Assembly (NCBI RefSeq): GCF_000017505.1
Contig: NC_009675.1
Location: 1,984,001-2,048,000 of the forward strand
DNA from: Anaeromyxobacter sp. Fw109-5
GTDB lineage: Bacteria; Myxococcota; Myxococcia; Myxococcales; Anaeromyxobacteraceae
Direction of reading: 5' to 3'
Length of the DNA stretch: 64,000 nucleotides
In this document: piece by piece, positions 1 through 64,000 of the stretch
Layout: each line of letters starts with the position of its first letter
Position numbering within the stretch: position 1 is the stretch's first letter
Notes under the pieces: model-generated
Databases searched by the model: none
Told to the model about the DNA's origin: nothing
What the model saw: only the letters and a program-made list of their open reading frames with translations
Made by a program: the position numbers and the translations under genes

Positions 1-512
1 ACACGCTCTTCGCGTTCTTCACCCCCCTCCGGCTCGAGTCGCGCGGCACGCTGCCGTCCGAGGTCGCGTTCGCGGGCGAGACGTTCGCGGCGGGTGACGA
101 GGTCCTCGCGCGCTTCCGCTTCGACTCGCCGCGGCTCACCTATCGCTACGGCCTGCTCCGCCGCGAGCGGCTCGACCTCGACGTCGGCGTCACCGCCAAG
201 ATCCGCGAGGCGGCCATCTCCCTCCAGGGCGATCGTTACGCGGAGCGGACCGACACCGGCTTCGTGCCGCTCCTGTCGTTCCGCGTGGCCTGGCGCCTCA
301 CGCCGGCGCTCGCGCTCGTCCTCGACGGCGACGCGCTCGCCGCGCCGCAGGGACGCGCCGAGGACGTCGTGGGCGCGCTCGAGGTGACGCTGCGGGAGGG
401 GGTGCGGGCGCGCGTCGGGTACCGCCTTCTCGAGGGCGGCGCCGACAACGACGAGGTCTACACCTTCTCCCTCGTGCACCACCTCGGCGCCGGGATCACC
501 GTCGCGCTGTAG
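1..512 (+). CDS. C-terminal fragment of an outer-membrane beta-barrel-like protein
   Basis: The reading frame is open from base 3 to a TAG at 510-512, giving about 169 residues with no start inside the window, so the gene begins upstream. The translation alternates polar and hydrophobic residues in short strands (for example LTYRYGLLRRERLDLDVGV and VTLREGVRARVGYRLL) and ends in a strand-like HHLGAGITVAL. This pattern is typical of a beta-barrel outer-membrane protein. No family-specific motif is visible and the substrate or role is unknown. The next gene starts 11 bases downstream on the same strand, so the two may be co-transcribed. Confidence 0.55.
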   Translation, partial: TLFAFFTPLRLESRGTLPSEVAFAGETFAAGDEVLARFRFDSPRLTYRYGLLRRERLDLDVGVTAKIREAAISLQGDRYAERTDTGFVPLLSFRVAWRLTPALALVLDGDALAAPQGRAEDVVGALEVTLREGVRARVGYRLLEGGADNDEVYTFSLVHHLGAGITVAL

Positions 513-522
513 GCCACCTGGC

Positions 523-1281
523 GTGTTCCTCGCCCTCTCGAAGACCCTCGACCTCGCGGTGGCGCCGCTCACCTGGGCGCTCGCGCTGCTCCTCTGCGCC
601 GCGCTCCTCCACCGGCGCGCGCGGGCGGCGTGGACGCTCGGGCTCGCCGCGGCGGGCGTGCTCGTCGTGTTCTCCCTCGCGCCGGTCGCCAACGGCCTGC
701 AGCGTTTCGTCGAGAGGGGCGCGGAGCGCACCTTCCGGCCGGGCGCGGTCTACGACGCGGCGATCGTCCTGTCGGGCCAGGTGGACGAGGCAGCCTCGCG
801 GGCCAGCGGAGAGCTGGAGCTCGACGCCGCGGCCGATCGCGTCGTGCGCGGGCTCGAGCTGTGGCGGGCCGGGCGAGTCCGCCGCCTGCTGCTCTCCGGA
901 GGGCCGCCCGCGGCGGTGCCGGGTGAGCCGTCCGAGGCGGAGCGGCTGCGCGACGCGCTCGTCCGCTGGGGCGTCCCCGCCGCGGCGATCCTGGTGGACC
1001 CGCAGAGCCGCAACACGCGCGAGAACGCGATCGCCTCCGCGCACCTCGCCGCCGAGCACGGGCTCCGCTCGCTGCTGCTCGTGACGAGCGCCGCGCATGC
1101 GCCGCGCGCGCTGGGCTGCTTCCGCGCGGTGGGCCTCTCGCCCGACGTGCTGCCGGTCGACCGGCGCACGGGGCCGAGTGGGAGCTGGCTGCCGCGGGCG
1201 GGCGCGCTCGAGCAGAGCACGGCGGTGCTGCGCGAGCTGGCGGGGCGGGTGGTGTACCGGCTCGCCGGCTACACGCGATGA
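523..1281 (+). CDS. DUF218 / YdcF-SanA family membrane protein
   Basis: A 252-residue protein with a GTG start. The N-terminus carries two predicted membrane segments (about residues 10-30 and 38-58). A DUF218 domain follows, with the family hallmarks AAIVLSGQ, a LLLSGG strand, the RNTRENA motif near residues 165-171 and a LLVTSAAHAPRA helix start. DUF218 proteins (ElyC, SanA, YdcF) are inner-membrane proteins linked in some bacteria to envelope or cell-wall homeostasis; the biochemical activity is not settled. It lies 11 bp behind the truncated outer-membrane protein gene, which fits an envelope role. The family call is secure and the function is not. Confidence 0.85.
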   Translation: MFLALSKTLDLAVAPLTWALALLLCAALLHRRARAAWTLGLAAAGVLVVFSLAPVANGLQRFVERGAERTFRPGAVYDAAIVLSGQVDEAASRASGELELDAAADRVVRGLELWRAGRVRRLLLSGGPPAAVPGEPSEAERLRDALVRWGVPAAAILVDPQSRNTRENAIASAHLAAEHGLRSLLLVTSAAHAPRALGCFRAVGLSPDVLPVDRRTGPSGSWLPRAGALEQSTAVLRELAGRVVYRLAGYTR

Positions 1282-1314
1282 CTCGCGCGGGCCGGCGGGA
1301 CCAGGGGCGGAGGT

Positions 1315-1758
1315 CTAGAGCGCGCGATCGGCCGCGACGCGCGCCGTGAGCGCGGGCGCGGCGCGCGAGCTGCCCAGCGACGCGAGGTCGCTGTGCGTCC
1401 GCGCGACGTGGATGTCGATCCAGCGCGGGAGCCAGGAGGTGAACCGGACCTCCTGCAGCGCGACGATGCCACGCCGCGTCACGCCGTCCACCAGCTCGTC
1501 GAGGTCGGAGAGGAAGCGCTCGTGCTCGTGCGCGTGGCGGGCCAGGCTGCGCGACCCGGCGTCGCGGAGCCGGGCCTCCTCGTCGCGGAACTGCGCCTCG
1601 GCGGCGACGCGCAGCAGCTCGAGCCGTGTCACCGCCTCGTCCGTGCGGCCGGCGCGGACGGTCTCTACGAGGCGGTTGGTGCGGTGCAGGAGGTCACGCT
1701 GCTTCGCGTCGACCGATTCGATCCCGACCGCGTGACCCGAGTGCCACTGAATCCACAT
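1315..1758 (-). CDS. Degenerate bacteriohemerythrin-like protein
   Basis: A 147-residue protein. I chose the ATG at 1758 because AGGAGG lies 8 bases upstream and the protein then begins with the hemerythrin opening W-x-x-G-x-x-VGIESVD. The four-helix hemerythrin fold is recognisable, but the diiron ligand set is incomplete. By my alignment the first His is Q20 and the second is Q56; E60, H75, H79 and H117 are kept; the final Asp is H122. Canonical bacteriohemerythrins bind O2 or store and sense it through five His plus two carboxylates. With three of seven positions changed this protein may bind metal differently or not at all. It is a single gene on the minus strand. Confidence 0.7.
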   Translation of the reverse strand: MWIQWHSGHAVGIESVDAKQRDLLHRTNRLVETVRAGRTDEAVTRLELLRVAAEAQFRDEEARLRDAGSRSLARHAHEHERFLSDLDELVDGVTRRGIVALQEVRFTSWLPRWIDIHVARTHSDLASLGSSRAAPALTARVAADRAL

Positions 1759-2178
1759 GAGGCGCGCCTCCTGCTGGTGGTGGGCTCCGGTCGCTTCGGA
1801 GCCTTCCGAGTGCGAAAGGGATCGTCGGCTTACCACGCGGTGTTCGCGATGCGCGAGGGCGCCCCGTGCGATTTTGACGTCCTGGCCCCGAAGCCCCGTC
1901 ATCCCGCGGACCTCGCGATCTCGACCGGACGACTCTGCGAATTGATCGATTGTCGAGTCGGAGATGAAGACCGCTCCGCTCGATCTCGTCGATTGTGGCG
2001 GGCGGGCGAGCGGGCCATCGGGGTGTAGGACGTACCGTCAAGCACCTTCACTCCCTGCGAGCGACCGTCGGTGAAGCAGGCTTCGGGCTGGGGGCCACGG
2101 GCTACTTGCTACGGGCTACGGGCAACAGGAGAGGCGGCCGCTTCCTGGCCTGGAGCCCGTAGCCATTCTCCGGCCGCA
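1759..2178. other. Intergenic region with an interspersed repeat copy
   Basis: This 420-bp stretch between the hemerythrin-like gene and the end of thiD has no convincing gene. Open frames here lack ribosome sites and recognisable protein character. The part nearest the hemerythrin start (about 1900-1970) is less GC-rich than its surroundings and is the likely promoter area of that gene. Positions 2079-2178 hold one copy of the interspersed element described separately. Confidence 0.6.
2079..2178. repeat. Interspersed repeat, copy 1
   Basis: The sequence shares several blocks in the same order with 7785-7880: AGGCTTC near the start, a GGGCTAC block, CAGGAG, GCGGCCG, then GCCTGGAGCCCGTAGCC and TCTCCGGCCG. 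GGGCTAC and GTAGCC(C) are complementary, so the element can fold on itself. It is intergenic, at the 3' end of thiD. It may be a REP- or MITE-like element; the family is unknown to me. Confidence 0.6.
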
Positions 2179-2961
<783 letters not shown>

Positions 2962-3060
2962 GGCGCGGCAACATAACCGAAACGCCCCGCGCGGGCCCCG
3001 CCGGCTGCGCGGCCCACCGGGGGGGCAGGGTGCGGGACGGGGTGCGCCTAACATGCAGCG

Positions 3061-5532
3061 GTGACGCGCCGCCTCCTCTGCCTGCACGGACACTTCTACC
3101 AGCCGCCGCGCGAGAACCCCTGGATCGAGGAGATCGAGGTCCAGGACTCGGCGGAGCCCTTCCACGACTGGAACGAGCGGATCGCCGCCGAGTGCTACGC
3201 GCCGAACGGCGCGGCGCGCCTGAAGAGCGCCGAGGACCGCATCGTCGACATCGTCAACAACTACGTTCACCTGTCGTTCAACTTCGGGCCCACGCTGCTC
3301 GCGTGGCTCGAGCGGGAGCGGCCCGACGTCCACGCGCGGGTGCTCGAGGCCGACCAGCGGAGCGCCGACCGGCGCGGCCACGGGAACGCGCTCGCGCAGG
3401 GCTTCAACCACGCCATCCTCCCGCTCGCCTCGGCGCGCGATCGTCTCACGCAGATCCGCTGGGGCCTCGCCGACTTCCGCCGCCGCTTCGGGCGTGCCCC
3501 GGAGGGCTTCTGGCTGCCGGAGACGGCGGCGGACACGCCGACCCTCGAGGTGCTCGCGCAGGAGGGGATCCGCTACACGGTCCTGTCGCCGTACCAGGCG
3601 CGCCGGGTGCGGCCGCCGGGCGGCGAGTGGCTCGACGCGACCGGCGCGCGCTTCGACCCGACGCGTCCCTATCGCGTGCGCGCAGGCGATCGCGAGCTGG
3701 TGGTGTTCTTCTACGACGGGCACATCGCGCGCGATCTCGCCTTCGGCGAGGCGCTCTCGTCGCCGCAGGCGCTCCTCCGGCGGCTGGAGGGCGGCTTCGA
3801 TGCCGGCCGCGCGCACGACGAGATCCTCACCATCGCGCTCGACGGCGAGACGCTCGGCCACCACAAGAAGGGCGGCGACGAGGTGCTCGCCGCGGCGCTC
3901 CGGCTCCTGGCGCGCCGCGACGACGTCGAGCTCGTCAACCTGGGCCAGGCGCTCGATCGGATCGCGCCGGAGTGGGAGGCGGAGATCGCGGAGGGCTCGT
4001 CGTGGAGCTGCGCCCACGGCGTCGAGCGGTGGCGCTCCGACTGCGGCTGCAGCGTCGGAGCCCAGCCCGGCTGGACGCAGGCGTGGCGCGCCCCGCTGCT
4101 CGCCGCGCTGCAGGGGCTGCGCGACGCCCTCGCGGACCTGTATCAGCGCGAGGCGGCGAGCCTCCTCGCCGATCCCTGGGGCGCGCGCGATCGCTTCGTC
4201 GAGGTGGTGCTCGATCCCGACCGGCGGGAGTCGGAGGAGTTCCTGCGGCGCGAGGCGGGGCGCCCGCTGGCGGGCGACGAGGTGGTGAAGGCGCTGCGGC
4301 TCCTCGAGCTGCAGCGCCAGTCCCTGCTCATGTTCACGAGCTGCGGCTGGTTCTTCGCGGAGCTCTCCGGCATCGAGACGGTGCAGGTGATGAAGTACGC
4401 GGCCCGCGCCATCCAGCTCGCCCGGGACGCCGCGGGCGTGGACCTCGAGCCCGGCTTCGTCGCGGCGCTCGAGCGCGCCCCCTCCAACGTGGCCGAGCTG
4501 GGGGACGGCCGGCGCGTGTACGAGGCGCTGGTGCGGCCGAGCGTCGTGTCCCTGGAGGGCGTCGGCGCGCACCTCGCCATCGCGAGCTCGGTGCGCGAGA
4601 CGCCGCCCGAGGGGAGGCTGTTCTGCTTCCGCTACCGGCTCGAGGCCGGCCGCAGCGCGCAGTCCGGTCCGGCGACCCTCGCGACCGGACGGCTGCACCT
4701 CGAGAGCATGATCACGCGGGAGTCGCTCGACGCGCTCTACTGCGTGGTCCACTTCGGCGCCGCGGACTTCCGGGCGGGCCTCCTGCCGTACCCGGGACCG
4801 GAGGCGCACGCGGAGATCGAGCGCGTCCTCTTCGCGAAGCTCGAGCGCATCTCCTTCGCGCGCCTGCTGCGGGAGGTGGATCGCGCATTCCCGGGGCGCG
4901 ACTACGCCCTGCGCGATCTGTTCCTCGACGAGCGCCGCCGGGTGGCCGACGTGCTGCTCGAGGGCACGATGCGCCGGTACGAGGACGACTACCTGCGGAT
5001 CTACGACGACAACCGCCGGCTCATCGAGTTCCTGCGCGAGATCGACTCGCCGGTCCCCACGCCGCTGCGGGTGGCGGCCGACGTCACGCTCACGCGCCGC
5101 ATCCTAGAGATCACCGGACGCGCGCGCGCCGGCGCGCTGCGGATCGAGGAGGGCGAGCGCGAGCTGCTCGCGACCGTGGAGCTCGCGCGCCGCCTGGGGG
5201 CCCACTTCGACGTGGTGGCCGTGCGCCGCGAGGTCGAGGCGCTCGTGCGGATGCGCCTCGACGCGCTCGTCGCCGGCCACTCCGCCTCGCAGCGGGCCGT
5301 CGAGCTCGTCGGGATCCTGGACCTCGCCCGGCGGGTCGGGCTGTGGCTCGACCTGTGGGAGCCCCAGAACCAGTTCTGGGCCTGGGCCGGCAACCCCGGG
5401 ATCACCCTGGATCGCGAGAAGACGGCCGCGCTCGCGTCGCGGCTCTGGTTCGACGAGCGCACCGTCCTGCAGCGCGCAGGCTACGCCCCGCCCCAGCCCG
5501 AGCCGTCCCCCGCGCCGCCGCGCCTCGCCTAG
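3061..5532 (+). CDS. Glycoside hydrolase family 57 protein with DUF3536 region
   Basis: An 823-residue cytosolic protein, GTG start. The N-terminal GH57 domain (about residues 1-300) opens with the typical [13 protein letters not shown] motif. It contains FWLPETA with E154, the position of the GH57 nucleophile, and [12 protein letters not shown] with D261, a candidate acid/base. The remainder (about 330-800) matches the helical DUF3536 extension found on many bacterial GH57 proteins. GH57 enzymes act on alpha-glucans (amylase, branching enzyme, 4-alpha-glucanotransferase). The exact reaction of the DUF3536 group is not known to me, so glycogen or maltodextrin metabolism is an inference. No signal peptide is seen. 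Confidence 0.88.
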
Positions 5533-5781
5533 CCCGATCACCGGCGCGCTCCACCCCGCCCTGGGCATCCCGGGCCGCCGCGCCGCGTCACCGCCCGGGG
5601 CGGCGCCGACGCCGACGGCGCGCGCGATTCCGGGGAGGGGGCCTTGCGGACGGGCCCCACGACTCGGCTAGCATGATCGCTTCGCCTTCGCCGGCTGTGG
5701 CGCCCACCTCTCGGGGGCGACCGATCCCGTCAGACCGATGATCCCGCCGCGATCCATCGCGCGCGCACGAGAGGTGTACCC

Positions 5782-7734
5782 ATGGCCCCCGAACTGGAAG
5801 GGAAGCTCCCCGATCTCACCGAGGCGCAGCGCGCGGCGATCAGCGCGCTCTCCAAGGACGACGCGGTCATCGCGGCGCCGGTCTGGCTCGCCCAGCGCGC
5901 CCACGTCCCGAACGACGCCATCGAGCGGCAGTTCGCGTCGCAGGACCCCGACGGCTTCTGGCGCGAGAAGGCCAAGCTCGTCGACTGGATGAAGCCGTTC
6001 GAGCAGGTGACGCGCTTCGAGCCGCCCCGCCACGAGTGGTTCGTCGGCGGCAAGCTCAACGCGACGGTGAACTGCATCGACCGCCACGTCTTCGGCGATC
6101 GGCGCCTCAAGGCGGCGCTGATCTGGGTCGGCGAGGACGGCGAGGAGCACACGTACACGTACAACCGGCTGTACCGGGAGGTGAACCGCTTCGCGAACGC
6201 GCTCAAGAAGCTGGGCGTGAGGAAGGGCGACCGCGTCCTCCTGTACATGCCGCTCACGCCGGAGGGGATCATCTCGATGCTCGCGTGCGCGCGCATCGGC
6301 GCGATCCACTCGGTGGTGTTCGCCGGGATGGGGACGCAGGCGCTGCGCAGCCGCATCGAGGACTGCGCCGCCAAGGTGGTCGTCTGCTCCGACTACACCT
6401 ACCGCCGCGGCAAGAAGGTGCCGCTCAAGCCGACGGTCGACGAGGCGGTGCGCGACCTCTACGGCGTCGAGCACGTCATCGTGCACCGGCGCGGCTCGCG
6501 GCCGGGCGACGCGCCGTTCACCTTCGAGTCCGAGCGCGAGCACGACTTCTACGACATCCAGGACGGGCACGCGATCCACTGCCCGCCCGAGCCGATGGAC
6601 TCGGAGGATCCGCTCTTCATCCTCTACACCTCCGGCACCACCGGGAAGCCGAAGGGCGTGGTCCACACCACGGGCGGCTACCTCGTCGGCACGACCTACC
6701 TGGCGCGCGCGTACTACCAGATCACGGACAGTGACATCTACTGGTCCACCTCCGACATCGGCTGGATCGTGGGCCACTCGTTCATCGTCTACGGGCCGCT
6801 GTCGGCGGGGGCGACCATCTTCACGCGCGAGGGCGTCCCGGACTACCCGTCGCCGGACGTCACCTGGGAGCTCTGCGAGCGGTACGGCGTGAACGTCATG
6901 TTCACCGCGCCGACCGCCGTCCGCATGTGGATGAGCCACGGGGGTGACGCGCCGTCCCGCTACGACCTCCAGAAGCTGCGGCTCATCGCCTGCGCGGGCG
7001 AGCCGCTCAACCCCGAGGCGCACCGCTGGGCCCAGGCGAACCTGGTCGGCCAGTCGAAGGGCATGGTGGTCGACAACTGGTGGCAGACCGAGATCGCCGC
7101 GCCGGTGCTGGGGACGCTGCCCACGTTCGACGCGCGGCCGGGCAAGGTCGGCAAGCCGGTGCCGGGCGCCGACGTGGCAGTCGTGGACGCGGCGGGCAAG
7201 CCCGTGTCGGACGGGGAGGGCGGGCTGCTCGTGATCCGCAAGCCGCTCCCCTACATGCTCCGCACCATCTGGAACGACCACGCGCGCTACGAAAAGTACT
7301 GGTCGCAGATCCCCGGCGTGTACACGGCAGGTGACATCGCGGTGCGCGACCGCGACGGCTACTTCGCCGTGCTCGGCCGCGCCGACGACGTGATGAACGT
7401 CGCCGGCCACCGCATCGGCACCGCCGACGTGGAGTCCGCGCTGCTGCGCCACCCTGCCGTCGCCGAGAGCGCCGTCATCGGCCTCCCGGACCCGGTGAAG
7501 GGCGAGAAGATCAAGGCGTTCGTCGTGCTCCGCAAGGGCGTCCCCCAGGGGCCGGGCCTCGTCGCCTCGCTGAAGGACCACGTGCGCCAGGACCTCGGCC
7601 CGATCGCGACCCCGGCCGACGTCGAGCTCCGCGCCTCGCTCCCGAAGACGCGCTCCGGCAAGATCATGCGCCGCCTCCTGAAGGCCGTGGAGATGGGGCA
7701 GGATCCGGGCGACGTCTCGACCATGGCGGACTGA
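5782..7734 (+). CDS. acs: Acetyl-CoA / propionyl-CoA synthetase (AMP-forming)
   Basis: A 650-residue member of the ANL adenylate-forming superfamily that activates acetate (or propionate) to the acyl-CoA through an acyl-AMP. The P-loop-like [11 protein letters not shown] lies near residue 283. The [10 protein letters not shown] motif retains the acyl-pocket tryptophan. The hinge and core motifs ([23 protein letters not shown]) and the C-terminal catalytic lysine in [11 protein letters not shown] are intact, and that lysine is the usual site of regulatory acetylation. Length is as expected (about 650). GAGAGGTG lies just before the ATG. Acetate versus propionate preference cannot be decided by eye. 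Confidence 0.88.
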
Positions 7735-7784
7735 CGGCCGCCCAAGGTCCGGGACGGCGAGGGAGAGGAGCCGCACGGAAGGGA

Positions 7785-7880
7785 GGCTTCAGGCCACGGC
7801 CTAAGGGCTACAGGAGCGGCTCGCAAGGCGGCCGTTCCCGAAGCCTGGAGCCCGTAGCCTGTCTCATCTCCGGCCGTTCG
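7785..7880. repeat. Interspersed repeat, copy 2
   Basis: Shares the ordered blocks AGGCTTC, CCACGG, GGGCTAC, CAGGAG, GCGGCCG, GCCTGGAGCCCGTAGCC and TCTCCGGCCG with 2079-2178, with differences and small indels between blocks. It lies just downstream of the acs stop codon, as copy 1 lies just downstream of the thiD stop codon. Confidence 0.6.
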
Positions 7881-7932
7881 TCTCGAGCGCAGGGTGCCCA
7901 CCGCGCACCGGCAGTCGAGGAACCACATCGGC

Positions 7933-7960
7933 CCCGCCCGCCTCACCCTCGGCGGGCGGG
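7933..7960. terminator. Strong GC stem-loop, possible terminator
   Basis: A perfect 10-bp inverted repeat with an 8-base loop (TCACCCTC), about 200 bp after the acs stop. It lacks a following T-tract, so a Rho-independent role is not demonstrated. Confidence 0.35.
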
Positions 7961-8045
7961 AGCCGCGTCGCTCCCGGCCGGGCCCCCGTGTAGAATCCGC
8001 GCGCCCGGCGGCTCCTCGCCGGCGCGGCACGGAGGCGCGAGGCGC

Positions 8046-8618
8046 ATGACGAAGACGGAGAGGACGGTCGCCCTGTACGTGGCGGCGAGCATCGCGGGCG
8101 CGATCGCGCTCGCGCTCCTCCAGGCGGTCGCGGGCGGCGTGCTCGCGCGCGCCCTGGATCTCTCCGAGGAGTCCGTGTGGCGCGGCCTCGGCGTCGCGCG
8201 GTTCGCCCTGTTCAAGCTCGGGCTCTTCTTCGCCGTGTTCGGGGTGCTCTGGTTCGTGCTCCGGGGCGAGAGCGTCTCCCGGCGCGTGGGCGTGGGGCTC
8301 CTCGCCACCGCCGTGCTCGGCTGGATCGCGAAGGAGCTCGTGTTCGAGGATCGCGCCCTCGCGGCGCTCTACGTGCTGCTCGGGCTCGCGGCGACGCTCG
8401 CGTCCGCCTTCGAGGAGTGGCGCCGCTGGGCGGCCGCCGGCGTCCTCGGGCTCGTCGTCGCCGCCACGGCGCTGGCCTCGCAGGGCGACTCGCTCGTCGA
8501 GGGCCGGAACTTCTTCGCCGCCATCGTGGTGGGCGTGCTGTTCTGCGCGCCCGCCATCGCGTGGGTGACGGCGACCGGCGAGGCGGTGGAGCGGGCGGGG
8601 ACGGCGCTCGACCGCTGA
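8046..8618 (+). CDS. Integral membrane protein of unknown function
   Basis: A 190-residue protein that is mostly hydrophobic, with about five predicted membrane helices (near residues 8-30, 52-72, 82-98, 104-121, 132-150 and 160-180). I do not recognise a family. Charged loops are short and there are no catalytic-looking motifs. Its coding character is supported by an uninterrupted hydrophobic pattern and by an ATG preceded by GGAGGCG. It stands alone between a long upstream gap and a repeat-rich downstream gap. Confidence 0.65.
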   Translation: MTKTERTVALYVAASIAGAIALALLQAVAGGVLARALDLSEESVWRGLGVARFALFKLGLFFAVFGVLWFVLRGESVSRRVGVGLLATAVLGWIAKELVFEDRALAALYVLLGLAATLASAFEEWRRWAAAGVLGLVVAATALASQGDSLVEGRNFFAAIVVGVLFCAPAIAWVTATGEAVERAGTALDR

Positions 8619-8942
8619 GGCGACGCCTGCGCGGGCAGCGGGCTCGGGTGACGTCGAGGTGGAGGTCGGGGTCGGGTGACGTCGAGGTGGAGGTCGGGGT
8701 CGGGTGACGTCGAGGTGGAGGTCGGGGTCGATGTCGGGGTCGCGGTCTCGGTCGGGGTCGGGGTCGGGGGTCGCGGTCTCGGTCGGGGTCGGGGTCGCGG
8801 TCGGGGTCGGGGTCGGGGTCGCGGTCGCGGTCGGGGTCGGGGTCGCGGTCGCGGTCGCGGCACTTTGACTTCGCCCGGCGACCGTAGCGGTCAGGCTGCG
8901 CCAGCGCGCCCCGTGAGACTTCGGACCGCGTAGAGTGTAGCC
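8619..8942. other. Intergenic region filled by tandem G-rich repeats
   Basis: This 324-bp gap contains a triplicated 28-bp unit and a degenerate GGGGTC/GCGGTC hexanucleotide tract (8647-8861). About 80 bp of ordinary sequence then leads into the small zinc-ribbon gene at 8943. Open frames across the repeats translate to pure Pro-Arg, Pro-Thr or Gly-Arg runs and are not credible genes. Confidence 0.7.
8647..8861. repeat. Three 28-bp tandem repeats plus a GGGGTC hexanucleotide tract
   Basis: A 28-bp unit starting GGTGACGTCGAGG occurs three times without change at 8647-8674, 8675-8702 and 8703-8730. From 8731 to 8861 the sequence becomes an imperfect hexanucleotide array of GGGGTC, GCGGTC and TCGGTC units. 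The plus strand has many runs of four G at 6-base spacing, so G-quadruplex formation is possible. The same hexamer family forms the Pro/Thr linker of the kinase-like gene at 19870-20076. Confidence 0.85.
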
Positions 8943-9086
8943 ATGCCCGTCCACGTTCCAGCGCCCACCCAGCCGACCAACAAGTGCCCGAAGTGCGGCG
9001 CCGAAGGCACCGTCGAGCAGGCCATCGGCAACATGGTGACGTACGTCTGTCCGAAGTGCGGATCGCGGTGGGTGGCGGCGCGCTGA
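8943..9086 (+). CDS. Small zinc-ribbon protein
   Basis: A 47-residue protein starting MPVHVPAP, with two CPKCG knuckles (C15/C18 and C38/C41) separated by about 20 residues, which is the layout of a single rubredoxin-like zinc ribbon. It ends GSRWVAAR at a TGA at 9084-9086. The two intact Cys pairs in such a short frame argue for a real gene. Function is unknown; small zinc ribbons of this kind bind nucleic acid or act as accessory subunits. Confidence 0.65.
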   Translation: MPVHVPAPTQPTNKCPKCGAEGTVEQAIGNMVTYVCPKCGSRWVAAR

Positions 9087-9158
9087 GCGCTGAGCGCCGG
9101 CCGAGGCCGTCACACGTTCGTCACGCGCGCCGGTCGCGGTGGGGCTACCCTGCGCGCC

Positions 9159-9401
9159 GTGCCGGGGGGCCGAACGAGGGGAGAGGTCATCGCGGCGGCG
9201 CTCGCGAGGTGGATCGGGCCGGACACGGCGCGCGCCGTGGTCCGCGCCTTCTGCGACCGCGTCCTCGGCTGCCGGCCGGACCAGATCGAGCCGGGGGACG
9301 TTCCCCGGCTCCTCGACGCGCTCCGCCCCATGCTGCGGACGCTGCTCGGGCACGCTCCCGCCGAGCACGTCCTCGCCGAGCTGAGGGAGACGTTGCGATG
9401 A
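9159..9401 (+). CDS. Small helical protein of unknown function
   Basis: An 80-residue, probably all-helical cytosolic protein with a GTG start and no recognised domain. Its stop codon overlaps the start of the next gene in an ATGA (9398-9401), so translation is likely coupled to the following membrane protein and perhaps on to the sensor kinase at 10247. That context suggests a role linked to signalling, but this is only an inference. The GTG start is the only one that gives a full helix; confidence in the exact start is modest. Confidence 0.55.
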   Translation: MPGGRTRGEVIAAALARWIGPDTARAVVRAFCDRVLGCRPDQIEPGDVPRLLDALRPMLRTLLGHAPAEHVLAELRETLR

Positions 9402-10228
9402 TCGGGCCCTACGCGCGGCTCGCCGCCATCCCCTTCGCCGGCGCCGCCGCGGTCGCCGCGCTGTCCCTCGCGACCGGGGGTGGGCCGCTGCTCTGGTTCG
9501 GGACCCAGCTCGCGGCGCAGTCCCTCGCCGCGGCCGGGTGCCTCGCCGCGGCGGCGGCGTTCGAGCGGCGCGACTTCATGTTCCGCGCCTGGCTGCTCTC
9601 CGCCATCTCGTTCCTGCTGCCCGTCCTGAACAAGCTCACGAGCGGGCCGCGCGGCGACTGGCTCGTCTGGCGCAGCGCCGGGGCCGCGCACGACGTCTTC
9701 TACATCCTCGCCGTGAACGCCACCGCGGTCGTCAGCGCGGCGCTGTTCGTGGCCGCCTTCTTCCGGGCGGGGCTCGTGCTCGGCGGCTCGCGCGCGCGAA
9801 GCGTGTTCGACGCCGCGGTCGTGCTCCTCGCGCTCGGGCTCGGGGTGCCGACGCTGCTGCGGGACGTCTCGGACGCGCTCGCCGCCGAGGGCGCCTCGCA
9901 GGCGTTCTTCGAGGCGGTCTCGGTGGCGGGCGACACCCTCTGCTTCGTGCTGGTCGCGCCGCTCTTCCGCATCGCGCGCAGGTTCCGGGGGGGCGCGCTG
10001 CAGTGGCCCTGGGGGCTGCTCGCCGCCTCCAACCTGTGCTGGCTCTTCTACGACGCGGCCGCCACGGGAGCGCGGGTCGCGGGGTCGGACGCCCTGCGCG
10101 TTGCGAGCGAGGTGGTGCTCGCGGTCGCGAGCCTCTCCGCCCTGGCCGCTGCGCTCGCCCATCGCCGCGTGGTGGCCGAATCGGGCGCGGCCGCCGGACG
10201 TCCCGTGTCGCGGGGAGCCCTTTCCTGA
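9398..10228 (+). CDS. Multi-spanning membrane protein next to a sensor kinase
   Basis: A 276-residue integral membrane protein with about seven or eight hydrophobic segments (first at about residues 7-25, last at about 235-253). The ATG overlaps the upstream stop as ATGA. No catalytic motif or named family is visible. It lies 18 bp upstream of a MASE1-type hybrid histidine kinase on the same strand, so it could be a membrane partner or co-sensor of that kinase; this is inferred from position only. Confidence 0.7.
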   Translation: MIGPYARLAAIPFAGAAAVAALSLATGGGPLLWFGTQLAAQSLAAAGCLAAAAAFERRDFMFRAWLLSAISFLLPVLNKLTSGPRGDWLVWRSAGAAHDVFYILAVNATAVVSAALFVAAFFRAGLVLGGSRARSVFDAAVVLLALGLGVPTLLRDVSDALAAEGASQAFFEAVSVAGDTLCFVLVAPLFRIARRFRGGALQWPWGLLAASNLCWLFYDAAATGARVAGSDALRVASEVVLAVASLSALAAALAHRRVVAESGAAAGRPVSRGALS

Positions 10229-10246
10229 TAGCGTAGTCGCGGTCCG

Positions 10247-13018
10247 ATGATGCGCCCCGTGCTCCCCGGCGCCGGAGAGGACGCGCCGGCCACCCCGCCC
10301 GGCGTCCTCCTCGCCCGCGCCGCCGCCCTGTTCCTCGGCTACGTGCTCCTCGGCGCCGCCGGAGACGCGCTCTCCGCCTACCAGGGGGCCTTCGCCACCT
10401 ACTGGCCGCCGGTCGGGCTGTATGCCGGCGCGCTGCTGCTCGCGCGCGGGCGCGAGCGGTGGGCATTCGTCGCCGCGGCGGTCGCCGCGGAGCTCGTCGC
10501 GAGCCAGGCCACCGACCGCAGCCTGATGCTCACCGGGGTGAACGCGGCGGTGGACCTCCTCGACGCGGTCCTGGCGGCGGCGCTCGTGTCGCGCCTCTCC
10601 GGCGGGCGGCGCGCCACCGGGAGCGTCCGCGGGGTCGCCGCGCTGGTGCTGCTCGGCGCCCTCGTCGCGCCCCTCGTGCCGTCCGCGCTGGGCGCGGCCG
10701 CCGCGATGGTGCACTACGGCTGGAGCGGGGCGGAGCGGTTCCTCCAGGTCTGGAGAGCGTGGTGGACCGGAGACGCGCTGGGGATCCTCGTCTTCGCGCC
10801 GCTGGTCGTGGCGTGGGTTCCGGGGCGAGGTCCGGGCCGCCCGCTGCGCCTCGCGCGCGCCGGCGAGGCGGCCCTCGTGGCCGGGGCGCTGGCCGGCTCG
10901 GTCGTGCTCGTGTTCGCAGGCGGGGTCCGCCTCGAGCGGAGCTACCTGCTGCTGCCGCCGCTCGTCTGGGCGGGCTCGAGGTTCGGGGTTCGCGGCGCCT
11001 CGGCGGGAGCGGCGCTCGTCTCGCTGCTCGCCGCCGGGCTCACCTCCGGGGCCCGCTACTTCGACCCGAGCGCCACGATCGCGGCGGCGGACGTGCAGGT
11101 GCAGCTGCTCGTCTTCATCGGCGCCGCGACCGCGCTCGTGCTCGGCGCGGCGCTCGCCGAGCGGGAGCGCACGCTGTCGGCGCTCGCGGAGAGCGAGGCG
11201 CGGTTCGAGGCCTTCATGCGCCACGCGCCCGCGGTCATCTTCATCAAGGACGCCGAGGGGCGGATCGTCGCCGGCAACCCGAGCTTCGCGAGCGCGCACG
11301 GCGCCCAGGTCGGTGACCTGATCGGCAGGACCGCCGGGACGATGTTCGACCCCGGGCTCGCGGGGCGGATCGCGGCGACGGAGCGAGGCGTCCTCTCGAC
11401 GGGGGAGACCGCGCGGGAGGAGCTGTACCTCTCCGGCCGCGCGTTCGTCACCCTCAAGTTCCGCATCCCTCGCGACGAGCAGCCGCCGCTCCTCGGCGGC
11501 GTGGCGCTGGACGTCACGGACCTCCGCCGGGCCGAGCGCGCGCTGCGGCTCGCGCAGACGGCGCTCGAGCGCGGCTACGCGCCGGTCCTCATCCTGGATC
11601 CGGGCGGCCGCATCACCTACGCGAACGACGCGGCGCAGCGGCTCTTCGGGAGGAGCGGGCCCGAGCTCGCCGGGCGCGCCGTGTGGGACGTGGACGGTGG
11701 CTTCGCGGAGTCGGGCTGGCCCGCGCAGTGGGAGGAGATCCGCGCGCGGGGGGCGGCCGTGCTGGACGGGAGCGTGCGCCGTCCGGACGGGCGCGCCAGC
11801 GCCGAGGTGGCGGTGTCGCACCTCGCGTTCGACGGCGCCGAGTACGCCATCTACACGGCCCGAGATCTCACGGATCGGCGCCGCGCGGAGGCGGCCGAGC
11901 GGCTCGCCGCCGTGGGTACCCTGGCGGCGGGGATGGCGCACGAGATCAACAACCCGCTCACCTTCGTCTCCGTGAACCTCGGCTGCGCCCGCGAGGCGCT
12001 CGCCGCGCGCGCGGGGGGGCCGGAGATGGCCGAGGCCCTCCAGGCGCTCGACGAGGCCGCGGAGGGCACCCGCCGCATCGCCCGCATCATCCGGGACCTC
12101 GGCATCGTGTCCCGCTCGCGGCGGGACGGGCGCCTGGCCGTGAACGTCCACGAGGAGATCGGGGGCGCGGCGAAGCTCGCCGAGCACGAGATCCGGCACC
12201 GCGCGCGGCTCGTGCTGAGGCTCGATCCGGTCCCGCCCGTCCTGGCGTCCGAGTTCCAGCTCGGGCAGGTGGTGCTGAACCTGCTCGTCAACGCCGCGCA
12301 CGCGATCCCCGAGGGCGCCGCCGCCACGAACGAGATCCGGGTGGTCTCGCGCACCGGACCGGACGGGCAAGCGATCGTGGAGGTGTCGGACACCGGCGCG
12401 GGCATCCCACCCGAGCTGGGGCGGCGCGTGTTCGAGCCGTTCTTCACGACCAAGCCGCCGGGGCAGGGCACCGGGCTCGGGCTCTCGGTCTGCCACGGGA
12501 TCGTGAGCGGGCTGGGAGGGCGGATCGAGCTGGAGAGCGAGCCCGGGAGAGGGGCGCTGTTCCGGGTGGTCCTCCCCCCGGCGCCGGACGAGGAGCACCC
12601 GGCGCCGGCCCCGCCCCGCGCCGCGCGCGCCGCGCGCGCCCGCATCCTGCTCGTGGACGACGAGCCGCTCATCGGCAGCACCGTGCGCCGCGTCCTCGCC
12701 GAGCACGAGGTGGAGGTCCTCACCGACGCGAGGGCGGCGCTGGCCCGGCTCGAGGCGGGCGAGCGCTTCGACGTGATCCTGTGCGATCTCATGATGCCCG
12801 ACCTCACGGGGATGGACCTGCACGAGGCGCTCACCCGCGCCGCACCGGCGGTGGCCCGGCGGATGGTGTTCATCACGGGCGGCGCCTTCACCGAGCGGGC
12901 GCGCCGCTTCCTCGAGCGCAGCGACCTGCCGCGGATCGAGAAGCCGTTCGCGCCCGCCACGCTGCGCGAGGCCGTGGACGCGCTGCTCGCCCTGGGGTCC
13001 GAGCGCCGCGCGGGTTGA
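10247..13018 (+). CDS. MASE1-PAS-PAS hybrid histidine kinase with receiver domain
   Basis: A 923-residue membrane sensor. Order: a MASE1-type multi-helix membrane sensor (about 25-300, with the typical YWPPVGLYAGALL motif), two PAS domains (about 315-425 and 435-550), a HisKA helix with phospho-acceptor H565 in AHEINNP, an HATPase domain (NLLVNAAHA N-box, DTGAGIPPE G1, GTGLGLS G2) and a C-terminal receiver with phospho-acceptor D847 in ILCDLMMPD. The signal is unknown; MASE1 is a sensor of unidentified cues and PAS domains often sense redox, oxygen or ligands. No separate response regulator is adjacent, so output may pass through the fused receiver and a phosphotransfer partner elsewhere. Confidence 0.92.
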   Translation: MMRPVLPGAGEDAPATPPGVLLARAAALFLGYVLLGAAGDALSAYQGAFATYWPPVGLYAGALLLARGRERWAFVAAAVAAELVASQATDRSLMLTGVNAAVDLLDAVLAAALVSRLSGGRRATGSVRGVAALVLLGALVAPLVPSALGAAAAMVHYGWSGAERFLQVWRAWWTGDALGILVFAPLVVAWVPGRGPGRPLRLARAGEAALVAGALAGSVVLVFAGGVRLERSYLLLPPLVWAGSRFGVRGASAGAALVSLLAAGLTSGARYFDPSATIAAADVQVQLLVFIGAATALVLGAALAERERTLSALAESEARFEAFMRHAPAVIFIKDAEGRIVAGNPSFASAHGAQVGDLIGRTAGTMFDPGLAGRIAATERGVLSTGETAREELYLSGRAFVTLKFRIPRDEQPPLLGGVALDVTDLRRAERALRLAQTALERGYAPVLILDPGGRITYANDAAQRLFGRSGPELAGRAVWDVDGGFAESGWPAQWEEIRARGAAVLDGSVRRPDGRASAEVAVSHLAFDGAEYAIYTARDLTDRRRAEAAERLAAVGTLAAGMAHEINNPLTFVSVNLGCAREALAARAGGPEMAEALQALDEAAEGTRRIARIIRDLGIVSRSRRDGRLAVNVHEEIGGAAKLAEHEIRHRARLVLRLDPVPPVLASEFQLGQVVLNLLVNAAHAIPEGAAATNEIRVVSRTGPDGQAIVEVSDTGAGIPPELGRRVFEPFFTTKPPGQGTGLGLSVCHGIVSGLGGRIELESEPGRGALFRVVLPPAPDEEHPAPAPPRAARAARARILLVDDEPLIGSTVRRVLAEHEVEVLTDARAALARLEAGERFDVILCDLMMPDLTGMDLHEALTRAAPAVARRMVFITGGAFTERARRFLERSDLPRIEKPFAPATLREAVDALLALGSERRAG

Positions 13019-13080
13019 CCCTCCGCGGCGCGGCGCAGAACCGCTTGAATCGCGCGCGCCGCGCCGGCATGGGAGGGTCG

Positions 13081-13758
13081 ATGGACGCCGTCGTCACCTT
13101 TCGTCAAGTCGGTCGGGACTACCGGACCGCCGGCGGCGCCGTGCTGCGCGCGCTCCGCGAGGTGTCGGGCGAGGTGCCCCCGGGGCGGATCGTCGCGATC
13201 ACGGGCCGGAGCGGCTCCGGCAAGTCCACGCTCCTGCACCTCGCCGCCGGCATCGACGCGCCCACCTCGGGCGAGGTGTTCCTCCTCGGCCGCTCGCTCG
13301 CGGCGCTGCCCGACCGGGAGCGCACGCGGCTCCGGCGCGATCACGTCGGGCTGGTGTTCCAGTTCTTCCACCTCCTGCCGCACCTCTCGGTCGAGGAGAA
13401 CGTGCTCGTGCCTGCGCTGGTGGCGGGGGATCCCCTCCCGGTCGCCGCCGCGCGCGCGCGCGAGCTCCTCGCGCGCGTGGGGCTGGCCGGCCGCGCGCGG
13501 GACGCCGTCCAGAAGCTCTCCGGCGGCGAGATGCAGCGCGTCGCGCTGTGCCGGGCGCTGCTGCGCCGCCCGCGGCTCCTGCTCGCCGACGAGCCGACCG
13601 GGAACCTCGACGAGGAGAGCGGCGAGGCGGTCATGGATCTCCTGCTCGGGCTCGCGCGCGGCGAGGGCAGCGCGGTGCTCTTCGTGACGCACAGCCGCGA
13701 GCTGGCCGCCCGCGCCGACGAGGCGTGGACGCTCCACTCCGGCGTGCGGGAGCCCTGA
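13081..13758 (+). CDS. ABC transporter ATP-binding protein (LolD/MacB type)
   Basis: A 225-residue ATPase with Walker A GRSGSGKST, Q-loop in FQFFHLLP, signature LSGGEMQR, Walker B LLLADEPTGNLD and switch VTHS, as in the LolD/FtsE/MacB class that works with FtsX-like permeases. I start it at the second ATG (13081) because GGGAGG lies 5 bases upstream. The permease gene begins two bases after the stop codon. Together with the AttH-like protein at 16273 the three genes form an AttEFGH-like exporter or envelope-lipid set. Confidence 0.92.
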   Translation: MDAVVTFRQVGRDYRTAGGAVLRALREVSGEVPPGRIVAITGRSGSGKSTLLHLAAGIDAPTSGEVFLLGRSLAALPDRERTRLRRDHVGLVFQFFHLLPHLSVEENVLVPALVAGDPLPVAAARARELLARVGLAGRARDAVQKLSGGEMQRVALCRALLRRPRLLLADEPTGNLDEESGEAVMDLLLGLARGEGSAVLFVTHSRELAARADEAWTLHSGVREP

Positions 13759-13760
13759 TC

Positions 13761-16286
13761 ATGAGGCGCTACCTCGCGCGGGCCGTGGCCCGGGAGCTGC
13801 GCGCCGCCCGCGCGCTGTTCCTGCTGGCGGTGGCCGGGGTCGCGCTCGGCGTCGGCTCCGTCCTCTCCATCCAGATCCTGAACCGCAGCGCGCTCGGCGC
13901 CTTCTCGGGCACGGTGCGCGCCGTGTCCGGCGAGGCTGAGCTCTCCGTCCTCGGGTGGGCGGGCTACCTCGACGAGGCGCTCCTCGACGAGGTGCTCGCC
14001 GTGCCCGGGGTGGCCGCCGCCGTCCCGCTCTGGCGCGCGGAGGCGGCGGTGGAGGGACGCCCCGAGGCGAGCCTGGAGCTCGTCGGCGCCGACCTGCTCC
14101 AGGCCGCCGTGCGCGCGCCGTGGCGGCTGCCCGAGGGCAGCCTCGCGGACGCGCTCGGGCGAGAGGGCTGGGTCGCGGTGACGCCCGCGCTCGCCGAGGA
14201 GATGGGCTGGCGCGTGGGCGATCCGGTCCCCGTGTCCCTCGGCTCGCGCCGCGCCACGCTCATCGTGGGGGCGCTCGTGGATCTGAAGCGCGTCGCGCCC
14301 CTCGCCAGCCGCCGGCTCGCCGTGATGGACATCGCCCAGGCGCAGTCGCTGCTCGGCGTGCGGGGGCGGATCCACCAGCTCGACGTGCGCGCGGCGGAGG
14401 GCGTCGCGCCGGCGGCGCTGCGGGATCGCCTCGAGGCGCGGCTCGGCGCGCGCGCGCGGGTCCTCACCCCCGAGCAGCGCACCGCCGAGGCCGAGGGGCT
14501 CCTCGCCGCCTTCCGGCTGAACCTCACCGCGCTGTCGCTCGTGTCGCTGCTCGTGGGCGGCTTCCTCGTCTACGCCTCGGTCCGCGCGTCCCTCGCGCGG
14601 CGTCGCGAGGAGCTCGGCATCCTGCGCGCGGTCGGGGCCACGCGCGCTCAGGTCCTGCGCCTGGTGCTCGCCGAGGCGGCGCTGCTCGGCGCCGCGGGGA
14701 CCGCGGCGGGCATCCCGCTCGGCTGGCTCGCGGCGCGCGCGAACGTGGCCGCGGTGAGCGGCACGATCCGCAACCTGTACCTGCTCGAGGGGATCGACGC
14801 GGTGACGCTCGGCCCGGCGCTCGTCCTGCTCGGCGTGGCCACGGGCGTCGCGGGGGCGGTGGCGGGCGCGCTCGGGCCGGCGATCGACGCGAGCCGGGAG
14901 GACCCGCGCGCGCTCCTCGCGTCGATCACGCTCGAGGAGCGGGTCCGCGCCAGCGCCGGCCGCGTGCTGCTCGCGGGCGCCGCGGCGCTCGCGGCCGGGA
15001 TCGGTGCGTACCTGGCGCTGCGCGACGTCTGGGCGCCATCGGCCTTCGCGCTCGCGCTCGGCGTGGTCGTCGCGGTTCCGCTCGCCGCGCCGGCGACGAT
15101 CCGGCTGCTCGCTCGGACCGGGCGGCCGCGGCGGCTCGGCGTGGGCTACGGCGTCCGCACCCTGGGGGCCCGGCTCGGATCCTCGGCGGTCGCGGCGGGC
15201 GCGCTCGCGGTGGCGGTGGCGATGCTCGCGGGCGTGACCGTCATGGTCGGCAGCTTCCGCGCGTCGGTGGAGCGATGGCTCGCCGCGACCATCCGCGCCG
15301 ACGTCTACGTGACGACGCCCTCCTGGCGCCGCGCGCGCAGCGACGCGACGCTGTCGCCGGAGGCGGTCCGCCGCCTGCGCGAGGCGCCGGGGCTGGTGGC
15401 GCTCGACACCCTGCGCCAGGTCCAGGTCCAGGCGGAGGGGAGACGGATCTCGCTCACCGGCATCGACGGCGCGCTCCCGGGCGGCGAGCGGCGGGTCGAG
15501 CTCCTCGAAGGGGACCCGGTCGCGGCGATGGCGGCGCTCCGGGGCGGCGCCGCGCTCGTCTCCGAGCCGCTGGCGCGCAAGAGCGGGCTCGGGCCCGGGG
15601 GACGGCTCGCGGTGCGCGCGCCCGGCGGGGAGATCCCGGTGCCGGTCGCTGGCGTCTACCGCGACTACGGCACGGAGGGCGGCGCCGCGCTCGTGGATCT
15701 CTCCACCTTCGCGCGCCTGTTCGGTCCGGGGCCGCCGTCGAACGCCGCCCTCTATCTCGCCCCTGGGGTCGACGCGGAGGCGGCCGTGGAGCGGCTCCGC
15801 GCCGCGCTGCGCGAGCACGCCCTCCAGATCCGCTCGAACCGGGCGCTCCGCGCCGAGGTGCTCGCCATCTTCGAGCAGACGTTCGCCGTGACGCGGCTCC
15901 TCCAGGTGATGGGGCTCGTCATCGCGGCGGCGGGCGTGACGCTCTCGCTGCTCGTCCTCGCCCGCGAGCGGCGCGCCGAGCTCGCCCTCTACCGCGCGCT
16001 CGGCGCGACCCGCCCGCAGCTCTTCGCGGTGTTCCTCGGGCGCGGGCTCGGCATCGGCCTCGTCGGGCTCGGGCTGGGCGCCGCCGGCGGCGCCGCGCTC
16101 GCGCGCGTGCTCGTGGAGGTCGTGAACCCCGCCTTCTTCGGCTGGAGCCTCGCGCTCCATCCTCCGTGGGCCGCGCTCGCCGGGCAGGCCCTCGCGATCC
16201 TCGCCGCCGCGGCCGCCGCGAGCCTCTACCCCGCCCTGACCGCCAGCCGGACGCCGGCCGCGGAGCTCTCCCGTGACGCCCTGTAG
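13761..16286 (+). CDS. FtsX-like ABC transporter permease
   Basis: An 841-residue inner-membrane permease with the duplicated MacB/FtsX layout. An N-terminal helix (about 18-36) is followed by a periplasmic domain, three helices (about 255-280, 310-335, 350-380), two more helices, a second periplasmic domain and a C-terminal three-helix block with the family motif ALYRALGATRPQ. A matching ELGILRAVGATRAQ occurs in the first half. It follows its ATPase with a 2-bp gap and overlaps the secreted-protein gene by 14 bp. Proteins of this class move lipoproteins or lipids across the envelope rather than pump solutes through the bilayer; the substrate here is unknown. Confidence 0.9.
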   Translation: MRRYLARAVARELRAARALFLLAVAGVALGVGSVLSIQILNRSALGAFSGTVRAVSGEAELSVLGWAGYLDEALLDEVLAVPGVAAAVPLWRAEAAVEGRPEASLELVGADLLQAAVRAPWRLPEGSLADALGREGWVAVTPALAEEMGWRVGDPVPVSLGSRRATLIVGALVDLKRVAPLASRRLAVMDIAQAQSLLGVRGRIHQLDVRAAEGVAPAALRDRLEARLGARARVLTPEQRTAEAEGLLAAFRLNLTALSLVSLLVGGFLVYASVRASLARRREELGILRAVGATRAQVLRLVLAEAALLGAAGTAAGIPLGWLAARANVAAVSGTIRNLYLLEGIDAVTLGPALVLLGVATGVAGAVAGALGPAIDASREDPRALLASITLEERVRASAGRVLLAGAAALAAGIGAYLALRDVWAPSAFALALGVVVAVPLAAPATIRLLARTGRPRRLGVGYGVRTLGARLGSSAVAAGALAVAVAMLAGVTVMVGSFRASVERWLAATIRADVYVTTPSWRRARSDATLSPEAVRRLREAPGLVALDTLRQVQVQAEGRRISLTGIDGALPGGERRVELLEGDPVAAMAALRGGAALVSEPLARKSGLGPGGRLAVRAPGGEIPVPVAGVYRDYGTEGGAALVDLSTFARLFGPGPPSNAALYLAPGVDAEAAVERLRAALREHALQIRSNRALRAEVLAIFEQTFAVTRLLQVMGLVIAAAGVTLSLLVLARERRAELALYRALGATRPQLFAVFLGRGLGIGLVGLGLGAAGGAALARVLVEVVNPAFFGWSLALHPPWAALAGQALAILAAAAAASLYPALTASRTPAAELSRDAL

Positions 16287-17385
16287 CCCCCTCGCCGCGC
16301 TCGCGGCGGTGATGCTCGCCGCCGCCCCCGCGTGGCGCCCGGCCGACCCCGCGCACCGCTGGGAGTTCCCGCGCGATCACTGGGCGCACCCGGACCACCG
16401 GAACGAATGGTGGTACTTCACCGGGACGCTCGCCGCGGTCGACGACCCCGGCCGCCGACTCGGGTACCAGCTCACGTTCTTCCGCGTCGGCCTCACGCCC
16501 GAGCCGGGGGCGCTCGACTCCGCCTGGGCGGCGAGCCAGGCGGTGATGGGCCACGCGGCGGTGAGCGACGTCCGCGCCCGCGCGCACCACTTCAGCGAGG
16601 TGCTCTGGCGCGCGTCGCCGCTGCTCGGCGGGTTCGGCGCACCGCCCGAGCCGGTGCTCGCCTGGGCGCGAGCGCCCCCTGGCACCGCGGGGCGCTGGAC
16701 GCTCCGGCTCGAGGAGGGCGCCTTCCACCTCGTCATGCGCGACGACGCGCGCGGGATCGCGCTCGACCTCGTCGCGCGCCCGGTGAAGCCCCTGATCCTC
16801 CAGGGGCCGAACGGCTACAGCCGCAAGGCGGCGCAGCCCGGCTACGCCAGCCTGTACTACTCGCTCACCCGGCTCGCGACGGAGGGGACCGTCACGATCG
16901 ACGGAGAGACGCTGCGGGTCCGGGGGGAGAGCTGGATGGACAAGGAGCTCGGCTCGTCCCAGCTGGCGCCCTCTCAGGTGGGCTGGGACTGGTGGAGCCT
17001 CCGGCTCGCCGACGGTCGCGACCTCATGCTGTACGTGCTCCGCCGCGCCGACGGGAGCGCCGACTGGCGGAACGGCACGCTCGTCGGGCGCGACGGCCGC
17101 GCGCGCGTGCTCTCGCCGGAGGAGTGGGCCGTCTCGGCGCGCGGGACGTGGCGCAGCCCGCGCGGCGCGGCCTACCCGGCGGGCTGGGAGGTCGCGGTGC
17201 CGGGAGAGGGGATCCGCCTCGTCGTCACGCCCGAGGTCGCGGCGGCCGAGAACCGCTCCGCGCTGGCGGGCGGGCTCGCGTACTGGGAGGGGCCGGTCCG
17301 GCTGGAGGACGGGGACGGCCGCGCGGCGGGGGAAGGGTACGTGGAGCTCACCGGGTACGGCGAGGGCACGCGGCCGCCGCTCTGA
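16273..17385 (+). CDS. AttH/CrtC-like lipocalin-fold secreted protein
   Basis: A 370-residue protein starting at a GTG inside the end of the permease gene. Residues 1-20 look like a signal peptide. The family motifs are clear: HRNEWWYFTG near residue 42, a GYQLTFFR strand, ESWMDKELGSSQL near residue 218 and WDWWSLRL. This is the group often called predicted secreted hydrolases (COG5621, AttH, related to hydroxyneurosporene synthase CrtC), with a two-lipocalin fold. Association with an ABC ATPase and FtsX-like permease is recurrent in bacteria (AttEFGH). Hydrolase activity is not established for the family, so I leave the reaction open. Confidence 0.85.
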   Translation: MTPCSPLAALAAVMLAAAPAWRPADPAHRWEFPRDHWAHPDHRNEWWYFTGTLAAVDDPGRRLGYQLTFFRVGLTPEPGALDSAWAASQAVMGHAAVSDVRARAHHFSEVLWRASPLLGGFGAPPEPVLAWARAPPGTAGRWTLRLEEGAFHLVMRDDARGIALDLVARPVKPLILQGPNGYSRKAAQPGYASLYYSLTRLATEGTVTIDGETLRVRGESWMDKELGSSQLAPSQVGWDWWSLRLADGRDLMLYVLRRADGSADWRNGTLVGRDGRARVLSPEEWAVSARGTWRSPRGAAYPAGWEVAVPGEGIRLVVTPEVAAAENRSALAGGLAYWEGPVRLEDGDGRAAGEGYVELTGYGEGTRPPL

Positions 17386-17454
17386 GGACCCGCGAGGTCG
17401 CTGGACCCCGAGAGGCAGCGCGCCGGGGCGCCCCGCCTCCGTTACCGTCCGGAC

Positions 17455-19182
17455 ATGGCCGAGCCGAACGACGTCGCCGCCGCGGGCGCCGCCGCCATCG
17501 CGGCCAGCTTCGAGGCGTACCAGGAGGAGCGGGCGCGGATCACGCGCCGGGCGCGCGAGCGCTTCGAGAAGCGGGACTGGGCCGCCGGTCAGGCGGACGC
17601 GCGCGAGCGGCTCGACCTGCGCGACCGCCTCGTGAACGCCTGCGTCGGGACGGTCCGCGCCGAGCTGGGCGGCGCGGCGCACGACCACGGCCTCTGGCGC
17701 GCCATGAAGGAGCTGTACGAGGCCCGGGTGGAGTCGCGGCCGGATCGGGAGATCGGCCAGTCGTTCTTCAACTCCGTCACGCGCCGGGTGTTCGTGACGG
17801 TCGGCGTCGATCCCGCCATCGAGTTCCTCGCGGCGGACGGTCCGGCGGTCCGCGAGGGCCCGGTGCCGGTGTACGCCCGCTACCGCCGCGAGGTCTCCAC
17901 CGAGGCGCTCCTCCGCACCGTGCTGCGCGCCTGCGCGTTCGCCGCGCCCTACGAGGACCTCGAGCGCGACGCGCGCATCGCCGCCATCGAGCTCGACTCG
18001 CACCTCCGCGAGCTCGACGACGGTCAGCCCATCGAGGCGCTCGAGCTGGTGAAGGCGGTGTTCTACCGGGGGAAGGGCGCCTACCTCGTCGGGCGGCTCC
18101 GCCGCGGGCGCTACACGACGCCGCTCGTCCTCGCGCTCGTCCACGGCGAGCGCGGCGTGGTGCTGGACGCCATCCTGTTCACCCAGGAGGACGTCTCCAT
18201 CGTCTTCAGCTTCACCCGCTCCTACTTCCACGTGGAGGTCGAGCGCCCGCGGGAGCTGGTCGCGTTCCTCTCCACGCTGCTGCCCCTGAAGCGGGTCTCG
18301 GAGCTCTACATCGCGCTCGGCTTCAACAAGCACGGCAAGACCGAGCTGTACCGCGAGATCGCCCGGCACATCGCGGAGACGGGAGAAGCGTTCGTGCCGG
18401 CGCGGGGCGACAAGGGGCTCGTGATGAGCGTGTTCACGCTCCCGGGGCTCGACGTCGTCTTCAAGGTGATCAAGGACGAGTTCAAGCCGCCCAAGCAGAC
18501 CACCCGCCGCGAGGTGATGGACAAGTACCGGCACGTGTTCCGCCACGACCGCGCCGGCCGGCTCGTGGACGCGCAGGAGTTCGAGCACCTCGCCTTCCCG
18601 GCCGACCGGTTCTCGCCGGAGGTGCTGCGCGAGCTGAGCGAGGAGTGCCGCGGGAGCATCGAGATCGGCCGCGCCGAGATCTCCGTGAAGCACCTCTACG
18701 CCGAGCGGCGGGTGACGCCGCTGAACCTGTTCATCCGCGAGGCCGACGAGTGGACCGCCCGCCAGGCGGTGCTCGACTTCGGGCGCGCGCTGAAGGATCT
18801 CGCCGCGACCAACACGTTCCCGGGCGATCTGCTGCTCAAGAACTTCGGCGTGACGCGGCACGGGCGCGTGATCTTCTACGACTACGACGAGCTGACCCGC
18901 GTGACGGACTGCGTCTTCCGCGACCTCCCCACGCCCTCGGGAGACGACGAGGAGACGAGCGGCGAGCCCTGGTTCTACGTGGGCCAGGACGACGTCTTCC
19001 CGGAGGAGCTGCTCCCGTTCCTGGGGCTCGCCGGGCGCCTGCGGGAGGTGTTCCTGCAGGCGCACGGCGACCTGCTCACGGCCCGGTACTGGCGCGCCAT
19101 CCAGGAGCGCATCCGCGAGGGGGAGATCGTGGACATCTACCCGTACCGCGAGGAGCAGCGGCTCGTGCACGGGTACGAGTGA
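17455..19182 (+). CDS. aceK: Isocitrate dehydrogenase kinase/phosphatase
   Basis: A 575-residue protein, close to the E. coli AceK length. AceK phosphorylates and dephosphorylates isocitrate dehydrogenase, controlling flux between the TCA cycle and the glyoxylate shunt. The N-terminal regulatory half carries the family block GQSFFNSVTRRVF, and the kinase half has the nucleotide-binding region around RGDKGLVMSVF, followed by VFKVIKDEFKPPK with the ATP-site lysine and a DLLLKNFGVTRHGRVIFYDYDE catalytic block. No aceA or aceB lies nearby, unlike the enteric aceBAK operon. The 68 bp upstream may hold its promoter. Confidence 0.93.
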   Translation: MAEPNDVAAAGAAAIAASFEAYQEERARITRRARERFEKRDWAAGQADARERLDLRDRLVNACVGTVRAELGGAAHDHGLWRAMKELYEARVESRPDREIGQSFFNSVTRRVFVTVGVDPAIEFLAADGPAVREGPVPVYARYRREVSTEALLRTVLRACAFAAPYEDLERDARIAAIELDSHLRELDDGQPIEALELVKAVFYRGKGAYLVGRLRRGRYTTPLVLALVHGERGVVLDAILFTQEDVSIVFSFTRSYFHVEVERPRELVAFLSTLLPLKRVSELYIALGFNKHGKTELYREIARHIAETGEAFVPARGDKGLVMSVFTLPGLDVVFKVIKDEFKPPKQTTRREVMDKYRHVFRHDRAGRLVDAQEFEHLAFPADRFSPEVLRELSEECRGSIEIGRAEISVKHLYAERRVTPLNLFIREADEWTARQAVLDFGRALKDLAATNTFPGDLLLKNFGVTRHGRVIFYDYDELTRVTDCVFRDLPTPSGDDEETSGEPWFYVGQDDVFPEELLPFLGLAGRLREVFLQAHGDLLTARYWRAIQERIREGEIVDIYPYREEQRLVHGYE

Positions 19183-19224
19183 GGCATCACCCGCTGGCCC
19201 CGAGCGGGCAGCGCCGTGAGCCCG

Positions 19225-20808
19225 TCACTCGGTCGTCGCGCGTCCGTACCGGCGCGTCGCGGCGATGGCGCGGTCGAGGGAGTCGCGCGTGCAGAACCAG
19301 GAGAAGACGCCGCCCGAGCGGCGCGCCGCTTCCAGCGCCGGCAGCGCGGCGGGATCCCGCAGCTCCCCGAGGAGCTCGGCTGCCGCCCGGCGCCCGCCGC
19401 AGCTCTGCGCCCCCGCGAGCAGCCTCCGGGCGTTCTCTCTCAGCGCGGCGTCCTCGCGCAGGGCTGGCCGCGCGGCGAGCGCGACCCGGTAACGCCGCAG
19501 GCACTCGCCGCTCGCGCCGCGCGCGCAGGCGACGTCGCCCCGCAGCTTCTCCACGAGCGGGTCGCCCGCCCTGGTCCGCGCGGCGGCGTCGAGCTTCGTC
19601 CGCGCGTCCGCGAGCCGGCCGTCTGCGATGAGCGAGGCGACCTCGTCCGCCAGCGCGGCGTCGCTCGGGGGGAGGCAGAGAGCGGCGAGCGCGAGGGCGG
19701 GCACCGCGACGAGCGCGGCGCGGCGGAGGGGGGGCGACAGGGAGGAAAGCGGCAGCGCGCGGGAGAGGGAGGACAGGAGCGCGCGGAGGGTCAACGACGC
19801 CGACGGGGACGCAGAATCGCTTGCCCGCGCGTGGTGAGCCTGTCGAACCAGGAGCGGAATGGGGTCCGCTGTCGCGGGCGGGGTCGGGGTCGGGGTCGGG
19901 GTCGCGGTCGTGGTCGCGGTCGAGGTCGAGGTCGAGGTCGGGGTCGGGGTCGGGGTCGGGGTCGAGGTCGCGGTCGCGGTCGAGGTCGGGGTCGGGGTCG
20001 GGGTCGGGGTCGAGGTCGAGGTCGCGGTCGGGGTCGGGGTCGGGGTCGAGGTCGAGGTCGAGGTCGGGGTCGGGATCGCGATCGACGCCGCAGCCCGGCG
20101 AATCGACTCTGCGATCTCCGCGGCCGAGGCCCTCCTCCAGCGACGGCGCGAGAGGCCGCGCCCGACGGCCTGCGCGAGCCCGGGGGGCAGGTCGGGCCGG
20201 AGCACGGCGAGCGGCACCGGGTCCTCGTGGATCACGCGCCGGATGACCTCGAGCGGCGGGTCCGCCTGGAACGGCGCACGTCCGGCCAGGAGCGCATAGG
20301 TCATCGCCGCGAGGGCGAACGCATCGGCGCGGCGCGACGGCGGACCGCCGCGGAGGACCTCGGGGGCGGTGTAGCCGAGCGCAGCGGCAGTGCCTGGATC
20401 CGCCGGATCCCAGTGAGGCGGCAGCTCGCCGTCGACCAGCACGACGGTGCCGTCCTCCGAGACGATGGCGTTCCCGGGGTGGAGGCGCCCGTGGGCGCGC
20501 CCGCGCGCCTCCAGCGCCACGACCGCGGCCCCGAGCGCGTCGGCCAGGGCGAGCGCGGACCGGTCGTCGGGCGGGGCGGCCAGGAGCTCCGCGAGCGAGC
20601 GCCCCGGCGCGAAGGGGCGGAGGACGTGCGCCGTCCCGTCGTGCTCGACGAGCGTCGGGACCACGCCCGCGCGCGTCCGCCGCTCCAGCGCGCGGCGCGG
20701 GACGCCCGCCCGCCGCAGCACCGAGAGCGTGCCGGCGGCCACCGAGCGGACGAGGTAGGTGTGGCCGGGGCGCAGCACCGAGACGATCTCGTGGCCGGAG
20801 ATGGGCAT
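19225..20808 (-). CDS. Membrane-anchored kinase-fold protein (probable pseudokinase) with Pro/Thr repeat linker
   Basis: A 527-residue protein. Residues 1-240 have a Ser/Thr kinase fold with a YTAPEVL activation-loop motif and a helical C-lobe. The catalytic HRDLKPEN is HGRLHPGN (106-113), so the catalytic Asp and Lys are Arg108 and His110. DFG is DGE (126-128), and no clear VAIK lysine is seen. It is therefore probably catalytically dead. Residues 245-313 are almost only Pro, Thr, Ser and Ala, encoded by a GGGGTC-type hexanucleotide tract. A single membrane helix (about 364-379) and a C-terminal helical-repeat domain follow. It starts 8 bp after the stop of the BcsC-like gene upstream and is likely co-transcribed with it. 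Confidence 0.8.
   Translation of the reverse strand: MPISGHEIVSVLRPGHTYLVRSVAAGTLSVLRRAGVPRRALERRTRAGVVPTLVEHDGTAHVLRPFAPGRSLAELLAAPPDDRSALALADALGAAVVALEARGRAHGRLHPGNAIVSEDGTVVLVDGELPPHWDPADPGTAAALGYTAPEVLRGGPPSRRADAFALAAMTYALLAGRAPFQADPPLEVIRRVIHEDPVPLAVLRPDLPPGLAQAVGRGLSRRRWRRASAAEIAESIRRAAASIAIPTPTSTSTSTPTPTPTATSTSTPTPTPTPTSTATATSTPTPTPTPTSTSTSTATTTATPTPTPTPPATADPIPLLVRQAHHARASDSASPSASLTLRALLSSLSRALPLSSLSPPLRRAALVAVPALALAALCLPPSDAALADEVASLIADGRLADARTKLDAAARTRAGDPLVEKLRGDVACARGASGECLRRYRVALAARPALREDAALRENARRLLAGAQSCGGRRAAAELLGELRDPAALPALEAARRSGGVFSWFCTRDSLDRAIAATRRYGRATTE
19831..19862. repeat. Stem-loop repeat copy with GAGCCTGTCGA loop (inside kinase-like gene)
   Basis: The block GAGCCTGTCGA is flanked by a short complementary stem (TGGT and ACCA). 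It is read in frame as part of the segment LLVRQAHHAR of the pseudokinase. The same loop occurs at 62049-62081 with a different stem. Confidence 0.5.
19870..20076. repeat. In-frame hexanucleotide repeat encoding the Pro/Thr linker
   Basis: About 207 bp of GGGGTC, GAGGTC, GCGGTC and GTGGTC units. Read on the minus strand these give Pro-Thr, Ser-Thr and Ala-Thr dipeptides (residues 245-313 of the kinase-like protein). The 6-bp unit keeps frame whatever the copy number, so length variation would change only linker length. The G-rich strand is the plus strand, which is the template strand for this gene. Confidence 0.9.
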
Positions 20809-20816
20809 CGCGGAAC

Positions 20817-22895
20817 CTACGGGAACAGCAGCGCCGCGGTGAGCGACGCCTCGAGCCGCGTGTGCACGTCGGCGACGCGTTCCGCCCGCGCCTCGCCGCC
20901 GAGCCGCAGGCGGGCGCCGGCGCGGTGGGTGAAGCCGAGCCGGGCGTCGCCCCCGAGGCGAACACCCCCGCCCGCGCCGCCGACCAGCTGGAGCGCCGGC
21001 CCCGCGTCGACGGTGAGCCAGCCTCGCGCGCCGGCGTCCCGCGTCGCGGCGAGCCGGGGGGAGACCGAGGCGAAGATCGGCGGGGAGAACAGGTGCGGGG
21101 AGCGGTCGAGCGGATCGCCGGTCGCGGAGAGATCGCGCGCGTGGTGGACGAGCTCCGCGGCGGCGCCCGCCGCGACCGTCCAGCCGCCGGCCCGCCGCAG
21201 CGCCCGGTCGAGCCGTCCGCCTGCGCCCGCCACCAGCACCGGATCCAGCCCCCGCGCGCTCACCGCCCCGGCGCGCGCTGCGAGCTCGAGGCGGGTGTCC
21301 CGGCCCCGCGCGAGGCGCAGCTCCGCGACGGTGTCGCTCGCCGCGCCCGCGAGCTCCTCCCCCACGCGCTCCCCGGCATAGGCGCGGAACGAGTCGAGTC
21401 GCGCCGCGCGGCGCACGTTCACCGACAGGACGCCGTCCTCCGACGAGCGCTCGACGCCGAGCGCGCCGGAGAGCGCGGCGCCCTCGGGGCGGACGCCGTC
21501 GAGCCCGCCCTCCATCCGGAGCCGCGTACCCGGCGAGGGCCGCCACTCGCCGCGGATGGCGAGCGTCGCCCCGGACGCCCGGGCGTCGCCAGGTCCGCGG
21601 GCGGTGGCCACCCCGGCCTCCACCGCGCTCGAGGTGAACGGCGTCGGCTCGGCCTCGCCGGAGACGAACGCGGCGGTGCGCGACAGCTCGGCTCCGCCCG
21701 GCTGCGCGAGCGCGCGCGCGCCGCCGCCCACGGCCGGTTCGCGGCCGGCGCGGAGGGAGCGCTCCAGCGCGGCGACGTCCGGTCGCGCCGGGCCGTACCG
21801 CCCGGCGAGCTCGCCGTGCGCCAGCGCCCGATCGGCGTCGCCCTTCCAGGCGTAGGCGTGCGCGAGCCCCCGGTGCGCCTCGGCGTCGTTCGGCGCCTCG
21901 GCGAGCACCGTCTCGTAGACGGCGATGGCCTGCGCGTTCGTCTCCTCGCGCGCCCCCAGGACGCGGGCCAGCCCGACGCGGGCGCGGCGGGAGCGGGGCT
22001 CCGCTCGCAGCACCGCCTCGTACTCGCGCCGGGCGGCGTCGTGGGTCGCGCGATCGGCGGCGAGCAGCTCGGCGAACTCGAGGCGCGCCTCGGTGGAGGG
22101 ACGGAGCGCGAGGGCCCGCGCGTACCCGGCGCGCGCCTCGTCACGGCGGCCGGCGCGGGCGAGCGCGCGGGCGTGGCCGAGCCGCAGCTCGGGGTCGTCC
22201 GGATGGCGCTCGAGGAGCGCCGCGTGGCGCGCCGCCGCCTCGCTCGCGCGGCGGGGATCCTCGGCGACGATGCGGGCGAGAGCGCGCGCGGCCCGCTCGT
22301 CTCCCGGGTTCGCCGCGAGGCGCCGCTCGAGCTCGCGGATCGCCTCCGCCCTGTGACGCCGGTCCCACAGCAGGAGCTTCAGCCACTCGTCGCGGAGCTT
22401 CGCGTCCTCTGGGGCCGCGGCGAGCAGCGCGCGGTACTCGTCGAGCGCCTCGTCGAGCGTCCTGCGATCGCGGCCCAGCAGCCGCGCCAGCTCACGGCGG
22501 CGCGCGGGATCGTCGCGGCGCGCGAGCCCCATCCGAAGGTACTTCACGGCGTCCCCCGACCGGTACGCGTACCGCGACCACTGGAGGAGGCGCGCCTGCT
22601 CGAAGGCGAGCTGCCAGTCGTCGGGGAACCGCCCGAGGTGCCGGTCGAGCTCCGCCACGGCGCGATCGGTCTCGCCGTTCCGGAGCAGCGCCCGGCAGAG
22701 CTCCCGCGAGGCCTCGCGGCCGTTCGGATTCAGCTCCAGGGCCTTGCGCCAGGCCTCGATCGCCGCCCCGTAGTTCTCGATGCGCATGTTCGCGCGGCCC
22801 CGCGACAGGTACCAGGTCTCGGCGAGGCCGGCGTGAGCGGTCAGCGGGAGCGCGAGCAGCGCCGCGACGAGCGCGACGCGGAGAGGGCGAGGCAT
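20817..22895 (-). CDS. BcsC/PgaA-like TPR and beta-barrel exopolysaccharide export protein
   Basis: A 692-residue protein with a signal peptide (1-22, ending AHA). Tandem tetratricopeptide repeats follow at about 25-400, several with the A-x-A-LELNPN or ALRPSTEARLEFA pattern. The C-terminal 230 residues or so are strand-rich and barrel-like. TPR scaffold plus C-terminal outer-membrane barrel is the layout of BcsC and PgaA, which carry polysaccharide across the periplasm and outer membrane. It lies 34 bp downstream of the synthase gene, in the same direction, which supports this role. It is shorter than enteric BcsC (about 1150 residues), having fewer TPRs and a smaller barrel. Confidence 0.78.
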   Translation of the reverse strand: MPRPLRVALVAALLALPLTAHAGLAETWYLSRGRANMRIENYGAAIEAWRKALELNPNGREASRELCRALLRNGETDRAVAELDRHLGRFPDDWQLAFEQARLLQWSRYAYRSGDAVKYLRMGLARRDDPARRRELARLLGRDRRTLDEALDEYRALLAAAPEDAKLRDEWLKLLLWDRRHRAEAIRELERRLAANPGDERAARALARIVAEDPRRASEAAARHAALLERHPDDPELRLGHARALARAGRRDEARAGYARALALRPSTEARLEFAELLAADRATHDAARREYEAVLRAEPRSRRARVGLARVLGAREETNAQAIAVYETVLAEAPNDAEAHRGLAHAYAWKGDADRALAHGELAGRYGPARPDVAALERSLRAGREPAVGGGARALAQPGGAELSRTAAFVSGEAEPTPFTSSAVEAGVATARGPGDARASGATLAIRGEWRPSPGTRLRMEGGLDGVRPEGAALSGALGVERSSEDGVLSVNVRRAARLDSFRAYAGERVGEELAGAASDTVAELRLARGRDTRLELAARAGAVSARGLDPVLVAGAGGRLDRALRRAGGWTVAAGAAAELVHHARDLSATGDPLDRSPHLFSPPIFASVSPRLAATRDAGARGWLTVDAGPALQLVGGAGGGVRLGGDARLGFTHRAGARLRLGGEARAERVADVHTRLEASLTAALLFP

Positions 22896-22929
22896 CGGGT
22901 CTCTCTCGGGACGACGGATCGAGGGCTTG

Positions 22930-25900
22930 CTAGGCAGCAAGGTATTCATGCGCCGGTCTCTCCGGGAGCGGCACCGGCAGGTAAGCGAGCCCTGCCCGCC
23001 ACACTCCCGGGACGACCCGGCGCGCGTGCGCGACGCGCGCCCAGCGGATGCCGTCGGCGAGCAGTACCGGGAGGTCCTCCCGGGGGGCGCGACCCAGGAA
23101 CAGCGCGCCGAACCCGCCCGAGGAGGAGTCGACCACGAGCCCGCGGACGCGTCCCCGGGCACCGACCCAGGCGAGCGGGCGCAGCGAGGGGCGTCTCGGC
23201 GCGAGCCGGCGCCGGGCGTGGAGCGGGAGGAACGCGCGCGCGATCCCGGCCAGCAGCTGGAGCGCCATCGCGAGCTGGCTCCGCGTGCGCGCATCGTGCG
23301 CCCCGGAGAAGGCCTCCTCGGAGGAGAAGGCGATCCGCACGAGCGCGCGGCGAGCCTCGGCGGGGAGCCCCTCGAACGCCAGCCCGGCGCGGGTCGCGCC
23401 CCGCACCTCCTCGCGCCAGACGACGCGCGCGCGGACGCGGAGCGGTTCGGGGGCCGAGAAGGCGACCTCCACGGCGGGGGGCAGCGCGGCGCTCGCGGGG
23501 AGGCGCAGGCCGGCGCCCGTCGTGGAGAGGTCCACGGTCTCCGCGCAGAGCGACAGCGCCGGCGCCTCGACGCGGACCGGCACGCGCCGGCGCACGCGCT
23601 CGTCCTCGCGGCGCTGCGGGCGCTCCCACGCCACGAGCAACGCGGCGAGCACCGCCGCCAGGTTCGAGCCCGCCCAGAACAGGTTGAACGCGTAGGCCTC
23701 GACCTCGATCCCGAACGCGACGAGCTCGAAGGCGCCCTTCGCGAGCGCCACCCCCGCGAGCGCCGCCGCGGCGAGCGTGAGCCGCGACGACGAGGCGTCG
23801 AAGCGCCGGCGATCCGAGACGATCCCCTTGGGCGTCACCTTGAAGCCCAGGCTCTTCGGCAGGAGCAGGTCGAGCGTCGCGCGCGCCAGCGGGAAGGCCA
23901 CGGCGGCCTCGTAGACGGTGCCCCACAGCAGGCGCGGCCACCCGGGCAGCAGCGCGTTCGCGGCGAGCGTCGAGAGCAGGAGGTGCGGCGCCAGGTAGGC
24001 GAGCAGGACCGGCAGGTCCGCGAACAGCGGGTGGAGGTGGAACAGCAGGTACCAGAGCGGCGTGAGGAAGAACGCCACGCGCGCGAGCGGGAAGAAGAAG
24101 TACCAGAGCGAGGCGAAGTAGCCGACGCGGTGCCGGAGCGGGAGCCCGCGCTCGAGGAGCGGGTTGTCCTTGAAGAAGATCTGCAGGCACCCGAGCATCC
24201 AGCGCCGCCGCTGGACGAGGTAGCTCTGCACGTTCTCGGCGGAGAGGCCGACCGCCAGATCCTCGTCCACGAACGCCGAGCGCCAGCCCTTCGCGTGGAG
24301 CTTCTGGCTCGTGTGGATGTCCTCGGTGATGGAGAGCAGGTTGAACCCGCCCACGGAGGCGATGGCGGCGCGCCGGAACACCGCGCCCGAGCCCACGAAG
24401 AAGGCGCCGCCCCAGCGATCGCGGCCTGCCTGGATGGCGTGGTTGAAGAGGTCGGCCTCGTTCGGCACGGCCGGACCGGTTCCCAGGGCCCGCTGGAAGA
24501 CGTCGGGGTTGTAGAAGTGGTGGGGCGTCTGGACGACGCCCATGCGCGGCTCGCGGAAGTGCGGGACCGTCCGCTCCAGGAACGCCGCGCACGGCACGTG
24601 ATCGGTGTCGAACACGACGACGAGGTCGCCGCTCGTCAGCGACAGCGCGTTGTTGAGGTTCCCCGCCTTGGCGTGGCGCTTCGGGCCGGGGACGTACCGC
24701 GCGCCGTGCTCCGCGGCGAGCCGCGCGACCGCCTCGCGGTGCGAGTCGTCGCACACGTGGACGGTCTTGCGGGGATGGCGCATCGCCATGCAGGCGGCGA
24801 GCGTCTTGTCCAGGATCTCCAGCGACTCGGAGTAGATGGGGACGAAGACGTCGACGGAGGGGACCTCCTCGTCCGGCGCGAGCGGCGCGGGCGGCTCCCG
24901 GCGCCGGCGCGAGACGCCGACCTGGACGGCGAGGAGCAGGACGGTCGAGAACGCGTACGCCTCCGCCGCCAGGAGCGAGAGGCTGATCACCGGCCCGAGC
25001 GGCTCGACGAAGTTGAGGGTCTCGCGGGCGCGCCACCCGAGGTAGCGCGCGGAGAGCGCGATCGCGAGCCCGAGCAGCCCGGCGCGGGCCCACGTGAAGC
25101 GGCGGGCGAGCGGGGCGAGCGCGAGGGCGGCGAGCACGGGGACGAGGGGGAAGCGCTCCCGGAACGGCCCCCAGTCGATCCCGAGCAGGAACGCGAGCGG
25201 CTCGTCGTATCGCCGCGCCACGCCGAGCTCGAGCGCGCGGCCCAGCCAGAGCCAGTTGTGCAGGTAGTACGGGGTCGCCTCGCCGGCGAGGGCGCGCTCG
25301 AAGAGCGCGTCGAGCCTCCCCGATCGCAGGTCCGAGGCGAGCCCGCGGTCCTCCACCGCCGCGAGCGCCGCGATCGACGCCATGTGGGGCTGGCCGTCGA
25401 GCTCCGACAGCGCGCGGCCGCCGGTGGTGTAGCGGTCGCGGATCCTCCCCTCGGCGCGGAAGGTCTCGCGTGGGAACGCGAGCATGCGCGCGCGCAGGTC
25501 CGCCTCTCCCCGCCGCCCGAACCAGGCCGCGTCCAGCGCGACTCGCCAGAAGAGCGGGACGGAGTCGTAGCCGAACGTCTGCGCGGGGCCGCCGCCGGGC
25601 TTGTCGAGCAGGAGCGCCCCCGAGCGCGAGTCCACCCAGATCCGCTCCGGCGGCAGCACCACGCCCCGGTCGAAGTACAGGAAGCGGAGGATCTCGTAGC
25701 TCCCGCGCACCAGCTCCTTCCACGGGTGCGCCGGGTCCACCCCGGCGAAGACCTCGTACGCGTACGGCGCGAGGTAGGCGACGTGGATCGTCGGGTAGCG
25801 CTCGCGAGGCGCCCAGTTCCCGCCCGTCGGCAGGAAGCGGCCGCCGGCCTGGATCACCTCGCGCTCCCAGACGTCCGCGAGGATGCGCCGCGCCTCCTCG

Positions 25901-26319
25901 AGGTAGCGCGCCTCGCCGAAGCGCCGTGAGGCGAGCACGAGCGCGAGGGCGGTGTCCTGGTCCGCGTCCGTCGCCGCGTTGCGGTCGAGGACGCGGTCCT
26001 TCCACTTCCACGCGAGCAGCTCGTCGTCGCGGACCTGCAGGTTCTCGCGCGTCCAGCGCCAGACCTCGTCGAACGTCGCGCGGTCGCCGGCCCACACCGC
26101 GCGGAGCAGCGCGTACGACTGGCCCTCGGAGGTGGTGATGCCCGCCTCGTCGTGCGCGACGACGCGCCCGCGGTCCACGTGGGAGTAGCGGTAGAAGCTC
26201 CAGAGCGCCGACAGCTCGTCGTGCGCGCGCGCCCGCGCGTCGCGCGCGGCGCTTCGCTCGCCGTGGCCGCAGGCGAGGAGCACCGAGATGGGGAGGAGGA
26301 GCCAGGTGGAGACCCGCAT
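22930..26319 (-). CDS. Fused GH8 endoglucanase and cellulose-synthase-like GT2 with two PilZ domains
   Basis: A single uninterrupted 1129-residue frame. Residues 1-17 look like a signal with lipobox-like VLLAC. Residues 30-370 are a GH8 (BcsZ-type) domain with TSEGQSYALL (general acid E65) and the signature ATDADQDTALALVLA (D118, D120). Membrane helices lie at about 391-435 and 450-478. Residues 487-720 are a BcsA-type GT2 domain with D524-D525, DTD (571-573), TED (665-667) and QRRRW (703-707). Further helices reach about residue 900. The C-terminus has PilZ 1 (RVPVR 912-916, DLSTTG 930-935) and a second PilZ-like domain (RLAPR 1038-1042, DSSSGG 1064-1069), so c-di-GMP control is expected. 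Synthesis of a beta-glucan with a tethered periplasmic glucanase is the likely role. No BcsB is seen in the window. Confidence 0.85.
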   Translation of the reverse strand: MRVSTWLLLPISVLLACGHGERSAARDARARAHDELSALWSFYRYSHVDRGRVVAHDEAGITTSEGQSYALLRAVWAGDRATFDEVWRWTRENLQVRDDELLAWKWKDRVLDRNAATDADQDTALALVLASRRFGEARYLEEARRILADVWEREVIQAGGRFLPTGGNWAPRERYPTIHVAYLAPYAYEVFAGVDPAHPWKELVRGSYEILRFLYFDRGVVLPPERIWVDSRSGALLLDKPGGGPAQTFGYDSVPLFWRVALDAAWFGRRGEADLRARMLAFPRETFRAEGRIRDRYTTGGRALSELDGQPHMASIAALAAVEDRGLASDLRSGRLDALFERALAGEATPYYLHNWLWLGRALELGVARRYDEPLAFLLGIDWGPFRERFPLVPVLAALALAPLARRFTWARAGLLGLAIALSARYLGWRARETLNFVEPLGPVISLSLLAAEAYAFSTVLLLAVQVGVSRRRREPPAPLAPDEEVPSVDVFVPIYSESLEILDKTLAACMAMRHPRKTVHVCDDSHREAVARLAAEHGARYVPGPKRHAKAGNLNNALSLTSGDLVVVFDTDHVPCAAFLERTVPHFREPRMGVVQTPHHFYNPDVFQRALGTGPAVPNEADLFNHAIQAGRDRWGGAFFVGSGAVFRRAAIASVGGFNLLSITEDIHTSQKLHAKGWRSAFVDEDLAVGLSAENVQSYLVQRRRWMLGCLQIFFKDNPLLERGLPLRHRVGYFASLWYFFFPLARVAFFLTPLWYLLFHLHPLFADLPVLLAYLAPHLLLSTLAANALLPGWPRLLWGTVYEAAVAFPLARATLDLLLPKSLGFKVTPKGIVSDRRRFDASSSRLTLAAAALAGVALAKGAFELVAFGIEVEAYAFNLFWAGSNLAAVLAALLVAWERPQRREDERVRRRVPVRVEAPALSLCAETVDLSTTGAGLRLPASAALPPAVEVAFSAPEPLRVRARVVWREEVRGATRAGLAFEGLPAEARRALVRIAFSSEEAFSGAHDARTRSQLAMALQLLAGIARAFLPLHARRRLAPRRPSLRPLAWVGARGRVRGLVVDSSSGGFGALFLGRAPREDLPVLLADGIRWARVAHARRVVPGVWRAGLAYLPVPLPERPAHEYLAA

Positions 26320-26447
26320 GCGCGGGACGCACGGTGATGGCGTGCGGGCGTCCGAGGAAGCACCCGCTCGGATCCCGGGAGAGGGAGCACCGAACGGGGG
26401 GGAAGGCCAGGATCGCCCCGGGCCGACCGCCGACGGCGCCTCGGCAG

Positions 26448-27311
26448 CTACTTCCGCCGCACGGCCGCGACGACGTTCGGCACCGGCCAGGCGTCGCGGT
26501 TCTCTGCCTGCGGGACGTGCTCGAAGCCGCCGACCCACTCGTGCTGGCGCCCGCCGCCGCGCACGAAGAGCTGCGCCTCCGGGCCACCCTCCACGTACAT
26601 CGCCTGGCGCAGCTCGATCGGCAGCGCGAGCAGCGCGTTGACGAGCTCGTGGACCGGCCAGGGCGTGCGCGCGTGGATGAACAGCACGCGCCCCTTCGCG
26701 TCCACGCCGATGGCGGCCGCCGAGAAGCGCCGCGCCGACGGGGCCCACACGTTCTTCCGGTCGCAGGAGACGAGGCGGATCGACTGCACGAGGGTGCCGT
26801 AGGTCTGGGCGGCGCGCTCGAGGTCGTCGCAGTCGCGGTCGATGATCCGGACCGGCGAGGCGCCGCGGGCGAGGGGATCGAACGCGAGCACGGAGCGATC
26901 CTTGGAGACGCGGCGCTGGTTCACGTGGTGCCGCGTGCGCATCAGGGACACGCTCGTCCGGTAGTCCTCCTGGTACATGCTCGCGTTGATCGCGGCCGAG
27001 GCGCCCGCGCGCTCGGCCCACGCGCGCGCGGTGCGGAGCGTCCCCTCGCCGGGCGCGGAGGCGTTGAGCAGCTTCAGCTCGAAGCGGGCGGGATCGATCC
27101 GCACGACCGCGATCGGGCGCGCCTCCTCGCCGGCGGGCGGCCCGTCGAACAGCCCCATCTCCAGGCCGGGCTCGAGCGTTCGCCAGCCACTCGCTTCCGC
27201 GCCGTGCGCGGGGCGCGATGACGCCGGGCCGCTCCGGGCCGCGGCCGGTGCCGGGGTGCGCGCGGGCGCGGCGGAGAGCGTGAGGAGCAGGGCGGCGGCC
27301 GCCGCCTTCAT
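26448..27311 (-). CDS. Secreted NAGPA-type phosphodiester glycosidase domain protein
   Basis: A 287-residue secreted protein. I use the ATG at 27311 because GAGGGGG sits 8 bases upstream and the protein then starts with a signal peptide ([17 protein letters not shown]). The NAGPA/DUF2233 domain motifs are present: INASMYQ near residue 111, a VLAFDP block, [20 protein letters not shown], and the C-terminal [13 protein letters not shown], a variant of the usual LDGGGS. The mammalian homologue removes GlcNAc from phosphodiesters, and bacterial members are found with exopolysaccharide genes. It lies just upstream of the cellulose-like synthase in the same direction, so a role in that polymer is plausible. 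Confidence 0.78.
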
Positions 27312-27562
27312 GGCGACACCCCCTCGCATTGAGCTGCTGCGGCGCACGCTGCCTGCCTGCGCGGGGCAGACTTCTCCCTGCGCTGCTCGACGTGCCTTCC
27401 AGGCACGCCTGCGCTGCTCGGTCGTCGTGTGCCCCGCTCGGCGACGGCATCGTGTGCCTCGCGACGCTCAACGCAAGCGGGTGGCGCCATCAGACGCATC
27501 GCGCCATTGTCGGGCCCGTTCGAGACGGTGACAAGACCGGGGGGCGTGCGAGATTTCGTGCC

Positions 27563-29206
<1,644 letters not shown>

Positions 29207-29276
29207 CCGTCCACGGTCTCGCCCCCACGACCTCGCGCCGCGGCTGCGCTCGGGCCGAACGCCGCGTGAGCGGCTC

Positions 29277-29753
29277 CTACGGTGCCCCGAGCTCCGGCCG
29301 GGCAGTGACGAGGAACGCGCCCTCCGGCGCCGCCTGCACCTCGTAGACGGAGGCGAACCCCTCGGCCGGCTCCGGCGGCTCGAGCCGCTGCGCGGTCGCG
29401 AAGATCGCGACCTTCGGCACCTGCGCCCGCCCGGTGCGCTCCGCGTTGCGCGCCAGCGACGCGCGGACGTCGGGCGGGAACCAGTACAGCAGGGGCCGCA
29501 TCCCGAGCTCGCGCGCGAGCGCGACCAGGACGGCGCGATCGGCGCGCCGCGGGTTGGTGTCGTCGATGACCGCCGGCCCGCCCGCGCGGGCGGCCGCGGT
29601 GACGAGCTCCCGCTGCCGCCGCCCCTTGTCGCGCGCGCTGCGAAACAGGTCCTTCGACACGTGCGCGTGCGTCGCCGCGAAGCGGGCCCGGTAGAAGCTG
29701 GACTTGCCGGCGCCCTGCAGCCCGGCGAGGACGACGAGGTCGGGGGCGCTCAC
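29277..29753 (-). CDS. P-loop nucleotide/polynucleotide kinase-like protein
   Basis: A 158-residue protein from a GTG start at 29753 that places the Walker A motif (GLQGAGKSS, near residues 10-18) at the normal N-terminal position. A DLFRS block follows, then the DDTNPRRADR segment typical of the T4 polynucleotide kinase-like or AAA_33 group. It probably phosphorylates a small molecule or nucleic-acid end, but the substrate cannot be read from sequence. It is a single minus-strand gene converging on pgm and divergent from the SDR gene. Confidence 0.75.
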   Translation of the reverse strand: MSAPDLVVLAGLQGAGKSSFYRARFAATHAHVSKDLFRSARDKGRRQRELVTAAARAGGPAVIDDTNPRRADRAVLVALARELGMRPLLYWFPPDVRASLARNAERTGRAQVPKVAIFATAQRLEPPEPAEGFASVYEVQAAPEGAFLVTARPELGAP

Positions 29754-29894
29754 GCCGCCGCCGGTCGGGTCTTGGCTCGCAGGGTTCCCTCCACGCCGAG
29801 CTCCGGCGCCCTCCGCAGCGCGGCCGGATCGCCGCGTGCCCGGGCGTGCCGCGTCCGTCATAATACCGGCCGACGTTCTCCGCGAGGTGACCCC

Positions 29895-30737
29895 ATGCAC
29901 GTCCTCGTCGCAGGCTGCGGCTGGCTCGGGACGGCGCTCGCGCGCCGGCTCGTCGAGCGGGGCGATCGCGTCACGGGCATCCGCCGTGACCCGGGCCGGG
30001 CCGCCGCGCTCTCGGCGCTCGGGATCGAGCCGCTCGCGGTCGATCTCGCCGACCCCTCCGCGGCGGGGCGGCTCCCCGCGGTGGACGCGATCGTCGCGTG
30101 CCAGTCCGCCGGCGCGGACGGCGCGGACGCGTACCGCGCCGCGTACGTCGAGGCGAACCGGACCCTCCTCGCCGCGGCGGCTCGAGGCGGAACGCGCGCG
30201 CTGGTCTACACGGGGTCCACGGGCGTGTTCGGGCAGCGGGACGGGTCGGAGGTGGACGAGGCGACCGCGCCCGCTCCCGCGAGCGGTACCGCGGCGGTGC
30301 TGGTGGAGGCAGAGTCGCTCGTGCGCGGCGCCTCCGCGGGCCCGCTCCGCACGTCGGTGGTCCGGCTCTCCGGCCTCTACGGCCCGGGGCGGACCGGGAT
30401 CGTGGACCGCGTGCGGGCCGGCCGCCTCGCGCTCGGCCCCGGCGACGACGCGTGGATGAACTTCTGCCACCTCGACGACGCGATCGCCTTCGTGCTGGCC
30501 GCGCTCGAGCGCGCCGAGGGCGGGGCGGTGTACCACGGCAGCGACGCGGAGCCCGCGCGGCGGCGCGAGGTCGTGGAGTGGATCGCCGCCCGGCTCGGCA
30601 TGACTCCGCCCCGGAGCGACGCGCCCGCCGAGGGCCCGAGCCGGCGGATCCGCTCCGAGCGCACGCGGGCGGTACTCGGGGTCACGCTCACGTATCCGTC
30701 GTTCCGAGACGGTCTCGCAGCGGCCGCCGGTGCCTGA
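29895..30737 (+). CDS. NAD(P)-dependent epimerase/dehydratase family protein (YeeZ-like SDR)
   Basis: A 280-residue extended or atypical short-chain dehydrogenase. The N-terminal Rossmann motif is AGCGWLGTALARRL and the short SDR region includes YTGSTGVFGQ. The usual YxxxK is replaced by an AVLVEAE segment, as in YeeZ-like members, so classical reductase chemistry is doubtful. Later blocks VVRLSGLYGPGR and MNFCHLDDAIAFV are typical of the epimerase family. Its role is unknown; a nucleotide-sugar or oxidoreductase function cannot be separated by eye. Confidence 0.78.
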   Translation: MHVLVAGCGWLGTALARRLVERGDRVTGIRRDPGRAAALSALGIEPLAVDLADPSAAGRLPAVDAIVACQSAGADGADAYRAAYVEANRTLLAAAARGGTRALVYTGSTGVFGQRDGSEVDEATAPAPASGTAAVLVEAESLVRGASAGPLRTSVVRLSGLYGPGRTGIVDRVRAGRLALGPGDDAWMNFCHLDDAIAFVLAALERAEGGAVYHGSDAEPARRREVVEWIAARLGMTPPRSDAPAEGPSRRIRSERTRAVLGVTLTYPSFRDGLAAAAGA

Positions 30738-30781
30738 CCCCCGGCCGGGCGGCCGGCGCCTCGGAGCCCGTGAAGCCGCCC

Positions 30782-31237
30782 TCAGCGGATCGGCGTCCGG
30801 TCGTTCCCCATCGCCGCCGCGACGGCCGAGGCCGCCGCCGCGAGGTCCGCCTCCGCCAGCATGTCCTCGGGCCGCCCCTCGAAGCAGCCGCGCCCGCGGA
30901 GCCGCTCGGGGGTGGCTGCGAAGCGCGGGACGAGGTGCAGGTGGAAGTGCCGGAGCACGTCGCCGATGGCGAAGGCGTAGACGTGCTCCGCCCCCAGCGC
31001 CGCGCGCTGCGCGGCCATCACGCGCGCCGCGAGGGGTCCCAGCGCGGCGAGCTCCTCCGGCGCGAGGTCGTACCAGGCGCGAGCGTGCCGCTCGCTCGTC
31101 AGGACGAGCCACCCGCGGAGCGGCGAGGCGTCCGCCAGCGCGTGGAGGACGAAGCCGCTCTCCCGCCGGACGATGCCACCGGGCACGGCGTGCACCCCGC
31201 GGACGACGGCGCAGCCGGTGCACTCAGGGTCAATCAC
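30782..31237 (-). CDS. HIT-family hydrolase
   Basis: A 151-residue protein in which the histidine-triad motif HFHLHLVPR is complete. HIT proteins hydrolyse or transfer nucleoside monophosphates (Hint, Fhit, GalT-related). The frame is open further upstream, but the GTG at 31237, followed by IDPECTGCAVVRG, gives the normal N-terminus with a Cys pair (CTGC) as in many HIT proteins, and GAGGAA lies directly before it. It converges on the SDR gene and is divergent from the small protein at 31516. Confidence 0.8.
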   Translation of the reverse strand: MIDPECTGCAVVRGVHAVPGGIVRRESGFVLHALADASPLRGWLVLTSERHARAWYDLAPEELAALGPLAARVMAAQRAALGAEHVYAFAIGDVLRHFHLHLVPRFAATPERLRGRGCFEGRPEDMLAEADLAAAASAVAAAMGNDRTPIR

Positions 31238-31515
31238 GGTTCCTCGATGAGGCGTTTCGCCGCATACCGGAGACGCCCCGGAGTGTGCACTTACAGCGAA
31301 TACCGGTTGGAGAGAGATCGGCCACGGCACAGCGTCAAAGGCGGCGTTATACCGGGAGAACGGTTGACTCGCGCATCGGCTGTACCCTAACGGGGCTTCC
31401 GTCCTTGCGGGGGGACGCCCAACTTGCGCATTTCCGAGCTTTTTTCCGCACGGGCATACGGCGCGGGAATCGACCGGCCGCACGCCTGTTCCGAAACGAA
31501 ACCAGGAGCACCAAG

Positions 31516-31752
31516 GTGGATGCCAATCCCAATCCGACCCCGCTCACCCAGCTCATCCGCTCCGAGACCACCGTGGCCGGCCACAGGAATCTCTACTGCC
31601 TCCACTACGACGCCTGCCTCGACGTCGCGGTGAGGCTGGATTGGGACAGCTGGTCCTGCGAGAAGTGTCCGCTGTTCAAGCTGCACGAGGAGCCGCGCTC
31701 CTTCGCCGGAATGTTCGCGAACGACCGTCGCGGCGGCGGCCAGCCGCACTAG
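31516..31752 (+). CDS. Small Cys/His-rich protein, possible metal-binding
   Basis: A 78-residue protein from a GTG with AGGAG 7 bases upstream. The middle carries CLHYDAC (about residues 28-34) and SCEKC (about 47-51), a Cys/His arrangement that could hold zinc. No named family is recognised. The 278-bp gap upstream includes low-GC sequence around 31330-31510 and is likely to hold its promoter. The strong ribosome site and Cys pairs support a real gene. Confidence 0.62.
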   Translation: MDANPNPTPLTQLIRSETTVAGHRNLYCLHYDACLDVAVRLDWDSWSCEKCPLFKLHEEPRSFAGMFANDRRGGGQPH

Positions 31753-31805
31753 GCGGCGCCCTCGATCCCGCTCATCCCGGGCCTTCCAGGGCGGGCCGGA
31801 GCCCG

Positions 31806-31845
31806 GCTCCGCTCGTCCCGAGCCGTCGAAGGGGGAGCGGAGCTG
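31806..31845. repeat. Stem-loop repeat copy with GAGCCGTCGAA loop
   Basis: CTCCGCTC and GAGCGGAG form an 8-bp stem around CCGAGCCGTCGAAGG, a variant of the GAGCCTGTCGA loop at 62049-62081. It lies in the gap between 31752 and 31911. Confidence 0.45.
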
Positions 31846-31910
31846 CCACCGTGCGGCCGGCGAAGGACGCGCTGGCGCGCGGGCGGGGTCGCTCGTAGGA
31901 TCCGCGCCCC

Positions 31911-33779
31911 ATGAGACACATTCTCCTCGTCACAGCACTGCTGCTCTCCACGGCCGCGGGGGGCGCCGCCGCCGAGCCCTCCGACCCCGACGCCCGCGCG
32001 ACCGTCGTCGCTCCGGCGCCCTCCTCGAAGCCGCCCACCGCCGCGGAGGCGAAGGCGTTCGTCGACGGCGTCAACGCCGAGCTGAAGCGGCTCTGGATCC
32101 GCTCGTCCACCGCCGACTGGATCAAGGCCACCTACATCACCGACGACACCGAGCGGAACGCCGCCGCCCTCAACGAGGACGTCATGGCGTACCTCTCGCG
32201 CGCCATCGCCGAGTCGGTCCGCTTCGACGGCGTGAAGGCGGACGCCGACACCGCGCGCATGCTGCACCTGCTCAAGGTCGCCTCGTCGCTGCCCGCGCCG
32301 AGCGATGCGGCCCGCCGGCGGGAGCTCGCCGAGATCTCCGCGAAGCTCGAGGGGATCTACGGCAAGGGCAAGTGGTGCGGGACGCCCGCGCCGGGCAGGG
32401 CGGCGCCGCGCTGCCGCGACCTGCAGCAGCTCGAGGAGGTCCTCGCGAAGAGCCGCAGCTACCCCGAGCTGCTCGACGCCTGGACCGGCTGGCACACCAT
32501 CTCGCGCGAGATGCGCCCGCTGTACGAGCGGCTCGTCACCCTCGGCAACGAGGGGGCCAGGGAGATCGGCTTCAGCGATCTCGGCGACCTCTGGCGCGCC
32601 GACTACGACATGGCGCCCGAGGCGTTCGAGGCCGACGTCGGCCGGCTGTGGGCGGAGGTGAAGCCGCTCTACGACGAGCTCCACTGCTACGTGCGCGGCC
32701 GGCTCCAGCAGGCCTACGGGAAGGCCAAGGTCCCCGACGGAAAGCCGATCCCGGCGCACCTGCTCGGCAACATGTGGGCGCAGGACTGGTCGAACCTCTA
32801 CCCGCTCGTCGAGCCGTTCAAGGGCGTGGGGAGCCTCGACGTGGACGCGGCCCTGAAGCGTCAGAAGTACGACGCGGCGCGGATGGTGAAGCTCGGCGAG
32901 GCGTTCTTCACCTCGCTCGGCCTCGAGCCGCTCCCGCCCAGCTTCTGGGAGCGCTCCCAGCTCGTGAAGCCGCGCGACCGGGAGGTGGTGTGCCACGCGA
33001 GCGCGTGGGACGTCACCTTCGCCGCCGACCTGCGCATCAAGATGTGCATCCGGCCCATCGAGGAGGACCTCGTCACCATCCACCACGAGCTGGGCCACAA
33101 CTATTACCAGCGCGCCTACGTCCACCTGCCGCTGCTCTTCCAGGACAGCGCCAACGACGGCTTCCATGAGGCGCTCGGCGACGCGATCGCGCTCTCCGTG
33201 ACGCCGGGATATCTGAAGCAGGTCGGGCTCGTCCCGGGCGTCCCGAAGGACGACCGCGGCACCATCAACTTCCAGATGAAGAAGGCGCTCGAGAAGATCG
33301 CCTTCCTCCCGTTCGGGCTCCTCATCGACCAGTGGCGCTGGGATGTGTTCAGCGGGAAGGTGCCGCCGGACCGCTACAACGCCGCGTGGTGGGAGCTCCG
33401 GCGGAAGTACCAGGGCGTCGACGCCCCGGTCGCGCGGAGCGAGGCCGACTTCGACCCGGGCGCCAAGTACCACATCCCCTCGAACGTCCCGTACACCCGC
33501 TACTTCCTGGCGCACGTGTACCAGTTCCAGTTCCACCAGGCGCTGTGCGAGGCGGCCGGCTGGAAGGGGCCGCTCCACCAGTGCTCGATCTACGGCTCCA
33601 AGGACGCCGGCAAGCGGCTCGTGGCGATGATGGAGCTCGGCGCGTCGCGGCCGTGGCCGGAGGCGTACGCGGCCCTCGCCGGCGCGAAGCAGGCCGACGC
33701 GTCGGCGCTGCTCGCGTACTTCGCCCCTCTCCGCAAGTGGCTCGCGGAGCAGAACGCGGGCCGCACGTGCGGGTGGTGA
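31911..33779 (+). CDS. Peptidase family M2 (angiotensin-converting-enzyme-like dipeptidyl carboxypeptidase)
   Basis: A 622-residue secreted zinc peptidase. A signal peptide occupies residues 1-21. The zinc motif HHELGH is at 391-396 (H392, E393, H396) and the third-ligand glutamate lies in the downstream GFHEALGD block, as in ACE. The length matches bacterial single-domain ACE homologues. These enzymes cleave C-terminal dipeptides from oligopeptides, here probably in the periplasm. It is monocistronic, followed by a perfect hairpin at 33819-33849. Confidence 0.92.
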
Positions 33780-33818
33780 GCTCGCGCGCCTGAACCCGGC
33801 GCTGGCCGACGATGAAAG

Positions 33819-33849
33819 GGCGCCCCGGCGGGACCTCCGCCGGGGCGCC
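33819..33849. terminator. Bidirectional terminator-like hairpin between M2 peptidase and csbD-like gene
   Basis: A perfect 13-bp stem, GGCGCCCCGGCGG (33819-33831) with its complement (33837-33849), and a 5-base loop GACCT. It sits between two convergent genes, 40 bp after the peptidase stop and 24 bp from the CsbD stop. There is no T-run on either side. Confidence 0.6.
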
Positions 33850-33872
33850 GCTGCCTCTCGGGGTGACGGTCG

Positions 33873-34085
33873 CTACGTCTTTCGGCCGAGATCGCGGTCG
33901 AGGTCGCGCTCGTCCTCGCGCTTCACCTCTTCCTTCAGGTCGCCGATGCCCTGGCGGACCTGGCCCTTCTTCTCCTCGAGCCAGCCCTCGCCCTGCGTCG
34001 AGCGATCCTTGGTCGCGCCGCCGATGCGCTGCTTCACGTCGCCCTTGATCTCCTCGACCTTGCCCTTGATCTGGTCCTTGTTCAT
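33873..34085 (-). CDS. CsbD-family stress protein
   Basis: A 70-residue, highly charged protein with the CsbD signature: [19 protein letters not shown] at the N-terminus, then GGATKD and a repeated helical [15 protein letters not shown]. CsbD-like proteins are small abundant general-stress proteins with unknown mechanism. AAGGGAGG lies close upstream of the ATG. It is monocistronic and converges on the M2 peptidase. Confidence 0.88.
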
Positions 34086-34215
34086 TCGTCCCTCCCTTGT
34101 CGAAAAGGTACGGACGAGGTGACCCCCCGGCCCGCGCGAGGGCCCGCGGCACGGGGGGACGAGCGGGCGCCGCGGGACCTGGTCGCCGGGGAGCCGGCGA
34201 ATCGAGAGCCGGCGG

Positions 34216-37200
34216 CTAGGGATGAGGCGCTGCGGCGGAGCGGTCCGGGCCGACGCCGCCGGTCGCGGCGCCCCGGCGGCCGCTGGCTGCGCGGAGCCGC
34301 TCCATCCACACGTAGAACACCGGCGTCACGTAGAGCGTGAGGAACTGGGAGAAGAGGAGGCCGCCCACCACGGCGAGGCCGAGCGGCTGCCGCGACTCGG
34401 CGCCCGCGCCGATCCCCAGGGCGATGGGCAGCGTGCCCATGAGCGCCGCCATGGTGGTCATCATGATCGGGCGGAACCGCACGAGCGACGCCTCGTGGAT
34501 CGCGTCGCGCGGCGACTTGCCCGCGCGCTGCGCCTCGATGGCGAAGTCGACCATCATGATGCCGTTCTTCTTCACGAGCCCGACGAGCATGATGATGCCG
34601 ACGAACGCGTAGATGGACAGGTCGGTGCCGAACAGGAGGAGCGTCACGAGCGCCCCGAACCCGGCGAAGGGCAGGGCGGTGAGGATCGTGATCGGGTGGA
34701 TGAAGCTCTCGTACAGGATCCCGAGCACCACGTAGATGACCAGGATCGCCATGACGAGGAGCACCCCGAGGCCGCGCATGGACTCCTGGAAGGCCTGGGC
34801 CGTGCCCTGGAAGCGCGTACCCACCGTGGCGGGCAGCTCCTCCGCGGCGGCTGCCTCGATCTCCTGCACCGCGTCGCCGAGCGATCGTCCGGGGGCGAGG
34901 TTGAAGCTGAGGTTCACGGCGGGGAGCTGCCCGGCGTGGTTCACCGACAGCGGGCCGACCGTGCGGCCCAGCTTGGCGAGGGTGTCGAGCGGGACGAGGT
35001 TCCCCGTCGCGCCGGAGCCGAGGTTCACGCCCGCGCCGGACCGGACGTACACGAGGGAGAGCGCGCCGGGGTCGAGCCGGAACCCCGGCTCGAGCTCCAT
35101 CAGCACCTCGTACTGGTCCTCGGGGGCGCTGATGACGGACACGCGCCGGGAGCCGAAGGCGGTGTAGAGGGCGTCCTCGATGGCGAGCGGCGAGACGCCG
35201 AGCGCGGCGGCGCGGTCGCGGTCGATCTGGACCGTCACGCGCGGGGAGGCGAGCCTGAGGTCGGAGTTCACGTCGGTGAGCGAAGGGAGGCCGCGCATGC
35301 GCGCCTCCAGCTGCGGCGCCGATCGGTAGAGCGCCTCGGTGTCGGCGTCCTGGAGCGTGACCGAGTACTGGGCTCGCCCGCCGCCGCCCGCGAGCGAGAT
35401 GGGCGGCGGGTTGATCGGGATCGCGCGCACCGACGGGACGGCCCCCAGCTCGCGGCGGAGATCCTGGATGACCTGATCCACGTGCGGCCGGTCGCCGTCG
35501 TTCAGCCGGAGGAACACGAAGCCGTTCGAGGAGCTGCGGACGGTCGAGTTCGCGTGGTCCACGGCCGGGTGACGGGTGGCGATCTCGGCGACGTTCCGGT
35601 GGGCCCGGACCATCGCGTCCCAGCTCGTGCCCTCCGCCGGCTCCGTGTTGATGAGGAGCCGGCCGGTGTCCTCGCTCGGGAGGAAGCCCTTCGGCACGGC
35701 CCTCCAGAGCGGGACCATGAGCACCAGCACGAGCGCGGAGAACGCGAGCACCGCGCGCGGGTGCGCGAGCGACCAGGTGAGGCCGCGATCGTAGAAGCGC
35801 AGAGACGCGTCGAAGGCGCGCTCCGTGGCCAGGTAGAAGCGGCCGTGCCGCTCCCGGGCGTGGGGCTTCAGGAAGCGCGCGCAGAGGAGGGGGGTGAGGG
35901 TGAGGGAGACGAAGCCGGAGACCAGGATGGCGGCGCCGATGGTGACCGCGAACTCCTCGAAGAGCCGCCCCACGAGCCCGCCCATGAAGAGGATGGGGAG
36001 GAAGACCGCGGCGAGCGAGATCGTCATCGAGACGATGGTGAAGGCGATCTCCTTCGACCCGCGGAACGCCGCCTCGAGCGGCGGCTCGCCGCGCTCCATG
36101 TGCCGGACGATGTTCTCGAGCATGACGATGGCGTCGTCGACCACGAACCCGACGGCGAGCGTCAGCGCCATGAGGGAGAGGTTGTCGAGGGAGTAGTCCA
36201 GCGCGGCCATGAGCCCGAAGGTGCCGACGAGGGACACGGGCAGGGCGAGGCTCGGGATGACCGTCGCGGGCAGGTTCCGCAGGAACAGGAAGATGACGAG
36301 GACCACCAGGGCGAGCGTGAGGAGCAGCGTGAACTGCACGTCCACGACCGAGTGGCGGATCGACTCGGAGCGGTCGTAGATCACCTTCAGCTCGACGGCC
36401 GCGGGGAGCTGCTGGTTGATCGTGGGGAGCAGCTGCTGCACCTCCTCCGCGATCTGGACGGTGTTCGTGCCCGGCTGCCGCCGCACCGCCACCGTGACGC
36501 TCCGCTGGTCCTTGCCGGCCTGGACGAACCAGGCGGCGACGCGGTCGTTCTCCACGCCGTCCTTCACCTCGCCGAGGTCGGCGAGCCGCACGGGCGCGCC
36601 GTCGCGGAACGCCACCACCACCTCGCGGAAGTCGGCCGCGGTGAGCAGGCCGCCGGACGCCTCGATGGTGTAGGCGCGATCGCGCCCCTCGATGATGCCG
36701 GTGGGCAGGTTCGCGTTGGAGCTGCGGACCGCGGCCGCCACCTCCTCGAGCCCGATGCCGCGGGCCGCGAGCGCGCGCGGGTCGAGCTGGATCCGCACCG
36801 CGTACTTCTGGGATCCGAAGATGGCGACCTCCGCCACGCCCGGCACCGTCGCGATGCGCTGCGCGACGAGATCCTGCGCGTAGCGGTTCACGCTCGAGAG
36901 CGGCAGCGTGGGAGAGGTGAGCGAGAGGTAGAGGATGGGCTGGTCCGCCGGGTTCACCTTCCGGAACGTCGGCGGGTTGGGCATCGTCGACGGGAGCTTG
37001 CCGAGGCTGGCCGAGATCGCCGCCTGCACGTCGAGCGCCGCCGAGTCGATGTCGCGGTCGAGATCGAACTCGAGCGTGACCGAGGTCGAGCCCTGGCTCG
37101 ACGACGAGTTCATGCTCTTGATGCCGGCGATGTTCGAGAACTCGCGCTCGAGCGGCGTCGCGACCGAGGCGGCCATCGTCTCCGGGCTCGCGCCGGGGAC

Positions 37201-37350
37201 CGAGGCGTTCACCGAGATGGTGGGGAAGTCCACCACCGGCAGGTCCGAGACCGGCAGCGAGCGGTAGGCGAAGACGCCGAACGCCGTGAAGCTCGCCATG
37301 ACGAGCGTCGTCATGACGGGCCGGCGGATGAAAGGGGCGGAGAGGTTCAT
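34216..37350 (-). CDS. RND efflux transporter, AcrB/MdtBC (HAE1) family
   Basis: A 1044-residue inner-membrane proton-driven exporter. The N-terminus MNLSAPFIRRPVMTTLVM is typical. Helix IV has the proton-relay pair D405-D406 in GFVVDDAIVMLENI. The two large periplasmic loops and the second helix block (ILVIYVVLGILYESF, GIIMLVGLVKKNGIMMVDFA) are complete. The sequence resembles MdtB/MdtC more than AcrB, and only one RND subunit is present. Its ATG overlaps the stop of the adaptor gene, so the order is outer-membrane factor, adaptor, pump. Substrates cannot be predicted. Confidence 0.92.
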   Translation of the reverse strand: MNLSAPFIRRPVMTTLVMASFTAFGVFAYRSLPVSDLPVVDFPTISVNASVPGASPETMAASVATPLEREFSNIAGIKSMNSSSSQGSTSVTLEFDLDRDIDSAALDVQAAISASLGKLPSTMPNPPTFRKVNPADQPILYLSLTSPTLPLSSVNRYAQDLVAQRIATVPGVAEVAIFGSQKYAVRIQLDPRALAARGIGLEEVAAAVRSSNANLPTGIIEGRDRAYTIEASGGLLTAADFREVVVAFRDGAPVRLADLGEVKDGVENDRVAAWFVQAGKDQRSVTVAVRRQPGTNTVQIAEEVQQLLPTINQQLPAAVELKVIYDRSESIRHSVVDVQFTLLLTLALVVLVIFLFLRNLPATVIPSLALPVSLVGTFGLMAALDYSLDNLSLMALTLAVGFVVDDAIVMLENIVRHMERGEPPLEAAFRGSKEIAFTIVSMTISLAAVFLPILFMGGLVGRLFEEFAVTIGAAILVSGFVSLTLTPLLCARFLKPHARERHGRFYLATERAFDASLRFYDRGLTWSLAHPRAVLAFSALVLVLMVPLWRAVPKGFLPSEDTGRLLINTEPAEGTSWDAMVRAHRNVAEIATRHPAVDHANSTVRSSSNGFVFLRLNDGDRPHVDQVIQDLRRELGAVPSVRAIPINPPPISLAGGGGRAQYSVTLQDADTEALYRSAPQLEARMRGLPSLTDVNSDLRLASPRVTVQIDRDRAAALGVSPLAIEDALYTAFGSRRVSVISAPEDQYEVLMELEPGFRLDPGALSLVYVRSGAGVNLGSGATGNLVPLDTLAKLGRTVGPLSVNHAGQLPAVNLSFNLAPGRSLGDAVQEIEAAAAEELPATVGTRFQGTAQAFQESMRGLGVLLVMAILVIYVVLGILYESFIHPITILTALPFAGFGALVTLLLFGTDLSIYAFVGIIMLVGLVKKNGIMMVDFAIEAQRAGKSPRDAIHEASLVRFRPIMMTTMAALMGTLPIALGIGAGAESRQPLGLAVVGGLLFSQFLTLYVTPVFYVWMERLRAASGRRGAATGGVGPDRSAAAPHP

Positions 37351-38498
37351 CGGGCCGCGCCCTTCGCCTCCGGCGCGCCTCCGGCGGCGGGCGCCGTCCC
37401 GCGCTCCCCGAGCAGCTCCACGGGCGCGTCGGGGCGCAGCTTGAGCTGCCCCTCGGTCACCACGAGCTCGCCCGCGGCGATCCCCTTCGAGATCACCGCC
37501 TCCTCCGCGCCCGCCTGCTCGACGACCACGGGGCGGAGCTGGGCCTTGCGCTCGTCGCTCACCACGTACGCGTAGTCCCCCTGCTGGCCCGACGCCACCG
37601 CGGACGCGGGCACCACCACGGCGCGGGCGCGCTCCGCGATCCGCAGGAAGACGTCCACCACCTGCCCGGGCCAGAGCGCCTCGTCCTCGTTCCCGAGGCG
37701 GGCCTTGAGCAGGATCGTGCCGGTCGCCGGATCGACCGCGTTGTCGATGAACGCGAGGGAGCCGGCCTGGTCCTGCGCGCTCCCCGCGGGGCGCACGCGC
37801 ACGGGGAGGCCGAGCGCCCGCCCGCGGAGCGCGGCGAGGTGCCGCTCGGGGATGGAGAACGACGCGAACACCGGCTGCACCTGCTCGATCGTGACCAGCG
37901 GCTCCGGCGCGTTGGCGGTCACGAGGTTGCCCGGGTGGACGAGCAGGCGCCCGGTCCGCCCGGCGGCCGGCGCGCGGATGGTGCAGTAGGAGAGCTCGAG
38001 GGCCGCGCGCTGGACCGCCGCCTCGTCGGCGGCGACCGTCGCCTCGAGCGCGGCCGCGTTCGCACCCGCGGCCTCGTGCTGCTGGCGGGTCACGTACTCC
38101 TTCTCGACGAGGCCGGCGTAGCGCTTCGCGTCGGCGCGCGCGTTCTCGGCCCGGGCGCGATCCTGCGCGAGCTTCGCCCGCGCCTCGGCGAGCGCGGCCT
38201 CGTAGGGGCGGCGGTCGATCTCGAGGAGGAGCTCGCCCTTCTTCACGTGCTGACCTTCCGTGAAGCGGACGGCGACGATGGGCCCCGACACCTGCGCGCG
38301 CACCGCGACGGACTGATTCGCGACGATCCGGCCCACCGCGCGGACCTCGACGGGGACGTCCTTCTCGACGGCGCGCGACGCGCGCACGGGGACGGCGCGG
38401 GGGCCGGCGGCCTTGCCGGCGTCGCCGCGCGAGCAGGCGGCGGTGGCGGCGAGGGCGAGGGCGAGGGCGAGGGCGAGCGCGGCGGCGCGGCGGGTCAT
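37347..38498 (-). CDS. RND periplasmic adaptor (membrane fusion protein)
   Basis: A 383-residue HlyD/AcrA-type adaptor. The N-terminus is a lipoprotein signal: an Ala-Leu repeat encoded by tandem GAGGGC hexamers, then lipobox-like ATAAC (C22). A barrel-sandwich hybrid with VRAQVSGPIVAVRF and a long alpha-hairpin follow, then the second lipoyl half (CTIRAPAAGRTG) and the beta-barrel domain. Both ends overlap neighbours by ATGA, showing tight coupling with the TolC-like protein and the pump. Confidence 0.92.
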   Translation of the reverse strand: MTRRAAALALALALALAATAACSRGDAGKAAGPRAVPVRASRAVEKDVPVEVRAVGRIVANQSVAVRAQVSGPIVAVRFTEGQHVKKGELLLEIDRRPYEAALAEARAKLAQDRARAENARADAKRYAGLVEKEYVTRQQHEAAGANAAALEATVAADEAAVQRAALELSYCTIRAPAAGRTGRLLVHPGNLVTANAPEPLVTIEQVQPVFASFSIPERHLAALRGRALGLPVRVRPAGSAQDQAGSLAFIDNAVDPATGTILLKARLGNEDEALWPGQVVDVFLRIAERARAVVVPASAVASGQQGDYAYVVSDERKAQLRPVVVEQAGAEEAVISKGIAAGELVVTEGQLKLRPDAPVELLGERGTAPAAGGAPEAKGAAR

Positions 38499-39976
38499 GG
38501 CGTTCCTTCGGCCGGCGCCTCGGACGCGCCCCGGGGCGCCGTCACGGCGAGATCCAGCCGGCCGCTCGCCCGCGTGAGCAGGGCGAGGGAGATGAGGTAA
38601 TCGGAGCGGGCGCGCACGTCCTCTGCCTGGGCGGTCTCGAGCGCGGCCTGCGCGCTCAGGAGATCGAGGATCGAGCCGACTCCCTCCCGGTAACGTCCGC
38701 GGGCCACGTCCGCGGAAGCGCGCGCCGACGCCAGCAGATCGCGGGCGGTCTCGAGCCGCCGGCCGGCGGTGAGGAGCCCCTGGTAGCTGGTCCAGACGTC
38801 GAGGGCGACGCGCTGGCCGGCGGCGTCGGCGCGCGCGCGGGCCGCGTCCGCGTCGGCGCGCGCGGCCAGCGCGGCGTAGGCCGGCGCGAGCCCCTCGAAG
38901 ATCGGCACGCGCAGCACGAGCCCGGCGGACCAGGTGGTCGACGGATCCGTGTCCTCGGGCGCGAAGTACCGGGTGCGCCCGCCGAGCGCCTGGAACGAGA
39001 GCGTCGGCCACGAGGCGCGCGACGCGGCGCGTGCCCGCGCGTCGGCGGCGCTGGCCAGCGCCCGGGCGCGGCCGAGGTCCGGGTTGCGGACCGCCGCCTC
39101 GGCGAGGAGCGCGTCCACCTCGGGGCCGGCCTTCGCCGCGTCCACCTCGGCGGGGAGCGCGCCGACCTCCAGCTCGGCGGTCGGTGGAAGACCGGCGAGC
39201 GTCGCGAGCGCTCCGCGCAGGGCGAGGGCCTGCCCCTCCGCCTGCTGCAGCGTGAGCCGGACCTGGGAGAGCGCCGTGCGCGCCTGCAGCACGTCTGCGA
39301 TGGTCGCGACCCCCGCGTCGCGCCGCCCCTCCGCGGTGGCGAGGCTGGTCTCGGCCTGACGCACGGCCGCGAGCTCGGCCTCCGCGAGCGCCCTGGCGGC
39401 GAGGTACTGGAAGTACGTCTGCTGCACCTGCAGGACGAGGTCGGCGACCGCTGCGTGCTCGGCGAGCCGCGCCGCGACGAGCAACAAGTCGGCGGAGTCC
39501 ACCAGCGCGCCGCGCGGGCCGAGGTCGAGGAGGAGCCAGGTCAGCGTCGCGGCGGCGCCGCCGGTCGTGCTGGTGAACGCGTCTCGGCTGCGACCGCCGG
39601 TGGAGCCCTGACGCTGCAGCGTCGCGGACGCGTCCAGGGCGGGCCAGTAGAGGCCGCGCTGGGCGCCCGCCTGGGCGGCGGCGGCGCGCGCGTCGTGCCA
39701 CGCGGCCCGGGTCGCCGGGTCGCGTGAGAGCGCCAGGTCCACGAGATCCGCGAGCGAGCGGGGCTCCGCCGCCGCGGGCGCCGGGGCCGAAGGAGGAGGC
39801 GCGACGGGCGCCGCGCCCTCAGCCCTCGCGACGCGCGCGACGTCCGGCGGCGGTGCGGTGCGATCTGCGACGTAGCGCGACGGGGAGAGCGTGCCGCACG
39901 CCGCCAGGAGCGGGAGAGCGGCCGCTGCGCCGAGGAGACGGCGGGCGGGGCCACCGGAGGGCAGGGGAGAGAGCAT
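38495..39976 (-). CDS. TolC-family outer-membrane efflux protein (lipoprotein)
   Basis: A 493-residue outer-membrane factor with a lipoprotein signal (LLAAC, C27), a Pro/Ala-rich spacer to about residue 72, then two TolC-type repeats rich in long helices (LADLVDLALSRDP and later AAVRNPDLGRARALASA). It is the first gene of the efflux operon. The gap to grxC upstream is 63 bp. It completes a tripartite pump with the adaptor and RND protein. Confidence 0.88.
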   Translation of the reverse strand: MLSPLPSGGPARRLLGAAAALPLLAACGTLSPSRYVADRTAPPPDVARVARAEGAAPVAPPPSAPAPAAAEPRSLADLVDLALSRDPATRAAWHDARAAAAQAGAQRGLYWPALDASATLQRQGSTGGRSRDAFTSTTGGAAATLTWLLLDLGPRGALVDSADLLLVAARLAEHAAVADLVLQVQQTYFQYLAARALAEAELAAVRQAETSLATAEGRRDAGVATIADVLQARTALSQVRLTLQQAEGQALALRGALATLAGLPPTAELEVGALPAEVDAAKAGPEVDALLAEAAVRNPDLGRARALASAADARARAASRASWPTLSFQALGGRTRYFAPEDTDPSTTWSAGLVLRVPIFEGLAPAYAALAARADADAARARADAAGQRVALDVWTSYQGLLTAGRRLETARDLLASARASADVARGRYREGVGSILDLLSAQAALETAQAEDVRARSDYLISLALLTRASGRLDLAVTAPRGASEAPAEGTP

Positions 39977-40039
39977 CGCTCGCCCCCTTTCTGGAGGAGA
40001 TACCGCCGCCAGTCAAACGAACTCCGCGGTGGTATTCCG

Positions 40040-40309
40040 CTACGCCGCCTCGCCGCGGAGGATGGGATCGAGCCGCCCTTCGCGGTCGAGGGCGTCGACG
40101 TCCATGAAGCCGCCGAGGGACCGGTCGCCGACGAACACCTGCGGCACCGTGCGCTGTCCGCTGCGCTCCACCAGCCACGAGCGGAGCGCGTCGTCGCCCT
40201 CCACGTCGATCTCCTGGAAGGCGACGCCCTTGCGCGCGAGGAGCGCCTTGGCGCGCACGCAGTACGGGCAGCTTCGCTTGGTGTAGACGGTCACCTTGGG
40301 TGCGTTCAT
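40040..40309 (-). CDS. grxC: Glutaredoxin 3-type
   Basis: An 89-residue cytosolic thiol-disulfide oxidoreductase with active site CPYC near residues 14-17, the TVPQVFV cis-Pro motif and the GGFMDVDAL C-terminal block (usual GGxxD). It reduces glutathione-mixed disulfides or dehydroascorbate-type substrates with glutathione. TTAAGAGGAGCTC immediately upstream gives a good ribosome site. It appears monocistronic. Confidence 0.92.
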   Translation of the reverse strand: MNAPKVTVYTKRSCPYCVRAKALLARKGVAFQEIDVEGDDALRSWLVERSGQRTVPQVFVGDRSLGGFMDVDALDREGRLDPILRGEAA

Positions 40310-40382
40310 CGAGCTCCTCTTAACGATTTCGCGCGCGCGCCGCGAGTGGAACGCCCGCGGCGCGCGGACGGTGGCACGCCGC

Positions 40383-41291
40383 TCAGCGCACGAGGCGCGA
40401 GCGCGGCGCGCTGCCCGCCGGGTCGAACGCGGGCCCGCGGACCGTGTGCGCGAGCGCGCGGAGCCGGCGGATGCGCTCCTCGGCGGGCGGGTGGGTCGAG
40501 AACAGCCGGGCGAGCCCGCCGGCGACCGCGCCGAAGGGGTTCACGATGAACAGGCTCGCCGTGGCCGGCGTGGCCGCGCTCGGGACGTGGGAGGCGGCCT
40601 GGTGGAGCTTGTCGAGGGCGCCCGCCAGCGCGAGCGGATCGCCCGACAGGCGCGCGCCGGTCTCGTCGGCGAGGTACTCGCGCGAGCGCGAGATGCCGAG
40701 CTGGACCAGGGTCGCGCCGATGGGCGCGAGGAGCGCCAGGGCGAGCCCGCCGGCGGGCGAGCCGCCCTCCTCGTCGTCCTGGCTCCCGCCGCCGAACATC
40801 CCGGCGAACATGAGGGCGTTGCCGAGGTGCGAGATGGCGGTCGCGAGCCCCGCCGCCACGCTCGCCACGAGGATGTCGCGGTTCGCCACGTGCGCGATCT
40901 CGTGGGCGAGCACGCCGCGCAGCTCGCGCTCGTCGAGGATCTCCACGATGCCGCGGGTCACGGCGACCACGGCGTGCTTCGGGTTGCGCCCCGTCGCGAA
41001 CGCGTTGGCGTGGGGGTCGTCGATGAAGAACACGCGCGGCTTCGGGATGCCCGCGCGCCCGGCCAGCTCCGCGACCACGGCGTGCAGCCGCGGCGCCTCG
41101 CCCTCCGGCAGCTCGCGGGCGCCGTGCATGCGGAGGACGATGCGGTCCGAGAAGAAGTAGGAGACGAGGTTCATCGCGACGGCGATGGCGGTGAAGAGCC
41201 AGAATGCGTTGGGGCCGAGGCTCGCGCCGATGCCGACGAGGATCGCGGAGAGGGCGCCGAGCAGCAGGATGGTCTTGAGCTGGTTCATCAT
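40383..41291 (-). CDS. htpX: HtpX-family membrane zinc metalloprotease
   Basis: A 302-residue M48B protease of membrane-protein quality control. Two N-terminal membrane helices (about 8-24 and 30-46), zinc motif HEIAH within VLAHEIAHVANRD, two further helices (about 150-170 and 180-200) and the third-ligand motif SREYLADETGA are present. Two adjacent ATGs are possible; GGAGG is 7 bases before the first (41291), which I use. HtpX in many bacteria responds to envelope or heat stress; no specific operator is seen here. Confidence 0.92.
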   Translation of the reverse strand: MMNQLKTILLLGALSAILVGIGASLGPNAFWLFTAIAVAMNLVSYFFSDRIVLRMHGARELPEGEAPRLHAVVAELAGRAGIPKPRVFFIDDPHANAFATGRNPKHAVVAVTRGIVEILDERELRGVLAHEIAHVANRDILVASVAAGLATAISHLGNALMFAGMFGGGSQDDEEGGSPAGGLALALLAPIGATLVQLGISRSREYLADETGARLSGDPLALAGALDKLHQAASHVPSAATPATASLFIVNPFGAVAGGLARLFSTHPPAEERIRRLRALAHTVRGPAFDPAGSAPRSRLVR

Positions 41292-41382
41292 GAGGGTGCC
41301 TCCGGGCACGCGATAGACATGCCCCCCGGGCGACACCCAGTCCAATACAAAATGTCGGCGCGAGGCTGAGGGAAAATCAAGG

Positions 41383-42288
41383 TCAGGCGGCCGCGCCGAA
41401 GAGCGCGTCCCGCGCCGCCTCGGCGATCGAGACCACCGCCGGGTGGCGCAGCCGCCGCTCGACGGTGATGGCGTAGAACGACTGGCGCACCTCGTCGGCG
41501 CGCCCGATCACCTGGACCCCCATCTCCGAGCGGATCTGATCCTCGAGGACCCGCGGCGCCGCGAAGACGCCGAGGCCGCGCGCGCCGAACGCCATCATGA
41601 GGGCGCTGTCGTCGAACTCCCCCGCGAGCTCCGGCCGGAGCTCGGCCGCGTCGAGCCACGCGTCCAGGGAGCGCCGGAGGGCGGTTCCGGTGGAGGGCAG
41701 GAGCGCCGGCGCGCCCTGGAGGGAGCGCGGGAACCCCTTCTTGAGGTGCGCGTGGCGGGCCGCCGCGAAGAAGGTCGTGCCGCAGTCGCCGAGGCGGTGG
41801 TTGAAGGCCTTCACCTTCACCTCCTCCGACGCGGGCACGTCCGCGATGACGACGTCCAGCTCGTGCAGCGCCAGCGCGGCCAGGAGCTGGGGGAGGGGCC
41901 CCTCGCGGCACACGAGCGTGAGATCGGGGTGCGCGTCCACCGCCGGCTCCAGGAGGAGGGCCGCCATCCGCTTGGGGATGACGTCCACGACCCCCGCCAC
42001 GAGGCGCAGCCGCTGCCCGGTCGGGAGTCCCTTGACGGCTCGCTGCAGCTCGCTGCCGGTGCGGAAGATGTCGTCGGCGTACCGAAGGACCGTGCGCCCG
42101 ACGTCCGTGAGGACGAGCCGCCGCCCCTGCCGCTCGAGGAGCTTCACGCCCAGGCTCGCCTCCAGCGTCTTCAGCTGGTTGGAGATGGTCGGCTGCGCCA
42201 GGCGGAGCTCCTGGCTGGCCTTGGCGATGCTGCCCGCGCGTGCCACCGTCCAGAAGTAGAAGAGGTGGTGGTAGTTGAGCCACTCCAT
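41383..42288 (-). CDS. NhaR-like LysR-family transcriptional regulator
   Basis: A 301-residue LysR regulator. The winged HTH (about 5-64) begins MEWLNYHHLFYFWTVAR, very close in style to NhaR (NYNHLYYFW), and the C-terminal half is a periplasmic-binding-type effector domain. NhaR activates the Na+/H+ antiporter nhaA in E. coli. Here the divergent neighbour, 105 bp away, is a TerC-family membrane protein, so regulation of that gene from the shared region is plausible. The effector is unknown. Confidence 0.85.
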   Translation of the reverse strand: MEWLNYHHLFYFWTVARAGSIAKASQELRLAQPTISNQLKTLEASLGVKLLERQGRRLVLTDVGRTVLRYADDIFRTGSELQRAVKGLPTGQRLRLVAGVVDVIPKRMAALLLEPAVDAHPDLTLVCREGPLPQLLAALALHELDVVIADVPASEEVKVKAFNHRLGDCGTTFFAAARHAHLKKGFPRSLQGAPALLPSTGTALRRSLDAWLDAAELRPELAGEFDDSALMMAFGARGLGVFAAPRVLEDQIRSEMGVQVIGRADEVRQSFYAITVERRLRHPAVVSIAEAARDALFGAAA

Positions 42289-42393
42289 GCCGAGAGAAAT
42301 CCTAACGGATCCCCCGAAACTTTCTCATCCTGGCCGGGGCCCGGCGGTCTATGAAGAGGCCGCGCCGCCGCAGGCGCTCGGGAGACGAGCCGG

Positions 42394-43350
42394 ATGATGC
42401 ACACCGTGGGCACCCCCTGGCTGTGGGGCGGGTTCGTCGCATTCGTGCTGGCGATGCTCGTGCTCGACCTGGGCGTCTTCAACCGCAAGGATCACGTCAT
42501 CACGACGAAGGAGGCGCTTCGCTGGACCGCCTTCTGGATCGCGCTCGCGCTCCTCTTCAACGGGCTCATCTGGTGGAAGTTCGGCACGCGGCCCGCGATC
42601 GAGTTCCTGACCGGCTACCTCATCGAGAAGTCGCTCTCGGTCGACAACCTCTTCGTCTTCGTCATCATCTTCGGGACCTTCGCGATCCCCGCGGCCTACC
42701 AGCACCGCGTGCTGTTCTGGGGCATCGTGACCGCCCTCGTGCTGCGCGCCGTGATGATCGTCGGCGGCACCGCGCTGCTCTCGCGGTTCCACTGGCTCAT
42801 CTACGTCTTCGGCGCCTTCCTCCTCGTCACGGGGGTGAGGCTGTTCTTCCACAAGGAGGAGGAGCACCACCCGGAGCGGAGCTGGGCCTTTCGCACGCTG
42901 CGCAGGGTGATCCCCTCGACGCACCGCATCGAGGGCCACGCGTTCTTCCTCCGCGACGCGGGGCGCATCGTGGCGACGCCGCTCCTCCTCGCGCTCGCGC
43001 TCATCGAGATCTCGGACGTCGTGTTCGCCCTCGACTCCATCCCCGCGATCTTCGGCGTGACGCTCGACCCGTTCATCGTGTTCACGTCGAACATCTTCGC
43101 GATCCTGGGGCTGCGCTCGCTCTACTTCGCGGTGGCGCAGCTGCTCAACCGGTTCGAGTACCTGTCGGCGGGCCTCTCGGCCGTGCTGGTGTTCATCGGC
43201 GGGAAGATGCTCGTGTCGCGGTGGATCCACGTGCACCCGCTCGTGTCGCTCGCCGTCGTCGTCGCGATCCTCGGCGGCGCGATGATCTTCTCGTTCGTGA
43301 AGACGCGCCGCGCCGAGACGGCCGCGCCCGTGGAGCGGCCGTCTCCCTGA
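42394..43350 (+). CDS. TerC/Alx-family integral membrane protein
   Basis: A 318-residue protein with about eight or nine membrane helices. Family motifs are clear: EKSLSVDNLFVFVIIF near residues 75-90 and EISDVVFALDSIPAIFG near residues 207-223, the conserved acidic pairs that probably bind the metal. TerC/Alx proteins are linked to manganese export, exoenzyme metalation and tellurite or pH response. I do not see a yybP-ykoY riboswitch in the 105-bp leader. Regulation by the divergent NhaR-like protein is likely. Confidence 0.9.
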   Translation: MMHTVGTPWLWGGFVAFVLAMLVLDLGVFNRKDHVITTKEALRWTAFWIALALLFNGLIWWKFGTRPAIEFLTGYLIEKSLSVDNLFVFVIIFGTFAIPAAYQHRVLFWGIVTALVLRAVMIVGGTALLSRFHWLIYVFGAFLLVTGVRLFFHKEEEHHPERSWAFRTLRRVIPSTHRIEGHAFFLRDAGRIVATPLLLALALIEISDVVFALDSIPAIFGVTLDPFIVFTSNIFAILGLRSLYFAVAQLLNRFEYLSAGLSAVLVFIGGKMLVSRWIHVHPLVSLAVVVAILGGAMIFSFVKTRRAETAAPVERPSP

Positions 43351-43369
43351 CGCGACCGCCGCCCTGACC

Positions 43370-43681
43370 TCAGGCCGTCGCGCGGCGGTACATCGTGCCC
43401 GGCACGAGGGACAGCAGCAGCATCGCGATCGCCACGGCGAGGTCGTTCCAGCGCGCCGACGGCGAGCGCAGCGGCAGCACGAAGGCGGAGACGAGCAGCC
43501 AGGCCGAGAGGGCGGTGTTCGCGAAGCGGGCGCGCGCGTTCGTCATCCCGATCACCGCGAAGATGGCGGCGAGCAGCCCCACCACCCAGGCGTTGGTGAA
43601 CGAGGCGGAGGAGCGCGGCCAGGCGAAGGCCGAGAAGAACAGCCACAGCGCGAGGATGAGGTTCAGCGTCCGGGCAGGCAT
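43370..43681 (-). CDS. SPW-repeat membrane protein
   Basis: A 103-residue protein with four hydrophobic helices arranged as two SPW-type repeats (LALWLFFSAFAW near residue 9; SAWLLVSAFVLP near residue 59), each followed by another helix. SPW-repeat proteins are small inner-membrane proteins of unknown function. It converges on the TerC gene with 19 bp between stops. Confidence 0.82.
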   Translation of the reverse strand: MPARTLNLILALWLFFSAFAWPRSSASFTNAWVVGLLAAIFAVIGMTNARARFANTALSAWLLVSAFVLPLRSPSARWNDLAVAIAMLLLSLVPGTMYRRATA

Positions 43682-43817
43682 TCGGACCTCCTGCCCCAGA
43701 AGATGGCGCGGACCGCCACGCGGGGCCCGCCGCCGCGCTCCCCCAGCCGGCGACCATCCGGGCGCCCGGTGCCGTGGGAGGGCCCCGCGCGAAGCGGCGC
43801 GAAGCGCGGGAGGGGCC

Positions 43818-43855
43818 CCACCGCCCTTCGGCAGGCTCAGGACGGTGGGCGGAGG
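43818..43855. repeat. Stem-loop repeat copy with TTCGGCAGGCTCAGG loop
   Basis: CCCACCG and CGGTGGG form a 7-bp stem around CCCTTCGGCAGGCTCAGGA, the reverse-orientation form of the GAGCCTGTCGA loop. It lies between the SPW gene and the purU stop codon. Confidence 0.45.
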
Positions 43856-43870
43856 GACGCAGTCCCCTCT

Positions 43871-44731
43871 CTAATCGAACACGACCGTCTTGTTCCCGTG
43901 GACGATCACCCGGTCCTCGCAGTGCCAGTGCACCGCGCGGGCGAGGACCCTGCGCTCGAGCTCGCGGCCGAGCCGCTTGAGGTCCTCCACGTCGTGGCGG
44001 TGCGTCACCCGCCCGACGTCCTGCTCGATGATCGGTCCGGCGTCGAGCTGGGCCGTCACGTAGTGCGCGGTCGCGCCCACGATCTTGACCCCGCGCTCGT
44101 GCGCCTGGCGGTACGGGTCGGCGCCCACGAACGCCGGCAGGAACGAATGGTGGATGTTGATCATCCGGTTCGGCCAGCGGGCGACCAGGTCGGGCGAGAC
44201 GATCTGCATGTAGCGGGCGAGCACCACGACGTCGGCGCGTCCGTCGAGGAGCTCGGCGAGCCGCGCCTCCGCCTGCGGGCGGATCTCGCGCGTGTTGGGC
44301 ACGTGCTCGAAGGGGACCCCGAACGCCTCGACGGCCGGGCGCAGATCCGGGTGGTTGGAGACCACGAGCGTCACGTCGCCGCGGAGATCGCCGCGCTTCC
44401 ACGTCCAGAGCAGCTCGAGCATGGCGTGGTCGTGCTTCGAGACGAGCACCGCGATGCGCTTGCGCTGGGAGGAGAGCGTGAGCCGCCAGTCCATCGCGAA
44501 CGGGCGCGCGACGTCGAGCGCGAACGCGCGCTCGAGATCCTCGATCGGCAGGTCGAGGCGGTCGGTCTGGAACTCCAGCCGCGTGAAGTAGACGCCGCCC
44601 TCCTCGTCGGCGGTGTGCTGGTCGAAGTCGGTGATGTTCGCCCCGTGGCGGAAGAGGAAGCTGGAGATCGCGGCGACGATCCCGGGGCGGTCGGGGCACT
44701 GGACGAGGAGGATGGCGCGAGCGGTGGTCAC
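43871..44731 (-). CDS. purU: Formyltetrahydrofolate deformylase
   Basis: A 286-residue enzyme that hydrolyses 10-formyl-THF to THF and formate, balancing one-carbon pools. An N-terminal ACT domain ([15 protein letters not shown]) is followed by the formyltransferase fold with catalytic motifs [10 protein letters not shown] and [17 protein letters not shown]. Length is as expected. The start is a GTG at 44731 with no clear Shine-Dalgarno, directly behind a terminator-like hairpin with seven T (44749-44803), which suggests control in the leader. Confidence 0.93.
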
Positions 44732-44748
44732 GGGTGGGGCAGGCTACC

Positions 44749-44803
44749 AAAAAAAGCGGGGCCGGCCGCGCGCACGCCAGCGCTCGCGCTCACGGCCAGC
44801 CCC
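44749..44803 (-). terminator. purU: Intrinsic-terminator-like hairpin in the purU leader
   Basis: On the minus strand GGGGCTGGCC (44794-44803) pairs with GGCCGGCCCC (44758-44767) with one mismatch around a GC-rich structured loop, followed by CGC and seven T (44749-44755). It ends 17 bp before the purU start codon, where a transcription attenuator would sit. Confidence 0.55.
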
Positions 44804-45135
44804 GGCCCCCTCCCGGTGAACTCGTAGGCAGGCCGGTGCGCTGCGTCCGGTGTGCCAGCCGAACGTTTGGTGAAACCGTCGAGAGAACGGCAGGTTACGT
44901 GTGTGGTCCTCCATGGGATGCGCCTCCCGCCCCAGCGCCGGTCTCCCAGACATGGGGGATATGGCGCAAAGGTGGGGAAGCGCCCCACGGTGCGGCAGCG
45001 CCGCGCGTCGTACGCCGAGGCCGCTCTCGACGGGACCGGTCTCCCTGCCGGGTACCCGGCTCACGCCGTGCCTCGCGCCGGGCGGCCAGGGTGAGGAGGT
45101 GAGGACGGCTCGGTCCACATTCCGGCTCACCGCGG

Positions 45136-45198
45136 GCGCTCCCCAATGGTGCGGCGATTGAGCGCGGCGCGCTCCGCAATGGTGCGGCGATTGAGCGC
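45136..45198. repeat. Two 30-bp direct repeats at 33-bp spacing, possible operator
   Basis: The 30-base block beginning GCGCTCC and ending ATTGAGCGC occurs at 45136-45165 and 45169-45198 with one difference (CCCC versus CCGC near position 8). Each copy is bounded by GCGCT and AGCGC, which are complementary. The pair ends 123 bp before the heme-sensor kinase gene and may be a regulator-binding array. Confidence 0.6.
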
Positions 45199-45261
45199 AA
45201 TTACGCCCCAAACATTGCGCCACGTAATGCGTCGGTGTTGATGTGCGACAAGGCCTCGCAC
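45196..45261. promoter_or_regulatory. Inverted repeats upstream of the heme-sensor kinase
   Basis: CGCAATTACG (45196-45205) and CGTAATGCG (45223-45231 region) form an imperfect inverted repeat, and GTGCGA (45243-45248) with TCGCAC (45256-45261) forms a perfect one. Their position 60-125 bp before the start of 45322 fits operators or activator sites. No sigma54 TGGCAC-N5-TTGCA site was found by eye. Confidence 0.35.
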
Positions 45262-45321
45262 GTGTCCCGAGCGTATCGGTGATCGAAGCATCGCGAGGCG
45301 GCGGCTTCCGAAGGGGGCAGG

Positions 45322-47076
45322 ATGTCGAGGGCCGCAGGGAACCCGGCCGAGAGCGCGCCCCGAGACGGCGAGCGCGGGCCCGCGCAGCGTCCCGACCGAG
45401 GCGAGGAGACGCGCGCGCTCGAGCGGCTCGCCCGGGCCATCGCCCCTCGGTCGCTCGGGGACCTCGGCCTCGAGATCCCCTGGTACCAGCGGCTCTCCAC
45501 CAAGCTCTTCGTGATGATCGGCTTCGTCGCGCTGGGCGTGATCGCCGCGTTCTTCTTCGCCGAGGTCGCGGTGCAGCGCCACCTGCTCTCGCAGGTCGTC
45601 GCCGAGTCCGACCTCCTCAGCCACACCATCCGCAACTCGCTCCACCGCGCGATGCTCCAGGACCGCCGCGGCGACGCCTACCTCATCATGCAGGACATCG
45701 GCGGCCAGCCCGGGATCGAGAAGGTCCGCATGATGGACGCGGAGGGCCTCATCACCTACTCGACCGAGCGGGGGGAGATCGGGCGCACCGTGGACCGGAA
45801 CGCGGAGGCCTGCTCCGGCTGTCACGCCGCCGGCGAGCCGCTCCACCACGTCGACCTGCAGGACCGGAGCCGCGTCTTCCCCACGAACGGGCACCGCGTC
45901 CTCGGGATCATCACCCCCATCTACAACGAGGCCTCCTGCGCGAACGCGGCCTGCCACGCCCACCCGGCGCAGCGGAAGGTCCTCGGGGTCCTCGACGTGG
46001 CCGTCTCGCTCAGGCGCCTCGACGCGGAGACCGCCGGGTTCCGCTGGCGCACGCTCGCGGCGGCGGCGGCGGCGGCGGCGCTGCTCGGCAGCTTCGCCTG
46101 GCTGTACACGCGGCACCACCTGGTCCGACCGGTCGCCGCGCTCGTCCAGGCCACGCGACGGGTGGCGCGCGATCAGCTCGAGCTCGAGATCCCGGTCACC
46201 TGGAAGGGCGAGCTCGGCCTGCTCGGCGCGTCCTTCAACGACATGACGCGCTCGCTCCGCAAGGCGAAGGGCGACCTCGACTCCCTCATGCACGGGCTCG
46301 AGCGCGAGGTGCAGGAGCGGACCGCCGCGCTGCGCGCGGCCCAGGACCAGCTCGTCCGCAACGAGAAGCTCTCGTCCCTCGGCAAGCTCTCCGCCTCCAT
46401 CGCCCACGAGATCAACAACCCGCTCGCCGGCATCCTCACCTTCGCGAAGCTCATCGTGCGGACCCTCGAGCAGGGCGTGCCGGACGAGGCGACGCGGGCG
46501 GCCCTCATCAAGCACCTCCACCTCGTCCAGCGGGAGACGGAGCGCTGCACCGCCATCGTGCGGAACCTGCTCGACTTCGCCCGCGAGCGGCCGCTCGCGG
46601 TGAAGGACGTGGACGTGAACGAGGTGGTGGAGGAGGCGGTCCTCCTCCTCGCCAACCAGATCCGGATCCAGGGCGTCACGCTCGACAAGCGGCTCGGCGC
46701 GATCCCGGTGGTCTCCGCCGACTTCGGGCAGCTCCGTCAGGCCTGCGTCAACGTCATCATGAACGCCATCGAGGCGATGGGGCGCGGCGGGCGGCTCGAG
46801 ATCGAGAGCGCGCTCGTGGACGGCGGCCGCTGGGTGGAGGTCGCGTTCAAGGACACCGGCCCCGGCATCGCGCCGGAGCACCTCACGAAGATCTTCGACC
46901 CGTTCTTCACCACGAAGGAGCGCGGCACGGGCCTCGGGCTGTCGGTCGTGTACGGCATCGTCGAGCGCCACGGAGGGAAGGTCGACCTGACGAGCGAGGT
47001 GGGGAAGGGGACGCGCATCGCGTTCCGGATCCCGCCGCGCCCCTGGGCAGAGGCGCCGTCGGAGGTGAGGGGATGA
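45322..47076 (+). CDS. Histidine kinase with c-type heme motifs in its periplasmic sensor
   Basis: A 584-residue membrane sensor. Helices at about 62-81 and 243-263 enclose a periplasmic domain that contains CSGCH (C164, C167, H168) and CANAACH (C206, C211, H212), a standard and a CX4CH heme c site. A HAMP-like segment (268-315), a coiled coil, HisKA with H362 in AHEINNP, and an HATPase domain (N-box CVNVIMNAIEAM, DTGPGIAPEH, GTGLGLSVVYG) follow. Heme-bearing periplasmic sensors read redox state, O2 or NO in other bacteria. The partner is very likely the NtrC-type regulator at 47666, with the archaemetzincin gene between them. Confidence 0.92.
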   Translation: MSRAAGNPAESAPRDGERGPAQRPDRGEETRALERLARAIAPRSLGDLGLEIPWYQRLSTKLFVMIGFVALGVIAAFFFAEVAVQRHLLSQVVAESDLLSHTIRNSLHRAMLQDRRGDAYLIMQDIGGQPGIEKVRMMDAEGLITYSTERGEIGRTVDRNAEACSGCHAAGEPLHHVDLQDRSRVFPTNGHRVLGIITPIYNEASCANAACHAHPAQRKVLGVLDVAVSLRRLDAETAGFRWRTLAAAAAAAALLGSFAWLYTRHHLVRPVAALVQATRRVARDQLELEIPVTWKGELGLLGASFNDMTRSLRKAKGDLDSLMHGLEREVQERTAALRAAQDQLVRNEKLSSLGKLSASIAHEINNPLAGILTFAKLIVRTLEQGVPDEATRAALIKHLHLVQRETERCTAIVRNLLDFARERPLAVKDVDVNEVVEEAVLLLANQIRIQGVTLDKRLGAIPVVSADFGQLRQACVNVIMNAIEAMGRGGRLEIESALVDGGRWVEVAFKDTGPGIAPEHLTKIFDPFFTTKERGTGLGLSVVYGIVERHGGKVDLTSEVGKGTRIAFRIPPRPWAEAPSEVRG

Positions 47077-47130
47077 ACAGGCGCGCAGCGCGGGGCGGCG
47101 GCGAGGAGCCCGCCACCGCCGGGAACCGGA

Positions 47131-47661
47131 ATGTCATCGATCTTCGTCTGGTGGATCGGTGAGGAGGAGGTCGATCACGAGCTGATGGAGCACGTGCGCC
47201 TCCACCTCGCCGCCGCGTTCGGCCGCCCCGTCTTCCTCTGGGACTCCCCGGAGCGGCCGCGCCACGCCTACGACGAGAAGCGGAAGCAGTACCGGACGAC
47301 CCCGATCCTGGGCTGGCTCGGCGAGGCCGGGCCCGGCGCGGGGAAGGTGCTCGGCGTCACCGACGCGGATCTGTTCATCCCCATCCTCACCTACGTGTTC
47401 GGGGAGGCCCAGCTGGGCGGCGGGGCCGCGGTGGTCTCGCTGAAGCGCCTCCTGGATCCCGCCGGAGGCCGCGCGCAGCTCGTGGAGCGGCTCGCGAAGG
47501 AGGCGGTGCACGAGGTGGGGCACGCGTTCGGGCTCGTGCACTGCGGCCACGAGCACTGCGTCATGTCGCGCTCGCCGGCCGTGCGCGAGGTGGACGCCAA
47601 GGGCGTCGACCTCTGCGGCGAGTGCCGGGGACACCTCGAAGAGCTCGCTGGAGGAGCGTGA
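47131..47661 (+). CDS. amzA: Archaemetzincin-type zinc protease
   Basis: A 176-residue metzincin. The archaemetzincin signature is complete: HEVGHAFGLVHC (H127, E128, H131, H137, C138), then C143 in EHCVM with the Met-turn M145, and C162-x-x-C165, which forms the structural zinc site. Archaemetzincins are found in archaea, some bacteria and vertebrates; their substrates are unknown. The gene sits 54 bp after a histidine kinase and 4 bp before the response regulator, an unusual insertion in a two-component operon that suggests a linked function such as proteolytic signal control. Confidence 0.9.
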   Translation: MSSIFVWWIGEEEVDHELMEHVRLHLAAAFGRPVFLWDSPERPRHAYDEKRKQYRTTPILGWLGEAGPGAGKVLGVTDADLFIPILTYVFGEAQLGGGAAVVSLKRLLDPAGGRAQLVERLAKEAVHEVGHAFGLVHCGHEHCVMSRSPAVREVDAKGVDLCGECRGHLEELAGGA

Positions 47662-47665
47662 AGCC

Positions 47666-49066
<1,401 letters not shown>

Positions 49067-49164
49067 GGGGGCGGTTCGCCTACCGGGCGCGCCGGCGCCC
49101 TCCAGGCGGCGGCCCGACCCGCACGTTTGACACCTCGGGAGGGGAGCGGCGATCCTCCCCCGCC

Positions 49165-50970
49165 GTGAGAGACGCCTCCGAGATGGCTCCGGGCGAGCCC
49201 CCGCTCGCCGCCGGCGACCGCGCCGGAACACCTGGCTCGCCCGCGCTCGCCCGCGTCGCGCGCGCGCACGGTCCCGCGCTCGGGGCGGCCCTCGCCGGCG
49301 TGGTCTGGCTGGCGTTGCAGGTGGGGCTCGACGCCGTCGATCCGAGGAACGTCGGCTGGCTCATGCACGGCGACTGGGCCGCCAACCACCTCGGCTGGCT
49401 GTTCTTCCGGTCGGCGCCGTTCTCGCTGCCGCTGGGCGCCAACCCGCTGTACCCGTACCCCGTCGGCTCGACGCTCGGCTTCACCGACTCGATCCCCCTG
49501 GTGGCGATCGCGCTGCGTCCCGTCGCGTCCGTGCTTCCGCAGGACTTCCAGTACGTCGGGGCCTGGCTCCTCGCAGCGTTCGCGCTGCAGGGCTTCGTCG
49601 GCGCGAAGCTCGTGAAGCTCGCGACCCCGAACGCCGCGGCGCAGGCGCTCGGTGGCGCCCTGTTCGCGCTCGCGCCGCCGCTGCTCCATCGCCTCGTCGG
49701 GCCGCTGACCGGCCACGCGAGCCTGTGCGCCCACTGGATCGTGCTCGTCGCGCTGTGGCTCGCCCTCGCGCCCGTGGACCCCGCGCGGATCCGTGCCCGC
49801 CTGCTGGCCGCGCTCCTGCTCGTCGGGGGTGCGGCAGGTGTGCACCCGTACTTCGTGGTGATGACCGCCGCGCTCGCGGCCGCGCTGGTCGTCCGGCTCG
49901 CGGCCGTCGAGCGGCGTGGCGTCGCGCTTCTCGCGGGCGGCCTCGCCGCCGCCGCGCTGGCGGCCGGCGCCGGGCTCGCCCTCTTCGGCTTCGTCGGCAA
50001 CGGCGTCCGGTCCAAGGCCGAGGGCTTCGGCTACTTCTCCTCCGACCTCGCCACCCTCGTGAACCCGATGGGCTGGTCGCGCGCCCTCGCGAGCCTTCCG
50101 GTTCGGGCCGGTCAGTACGAGGGGTTCGGATATCTGGGGGGCGGGGTCCTGCTGCTGGCGGCCACGGCGATCGTCCTCGCCCTCGTCCCGCGCGGCGCCC
50201 GGCCCTCGACCGGCGCCTTCGCGCGCGCGGCGCCGGTCGCCGCCGTGGCGGTGCTCCTGTTCGCGTTCGCCCTCTCCGACGCGATCTCCTGGGGCGGCGA
50301 GCGGATCGCGAAGGTCGGGCTGTACGCGCTCGTCCCCGCGCTCGGGGGCACGTTCCGGTCGTCGGGCCGGTTCGTCTGGCCGGTGCACTACGTCGTGCTC
50401 CTCGGCGCGATCGCGCTGCTCGCGGCGGCGCTGCGGTCGCGGCCCCGGGTCCTCGTCGCCGTCCTCGCGATCGCGCTCGGGGTGCAGGCGGCGGACGTGG
50501 CGCCTCCGGTCCCCGTCCGGCTGGGTGCGGAGCCGTGGCGACCGCCCGGCTCGGACGTCTGGGGGCTCGCGCGCGGCGCTTACCGGCACCTCGCGATGTA
50601 TCCGCCCTACCTCATCGCGGGCGGGGAGCCGGTGGCGGAGCAGCCGGACGGGTGCGGGCCGCCGATCTGGCCGTGGGACGCGCAGGTCGGCCTCGCGCAC
50701 GTCGCCTACCGGCTCGGGGCCACCTTCAACGGATCGTACGCCGCGCGGCTAGACCCCGAGCGCGCGGCCTCCTCCTGTCAGGAGCTGTACGGCGCGGTGG
50801 CCCGGGGGCAGCTCGACGGCGCGACGATCTACGTCGTGCATGCGCAGGCCCTCGCGCCGTTCCGCCGCGCCGGCGCGAGCTGCGGGGTCGTGGACGGCGC
50901 GCCGGTGTGCGTGAGCGGCGAGCGCAACGACCCGTTCGCGCAGGCGGTCCGGCTGAGCCCGCTTCCCTGA
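49165..50970 (+). CDS. DUF6311-like multi-spanning membrane protein
   Basis: A 601-residue integral membrane protein from a GTG start (an ATG at 49183 is also possible). It has about ten helices across residues 35-430 and a C-terminal soluble domain (about 450-601) with several Cys. The periplasmic-type motif WLMHGDWAANHLGW near residues 65-78 and NPLYPYPVGSTLGFTDS near 93-109 are characteristic of the DUF6311 group, which resembles GT-C glycosyltransferases of the GT39/GT83 type. Transfer of a lipid-linked sugar is possible but unproven. It lies 98 bp after the NtrC-type regulator, probably as a separate unit. Confidence 0.7.
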   Translation: MRDASEMAPGEPPLAAGDRAGTPGSPALARVARAHGPALGAALAGVVWLALQVGLDAVDPRNVGWLMHGDWAANHLGWLFFRSAPFSLPLGANPLYPYPVGSTLGFTDSIPLVAIALRPVASVLPQDFQYVGAWLLAAFALQGFVGAKLVKLATPNAAAQALGGALFALAPPLLHRLVGPLTGHASLCAHWIVLVALWLALAPVDPARIRARLLAALLLVGGAAGVHPYFVVMTAALAAALVVRLAAVERRGVALLAGGLAAAALAAGAGLALFGFVGNGVRSKAEGFGYFSSDLATLVNPMGWSRALASLPVRAGQYEGFGYLGGGVLLLAATAIVLALVPRGARPSTGAFARAAPVAAVAVLLFAFALSDAISWGGERIAKVGLYALVPALGGTFRSSGRFVWPVHYVVLLGAIALLAAALRSRPRVLVAVLAIALGVQAADVAPPVPVRLGAEPWRPPGSDVWGLARGAYRHLAMYPPYLIAGGEPVAEQPDGCGPPIWPWDAQVGLAHVAYRLGATFNGSYAARLDPERAASSCQELYGAVARGQLDGATIYVVHAQALAPFRRAGASCGVVDGAPVCVSGERNDPFAQAVRLSPLP

Positions 50971-51383
50971 GGGACCGATCCGCGCAGCGGCGCGGCGGAC
51001 GGTCGCGCGCGTCCGGGGCTCTTCATCAGGGGATTGCATCCCGGCGCGCCCTGCGCCGTCGCTGCGAAGTGGCCCCTTCCCGAGCGGCGTTGAATCCCTC
51101 CACGCCCGTGGAGTAACTCCTCAGCAGGGCGCGAATCGCACGTAACCGTGCGTGATCGCGGAGGGCGCCACCTTCGCCCCGGCGCGGGGTCGTAGAGCTT
51201 CTCGACGCTCGCCGGCGTCCCGCGAGGGCGCGGCGTCGCGGCGCGGTCGCGCGCCGGCTCCATAACCCACCGTAAACAGCGCCGTTCCGCGCCGCGCGTG
51301 CGCTCGCCTCCACGATGGCCCGTCGCGTGCTCTTGCGAGGAGTCGAGAAGAGCCACCACCCCGCAGGCCCAAAGGAGCTCGCC
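50971..51383. other. Intergenic and promoter region of the HybA/HybB module
   Basis: This 413-bp stretch holds no convincing gene. It contains a palindrome TCCACGCCCGTGGA (51099-51112) and an inverted repeat CGCACG-TAAC-CGTGCG (51137-51152). Lower-GC sequence around 51260-51285 (CATAACCCACCGTAAACAG) is a possible promoter core before the 24-codon gene at 51384. Confidence 0.5.
51137..51152. promoter_or_regulatory. Inverted repeat CGCACG-N4-CGTGCG, possible operator
   Basis: Perfect 6-bp arms around TAAC, extended on both sides by imperfect GCGA/TCGC symmetry. It lies about 230 bp upstream of the start of the HybA/HybB module. Confidence 0.35.
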
Positions 51384-51458
51384 ATGATGTTCGCCTTCGT
51401 GATCGCGCTGTTCGGAGTCGCGGTGCTCGGGACCATGAACCTCGTCGCCGCCAGCTAG
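51384..51458 (+). CDS. 24-residue single-helix membrane peptide
   Basis: A very short frame, ATGATG start to TAG, encoding a peptide that is one hydrophobic helix (FAFVIALFGVAVLGTMNLVAA). AAAGGAG lies 6 bases upstream, among the best ribosome sites in the window. The Fe-S gene follows after 25 bp. Small single-helix subunits are common in respiratory membrane complexes (for example CydX, KdpF), so it may be a structural subunit of the HybA/HybB-like complex. This assignment rests on position and sequence character only. Confidence 0.65.
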   Translation: MMFAFVIALFGVAVLGTMNLVAAS

Positions 51459-51483
51459 CGGAGCCGGTTCGCCGGAGACGACC

Positions 51484-52371
51484 ATGAGCATCGGACGCAG
51501 AGAGTTCATCAAGATCGCCGCAGTGACGGCAGGGGCCGCGGGCGCCGGTTCGGCGTCGGCGGCCACGCCGCACGCAGAGGGGACGGACGGGCCGGGCGTG
51601 CTCGTCGACACGACCCTCTGCGTCGGCTGCCGCGCCTGCGAGGCCGCGTGCGCCGAGAAGAACGAGCTCCCGACGCCGCCCGAGAGCGACGACGTGATGC
51701 TGCAGCGGCGGGACACCGCGCCGCAGGTCTTCACCGTCGTGAACCGCGCCGAGAAGGACGACGGCACGGTCCGCTTCGCCAAGAAGCAGTGCATGCACTG
51801 CCTCGCCCCCGGGTGCGCCTCGGCGTGCCCGGTCCGCGCGATGGACAAGTCGCCGGAGGGCCCGGTGGTGTACGACCCGTCGAAGTGCATGGGCTGCCGC
51901 TACTGCATGGTCGCGTGCCCCTTCGACGTGCCGAAGTACGAGTACGACAGCTGGAAGCCGCGCGTGCGGAAGTGCTCGTTCTGCGCGGACCGCCAGGCGA
52001 AGGGCCTGAAGCCCGCGTGCACCGAGGTCTGCCCCTCCGGCGCGCTGACCTTCGGCCGCCGCTCCGAGCTGCTCGAGCTCGCGAAGACCCGCATCTACAC
52101 GAACCCCGGCAAGTACGTGCCGCACGTCTACGGCGAGCACGAGGCCGGTGGCACGAGCTGGCTCTACATCACCGACCTCGACCTCGAGAAGCTCGCGTTC
52201 CGCGCCGACGTGCCGGAGAAGGACATCCCCAGCCACGTCTCCGGCGCGCTGAGCGCCCCGCCGTTCGTGATGACCCTGTGGCCCCCGCTCTTGATGGGGC
52301 TCTACGTGTTCTCGCGGCGCAAGAACGGGGCCGAGGGCGAGGAGCACGGGAAGGAGGACCACCATGGCTAG
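51484..52371 (+). CDS. HybA-like Tat-exported 4x[4Fe-4S] ferredoxin subunit
   Basis: A 295-residue periplasmic electron-transfer protein. The Tat signal is GRREFIK at residues 4-10. Sixteen Cys form four cluster sites: C46/49/52/56, C103/106/111/115, C135/138/141/145 and C164/167/179/183. A C-terminal helix (about 250-266, WPPLLMGLYVF) anchors it to the membrane, as in HybA of hydrogenase 2. No hydrogenase subunits are in the window, so the clusters probably connect the HybB-like quinone protein with cytochromes encoded downstream. It overlaps the next gene by 8 bp. Confidence 0.92.
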   Translation: MSIGRREFIKIAAVTAGAAGAGSASAATPHAEGTDGPGVLVDTTLCVGCRACEAACAEKNELPTPPESDDVMLQRRDTAPQVFTVVNRAEKDDGTVRFAKKQCMHCLAPGCASACPVRAMDKSPEGPVVYDPSKCMGCRYCMVACPFDVPKYEYDSWKPRVRKCSFCADRQAKGLKPACTEVCPSGALTFGRRSELLELAKTRIYTNPGKYVPHVYGEHEAGGTSWLYITDLDLEKLAFRADVPEKDIPSHVSGALSAPPFVMTLWPPLLMGLYVFSRRKNGAEGEEHGKEDHHG

Positions 52372-53590
52372 CGTCCAGGCCGGCGCCGTCACCGCCCAGC
52401 AGTCGTTCGTCCGCGAGAAGATCCTGCTCGGCATGGGGTGGCGCGAGTACGCCCGCTCCTGCTGCACCAAGGGGAACGCCATCGCCGCGGCGATCCTCGT
52501 GGTCGGCTTGCCGATCTTCGTCTACCGCTTCATCGCCGGGCTCGGCGCCACCACGGCCCTCTCCCAGACCGCCCCCTGGGGCCTGTGGATCGGGTTCGAC
52601 ATGATGACCGGCATCGCGCTCGCCGCGGGCGGGTTCACCATCGGCGCGACCGTCCAGATCTTCGGCCTCGAGGAGTACCACCCCATCGAGCGGCCGGCGA
52701 TCCTCACGGCGTTCCTCGGCTACGTGATGGCGGTGATCGGGCTGCTCGCCGACCTCGGCCGCCCCTGGAACATCGTGATGGCGATGTTCAACTTCGGCAC
52801 CGCCTCGGCGCTGTTCGAGGTCGCCTGGTGCGTCATGTGCTACACGACCGTGCTCCTGCTGGAGTTCACGGTCCCGGCCTTCGAGTGGCTCGGCTGGAGG
52901 AAGCTCCACGCGGTGATGCGCAAGGCGCTCATCGGGCTCACGGTCCTGTCCGTGATGTTCTCGACCATGCACCAGAGCGCGCTCGGCTCGCTGTTCCTGC
53001 TCGCGCCGACGAAGCTCCATCCGCTCTGGTACACGCCCTTCATCTTCGTCTTCTTCTTCATCTCCGCGATCATCGCGGGCATCTCGATGGTCATCGTCGA
53101 GTCGATGCTGTCGCACCGCGCGTTCCACTCGCAGGTCGCGGGCAACCACGTCGACATGGACAAGCTGACGCTCGGGCTCGGGAAGGCGGGGGCGCTCGTC
53201 ATGTTCGCCTACTTCTTCCTGAAGCTGCAGGGGGTCATCGACGGGCACGCCTGGGGCTACCTGCCCACCGCCTACGGCGCGCTCTTCCTGGTCGAGACGG
53301 TCGGGTTCGTGCTCGTGCCGGCGTTCCTCTTCGCCTACGGCGCCCGCAACGCCAAGGTGAAGCTGGTCCGCGCGGCCGGCGTGATGGGGGTCCTCGGGGT
53401 CATCCTGAACCGCCTCAACGTCTCGATCGTCGCCTTCAACTGGAACCAGCCGGTCCGCTACGTGCCGAGCGCGAGCGAGGTGATCGTCTCGATCACCCTC
53501 GTCACCATCGGCGTGCTGGCGTTCCGGTGGATCGTGAACCGCATGCCCATCCTCCGCGAAGACCCACGCTTCGCGGCCGGGCATCACTGA
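52364..53590 (+). CDS. HybB/NrfD-family quinone-interacting membrane subunit
   Basis: A 408-residue integral membrane protein with about ten helices. Motifs typical of HybB are present: WGLWIGFDMMTGIALAAGG near residues 71-89, GRPWNIV near 125, STMHQSALGSLF near 205 and a final helix before NRMPILREDP. HybB-type proteins exchange electrons with the (mena)quinone pool without bound heme and dock on a HybA-type Fe-S subunit. The gene overlaps hybA-like by 8 bp and is followed 11 bp later by the GcvH-like gene. Confidence 0.92.
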   Translation: MASVQAGAVTAQQSFVREKILLGMGWREYARSCCTKGNAIAAAILVVGLPIFVYRFIAGLGATTALSQTAPWGLWIGFDMMTGIALAAGGFTIGATVQIFGLEEYHPIERPAILTAFLGYVMAVIGLLADLGRPWNIVMAMFNFGTASALFEVAWCVMCYTTVLLLEFTVPAFEWLGWRKLHAVMRKALIGLTVLSVMFSTMHQSALGSLFLLAPTKLHPLWYTPFIFVFFFISAIIAGISMVIVESMLSHRAFHSQVAGNHVDMDKLTLGLGKAGALVMFAYFFLKLQGVIDGHAWGYLPTAYGALFLVETVGFVLVPAFLFAYGARNAKVKLVRAAGVMGVLGVILNRLNVSIVAFNWNQPVRYVPSASEVIVSITLVTIGVLAFRWIVNRMPILREDPRFAAGHH

Positions 53591-53601
53591 GGGAGGACGT
53601 C

Positions 53602-54333
53602 ATGGCCCATGACTTCCTGAGCATCTACCCCGCCAAGCTCCTCGAGTACGCCCTCGCAGTCGGCTACCTGCTCCTCTTCATCCCCTTCTGGCGCTACGTC
53701 CAGGGCGGGCGGTTGAAGGAGGCCACCGTCCGCGTCGCCGCGCCGCGCCCCGTCGCGCGCGCCGCCGCCGCGGTCGCCGCCGGCGCCCGGGCGCTGCGGC
53801 CCACCGCCGGGTGGTTCCAGCTGCCCGCCGGCGTCCACCTGCACCCGGGGCACACCTGGGCGCGGCTCGAGGACGACGGCCTCGTCGCGGTGGGCGTGGA
53901 CGACTTCGCCCACAAGCTCGTCGGTCCGGCGCGCGTGGAGCTCCCCGCCGTCGGCGCGATCGTCGCGCAGGGCGAGCCCGCCCTGGCGATGGGCGACCAG
54001 GCGCGCACGGTCCCGCTCCTCTCCCCGATCGACGGCACCGTGGTCGCCGTGAACGCCAAGATCCGGGACGGCAAGGAGCCCCTCGAGGATCCGTACGGCG
54101 CCGGCTGGCTGTTCAAGGTGAAGGCGCCCCGCCTCGCCGCGAACCTCCGCCAGCTCCTGACGGACGGTCCCGCGCGGCACTTCGTGGAGGACGCCGGCGA
54201 GCGGCTCGCGCTCCGGATGAGCCCCGAGCTCGCCCACGTCCTGCAGGACGGCGGCGCGCCCATCCACGGCATCGCCCACGCCCTCGCCGGCGACGACTGG
54301 GAGCGGCTCGCCCGCGAGCACTTCCTCACCTAG
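53602..54333 (+). CDS. Membrane-anchored GcvH-like protein lacking the lipoyl lysine (copy 1)
   Basis: A 243-residue protein: an N-terminal membrane helix (about 14-32), an Ala/Arg linker, a GcvH-fold domain (about 71-165) and a helical C-terminus. The fold is clear: HPGHTW (81-86), VGVDDFAHKLVG, ELPAVG, SPIDGTVVAVN and GAGWLFKV. In lipoylated GcvH the lysine sits in ESVKA; here the aligned residues are GDQAR and position 134 is Ala, so it cannot be lipoylated there. GGGAGGA precedes the ATG. It lies between the HybB-like and triheme cytochrome genes, so a structural or docking role in the electron-transfer complex is more likely than glycine cleavage. Confidence 0.82.
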   Translation: MAHDFLSIYPAKLLEYALAVGYLLLFIPFWRYVQGGRLKEATVRVAAPRPVARAAAAVAAGARALRPTAGWFQLPAGVHLHPGHTWARLEDDGLVAVGVDDFAHKLVGPARVELPAVGAIVAQGEPALAMGDQARTVPLLSPIDGTVVAVNAKIRDGKEPLEDPYGAGWLFKVKAPRLAANLRQLLTDGPARHFVEDAGERLALRMSPELAHVLQDGGAPIHGIAHALAGDDWERLAREHFLT

Positions 54334-54347
54334 GCACGGAGACCGCC

Positions 54348-54689
54348 ATGACGACGACGAAGCTCATGAGGATCGGCGCGGTGGTCGGGGCGCTCCTCGC
54401 CGGCGGTGCGCTGGCCGGTGACCTGCCGAGGCTGCCGCAGGCGCTGCCCCTGCCGCAGGGGGCGGAGAGCCCGGGGGAGGTGACCTTCCGGCACGACAGT
54501 CACGTCGACTCGGCGAAGCCGGCGTGCGCGAGCTGCCACCCGAGGCTGTTCAGCATCCTCGGCCGCTCGGCCGAGCGCCGCGACCGCGTGGTGAAGCACG
54601 CGGCGATGGAGAAGGGGGAGAGCTGTGGCGCGTGCCACGGGAAGCAGGCGTTCGGGTTCGACGACTGCACCATGTGCCACGCGCAGTGA
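54348..54689 (+). CDS. Triheme c7-type cytochrome
   Basis: A 113-residue periplasmic cytochrome. A signal peptide covers about residues 1-24. Three heme c sites follow: CASCH, CGACH and CTMCH, plus the FRHDSHV block that gives distal His ligands, as in class III/c7 cytochromes. It could pass electrons between the HybA-like Fe-S protein and other carriers. Spacing is 14 bp from the preceding gene, so co-transcription is likely. A GC hairpin follows at 54706-54736. Confidence 0.9.
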   Translation: MTTTKLMRIGAVVGALLAGGALAGDLPRLPQALPLPQGAESPGEVTFRHDSHVDSAKPACASCHPRLFSILGRSAERRDRVVKHAAMEKGESCGACHGKQAFGFDDCTMCHAQ

Positions 54690-54705
54690 GTGGGGTGGGA
54701 CCTCG

Positions 54706-54736
54706 CCCGCCCCGTCCGCGCGAGCGGCGGGGCGGG
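54706..54736. terminator. GC stem-loop after the triheme cytochrome gene
   Basis: CCCGCCCCG (54706-54714) and CGGGGCGGG (54728-54736) form a perfect 9-bp stem with a 13-base loop. No T-run follows, so it may attenuate, protect the upstream mRNA end or be neutral. Confidence 0.4.
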
Positions 54737-54836
54737 TGGGGGTGGTGGCAGGACCGCTCGCGCCGAGGCGGTCGGAGCACGGGCGGGTCACGGGCGCGGC
54801 ACGCAGGGCGCGCCCGGGAGAGCGAGGAGGGAAGCC

Positions 54837-55538
54837 ATGTCCGCGGTGATCGAGGTCCTCCAGTCGGCCGGCGTGTTCCTCGGAGGCATCCTGGCGCGGT
54901 TCGGCGTGTTCCTCGCCATGATCGCGCTCTTCGCCGTCCCCGCGCTCGCGCTGGCGCTCGCGATGCGCGCCGTCGAGCGGCGACGCGAGCGGCGGCTCGG
55001 GCTGCACAGCGTAGGCGGCGTCCTCTTCCGTCCCGGGCTCGTCTACGCCCCCGGTCACACCTGGCTGCAGCCGCGGATCGGCGGCGCCCTGGAGCTGGGG
55101 GTGGACGACCTGGCCAATCGGCTCCTCCCGGCCGTGTCCGCGGTCGAGCTGCCGCGCGCCGGGACGCAGGTCGCCCGCGGCGAGACCATCGCCACGATCT
55201 CCGGAGGTGGCCGCGAGGTGCGCGTCCGGGCACCCGTACCCGGAATCATCGCCGCCGTGAACGCGGCGGTCGTGCGGGATCCCGGGCTGGTGAAGCGCGA
55301 AGGGTACGGCCGCGGATGGCTCGTCGCGATCTCGCCGGCAGACGGGTCGTGGGCGTCGCTCCCGCACGGAGAATCGGCGGAGAGCTGGATGCGGCGAGAG
55401 GCCACGCGCTGGAATCGCTTCCTCGAGGACCAGCTCGGCTTCGCCGCGGCCGACGGTGGCGAGCTCGTGGCACCTGCGCCCTGGCTGATCGGAGACGCGG
55501 GGTGGCGCGCGCTGGCGGCGGCGTTCCTCACGGTGTGA
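54837..55538 (+). CDS. Membrane-anchored GcvH-like protein lacking the lipoyl lysine (copy 2)
   Basis: A 233-residue paralogue of the protein at 53602 with the same layout: membrane helix (about 21-44), basic stretch, GcvH-like domain (about 65-165) and helical tail. Conserved points are APGHTW (71-76), LGVDDLANRL, ELPRAG, RAPVPGIIAAVN and GRGWLVAI. At the lipoyl position the sequence is SGGGREV with Gly125, so the lysine is again missing. GAGGAGGGAA precedes the ATG. Two independent losses of the same residue in one operon indicate a function that does not need lipoate. Confidence 0.8.
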   Translation: MSAVIEVLQSAGVFLGGILARFGVFLAMIALFAVPALALALAMRAVERRRERRLGLHSVGGVLFRPGLVYAPGHTWLQPRIGGALELGVDDLANRLLPAVSAVELPRAGTQVARGETIATISGGGREVRVRAPVPGIIAAVNAAVVRDPGLVKREGYGRGWLVAISPADGSWASLPHGESAESWMRREATRWNRFLEDQLGFAAADGGELVAPAPWLIGDAGWRALAAAFLTV

Positions 55539-55546
55539 GGGGCGCC

Positions 55547-55834
55547 ATGCTGCGGCAATCGACCGCGCCCCGCACGTCTTTCGCGGACTCCCCGCGTCGA
55601 GTTCACGGTATGGAAACGGCGCGGCAACCTGTCGCAGAGGCGGCAACGCGAGTGGTGCGGCTCCTTGCCGCACCGCTCGTGGCGCTCGTGGCCCTCGTCG
55701 CAGGCGCACTCTTCGTGATTCTCCTGCCCGTATGCGGGATTGCGTCGATCGCGCAGGGCCTCGCGATCGCCTGCTGGCGGTTCCTGCGCGCTGGAGCCCG
55801 TTCTGGTTCACGCGCTCGGGCCATTTCGCGTTGA
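55547..55834 (+). CDS. Small membrane protein of unknown function
   Basis: A 95-residue protein beginning 8 bp after the GcvH-like copy 2 stop, with GAGGGG before the ATG (a second ATG at 55610 would give 74 residues). A long hydrophobic region (about residues 40-76) forms one or two helices, followed by a basic tail (RAGARSGSRARAISR). No family is recognised. Position suggests an accessory subunit of the HybA/HybB module. Confidence 0.5.
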   Translation: MLRQSTAPRTSFADSPRRVHGMETARQPVAEAATRVVRLLAAPLVALVALVAGALFVILLPVCGIASIAQGLAIACWRFLRAGARSGSRARAISR

Positions 55835-55844
55835 CGGTCGTCAA
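55831..55844. promoter_or_regulatory. FNR/CRP-family-like palindrome TTGAC-N4-GTCAA
   Basis: TTGACGGTCGTCAA is a perfect 14-bp palindrome apart from its two central bases and has the half-site spacing of FNR-type boxes (TTGAT-N4-ATCAA). It overlaps the stop codon of the small membrane protein and lies 231 bp before the nine-heme cytochrome gene, at the head of the only sizeable gap in the cluster. Function as an FNR, Dnr or NnrR-type site is inferred. Confidence 0.45.
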
Positions 55845-56074
55845 TCCTCCTCCGCCTCGAGAGCGCGTTTTGCGAAAATTGCGCACTCGATGGAGGAGGC
55901 CTGCGACTTCGGCGAGTTTTGCGCGCCAGGCGGCCGAGCGGGCCTCTTCGAGAATGTCACTGCGTTTACGCGGCTTTATCCGGGTGAAGGCGTTGGACTT
56001 TCACCTGGCCTCCCTGGTAGGAATCGCTCGTCCGTTTTGTGCAACGGATTGATGACTCCCTCCAGGGTGGGCCA

Positions 56075-57115
56075 ATGAAGAGATTTCTACTGCCGCTCCT
56101 CGTCGCGGTCGCCGCATCCCCGGCCTGGGCCGGGATCCCGGCGGAGTCCGAGGACTGTCTCGGCTGCCACAGCGACCCGGATCAGACGTACGACCTACCG
56201 AGCGGCGAGAAGCTGTCGCTCTACGTGAACCAGGAGGTGTTCGCCAAGTCGGTGCACGGCGAGATGCTCCGGTGCACGGAATGTCACACCGACAAGACGA
56301 GCGACCACGCGACCGGCGAGCTCAAGTTCAAGACCCGCCGGGAGGTGACCCGCGCGTATTACGAGCAGTGCAAGGGCTGCCACTTCGCGAACTACACGAA
56401 GACGCTCGACGGCGTTCACTTCGCGGTGATGGCGAAGGGCAACGACAAGGCCGCGCTCTGCGTCGACTGCCACGGGGCGCACGACATCTCCCGCCCCGGC
56501 CAGCCGCGCGCGCGCATCTCGAAGATGTGCTCCGGCTGCCACGCCTCCGAGGCGGACGTCTACGCGAAGAGCGTGCACGGCCGCGCGGCGGAGGGGAGCT
56601 CGGACGTGCCGGTGTGCACCGACTGCCACCGCGCGCACGACACCACCGACCCGCGCGACGGGGCGCTCGCGATGCGCACCCCCGAGATCTGCGGGCGCTG
56701 CCACACCGACGAGAAGCTCATGAAGAAGTACGGGCTCTCGACCAAGGTCGTGGACACCTACCTCGCCGACTTCCACGGCATGGCCGCGACGCTCCAGCAG
56801 GGCCAGAAGAAGGGCCCGGGCGTCCGCCTCGCCGCCGTCTGCACCGACTGCCACGGGGTGCACGACATCGAGAAGGCCGACAACCCGAACTCCGCCGTGA
56901 TGTCGTCGAACCTCCAGAAGACCTGCGCGAAGTGCCACGAGGGCGCGAGCGAGAGCTTCCCGAAGGCGTGGCTCTCGCACTACGAGCCGACTCCGGAGAA
57001 GGCGCCGATCGTCTGGGGCGTGATGCTCTTCTACAAGCTGATGATCCCGTTCATGGTGGGCGGGCTCGTGCTGCAGATCGCGCTGCACCTCTGGCGCGTC
57101 GTGGTGAATCGATGA
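56075..57115 (+). CDS. Nine-heme cytochrome c with C-terminal membrane anchor
   Basis: A 346-residue periplasmic cytochrome. Signal peptide 1-19 (AWA cleavage). Nine CxxCH sites start at C28, C67, C99, C129, C152, C181, C206, C256 and C284, several followed by HGAH or HRAHD motifs that could give distal ligands. A membrane helix at about 313-340 anchors the C-terminus. The stop overlaps the cytochrome b start (ATGA). Nine c hemes beside a b-type quinone domain is the content of Geobacter CbcL, where both are on one chain. Here they are two genes. Confidence 0.93.
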   Translation: MKRFLLPLLVAVAASPAWAGIPAESEDCLGCHSDPDQTYDLPSGEKLSLYVNQEVFAKSVHGEMLRCTECHTDKTSDHATGELKFKTRREVTRAYYEQCKGCHFANYTKTLDGVHFAVMAKGNDKAALCVDCHGAHDISRPGQPRARISKMCSGCHASEADVYAKSVHGRAAEGSSDVPVCTDCHRAHDTTDPRDGALAMRTPEICGRCHTDEKLMKKYGLSTKVVDTYLADFHGMAATLQQGQKKGPGVRLAAVCTDCHGVHDIEKADNPNSAVMSSNLQKTCAKCHEGASESFPKAWLSHYEPTPEKAPIVWGVMLFYKLMIPFMVGGLVLQIALHLWRVVVNR

Positions 57116-57855
57116 GCAACTACATCGTCCGTTTCAGCCTCAAGCAGCGGATCGAGCACTTCGTCACGATGACGACGTTCGCGGCCCTCTGCCTCACGGG
57201 GCTGCCGCAGAAGTTCTACACGACGGGGTGGGCGCACTCCTTCGTCGGCTTCTTCGGCGGCATCGACAACACCCGCTGGATCCACCGCTGGTTCGGGATC
57301 CTGCTCGCCATCTCCACGGTGGTGCACTTCGCGAGCGGGATCGCCGCGATCCTCTCGCGCAAGATCGGCTTCTCGATGGTCCCGACGAAGAAGGACTTCG
57401 AGGACGCCATCCAGCAGCTCCGGTACTACCTGGGCATGACGAACGAGCATCCCCAGTACGATCGCTTCACCTACAAGGAGAAGTTCGAGTACTGGGGCCT
57501 CGTCGCCGGCAACGTGATCATGGTCGTCACCGGGTTCATGCTCTTCTTCCCGGTGAAGGCCGCCATGCTGATCCCGGGCGAGATCATCCCCGCCGCCAAG
57601 GTGGCCCACTCCAACGAAGGGCTGATGGCGTTCTTCGTCATCACCATCTGGCACATCTTCAACGCGCACCTGAACCCGGACGTCTTCCCGTTCGACGCGT
57701 CCATCTTCACCGGCAAGGTCAGCCGTGAGCGCTACCTGCACGAGCACCCGCTCGAGCTGGCGCGCCTCGAGGGCGGGCTGCCGCCGGACGCGCACGGCCA
57801 CTCCGCGCACGGGCACGCGTCCCCCGGCCACGGTGGAAAGCGCGACGTGGGCTGA
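57112..57855 (+). CDS. Di-heme-type cytochrome b (HydC/FdnI-like)
   Basis: A 247-residue membrane protein with four helices (about 18-34, 60-80, 128-147 and 170-188) and candidate heme b ligands H16, H58, H72, H166 and H181. FGFxMVPTKKDFEDAIQQLRYYLG between helices 2 and 3 is typical of the cytochrome b subunits that pair with formate dehydrogenase, hydrogenase or CbcL. The last 20 residues are rich in His and Gly (HGHSAHGHASPGH). Quinol oxidation or quinone reduction coupled to the nine-heme cytochrome is the likely role. Confidence 0.88.
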   Translation: MSNYIVRFSLKQRIEHFVTMTTFAALCLTGLPQKFYTTGWAHSFVGFFGGIDNTRWIHRWFGILLAISTVVHFASGIAAILSRKIGFSMVPTKKDFEDAIQQLRYYLGMTNEHPQYDRFTYKEKFEYWGLVAGNVIMVVTGFMLFFPVKAAMLIPGEIIPAAKVAHSNEGLMAFFVITIWHIFNAHLNPDVFPFDASIFTGKVSRERYLHEHPLELARLEGGLPPDAHGHSAHGHASPGHGGKRDVG

Positions 57856-58819
57856 CATCCTGGCGCAGGCCATCTTCCACACCCTGGTCGCCTCGCTGCT
57901 CGTGGAGGCGCTGGTGCGGAGCTGGGGCGTGCGCGAACCTCGCCAGCGGATGGCCCTGCGCCTCACGGCGCTGGGCTATCCGCTGGTGCTGTTTCCGGCG
58001 CTCGTGGCGCTGTTCCCGGGCCGCGCCGGCGAGGGCTTCCGCGAGGACCTCGCGATCTTCGACGCGCGGAGCTGGGAGGCCGTCCGCCTCCTCGGCGTCG
58101 GCCTCTACTGGTGGTGGCTCGCCGCGTTCGCGGCGGTGGGGGCGGCGCTGTTCTTCATGGACCTCCTCCCCGTGCTGCGCGGGCGTGGGCGCCGCGCTCC
58201 GGAGGGCCAGCTGCCCGGCGCGGAGAGCGCGGCCGTGCTTGACGCGGAGCTGCCGCGCGCCGCCGCCGCGCTCGGCATCCCGGAGCCTCCGGTGGTGTTC
58301 CTCGACCGCGACCTGCCGGTGCTCTTCTGCACCGGCGTGCGGCGCCCGGCCCTCGTGGTGTCTCGCGGAACGCTGGCGCGGCTCGATCGGGACGAGCTGC
58401 GCGCGGCGCTCGCGCACGAGCTCGCGCACGTCGCCGGGCGCGATCCGCTGAAGAGCTGGATCCTCATGGGGCTGCGGGCGCTCATGTTCTGGAACCCGGC
58501 GTTCCAGGTGGTGTCGCGCGCCCTGGCCCGCGACGCCGAGTGGCTCGCCGACGAGCGCGGCGCGGCCGCGTGCGGCGACCGGGTGGCGCTCGCGAGCGGG
58601 CTCCTCAAGCTCCACCGGGCCACGGGCGGCGCCGCGGTGCCCCGCACGCTCCCCTTCGCCGCCGCGCTCGCCGAGCCGCTGGCGCGGGTGCGATCGCACG
58701 ACATCGAGGTCCGCTGCCGGCGGCTGCTCGACGGCGCGCCCGCCCGGCTCCCGTACGGCGGCGCACGGGTCGCGCTGGCGGGCGCGGGCCTCACGGCGCT
58801 GCTGTTCTTCGTGGTATGA
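57833..58819 (+). CDS. Membrane-embedded M48/M56-type zinc metallopeptidase
   Basis: A 328-residue protein from a GTG at 57833 that overlaps the cytochrome b gene by 23 bp; other starts would make an unlikely N-terminus. Three N-terminal helices (about 8-28, 45-60 and 88-112) precede a zinc protease domain with AHELAH (H195, E196, H199) and the third-ligand segment EWLAD (E236). A final helix lies at the C-terminus. Similar domains occur in HtpX, BlaR1/MecR1 and maturation proteases. Placement between a cytochrome b and a heme-sensing kinase suggests a role in cytochrome turnover or signalling, which is inference. Confidence 0.8.
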   Translation: MESATWADILAQAIFHTLVASLLVEALVRSWGVREPRQRMALRLTALGYPLVLFPALVALFPGRAGEGFREDLAIFDARSWEAVRLLGVGLYWWWLAAFAAVGAALFFMDLLPVLRGRGRRAPEGQLPGAESAAVLDAELPRAAAALGIPEPPVVFLDRDLPVLFCTGVRRPALVVSRGTLARLDRDELRAALAHELAHVAGRDPLKSWILMGLRALMFWNPAFQVVSRALARDAEWLADERGAAACGDRVALASGLLKLHRATGGAAVPRTLPFAAALAEPLARVRSHDIEVRCRRLLDGAPARLPYGGARVALAGAGLTALLFFVV

Positions 58820-59394
58820 CCATCGGTACGGCCATGACCGCGCGGGTGAACGCCGCGGGCGGCGAGATCGCCCGGATGCTCGCGACGCTCGCCTACGTGC
58901 TGGCGACCGCGGCGGTGGTCGTGGCCGGGCTGGGCGCGCTGCCGCGCCTGCTCACCGGTGACTCCGGCGCCCACCGCGCCGCCACGATCCAGGAGGCCGA
59001 GCGCCGGCTCGGCGTGCGCATCGTCCTGCCTGGCTACTACCCGCAGCGCCTCGCCTGGCCCCCCGCGGAGATCCGCGTGGCGGGCGGGCGGCACGGCTCG
59101 GTCAAGCTCGCGTTCGCGGACAGGGCCGGGGGGCCCGGGCTGCAGCTCCTCGCGGCCACCGAGCCGGGCGAGGAGATCGACCCGGCGCTCATGGGCGACC
59201 GCAACGTCCTGTCCTTCCGCCGGACCGCGGTGGGCGGCCACCCCGCCGTCCTCGCGACGGTGCTCCTCGACGGCGACGCCTGGCAGGAGCTCAACTGGAT
59301 GGTGGAGGGGCGCGCCATCGTCCTCCGCACGCAGGGCGATCTGGACGAGCTCCTCCGCATCGCGCACAGCCTCCACGGGAGGCGCGAGCCGTGA
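58816..59394 (+). CDS. Membrane-anchored protein of unknown function
   Basis: A 192-residue protein. The ATG overlaps the peptidase stop (ATGA) and its own stop overlaps the kinase GTG by 4 bp. One membrane helix (about 19-44) is followed by an alpha/beta domain with GVRIVLPGYYPQRLAW, VKLAF and ELNWMVEGRAIVLRTQGDLDELLRIAHSL, similar in pattern to DUF4367-type extracytoplasmic domains found beside regulators. Function is unknown; a periplasmic accessory of the kinase is plausible. Confidence 0.65.
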   Translation: MTIGTAMTARVNAAGGEIARMLATLAYVLATAAVVVAGLGALPRLLTGDSGAHRAATIQEAERRLGVRIVLPGYYPQRLAWPPAEIRVAGGRHGSVKLAFADRAGGPGLQLLAATEPGEEIDPALMGDRNVLSFRRTAVGGHPAVLATVLLDGDAWQELNWMVEGRAIVLRTQGDLDELLRIAHSLHGRREP

Positions 59395-61313
59395 GCGCGC
59401 CGGGATCGACCTCCGGCGGGGGGATCTCGCTCCGCACCCGCGTGTACCTGCTCATGGGCATCGGGATCTTCTTCCCGATCGTGCTCATGGCGGCGGCGGG
59501 CCTCTACTGGATCCGGGGCTTCGACGAGCGGATCCTCGTGGGGCGCAGCGCGGCCGCGGGCGCGGTGGCGGCGCACTTCGACGAGGGGCTCACGGCGGAC
59601 CTCGAGTCGCTGCAGCGGCTCGCGTCGGCGCTCTCGGCCGGGTTCGGCGACGCCGACCACGCCGAGGAGCAGCGCCTCGTCCGGGCGGCCCACGAGTCGC
59701 TCCGCTATCGCGAGACGATCTTCGTGCTCGACCGCGAGCAGCACCTGCTCGCTCACGAGCCCACCGGCACCCTCACCGAGGTGCCCGAGGCGGCGCGACC
59801 GCTCGTGGAGGAGGTGCTCGCGACCGGTCGCCCCCGCATGTCGGGACTCTCCCTCGACGCGCGGGGAGCCGTGGTCCACGAGCTCGTCCCGGTGCGGAGC
59901 TGGACCGGGGAGGTGGTCGGCGTCGTCGGCGGCACCTTCCGCCCGGATCGCCGCGACTTCGGCCGGATGCTGCAGCACCTGCGCCGCGGCCGGAGCGGCT
60001 TCGCCGACCTGGTGGACGGGAGCGGCCTGGTGGTCGCGTCGAGCGACCGCGGGCGCGCCGGGAAGCCGGCCGGTTGCGGCGGCGGTCTCCGCAGCCTCAT
60101 GTCGGACCGCCGCACCACCAGCGTCAGCTGCCGGGGGTGCCACCAGGACCGCAGCGTGCCCGAGCTCGGGGGCGAGGCCCTGCCGGACGACGAGCTGCTC
60201 ACCTTCGCCCCGCTCGGCAGCGCGCCGTGGGCGGTAGTCGTCCGGCAGGCCATCGGGGAGGCGCTGCCGACGCAGGGATCGCTGCCCTGGTACGTCGTCG
60301 GCATCGGCCTGCTGCTCCAGCTCGCGCTGGTCGGCACGTTCGCCTGGGGCGCGGCGCTGAGCGTCACGCGGCCGGTGGGCGTGCTCACCTTCGAGGCGGA
60401 GCGGATCGCCCGGGGAGAGCTCGATTGGCCCATCCCGGACCTCGGCTCCGACGAGGTGGGCCGCCTCGGGGGGGCGCTCGAGCGGATGCGCGGGGCGCTG
60501 CGCGGGACGCTCGCGCAGCTCGCGGAGGCGAACGTCGGGCTCGAGCAGCGCGTGCAGGAGCGGACCCGGGAGCTGAACGAGGCGCTCGCCCGGGTGCGCG
60601 AGCGGGACGCGGATCGCTCCCAGCTCCTGCGCAAGGTCATCACCGCGCAGGAGGACGAGCGGAAGCGCATCGCCCGGGAGCTGCACGACGAGACCACGCA
60701 GAGCCTCGCCGTGCTCGCCATGGGGCTCGAGGCCGCGCAGGACGCGCTCCGGACCGGGCTGACGCCGCGGCTCGACGAGGTGAAGGCGGTGGCCCTGCGC
60801 ACGCTGGAGGACGTCCATCGCCTCATCCTGGACCTGCGCCCGTCCGTGCTCGACGACCTGGGCCTCTTCTCGGCGATCCAGTGGTACGCCGAGCGGAGCC
60901 TCGAGACGCGCGGCATCTCCGTCCGCTGCGAGTTCGGCGAGCTGGACCGCCGCCTGCCGCCCGAGCTCGAGACCGCGCTCTTCCGCATGTGCCAGGAGGC
61001 GATGAGCAACGTCGCCCGCCACGCCCAGGCCAGCGCGGTGCTCGTGCAGGTGGGCGTGGAGAACGGCGCCATCCAGATAGACATCGAGGACGACGGCCGG
61101 GGCTTCGACGTGGAGGCCGCCGCGCGGCGCGAGGGACGGCGGCCCTGGGGCCTGCTCGGAATCCGCGAGCGAGCGGAGATCCTCGGGGGCTCGGCTCGGA
61201 TAGACTCGGCGCCGGGTCAGGGGACGCGGGTGCAGGTGCGCGTCCCGCTCCCGCCGGCGGAGCCGGCGCAGGCCGACGGGGCGAAGGAAGGGCGTGGAGG
61301 AGTGGTGGCATGA
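59391..61313 (+). CDS. NarX/DegS-type histidine kinase with a heme c motif in the sensor
   Basis: A 640-residue membrane sensor with helices at about 20-40 and 301-325. Between them lies a periplasmic dCache-like domain (about 45-295) that includes CRGCH (C247, C250, H251), a single heme c site, and a nearby C229. HAMP (about 325-380), coiled coil, HisKA_3 with H432 in RELHDETTQ, and an HATPase domain (CQEAMSNVARHA, DDGRGFD, GLLGIRER) follow. It ends overlapping the NarL-type regulator gene. It is the second heme-motif kinase in the window and belongs to a different kinase class from the one at 45322. Confidence 0.92.
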   Translation: MSAPGSTSGGGISLRTRVYLLMGIGIFFPIVLMAAAGLYWIRGFDERILVGRSAAAGAVAAHFDEGLTADLESLQRLASALSAGFGDADHAEEQRLVRAAHESLRYRETIFVLDREQHLLAHEPTGTLTEVPEAARPLVEEVLATGRPRMSGLSLDARGAVVHELVPVRSWTGEVVGVVGGTFRPDRRDFGRMLQHLRRGRSGFADLVDGSGLVVASSDRGRAGKPAGCGGGLRSLMSDRRTTSVSCRGCHQDRSVPELGGEALPDDELLTFAPLGSAPWAVVVRQAIGEALPTQGSLPWYVVGIGLLLQLALVGTFAWGAALSVTRPVGVLTFEAERIARGELDWPIPDLGSDEVGRLGGALERMRGALRGTLAQLAEANVGLEQRVQERTRELNEALARVRERDADRSQLLRKVITAQEDERKRIARELHDETTQSLAVLAMGLEAAQDALRTGLTPRLDEVKAVALRTLEDVHRLILDLRPSVLDDLGLFSAIQWYAERSLETRGISVRCEFGELDRRLPPELETALFRMCQEAMSNVARHAQASAVLVQVGVENGAIQIDIEDDGRGFDVEAAARREGRRPWGLLGIRERAEILGGSARIDSAPGQGTRVQVRVPLPPAEPAQADGAKEGRGGVVA

Positions 61314-61966
61314 GCAAGATCCGGGTCCTCATCGCGGACGACCACGCCATCCTGCGTGAGGGCATCCGCGCGCTCCTGCAGCTCCACCCCGACATCGAGG
61401 TCGTCGGCGACGCGGCGGACGGCAAGGAGGCCATCGCCCAGGTCGAGCGGCTCGACCCCGACGTCGTGCTCATGGACATCGCCATGCCCGGCCTGGGGGG
61501 CATCGAGGCCGCCCTCGAGCTGCACAAGCTCGGCAAGCGATCGAAGGTCCTCATCCTGTCCCAGTACGAGGATCGCGAGTACGTGCGGCGCCTGCTCAAG
61601 GCCGGGGTCGCCGGCTACGTGCTGAAGAAGTCGGCCGGGTCCGAGCTCGCGAACGCCATCCGCGCGGTGAACCGCGGCGGCCTGGTGCTCGATCCGGAGG
61701 TCGCCCGGACCGCCATGCAGGACGCCGGCCAGGCCACCCCCGGCGGCGCCGCCGATCCCTACGAGGCGCTGACCGACCGCGAGAAGCAGGTCCTGAAGCT
61801 CGTCGCGGAGGGGCGGTCCAACAAGGAGGTCGCCGAGGTCCTCGGCATCAGCGTGAAGACCGCCATGAGCCACCGCGAGCACGTCATGGAGAAGCTCCAG
61901 GTGCACAACCGGACGGAGCTCGTGCGGTTCGCGCTGAAGAAGGGCGTGATCCGGGTGGATGAGTGA
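61310..61966 (+). CDS. NarL/FixJ-family response regulator
   Basis: A 218-residue regulator with receiver domain (D56 in VLMDIAMPG, conserved Lys in YVLKKSAG) and LuxR-type HTH (LTDREKQVLKLVAEGRSNKEVAEVLG, about 155-180). The ATG overlaps the kinase stop, so the two are a coupled pair. It probably controls the cytochrome genes it is transcribed with, or other respiratory genes. Confidence 0.94.
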   Translation: MSKIRVLIADDHAILREGIRALLQLHPDIEVVGDAADGKEAIAQVERLDPDVVLMDIAMPGLGGIEAALELHKLGKRSKVLILSQYEDREYVRRLLKAGVAGYVLKKSAGSELANAIRAVNRGGLVLDPEVARTAMQDAGQATPGGAADPYEALTDREKQVLKLVAEGRSNKEVAEVLGISVKTAMSHREHVMEKLQVHNRTELVRFALKKGVIRVDE

Positions 61967-62048
61967 GCGGAGCCCGGCTTTCCTTCAGTCTCGGGGAAAC
62001 CACTCGCTCCCTGCGCCGACGGGATCCGCTCGCGTGACTGGCTTGAAT

Positions 62049-62081
62049 CCGCTCGCCCTGAGCCTGTCGAAGGGCGAGCGG
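62049..62081. repeat. Stem-loop repeat copy, 11-bp stem and GAGCCTGTCGA loop
   Basis: CCGCTCGCCCT and AGGGCGAGCGG are perfect complements around GAGCCTGTCGA. It lies in the 137-bp gap between the convergent response-regulator and subtilase genes and could also act as a terminator. Confidence 0.6.
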
Positions 62082-62103
62082 AATGTCGAGGACGGCGCTC
62101 GAC

Positions 62104-63960
62104 TCAGCCCTGCCGCTCCTCCCGCGCCTGGCCCGCGCGCACCCGCCTCCGCGCAGTGACCCGCTTCGCCGGCCGCTTCCCGCTCGCCGCGAGCACCGCC
62201 TCCACCGCCTGCCGCGCGGACACCCGCCCGTTGCCGTAGCGCGCGTCCCATCCGGCCGCGCCGGCCGGCGTGACGGCCGAGAGGACGATCGCGCGGAGCT
62301 CCTCGATGGAGAGCGACCGCCCCGCGGCGCGGGCCTCCGCGAGCACGAGCGCGGCGAGCCCCGTCACCGCGGGCGACGCCATGCTCGTCCCCGACATCGC
62401 GATCGCGCCGTCGCTGGATCTCGCCGACGCCGCGACGACCTGGTGCCCCGGCGCACTCACCTCCGGCTTGTGCCGTCCGTCGCGGGTCGGTCCGGCGCTC
62501 GAGAAGAAAGAGATCGGCGCCGCCGCCCGGTGCGCGTCGAACGAGCCGACCACGATCGAGTGGTGCCCGCACGAGATCGACCCGAGCGTGTGGGAGTTGT
62601 CGAGCGGCCGCGCCGCGAACGACGACGGGCCTGCGTCGTCCCGCTCGATCCACGCGTGGAAGCGCCCGTCCTTCACGTCCGCCCCGTGGAGCCGCAGCGT
62701 CCAGGGCCCCGGCGGCGCGCCGACGTCCAGGAACACGTTCACGACGTTGTCGCCGTTGTTCGGGTCCTTCGCCCGGTGCGCCGCGAACAGCACGGTGCGG
62801 CCCTTCGATCTCGCGGTGGCGCTCTCTCCGAGCGCGACCCGCCCGGCCGACTCGCCGTCCGGGCCGATGAGCTCCACGTCGAAGCGGTCGTCGCCGTCGT
62901 ACCAGAGCTCGACCTCGTTGGAGGTGTCGTCGCCGCGGCTGATCTCCCAGGAGACGTCCGCCGTCTTGCCGGCGCGGACGACGCCGGACGCGTGGATGCC
63001 GTCCGCGTACGCGTTCGACGCCGCGATGACGACGGCGCGGTCAGGGCGCGCCGCCACGAGCGCGTCGATGGCTTGCTCGACGAGCGTGCTGCCGTCGTGC
63101 GGGCCGCCATTGGTGCCGAGGCTGATGTTCACGGCGCAGGGCCTCTCCCCGGCGCGATCGAAGATGAACTTGAGCGCCTCGACGAGGTGGACGGAGTCGC
63201 CGAAGGTGCGGCCGACGACATCCGGGCCGTCCCAGGGGAGGTCGCCCGCGGACAGCTCGACGAAGACGAGGTCGGCGTTCGGCGCGACGCCCGGCGTGCC
63301 CGTGCCGCGGCCGTTCCCGGCGGCGATGTCCGTCACGTGCGTGCCATGCGAGCCGGGCTCGGGCTCGTAGCGGAGCGCGGCGTACGGGTCCTTCGCGCGC
63401 AGCGCCTTGTCGATGTCGGCGCGCTCGTGGACGCGGCCGTAGCCGGCGCGGCCCTTGGCGCGCGGCGTGCCGTCCTGGTCCCAGAGCGCGAGGAGCCGCG
63501 TGCTCCCGTCGGGGTTCCGGAAGTTCCGGTGCACGAAGTCGCAGCCGAAGTCGATGACGCCGATGACGACCCCCTGGCCCTGCGCGCCGCGCGCGCCCGC
63601 GGGCAGGAGGGTCTTGCGCGCCCCCATGCTCCGCGTCGTCGCGTCGAGGGTGGGACGCAGCAGCGTCGCCGCCTTGAGGCTCAGGACGGTGGGCTCCTGG
63701 CGGAGCGACTCGATGCGGTCGACCGGCACGCGGCCGGTGACGAGTACGCCGCCGTCCCTTGCAGGCCCGAGCTCAGTACCCTCGCGTATGTCTGCGAGCG
63801 CGCGCCAGGCGGCGGGATCGGCGACGCGGGCGATGACGGGGATCTCGCCGCGATCGGTCGACGCGGTCGCGCGCGGGATGAAGCCCCGGCGCTTGCGCTC
63901 GATGAGGGCCTGGAGGCGGGGATCGAGGGAGGGGAGGACGTCGCTCTTCTCGAGCTTCAT
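62104..63960 (-). CDS. S8-family subtilisin-like serine protease without signal peptide
   Basis: A 618-residue subtilase. The catalytic triad is D137 (VIGVIDFGCD), H205 (GSHGTHVTD) and S526 (SGTSMASP), with oxyanion N316 in AASN. An N-terminal region of about 120 residues with no signal peptide resembles an I9-like pro-region, and about 120 residues (330-450) are inserted between the oxyanion Asn and the Ser as a beta-rich domain. The tail is basic (KRPAKRVTARRRVRAGQ). It may act inside the cell or leave by another route. It converges on the response-regulator gene. Confidence 0.9.
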   Translation of the reverse strand: MKLEKSDVLPSLDPRLQALIERKRRGFIPRATASTDRGEIPVIARVADPAAWRALADIREGTELGPARDGGVLVTGRVPVDRIESLRQEPTVLSLKAATLLRPTLDATTRSMGARKTLLPAGARGAQGQGVVIGVIDFGCDFVHRNFRNPDGSTRLLALWDQDGTPRAKGRAGYGRVHERADIDKALRAKDPYAALRYEPEPGSHGTHVTDIAAGNGRGTGTPGVAPNADLVFVELSAGDLPWDGPDVVGRTFGDSVHLVEALKFIFDRAGERPCAVNISLGTNGGPHDGSTLVEQAIDALVAARPDRAVVIAASNAYADGIHASGVVRAGKTADVSWEISRGDDTSNEVELWYDGDDRFDVELIGPDGESAGRVALGESATARSKGRTVLFAAHRAKDPNNGDNVVNVFLDVGAPPGPWTLRLHGADVKDGRFHAWIERDDAGPSSFAARPLDNSHTLGSISCGHHSIVVGSFDAHRAAAPISFFSSAGPTRDGRHKPEVSAPGHQVVAASARSSDGAIAMSGTSMASPAVTGLAALVLAEARAAGRSLSIEELRAIVLSAVTPAGAAGWDARYGNGRVSARQAVEAVLAASGKRPAKRVTARRRVRAGQAREERQG

Positions 63961-64000
63961 GGGGACGAGCGTAGCAGACGGATGCGCCGGCGTGTCACCC

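Follow-up and report, generated by a model that had tools for sequence, protein, structure and literature searches.

In Anaeromyxobacter sp. Fw109-5, a single gene joins a GH8 endoglucanase to a BcsA-type GT2 and a PilZ domain, and it lies next to a gene for a BcsC-like exporter. We consider it probable that the fusion is a single-chain synthase-hydrolase and that, with its exporter, it forms a two-gene system for beta-1,4-glucan synthesis and export that works without BcsB, is probably controlled by c-di-GMP and carries a trimming cellulase at the exit of the synthase. The reading is built on computed observations of gene structure, domain folds, conserved residues, exporter linkage, the missing BcsB and a single fusion origin on the tree. 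Why cellulose secretion requires a cellulase is an old puzzle. With the fusion, the cellulase would be held in a 1:1 ratio at the exit of the synthase, and BcsB, a required partner elsewhere, would be dropped, so that the site and mode of action of the hydrolase on the nascent chain, as well as the purpose of BcsB, become testable in a two-gene system.

The window analysed here is a stretch of 64,000 nucleotides (NC_009675.1:1984001-2048000) from a genome of 5,277,990 bp assembled as a single contig. The first-pass annotation had placed an uninterrupted 1129-residue frame at 22930-26319, silent on its strand; the frame is confirmed on the minus strand, where it runs intact from 26319 to 22930 and ends in a stop. 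The plus-strand reading of the same interval was rejected, having a stop inside and not being coding-like. The intact GH8 acid residues described in that annotation (here assigned as E65 and D118/D120, with D252 as the base), its GT2 motifs (D524-D525, D571-T-D573, T665-E-D and Q703-RRRW) and its membrane helices between the two domains and after GT2 (hydropathy and AlphaFold model) were likewise borne out. To these are now added an N-terminal lipobox/signal, PilZ, the downstream BcsC-like gene and a genome in which BcsB is undetected. From the N-terminus, the order is signal/lipobox, GH8 beta-1,4-glucanase, three TM helices, BcsA-type GT2, four TM helices, PilZ and a PilZ-like beta-domain (Table 1). 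Pfam matches to GH8 (residues 39-315, E 7e-33), to two GT2 models (487-773, E 9e-25 and 4e-23) and to PilZ (902-998, E 5e-16) are all above the curated cut-offs. The C-terminal beta-domain reaches 13.2 bits against Pfam PilZ, under the cut-off, but its motif and strands are suggestive, and it is therefore kept as PilZ-like. The YLAA tail at the very C-terminus (window 22930-22990) is conserved in Anaeromyxobacter, the sister genus and genome G110, and is absent from most other lineages.

Table 1. Features of the fusion locus, with coordinates counted from the first nucleotide of the window.
Feature	Position	Strand	Basis
Ser/Thr kinase-like gene	19225..20808	-	Pkinase 29.4 bits, just under cut-off
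BcsC-like exporter gene, 692 aa: signal peptide, TPR solenoid, 16-strand outer-membrane barrel	20817..22895	-	model, PDB match, neighbourhood
GH8-GT2-PilZ fusion gene, 1129 aa	22930..26319	-	translation, Pfam, AlphaFold model, Foldseek
Signal sequence with lipobox, residues 1-17 (LLAC, Cys17)	26269..26319	-	sequence
GH8 endoglucanase domain, residues 39-315; E65, D118/D120, D252	25375..26205	-	Pfam PF01270, Foldseek, conservation
Three TM helices before GT2, residues 392-467	24919..25146	-	hydropathy, AlphaFold model, RsBcsA alignment
GT2 synthase domain, residues 487-709; DD, DTD, TED, QRRRW	24193..24861	-	Pfam, alignment
C-terminal membrane part, residues 728-897: four TM helices and interface helix	23629..24138	-	hydropathy, model
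Gating loop FKVTPKG, residues 826-832	23824-23844	-	sequence motif
PilZ domain, residues 902-998; R904xxxR908, D930xSxxG935	23326..23616	-	PF07238 E 5e-16, conservation
C-terminal beta-domain, residues 1043-1113, PilZ-like DSSSGG motif	22981..23193	-	model strands
NAGPA-type phosphodiester glycosidase-like gene, upstream	26448..27347	-	PF09992
Phosphoglucomutase pgm, divergent, peripheral	27563..29206	+	TIGR01132 897.5 bits, above cut-off

The remaining neighbours of the locus are peripheral. The kinase-like gene, transcribed in the same direction as the fusion, is a neighbour in some Myxococcota only; within it, 34.7 copies of the 6-bp repeat GTCGGG (window 19871-20078) encode a Thr/Pro/Ser-rich linker. 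The NAGPA-type gene is found at Anaeromyxobacter loci only, and pgm could possibly supply UDP-glucose.

The catalytic residues of the fusion are all conserved. On alignment with unfused BcsZ, E65, D118, D120 and D252 fall on its catalytic residues, E65 and D252 being the catalytic Glu and Asp (E55 and D243 in E. coli), and all four are invariant in every alignment row with sequence there. The same holds for the GT2 motifs DD, DTD, TED and QRRRW, and the gating loop FxVTxK, found in the window protein, is invariant where present. The PilZ motifs RxxxR and DxSxxG are both present (R904/R908, D930, S932 and G935), and among 24 rows the arginines of R904xxxR908 are kept in 22-24, D930 in 23 and S932 in 17; the motif is thus largely retained overall, with Ser932 missing in 7. 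The fused GH8 is the sole GH8 found in the genome. The AlphaFold model (mean pLDDT 84) matches RsBcsA 4p00 (E 6e-39, TM 0.80) and E. coli BcsZ 9b87 (TM 0.80) in Foldseek. Among solved proteins, the nearest relatives of the fusion are the BcsA enzymes of E. coli and Rhodobacter and, for GH8, CMCax, BcsZ and CelA.

Among NCBIfam models, the nearest family is TIGR03030, that of UDP-forming cellulose synthases, with 518.8 bits over profile positions 41-698, whereas the same GT2 part scores far lower against PgaC (64 bits) and NodC (34 bits). The predicted product is a beta-1,4-glucan made from UDP-glucose. The match to TIGR03030 falls under its curated cut-off of 699.1 bits, however, and that to the BcsZ equivalog NF008305 reaches 103.4 bits against a cut-off of 299; as both scores lie below the equivalog cut-offs for BcsA and BcsZ, product and specificity may differ from those of the canonical enzymes. 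It could be that a short, mixed-linkage or otherwise processed glucan is made and sized by GH8, in the manner of the pseudomonad GH17-GT2 cyclic-glucan synthases. We regard this as unlikely, though some observations speak for it: the layout of signal peptide, glycosidase, membrane part and GT2 is shared with the Orphan/NdvB family (PMC10237404), lichenases and chitosanases are among the GH8 relatives, and the GT2 domains form a long-stemmed clade apart from canonical BcsA, marked by DCD changed to DTD and FFCGS to FFVGS (V, rarely A, for C). Against it stand the nearest characterised matches, which are cellulose synthase and BcsZ/CMCax, and the conservation of a polysaccharide exporter whose fold is that of BcsC. 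GH8 is moreover an inverting family and ill-suited to transglycosylation.

The position of the hydrolase relative to the membrane is suggested by the N-terminus and by the helix count. The N-terminus, MRVSTWLLLPISVLLAC, is a lipobox whose Cys is kept in Anaeromyxobacter and several Myxococcota, while Nitrospira and other fusions carry a plain Sec-type signal instead; one or the other is found in most inspected fusions. Canonical BcsA has eight TM helices, four of them before GT2, and a cytoplasmic N-terminus, whereas hydropathy and the AlphaFold model give the fusion three before GT2 and four after, with a predicted exported N-terminus. Consistently, the RsBcsA alignment begins past the first 36-49 residues of that protein, i.e., after TM1. 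Loss of the first BcsA helix leaves an odd-numbered membrane part and would switch the N-terminus from inside to outside, as an exported GH8 needs. From the signal and the model we infer that GH8 lies in the periplasm, which lends predictive support to the earlier proposal that the glucanase is tethered at the exit side of the synthase.

The preferred reading can be set out as a sequence of steps. The signal sequence would send the N-terminal GH8 to the periplasm, lipid-anchored in Anaeromyxobacter, while seven TM helices would form a BcsA-type channel, GT2 and PilZ lying on the cytoplasmic side. GT2 would polymerise UDP-glucose into beta-1,4-glucan under c-di-GMP control, and the chain would leave the channel right below the tethered GH8, which may cut misdirected or over-long chain before the BcsC-like outer-membrane protein takes up the product with its TPR arm. 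The pair of fusion and exporter would accomplish this without BcsB. In E. coli, secretion depends on BcsZ acting as a cellulase, a task that an unrelated cellulase can take over, and it has been proposed that BcsZ clears misdirected chain (PMC11379886). Trimming of the emerging chain by the fused GH8 would be consistent with this requirement and with the conserved catalytic residues.

It could also be imagined that GH8 is cleaved off after export and acts in the periplasm like an ordinary BcsZ, free or lipid-anchored, so that the fusion would serve only to couple expression. The Anaeromyxobacter lipobox would indeed anchor a released GH8. We nevertheless think this improbable, since the one-frame fusion is retained across distant phyla, there is no obvious cleavage linker, and dN/dS across the GH8/membrane junction is about 0.18 against A. 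terrae, denoting purifying selection (values for more distant pairs are not relied on, because synonymous change is hard to estimate in this G+C-rich genus).

The first-pass annotation had noted the absence of BcsB from the window, and a PF03170 search extends this to the entire genome, where none was found. Among 28 further genomes searched in the same way, several of the fusion-bearing ones being incomplete MAGs, 26 have the fusion and a single one of these, a Fibrobacter MAG (G207), also has BcsB; its gene sits elsewhere in the genome, away from the fusion locus (L064, G207:C114). The positive controls were E. coli and two genomes with unfused relatives, G011 and G046, whose canonical bcsA-bcsB-bcsZ-bcsC clusters gave strong PF03170 scores. 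Since BcsB is held indispensable in known Gram-negative cellulose synthases (PMC9693552), a BcsB-less synthase needs proof, and this counts against the preferred reading. It has to be considered that GH8 mainly replaces BcsB, serving as a lid and guide for the emerging chain and as a dock for the TPR exporter, hydrolysis then being of secondary importance. GH8 is predicted at the usual position of BcsB, for which only one of the tested fusion genomes has a gene, and the N-terminus of E. coli BcsC binds BcsB (PMC11379886), so that a new partner would be needed. A plain lid would be expected to lose its catalytic acid and base, whereas both are invariant, and we judge such a primarily structural role to be rather unlikely.

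BcsA-like synthases without a recognised BcsB were also seen outside the fusion family. N. moscoviensis, which has the fusion and in which BcsB is undetected, encodes a second, unfused BcsA-like synthase (G201:C1:4538017-4540074, L076). At two other Nitrospirota loci (L074 4803-10975 and L075), an 845 aa BcsA-like synthase adjoins a BcsG phosphoethanolamine transferase (PF11658, E 4e-141), and BcsB was not recognised near it.

The exporter gene starts 34 bp past the fusion stop, and its model (pLDDT 92) combines a TPR solenoid with a 16-strand barrel. In the PDB, this model is matched best by the cryo-EM structure of E. coli BcsC (9b8a), and the BcsC channel 6tzk was also matched. Pfam BCSC_C (PF05420) is above its cut-off in the orthologues at L055 and L059, and no match above it was found in the genome of the window. 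The exporter gene follows the fusion at every locus with downstream sequence, across phyla. A hidden third component was rejected: in an all-against-all comparison of neighbouring frames, only fusion and exporter are shared across phyla. One Myxococcota genome (G189; L026 6918-11903, minus strand, also L054) goes further, with a 1661-residue frame that comprises GH8, GT2, PilZ, TPR and outer-membrane barrel, which is direct genomic evidence that fusion and exporter act jointly. Between PilZ and TPR, this frame contains a signal-peptide-like stretch, ALLPALLVMGVCSSAHAEG, which suggests cleavage or an internal start. Taken more broadly, and only tentatively, the locus may represent a widely spread, undescribed two-gene secretion system for cellulose or a cellulose-like polymer in which the fused GH8 takes the exit-side role of BcsB and also trims, and which this genome encodes, from hydrolase and synthase to c-di-GMP sensor and exporter, as one frame.

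That an assembly or sequencing error joined two genes is extremely improbable. Nothing was found in its favour, and the same architecture occurs in independent complete genomes, e.g., those of N. moscoviensis (NZ_CP011801) and A. oryzae (NZ_AP025591). Single-frame orthologues, two of them truncated by contig ends, were found in 8 of 8 other Anaeromyxobacter genomes searched, in the sister genus, in a second family within the same order and in a distant Myxococcota genome; full-length ones in many genomes are 48-90% identical to the window protein, the nearest named relative found being A. terrae (~90% protein identity). When GTDB species genomes were scanned with GH8 and the membrane part alone, 28 loci were returned, 25 of which are single-frame fusions into GT2. 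These 25 are spread over Anaeromyxobacter, other Myxococcota, Nitrospira (including the complete N. moscoviensis genome) and MAGs labelled Gammaproteobacteria/Chromatiales, Desulfosudis, Fibrobacter, Bdellovibrio and KSB1; many of the non-isolate matches are MAGs. The first-pass annotation had proposed such a search as a check, and the outcome is one gene in many genomes, neither an artefact of joined frames nor a family whose orthologues are always two genes. The preferred reading also predicts a glucan-based matrix in Anaeromyxobacter and in nitrite-oxidising Nitrospira, e.g., N. moscoviensis. Within Nitrospirota, the fusion is present in 12 of 296 sampled genomes; one copy (G219:C2:97245-100556) contains an in-frame TAG, a possible sign of decay or a sequencing error.

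All 22 fusions included in a GT2-domain tree, drawn without the S. meliloti pSymB mixed-linkage glucan synthase as comparator, fall on one side of a branch with 100/100 support and a long stem, which fits a single fusion event whose product then spread vertically and possibly also horizontally. Unfused BcsA relatives from Myxococcota and Nitrospirota show 35-44% identity and lie outside the clade; on both counts they were ruled out as unfused orthologues. The one BcsZ-like match that belongs to a canonical locus (L062) is distant as well, and in the genomes searched no separate-gene relative of the GH8 and membrane region was found above about 41% identity.

Compared with the Bcs system (BcsA, BcsB, BcsZ and BcsC), the locus retains the GT2, gating loop and PilZ of BcsA, the GH8 of BcsZ and the TPR-barrel exporter of BcsC. 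It differs in that BcsZ, a separate soluble periplasmic protein there, is fused in-frame with BcsA into one polypeptide with one N-terminal TM helix fewer, in lacking BcsB, in its shorter exporter and in family scores below the equivalog cut-offs. Fusions of bcs genes are on record as BcsAB in several lineages and BcsZC in Zymomonas (PMC7112194, PMC9693552); they too join neighbouring subunits, but here it is BcsZ and BcsA that are joined, and BcsB is missing rather than fused. The pseudomonad Orphan/NdvB proteins also combine a signal peptide, a periplasmic glycosidase, TM helices and a cytoplasmic BcsA-like GT2 in one chain, although with a GH17 transglycosylase and with RxxxR reported absent (PMC10237404), whereas the fusion has RxxxR and an adjacent BcsC-like exporter, and Pfam finds in it only GH8 and no GH17 domain. 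The clostridial CcsZABHI system resembles the locus in that its cellulose synthase is served by a dedicated endoglucanase and a BcsB orthologue is lacking, but its endoglucanase is a separate GH5, it has a CcsB analogue and it works in a Gram-positive envelope (PMC7710045). In the literature searched, which did not extend to subscription papers, no published BcsZ-BcsA fusion was found, and a further search returned only the GH17-GT2 precedent; the BcsZ-BcsA join thus appears to be new, while BcsAB, BcsZC and GH17-GT2 fusions are already known. A second, unrelated fusion of a membrane glycosyltransferase with GH8 was observed in an Andersenbacteria MAG (L060 2303-7050), where a PMT-type enzyme is joined to GH8 (871 aa) beside a GT2 protein (726 aa).

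Follow-up and report, generated by a model that had tools for sequence, protein, structure and literature searches.

Lysine-less GcvH-like proteins in a gene cassette with an HmcBC redox module, two-component signalling genes and an archaemetzincin

Two neighbouring genes of Anaeromyxobacter sp. Fw109-5 encode proteins, here called A and B, that have the fold of the glycine cleavage H protein (GcvH) without the lysine that carries lipoate. Computational comparison across genomes places them in a clade separate from GcvH, whose genes are linked in many bacteria to those for the redox proteins HmcB and HmcC, a histidine kinase, a sigma-54-dependent response regulator and an archaemetzincin. In some genomes the lysine-less domain is fused to a receiver domain. 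This cassette is widespread and apparently undescribed; the individual protein families that make it up are all known.

The stretch of DNA that was analysed, referred to as the window, comprises 64,000 nt and corresponds to positions 1984001–2048000 of the single 5,277,990-base contig of this genome. Positions given below are those of the window, which holds every part of the usual cassette:

45322..47076, + strand: histidine kinase with CxxCH (c-heme-like) in the predicted sensor region, HAMP, HisKA and HATPase_c (Pfam)
47131..47661, + strand: archaemetzincin (Peptidase M54), zinc motif HEVGHAFGLVHCGHEHCVM intact (NCBIfam NF033823, 160.5 bits, cut-off 145)
47666..49066, + strand: sigma-54-dependent response regulator, REC-AAA+-Fis (Pfam)
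49165..50970, + strand: 601-aa membrane-like protein without NCBIfam match, absent from the conserved cassette elsewhere
51484..52371, + strand: HmcB/HybA-like Fe-S protein (NF045715, 338 bits, cut-off 420; Fer4_11)
52364..53590, + strand: HmcC/HybB/NrfD-like quinone-interacting membrane protein (NF045714, 462 bits, cut-off 550; PF03916)
53602..54333, + strand: GcvH-like protein A (ATG 53602, stop 54333, 243 aa), with a conserved predicted membrane helix (about aa 5–34), a linker, the GcvH domain (about aa 74–186) and a C-terminal extension (aa 187–243)
54001..54003, + strand: Ala134 codon of A, facing the H-protein lipoyl lysine (coordinate computed from the start codon)
54348..54689, + strand: c(7)-type triheme cytochrome (TIGR04257, 71 bits, cut-off 40)
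54837..55538, + strand: GcvH-like protein B (ATG 54837, stop 55538, 233 aa), with, in order, a predicted membrane helix, the GcvH domain and a C-terminal extension (ADGGELV...)
55209..55211, + strand: Gly125 codon of B, facing the H-protein lipoyl lysine (coordinate computed from the start codon)
56075..57115, + strand: multiheme cytochrome c with a hydrophobic C-terminal stretch (Pfam Paired_CXXCH_1 and others)
57112..57855, + strand: cytochrome b561/formate dehydrogenase gamma-like membrane protein (PF01292)

A clade of GcvH-fold proteins without the lipoyl lysine

Both proteins match the Pfam GCV_H profile well above its cut-off of 22.2 bits (A, 61.7 bits; B, 61.8 bits). Against TIGR00527 they reach 61.4 and 49.8 bits, respectively, where the cut-off is 115.85, so that neither passes as a GcvH equivalog, and both also score below the cut-off of NF002270 (NCBIfam). 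An initial annotation had described two GcvH-like genes in one operon whose products keep the motifs of the fold and have Ala134 (A) and Gly125 (B) in place of the lipoyl lysine. The gene positions were confirmed, both genes being on the same strand, and direct reading finds GHTW, DDFA or DDLA, LPAVG or LPRAG, SPIDG or APVPG, and GWL all present. Alignments to solved H proteins made with phmmer bear out the substitution, the site at the hairpin turn being without lysine in both proteins. The residue immediately following the missing lysine is arginine in A and in B, and reading of the two sequences revealed no cysteine in either.

An AlphaFold2 model of A, built as a single chain with 82 relatives, has a mean pLDDT of 84, with most of the GcvH domain above 90. 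Strands 126–131 and 136–141 flank the lysine site, which puts residue 134 in the hairpin turn. The model matches H protein structures closely: VIA-align gives Z 18.2 to PDB 1htp over 128 residues (rmsd 1.7) and Z 17.0 to 3ab9, and Foldseek ranks the Thermus H protein first (E 6e-13), followed by the lipoylated E. coli H protein with a TM-score of 0.89 by target length (rmsd 1.8). This structural match ends near residue 200; additional helices are modelled at 188–210, 224–227 and 230–241.

The absence of the lysine extends to the wider family. Among 151 non-reference domain rows, drawn from the window and from the HmcC loci described below (best 80), only two (L077 and L132) have lysine at the aligned lipoyl column, both in the context G-K-R. 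The expectation that lysine would always be absent where a membrane helix is present thus held in nearly all of these rows and failed in those two. At the carrier position glycine occurs most often, in 101 of 152 rows when the reference is counted, and the next position is lysine in 103 and arginine in 24 of the 151 rows. In a wider table of 270 rows, in which a few places are counted twice, 20 rows have the lysine and no C-terminal extension, and all of these read E-[SA]-x-K and represent canonical GcvH of this and other genomes. By far the larger group, 231 rows, has the extension and no lysine at the site; five have both, none as E-[SA]-x-K, and 14 have neither. A FastTree phylogeny of 260 rows splits 19 canonical GcvH proteins plus L185 from all the rest with support of 0.985. 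L185, an H protein with arginine in place of lysine, groups with the canonical proteins.

A and B lack E-[SA]-x-K, carry the extension with its DGG and tryptophan motifs and fall in the separate clade (alignments A1 and A4). When each was compared with five related loci, dN/dS values were 0.34–0.44 for A and 0.13–0.43 for B, and both genes are therefore under purifying selection. On sequence grounds, A and B represent a separate lysine-less clade and not decayed GcvH. The initial annotation had proposed that the fold was reused for a role that does not need lipoate, a proposal that is supported by the retention of E-[SA]-x-K in canonical GcvH and its absence from the separate clade.

Canonical GcvH has the fold and the motifs H-x-W, V-N and G-W in common with A, but lacks the membrane helix and the C-terminal extension of the window proteins. 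LbpA of sHdr sulphur oxidation is likewise a GcvH-like fold outside glycine cleavage that is tied to a redox system. The available text on LbpA (PMC6067878) describes a strictly conserved lysine and, except in some archaeal proteins, two conserved cysteines, whereas A and B have neither that lysine nor any cysteine and are predicted to be membrane-tethered. LbpA is encoded next to shdr genes; of seven operon proteins scanned here none is Hdr-like, and the operon holds no glycine cleavage genes. Identity with lipoylated GcvH or with LbpA is ruled out by the missing lysine, the separate clade and the missing cysteines.

The same genome carries four near-full-length GCV_H matches, among them a canonical GcvH with its lysine at C1:2923202 and a third, B-like copy at C1:5018925 that stands without the operon. 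The latter adjoins a gene that resembles acyl-CoA dehydrogenase (named by eye). Two further short GCV_H matches are also present. In 193 Myxococcota genomes, the close relatives of A cluster in the family to which this genome belongs. Many of these loci also carry HmcB-HmcC, the c7 cytochrome and B, together with the upstream kinase, archaemetzincin and regulator; at several fetched loci, including those of congeners, A occurs alone or with B alone. A distant genome of the same class has the order GcvH-like, HmcB, HmcC, GcvH-like, GcvH-like, kinase, regulator, archaemetzincin (locus L067, genome G060).

Gene linkage to HmcBC, two-component signalling and archaemetzincin

To find the cassette independently of the GcvH-like genes, an alignment of HmcC alone was scanned against 84,980 species genomes, the best 80 of at least 582 relatives were taken, and the lysine-less domain was sought in these loci with its own profile (alignment A1). 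The domain was present in 74 of the best 80 loci; at three of the other six (L124, L142 and L153) just 183–1262 bases lie beyond HmcC. The 74 loci, nearly all from metagenome bins, include members of Bacteroidota, Chlorobiota, Ignavibacteria, Acidobacteria, Gemmatimonadota, Deltaproteobacteria, Krumholzibacteriia, Lentisphaerae and Planctomycetota. Among the best 80 the usual order is GcvH-like, HmcB, HmcC, GcvH-like, CxxCH histidine kinase, sigma-54 regulator, archaemetzincin. Where the sequence leaves room, a GcvH-like gene lies directly downstream of HmcC at 64 of 72 loci, upstream of HmcB at 55 of 63, and in both places at 49 of 57. Kinase, regulator and archaemetzincin occur together at 37 of the 43 loci with 6.5 kb downstream, and all 37 also have a GcvH-like gene. 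These counts describe the loci closest to one seed HmcC, whose own genome has the arrangement, and are biased to that extent.

As a control for seed bias we used 148 genomes from the phylum of a Syntrophaceae bin, here called the Desulfobacterota group. HmcC-type proteins (E<=1e-80) gave 51 matches in 41 of these genomes, and nine of the 51 pass the classical cut-off. A GcvH-like gene lies within 6 kb of 17 of the 51 but of only one of the nine classical proteins, in that single case on the opposite strand; the GcvH-like partner therefore marks a subfamily of HmcBC. Archaemetzincin gave 68 matches in 54 of the 148 genomes, 37 of which are within 6 kb of a GcvH-like gene, where about 0.48 would be expected by chance in 3.1-Mb genomes. 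Conversely, 57 of 88 GcvH-like matches lie within 6 kb of an archaemetzincin. Within 10 kb, 26 of the 88 have an archaemetzincin without HmcC, four have HmcC without an archaemetzincin and 22 have neither, which indicates that the tie to archaemetzincin is wider than the tie to HmcBC and that the domain has other uses as well. Twenty places were fetched, hand-picked as strong matches that are mostly away from HmcC, and 11 of these show archaemetzincin plus regulator, 10 of them with the kinase; the eleventh is cut by its contig. In the phylum of a Bacteroidia bin, 21 of 148 genomes have a match at E<=1e-32.

Homologues of the HmcB and HmcC subunits of Hmc/Hyb-type NrfD complexes (HmcBC, HybAB, QrcCD) adjoin A and B. 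As judged by their profile scores, the window proteins are homologous to the classical ones, below equivalog level, and the HmcB-like leader reads as twin-arginine-like (RREFIK). The classical HmcC mostly does without a GcvH-like partner, unlike the HmcC of the cassette, and in the available text of a review of NrfD-like complexes (PMC8076601) no GcvH-like subunit appears and neither of the words 'glycine' and 'lipoyl' is used. The cassette has no recognised molybdo- or hydrogenase subunit, and no conserved substrate gene is common to eight long loci read by eye. In the window, the triheme c7 cytochrome gene sits between A and B.

The kinase and regulator form a pair of the NtrC type, that is, a histidine kinase with a sigma-54 response regulator, but differ from other such pairs in being encoded together with a redox module, GcvH-like domains and an archaemetzincin. 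Of 61 homologous kinases encoded beside HmcC relatives, 58 have the CxxCH motif. We considered whether a sigma-54 promoter ahead of the operon provides a regulatory link and dropped the idea, since the promoter pattern gives six matches in the 64,000-nt window where 11.1 are expected, and the match at 51316 is not significant. The archaemetzincin scores above its family cut-off and carries the HExxHxxGxxHC4CxM motif, of which a strict match was found in 46 of 50 relatives. What is new here is a conserved genomic partner for this peptidase family, the biological importance of which is called little known in the available text of PMC3427221.

Our search of the PMC literature, which mostly leaves subscription papers and preprints outside, found no description of the cassette, nothing that pairs GcvH with NrfD, and nothing that pairs archaemetzincin with a histidine kinase and response regulator. 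We know of no system type that combines these parts.

Membrane anchor, predicted topology and receiver fusions

The initial annotation gave both proteins an N-terminal membrane helix. By hydropathy (best 19-residue value) this is clear in B (2.65) and borderline in A (1.61), the AlphaFold2 model of which has a helix at residues 5–41 with high confidence over residues 11–30. Of 147 GcvH-like ORFs from the HmcC loci (best 80), 127 show a hydrophobic segment somewhere in the 90 residues that precede the domain. Lysine and arginine are more numerous after this helix than before it in 102 of the 127, equal in 13 and fewer in 12; A has 0 before and 6 after, and B has 1 and 7. With whole stop-to-stop frames, which may take in residues before the true start, the figures are 132 of 147 with a helix and 106 with the excess. 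The excess of positive residues after the helix predicts a cytoplasmic GcvH domain.

Conservation among 65 relatives of A is higher over the first 34 residues, with a mean of 3.16 bits per column, than over the GcvH domain (2.46) or the linker (1.5), and Lys12, Glu15 and Tyr16, all present in A, are invariant. This conservation suggests that the A-type helix has a specific membrane partner, for which HmcC is the obvious candidate.

Domain architectures were assigned to ORFs from 167 fetched sequences, in classes that are crude and may include residues before the true start. They comprise TM-GcvH (131), a long PstS-like-TM-GcvH (39), canonical GcvH (12), proteins with a Cys motif before the GcvH domain (39, plus four with a hydrophobic stretch, by a loose ad hoc pattern) and others (39). 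The last class includes A-type relatives from Anaeromyxobacter; their helix can be aligned with the one in A but scores just below the cut. Receiver fusions number 19 (10 REC-GcvH and nine TM-REC-GcvH), in 10 of the 167 sequences, and Pfam finds both receiver and GCV_H in all five fusion proteins scanned. HmcB or HmcC is labelled at eight of the nine loci that hold a pair of receiver fusions.

In Bacteroidota the order is a PstS-fold domain, a helix and the GcvH domain. The N-terminal domain has no Pfam match; in a model of the L078 protein it resembles the phosphate-binding protein 4jwo (Z 22.8, 260 residues, rmsd 4.3), and the C-terminal part resembles H protein 1htp (Z 19.3). The orders PstS-TM-GcvH and TM-REC-GcvH agree with the predicted topology, having the binding domain outside and the receiver inside.

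Five genomes from the phylum of the Bacteroidia bin (L191, L192, L195, L197 and L200) combine HmcB and/or HmcC and the kinase with REC-GcvH and TM-REC-GcvH proteins. No separate sigma-54 regulator was seen in these five stretches, and the only receivers seen beside the kinase are the GcvH-fused ones, which is the strongest hint that the GcvH-like domain is an endpoint of the phospho-signal. The same five also encode a cysteine-rich cytochrome-like protein (by eye).

Possible roles of the lysine-less domain

The reading that we favour, at about even odds, is that A and B are cytoplasmic, cofactor-free adaptor subunits that tie the HmcBC redox module to two-component signalling. HmcB and HmcC would connect the quinone pool to the periplasm by electron exchange. 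The GcvH-like proteins would lie beside HmcC, A through its conserved transmembrane helix, and would display a rigid GcvH-fold domain without lipoate on the cytoplasmic face. This domain would act as adaptor between the HmcBC complex and phospho-signalling by the kinase and its receiver, the latter being a separate sigma-54 regulator here and, in other bacteria, a domain joined to the GcvH-like one. The archaemetzincin is likely to trim a cytoplasmic component or to turn it over, and the simplest candidate for this component is the GcvH-like protein. The physical complex, a heme in the kinase, the direction of the signal and the target of the protease are what we infer from this arrangement. 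We counted in favour of an adaptor the conserved linkage, the receiver fusions, the conserved helix and the prediction of a cytoplasmic side. Counted against it were the standalone paralogues (C1:5018925 and those of several congeners), the 22 of 88 domains near neither HmcC nor archaemetzincin, the use of a single HmcC seed, the lack of a sigma-54 site above chance, and the possibility that HmcBC, together with the adjoining c7, multiheme and b-type cytochromes, has a catalytic respiratory role.

More tentatively, a heme-reading kinase, working by way of a receiver that is either fused or separate, may act directly on the GcvH-fold subunits of the quinone-linked HmcBC complex and so switch electron flow or redox sensing post-translationally, and the archaemetzincin would then reset the system by cutting the GcvH-like subunit.

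Alternatively, the domain may be a plain structural or assembly subunit that caps or stabilises HmcC on its cytoplasmic side, or helps to insert it, within an electron-transfer complex of the usual quinone-linked kind, in which case the kinase, regulator and protease would control expression only, the first two through transcription. HmcC is the immediate neighbour and the membrane helix is highly conserved; genes for c7, multiheme and b-type cytochromes adjoin in the window. We consider this reading rather unlikely, since the domain also occurs with kinase, regulator and archaemetzincin where HmcBC is absent (the 26 of 88 near archaemetzincin and not HmcC), is fused to receivers, and is mostly dispensed with by classical HmcC.

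In pyruvate dehydrogenase the GHKL-fold kinase PDK docks onto the inner lipoyl domain of the E2 subunit, and by analogy the lysine-less domain might bind and tune the cassette kinase and not be a subunit of HmcBC at all. The kinase is common to loci with and without HmcBC, and the structural neighbours of the A model include lipoyl domains bound to PDK, although their Z of 5.4 is low and may reflect the common fold only. Such a docking platform would leave unexplained the high conservation of the helix in the type that directly follows HmcC, and we judge it improbable.

It is very doubtful that the proteins are carriers in a shifted register, with a group attached to the basic residue that follows the lipoyl position, or that the lysine-bearing relatives are lipoylated. 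The lysines at the next position and in two rows at the aligned column would permit this, but the next residue is arginine in 24 rows, A and B included, glycine is commonest at the carrier position, the E-[SA]-x-K context is absent, and A and B have no cysteine. That they are decaying GcvH paralogues without function, as loss of the lipoyl lysine might suggest, is barely credible and is contradicted by the dN/dS values, the distinct clade, and the extension and linkage conserved across phyla.

The initial proposal that the fold had been reused understated the case, the larger point being the conserved cassette and the receiver fusions. Many environmental bacteria, among them metal reducers, syntrophs and Bacteroidota, have genes that match 'glycine cleavage system H' models but whose products appear not to be lipoylated and to take no part in glycine cleavage; a metabolic reconstruction that included these genes in its count would be in error. 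Two questions become testable, namely what job lysine-less H-protein folds perform and what archaemetzincins cut. If the kinase does act directly on the GcvH-fold subunits, the H-protein fold would have a lipoate-independent job, bacterial archaemetzincins would gain a physiological context, and receiver domains would have a new type of output.

The 601-aa protein and a third GcvH-like copy in the same genome

In the window, a gene separates the regulator from HmcB:

49165-50970, membrane-like protein of 601 aa

This protein has no NCBIfam match and, among the fetched relatives, is labelled in that position in locus L037 only. Elsewhere in the same genome there is a third lysine-less GcvH-like protein, of the B type (G000:C1:5018925-5019464, fetched as L071:7405-8097), whose gene is solitary and adjoins an acyl-CoA dehydrogenase-like gene. 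The layout in a congener (L072) is comparable.

Fused, long and tandem forms

The lysine-less domain is joined to a cysteine-rich N-terminus in two 605-aa proteins (L063:5398-7212 and L065:5423-7237), the first of which is encoded close to kinase, sigma-54 regulator and archaemetzincin genes. In three other proteins (L066:5482-6768, L068:5897-7288 and L069:2697-3989) the GcvH-like domain is fused to an iron-sulfur subunit, which is HoxU/NuoG-like by NCBIfam in L068; the fusions in L066 and L069 adjoin genes that by eye are NuoE/NuoF-like. Genome G248 encodes a protein of approximately 988 aa that has the domain at its C-terminal end (L162:4136-7099), with a kinase and a regulator adjoining, and frames about as long occur in G284 and G343. 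Four GcvH-like ORFs run in tandem in G210 (L157:7156-10214), followed by a flavoprotein that by eye is sulphide:quinone reductase-like.

An H protein with arginine, and classical HmcC

A short H protein in genome G203 (L185:321-722), reached through the HmcC locus L153, groups with canonical GcvH on the tree and carries Arg in place of the expected lipoyl lysine (ESARN). Locus L161 (G248:C4:88000-107000) encodes a classical HmcC, over the family cut-off, and a kinase, a regulator and two GcvH-like genes, both on the opposite strand, are located a few kb upstream of it.
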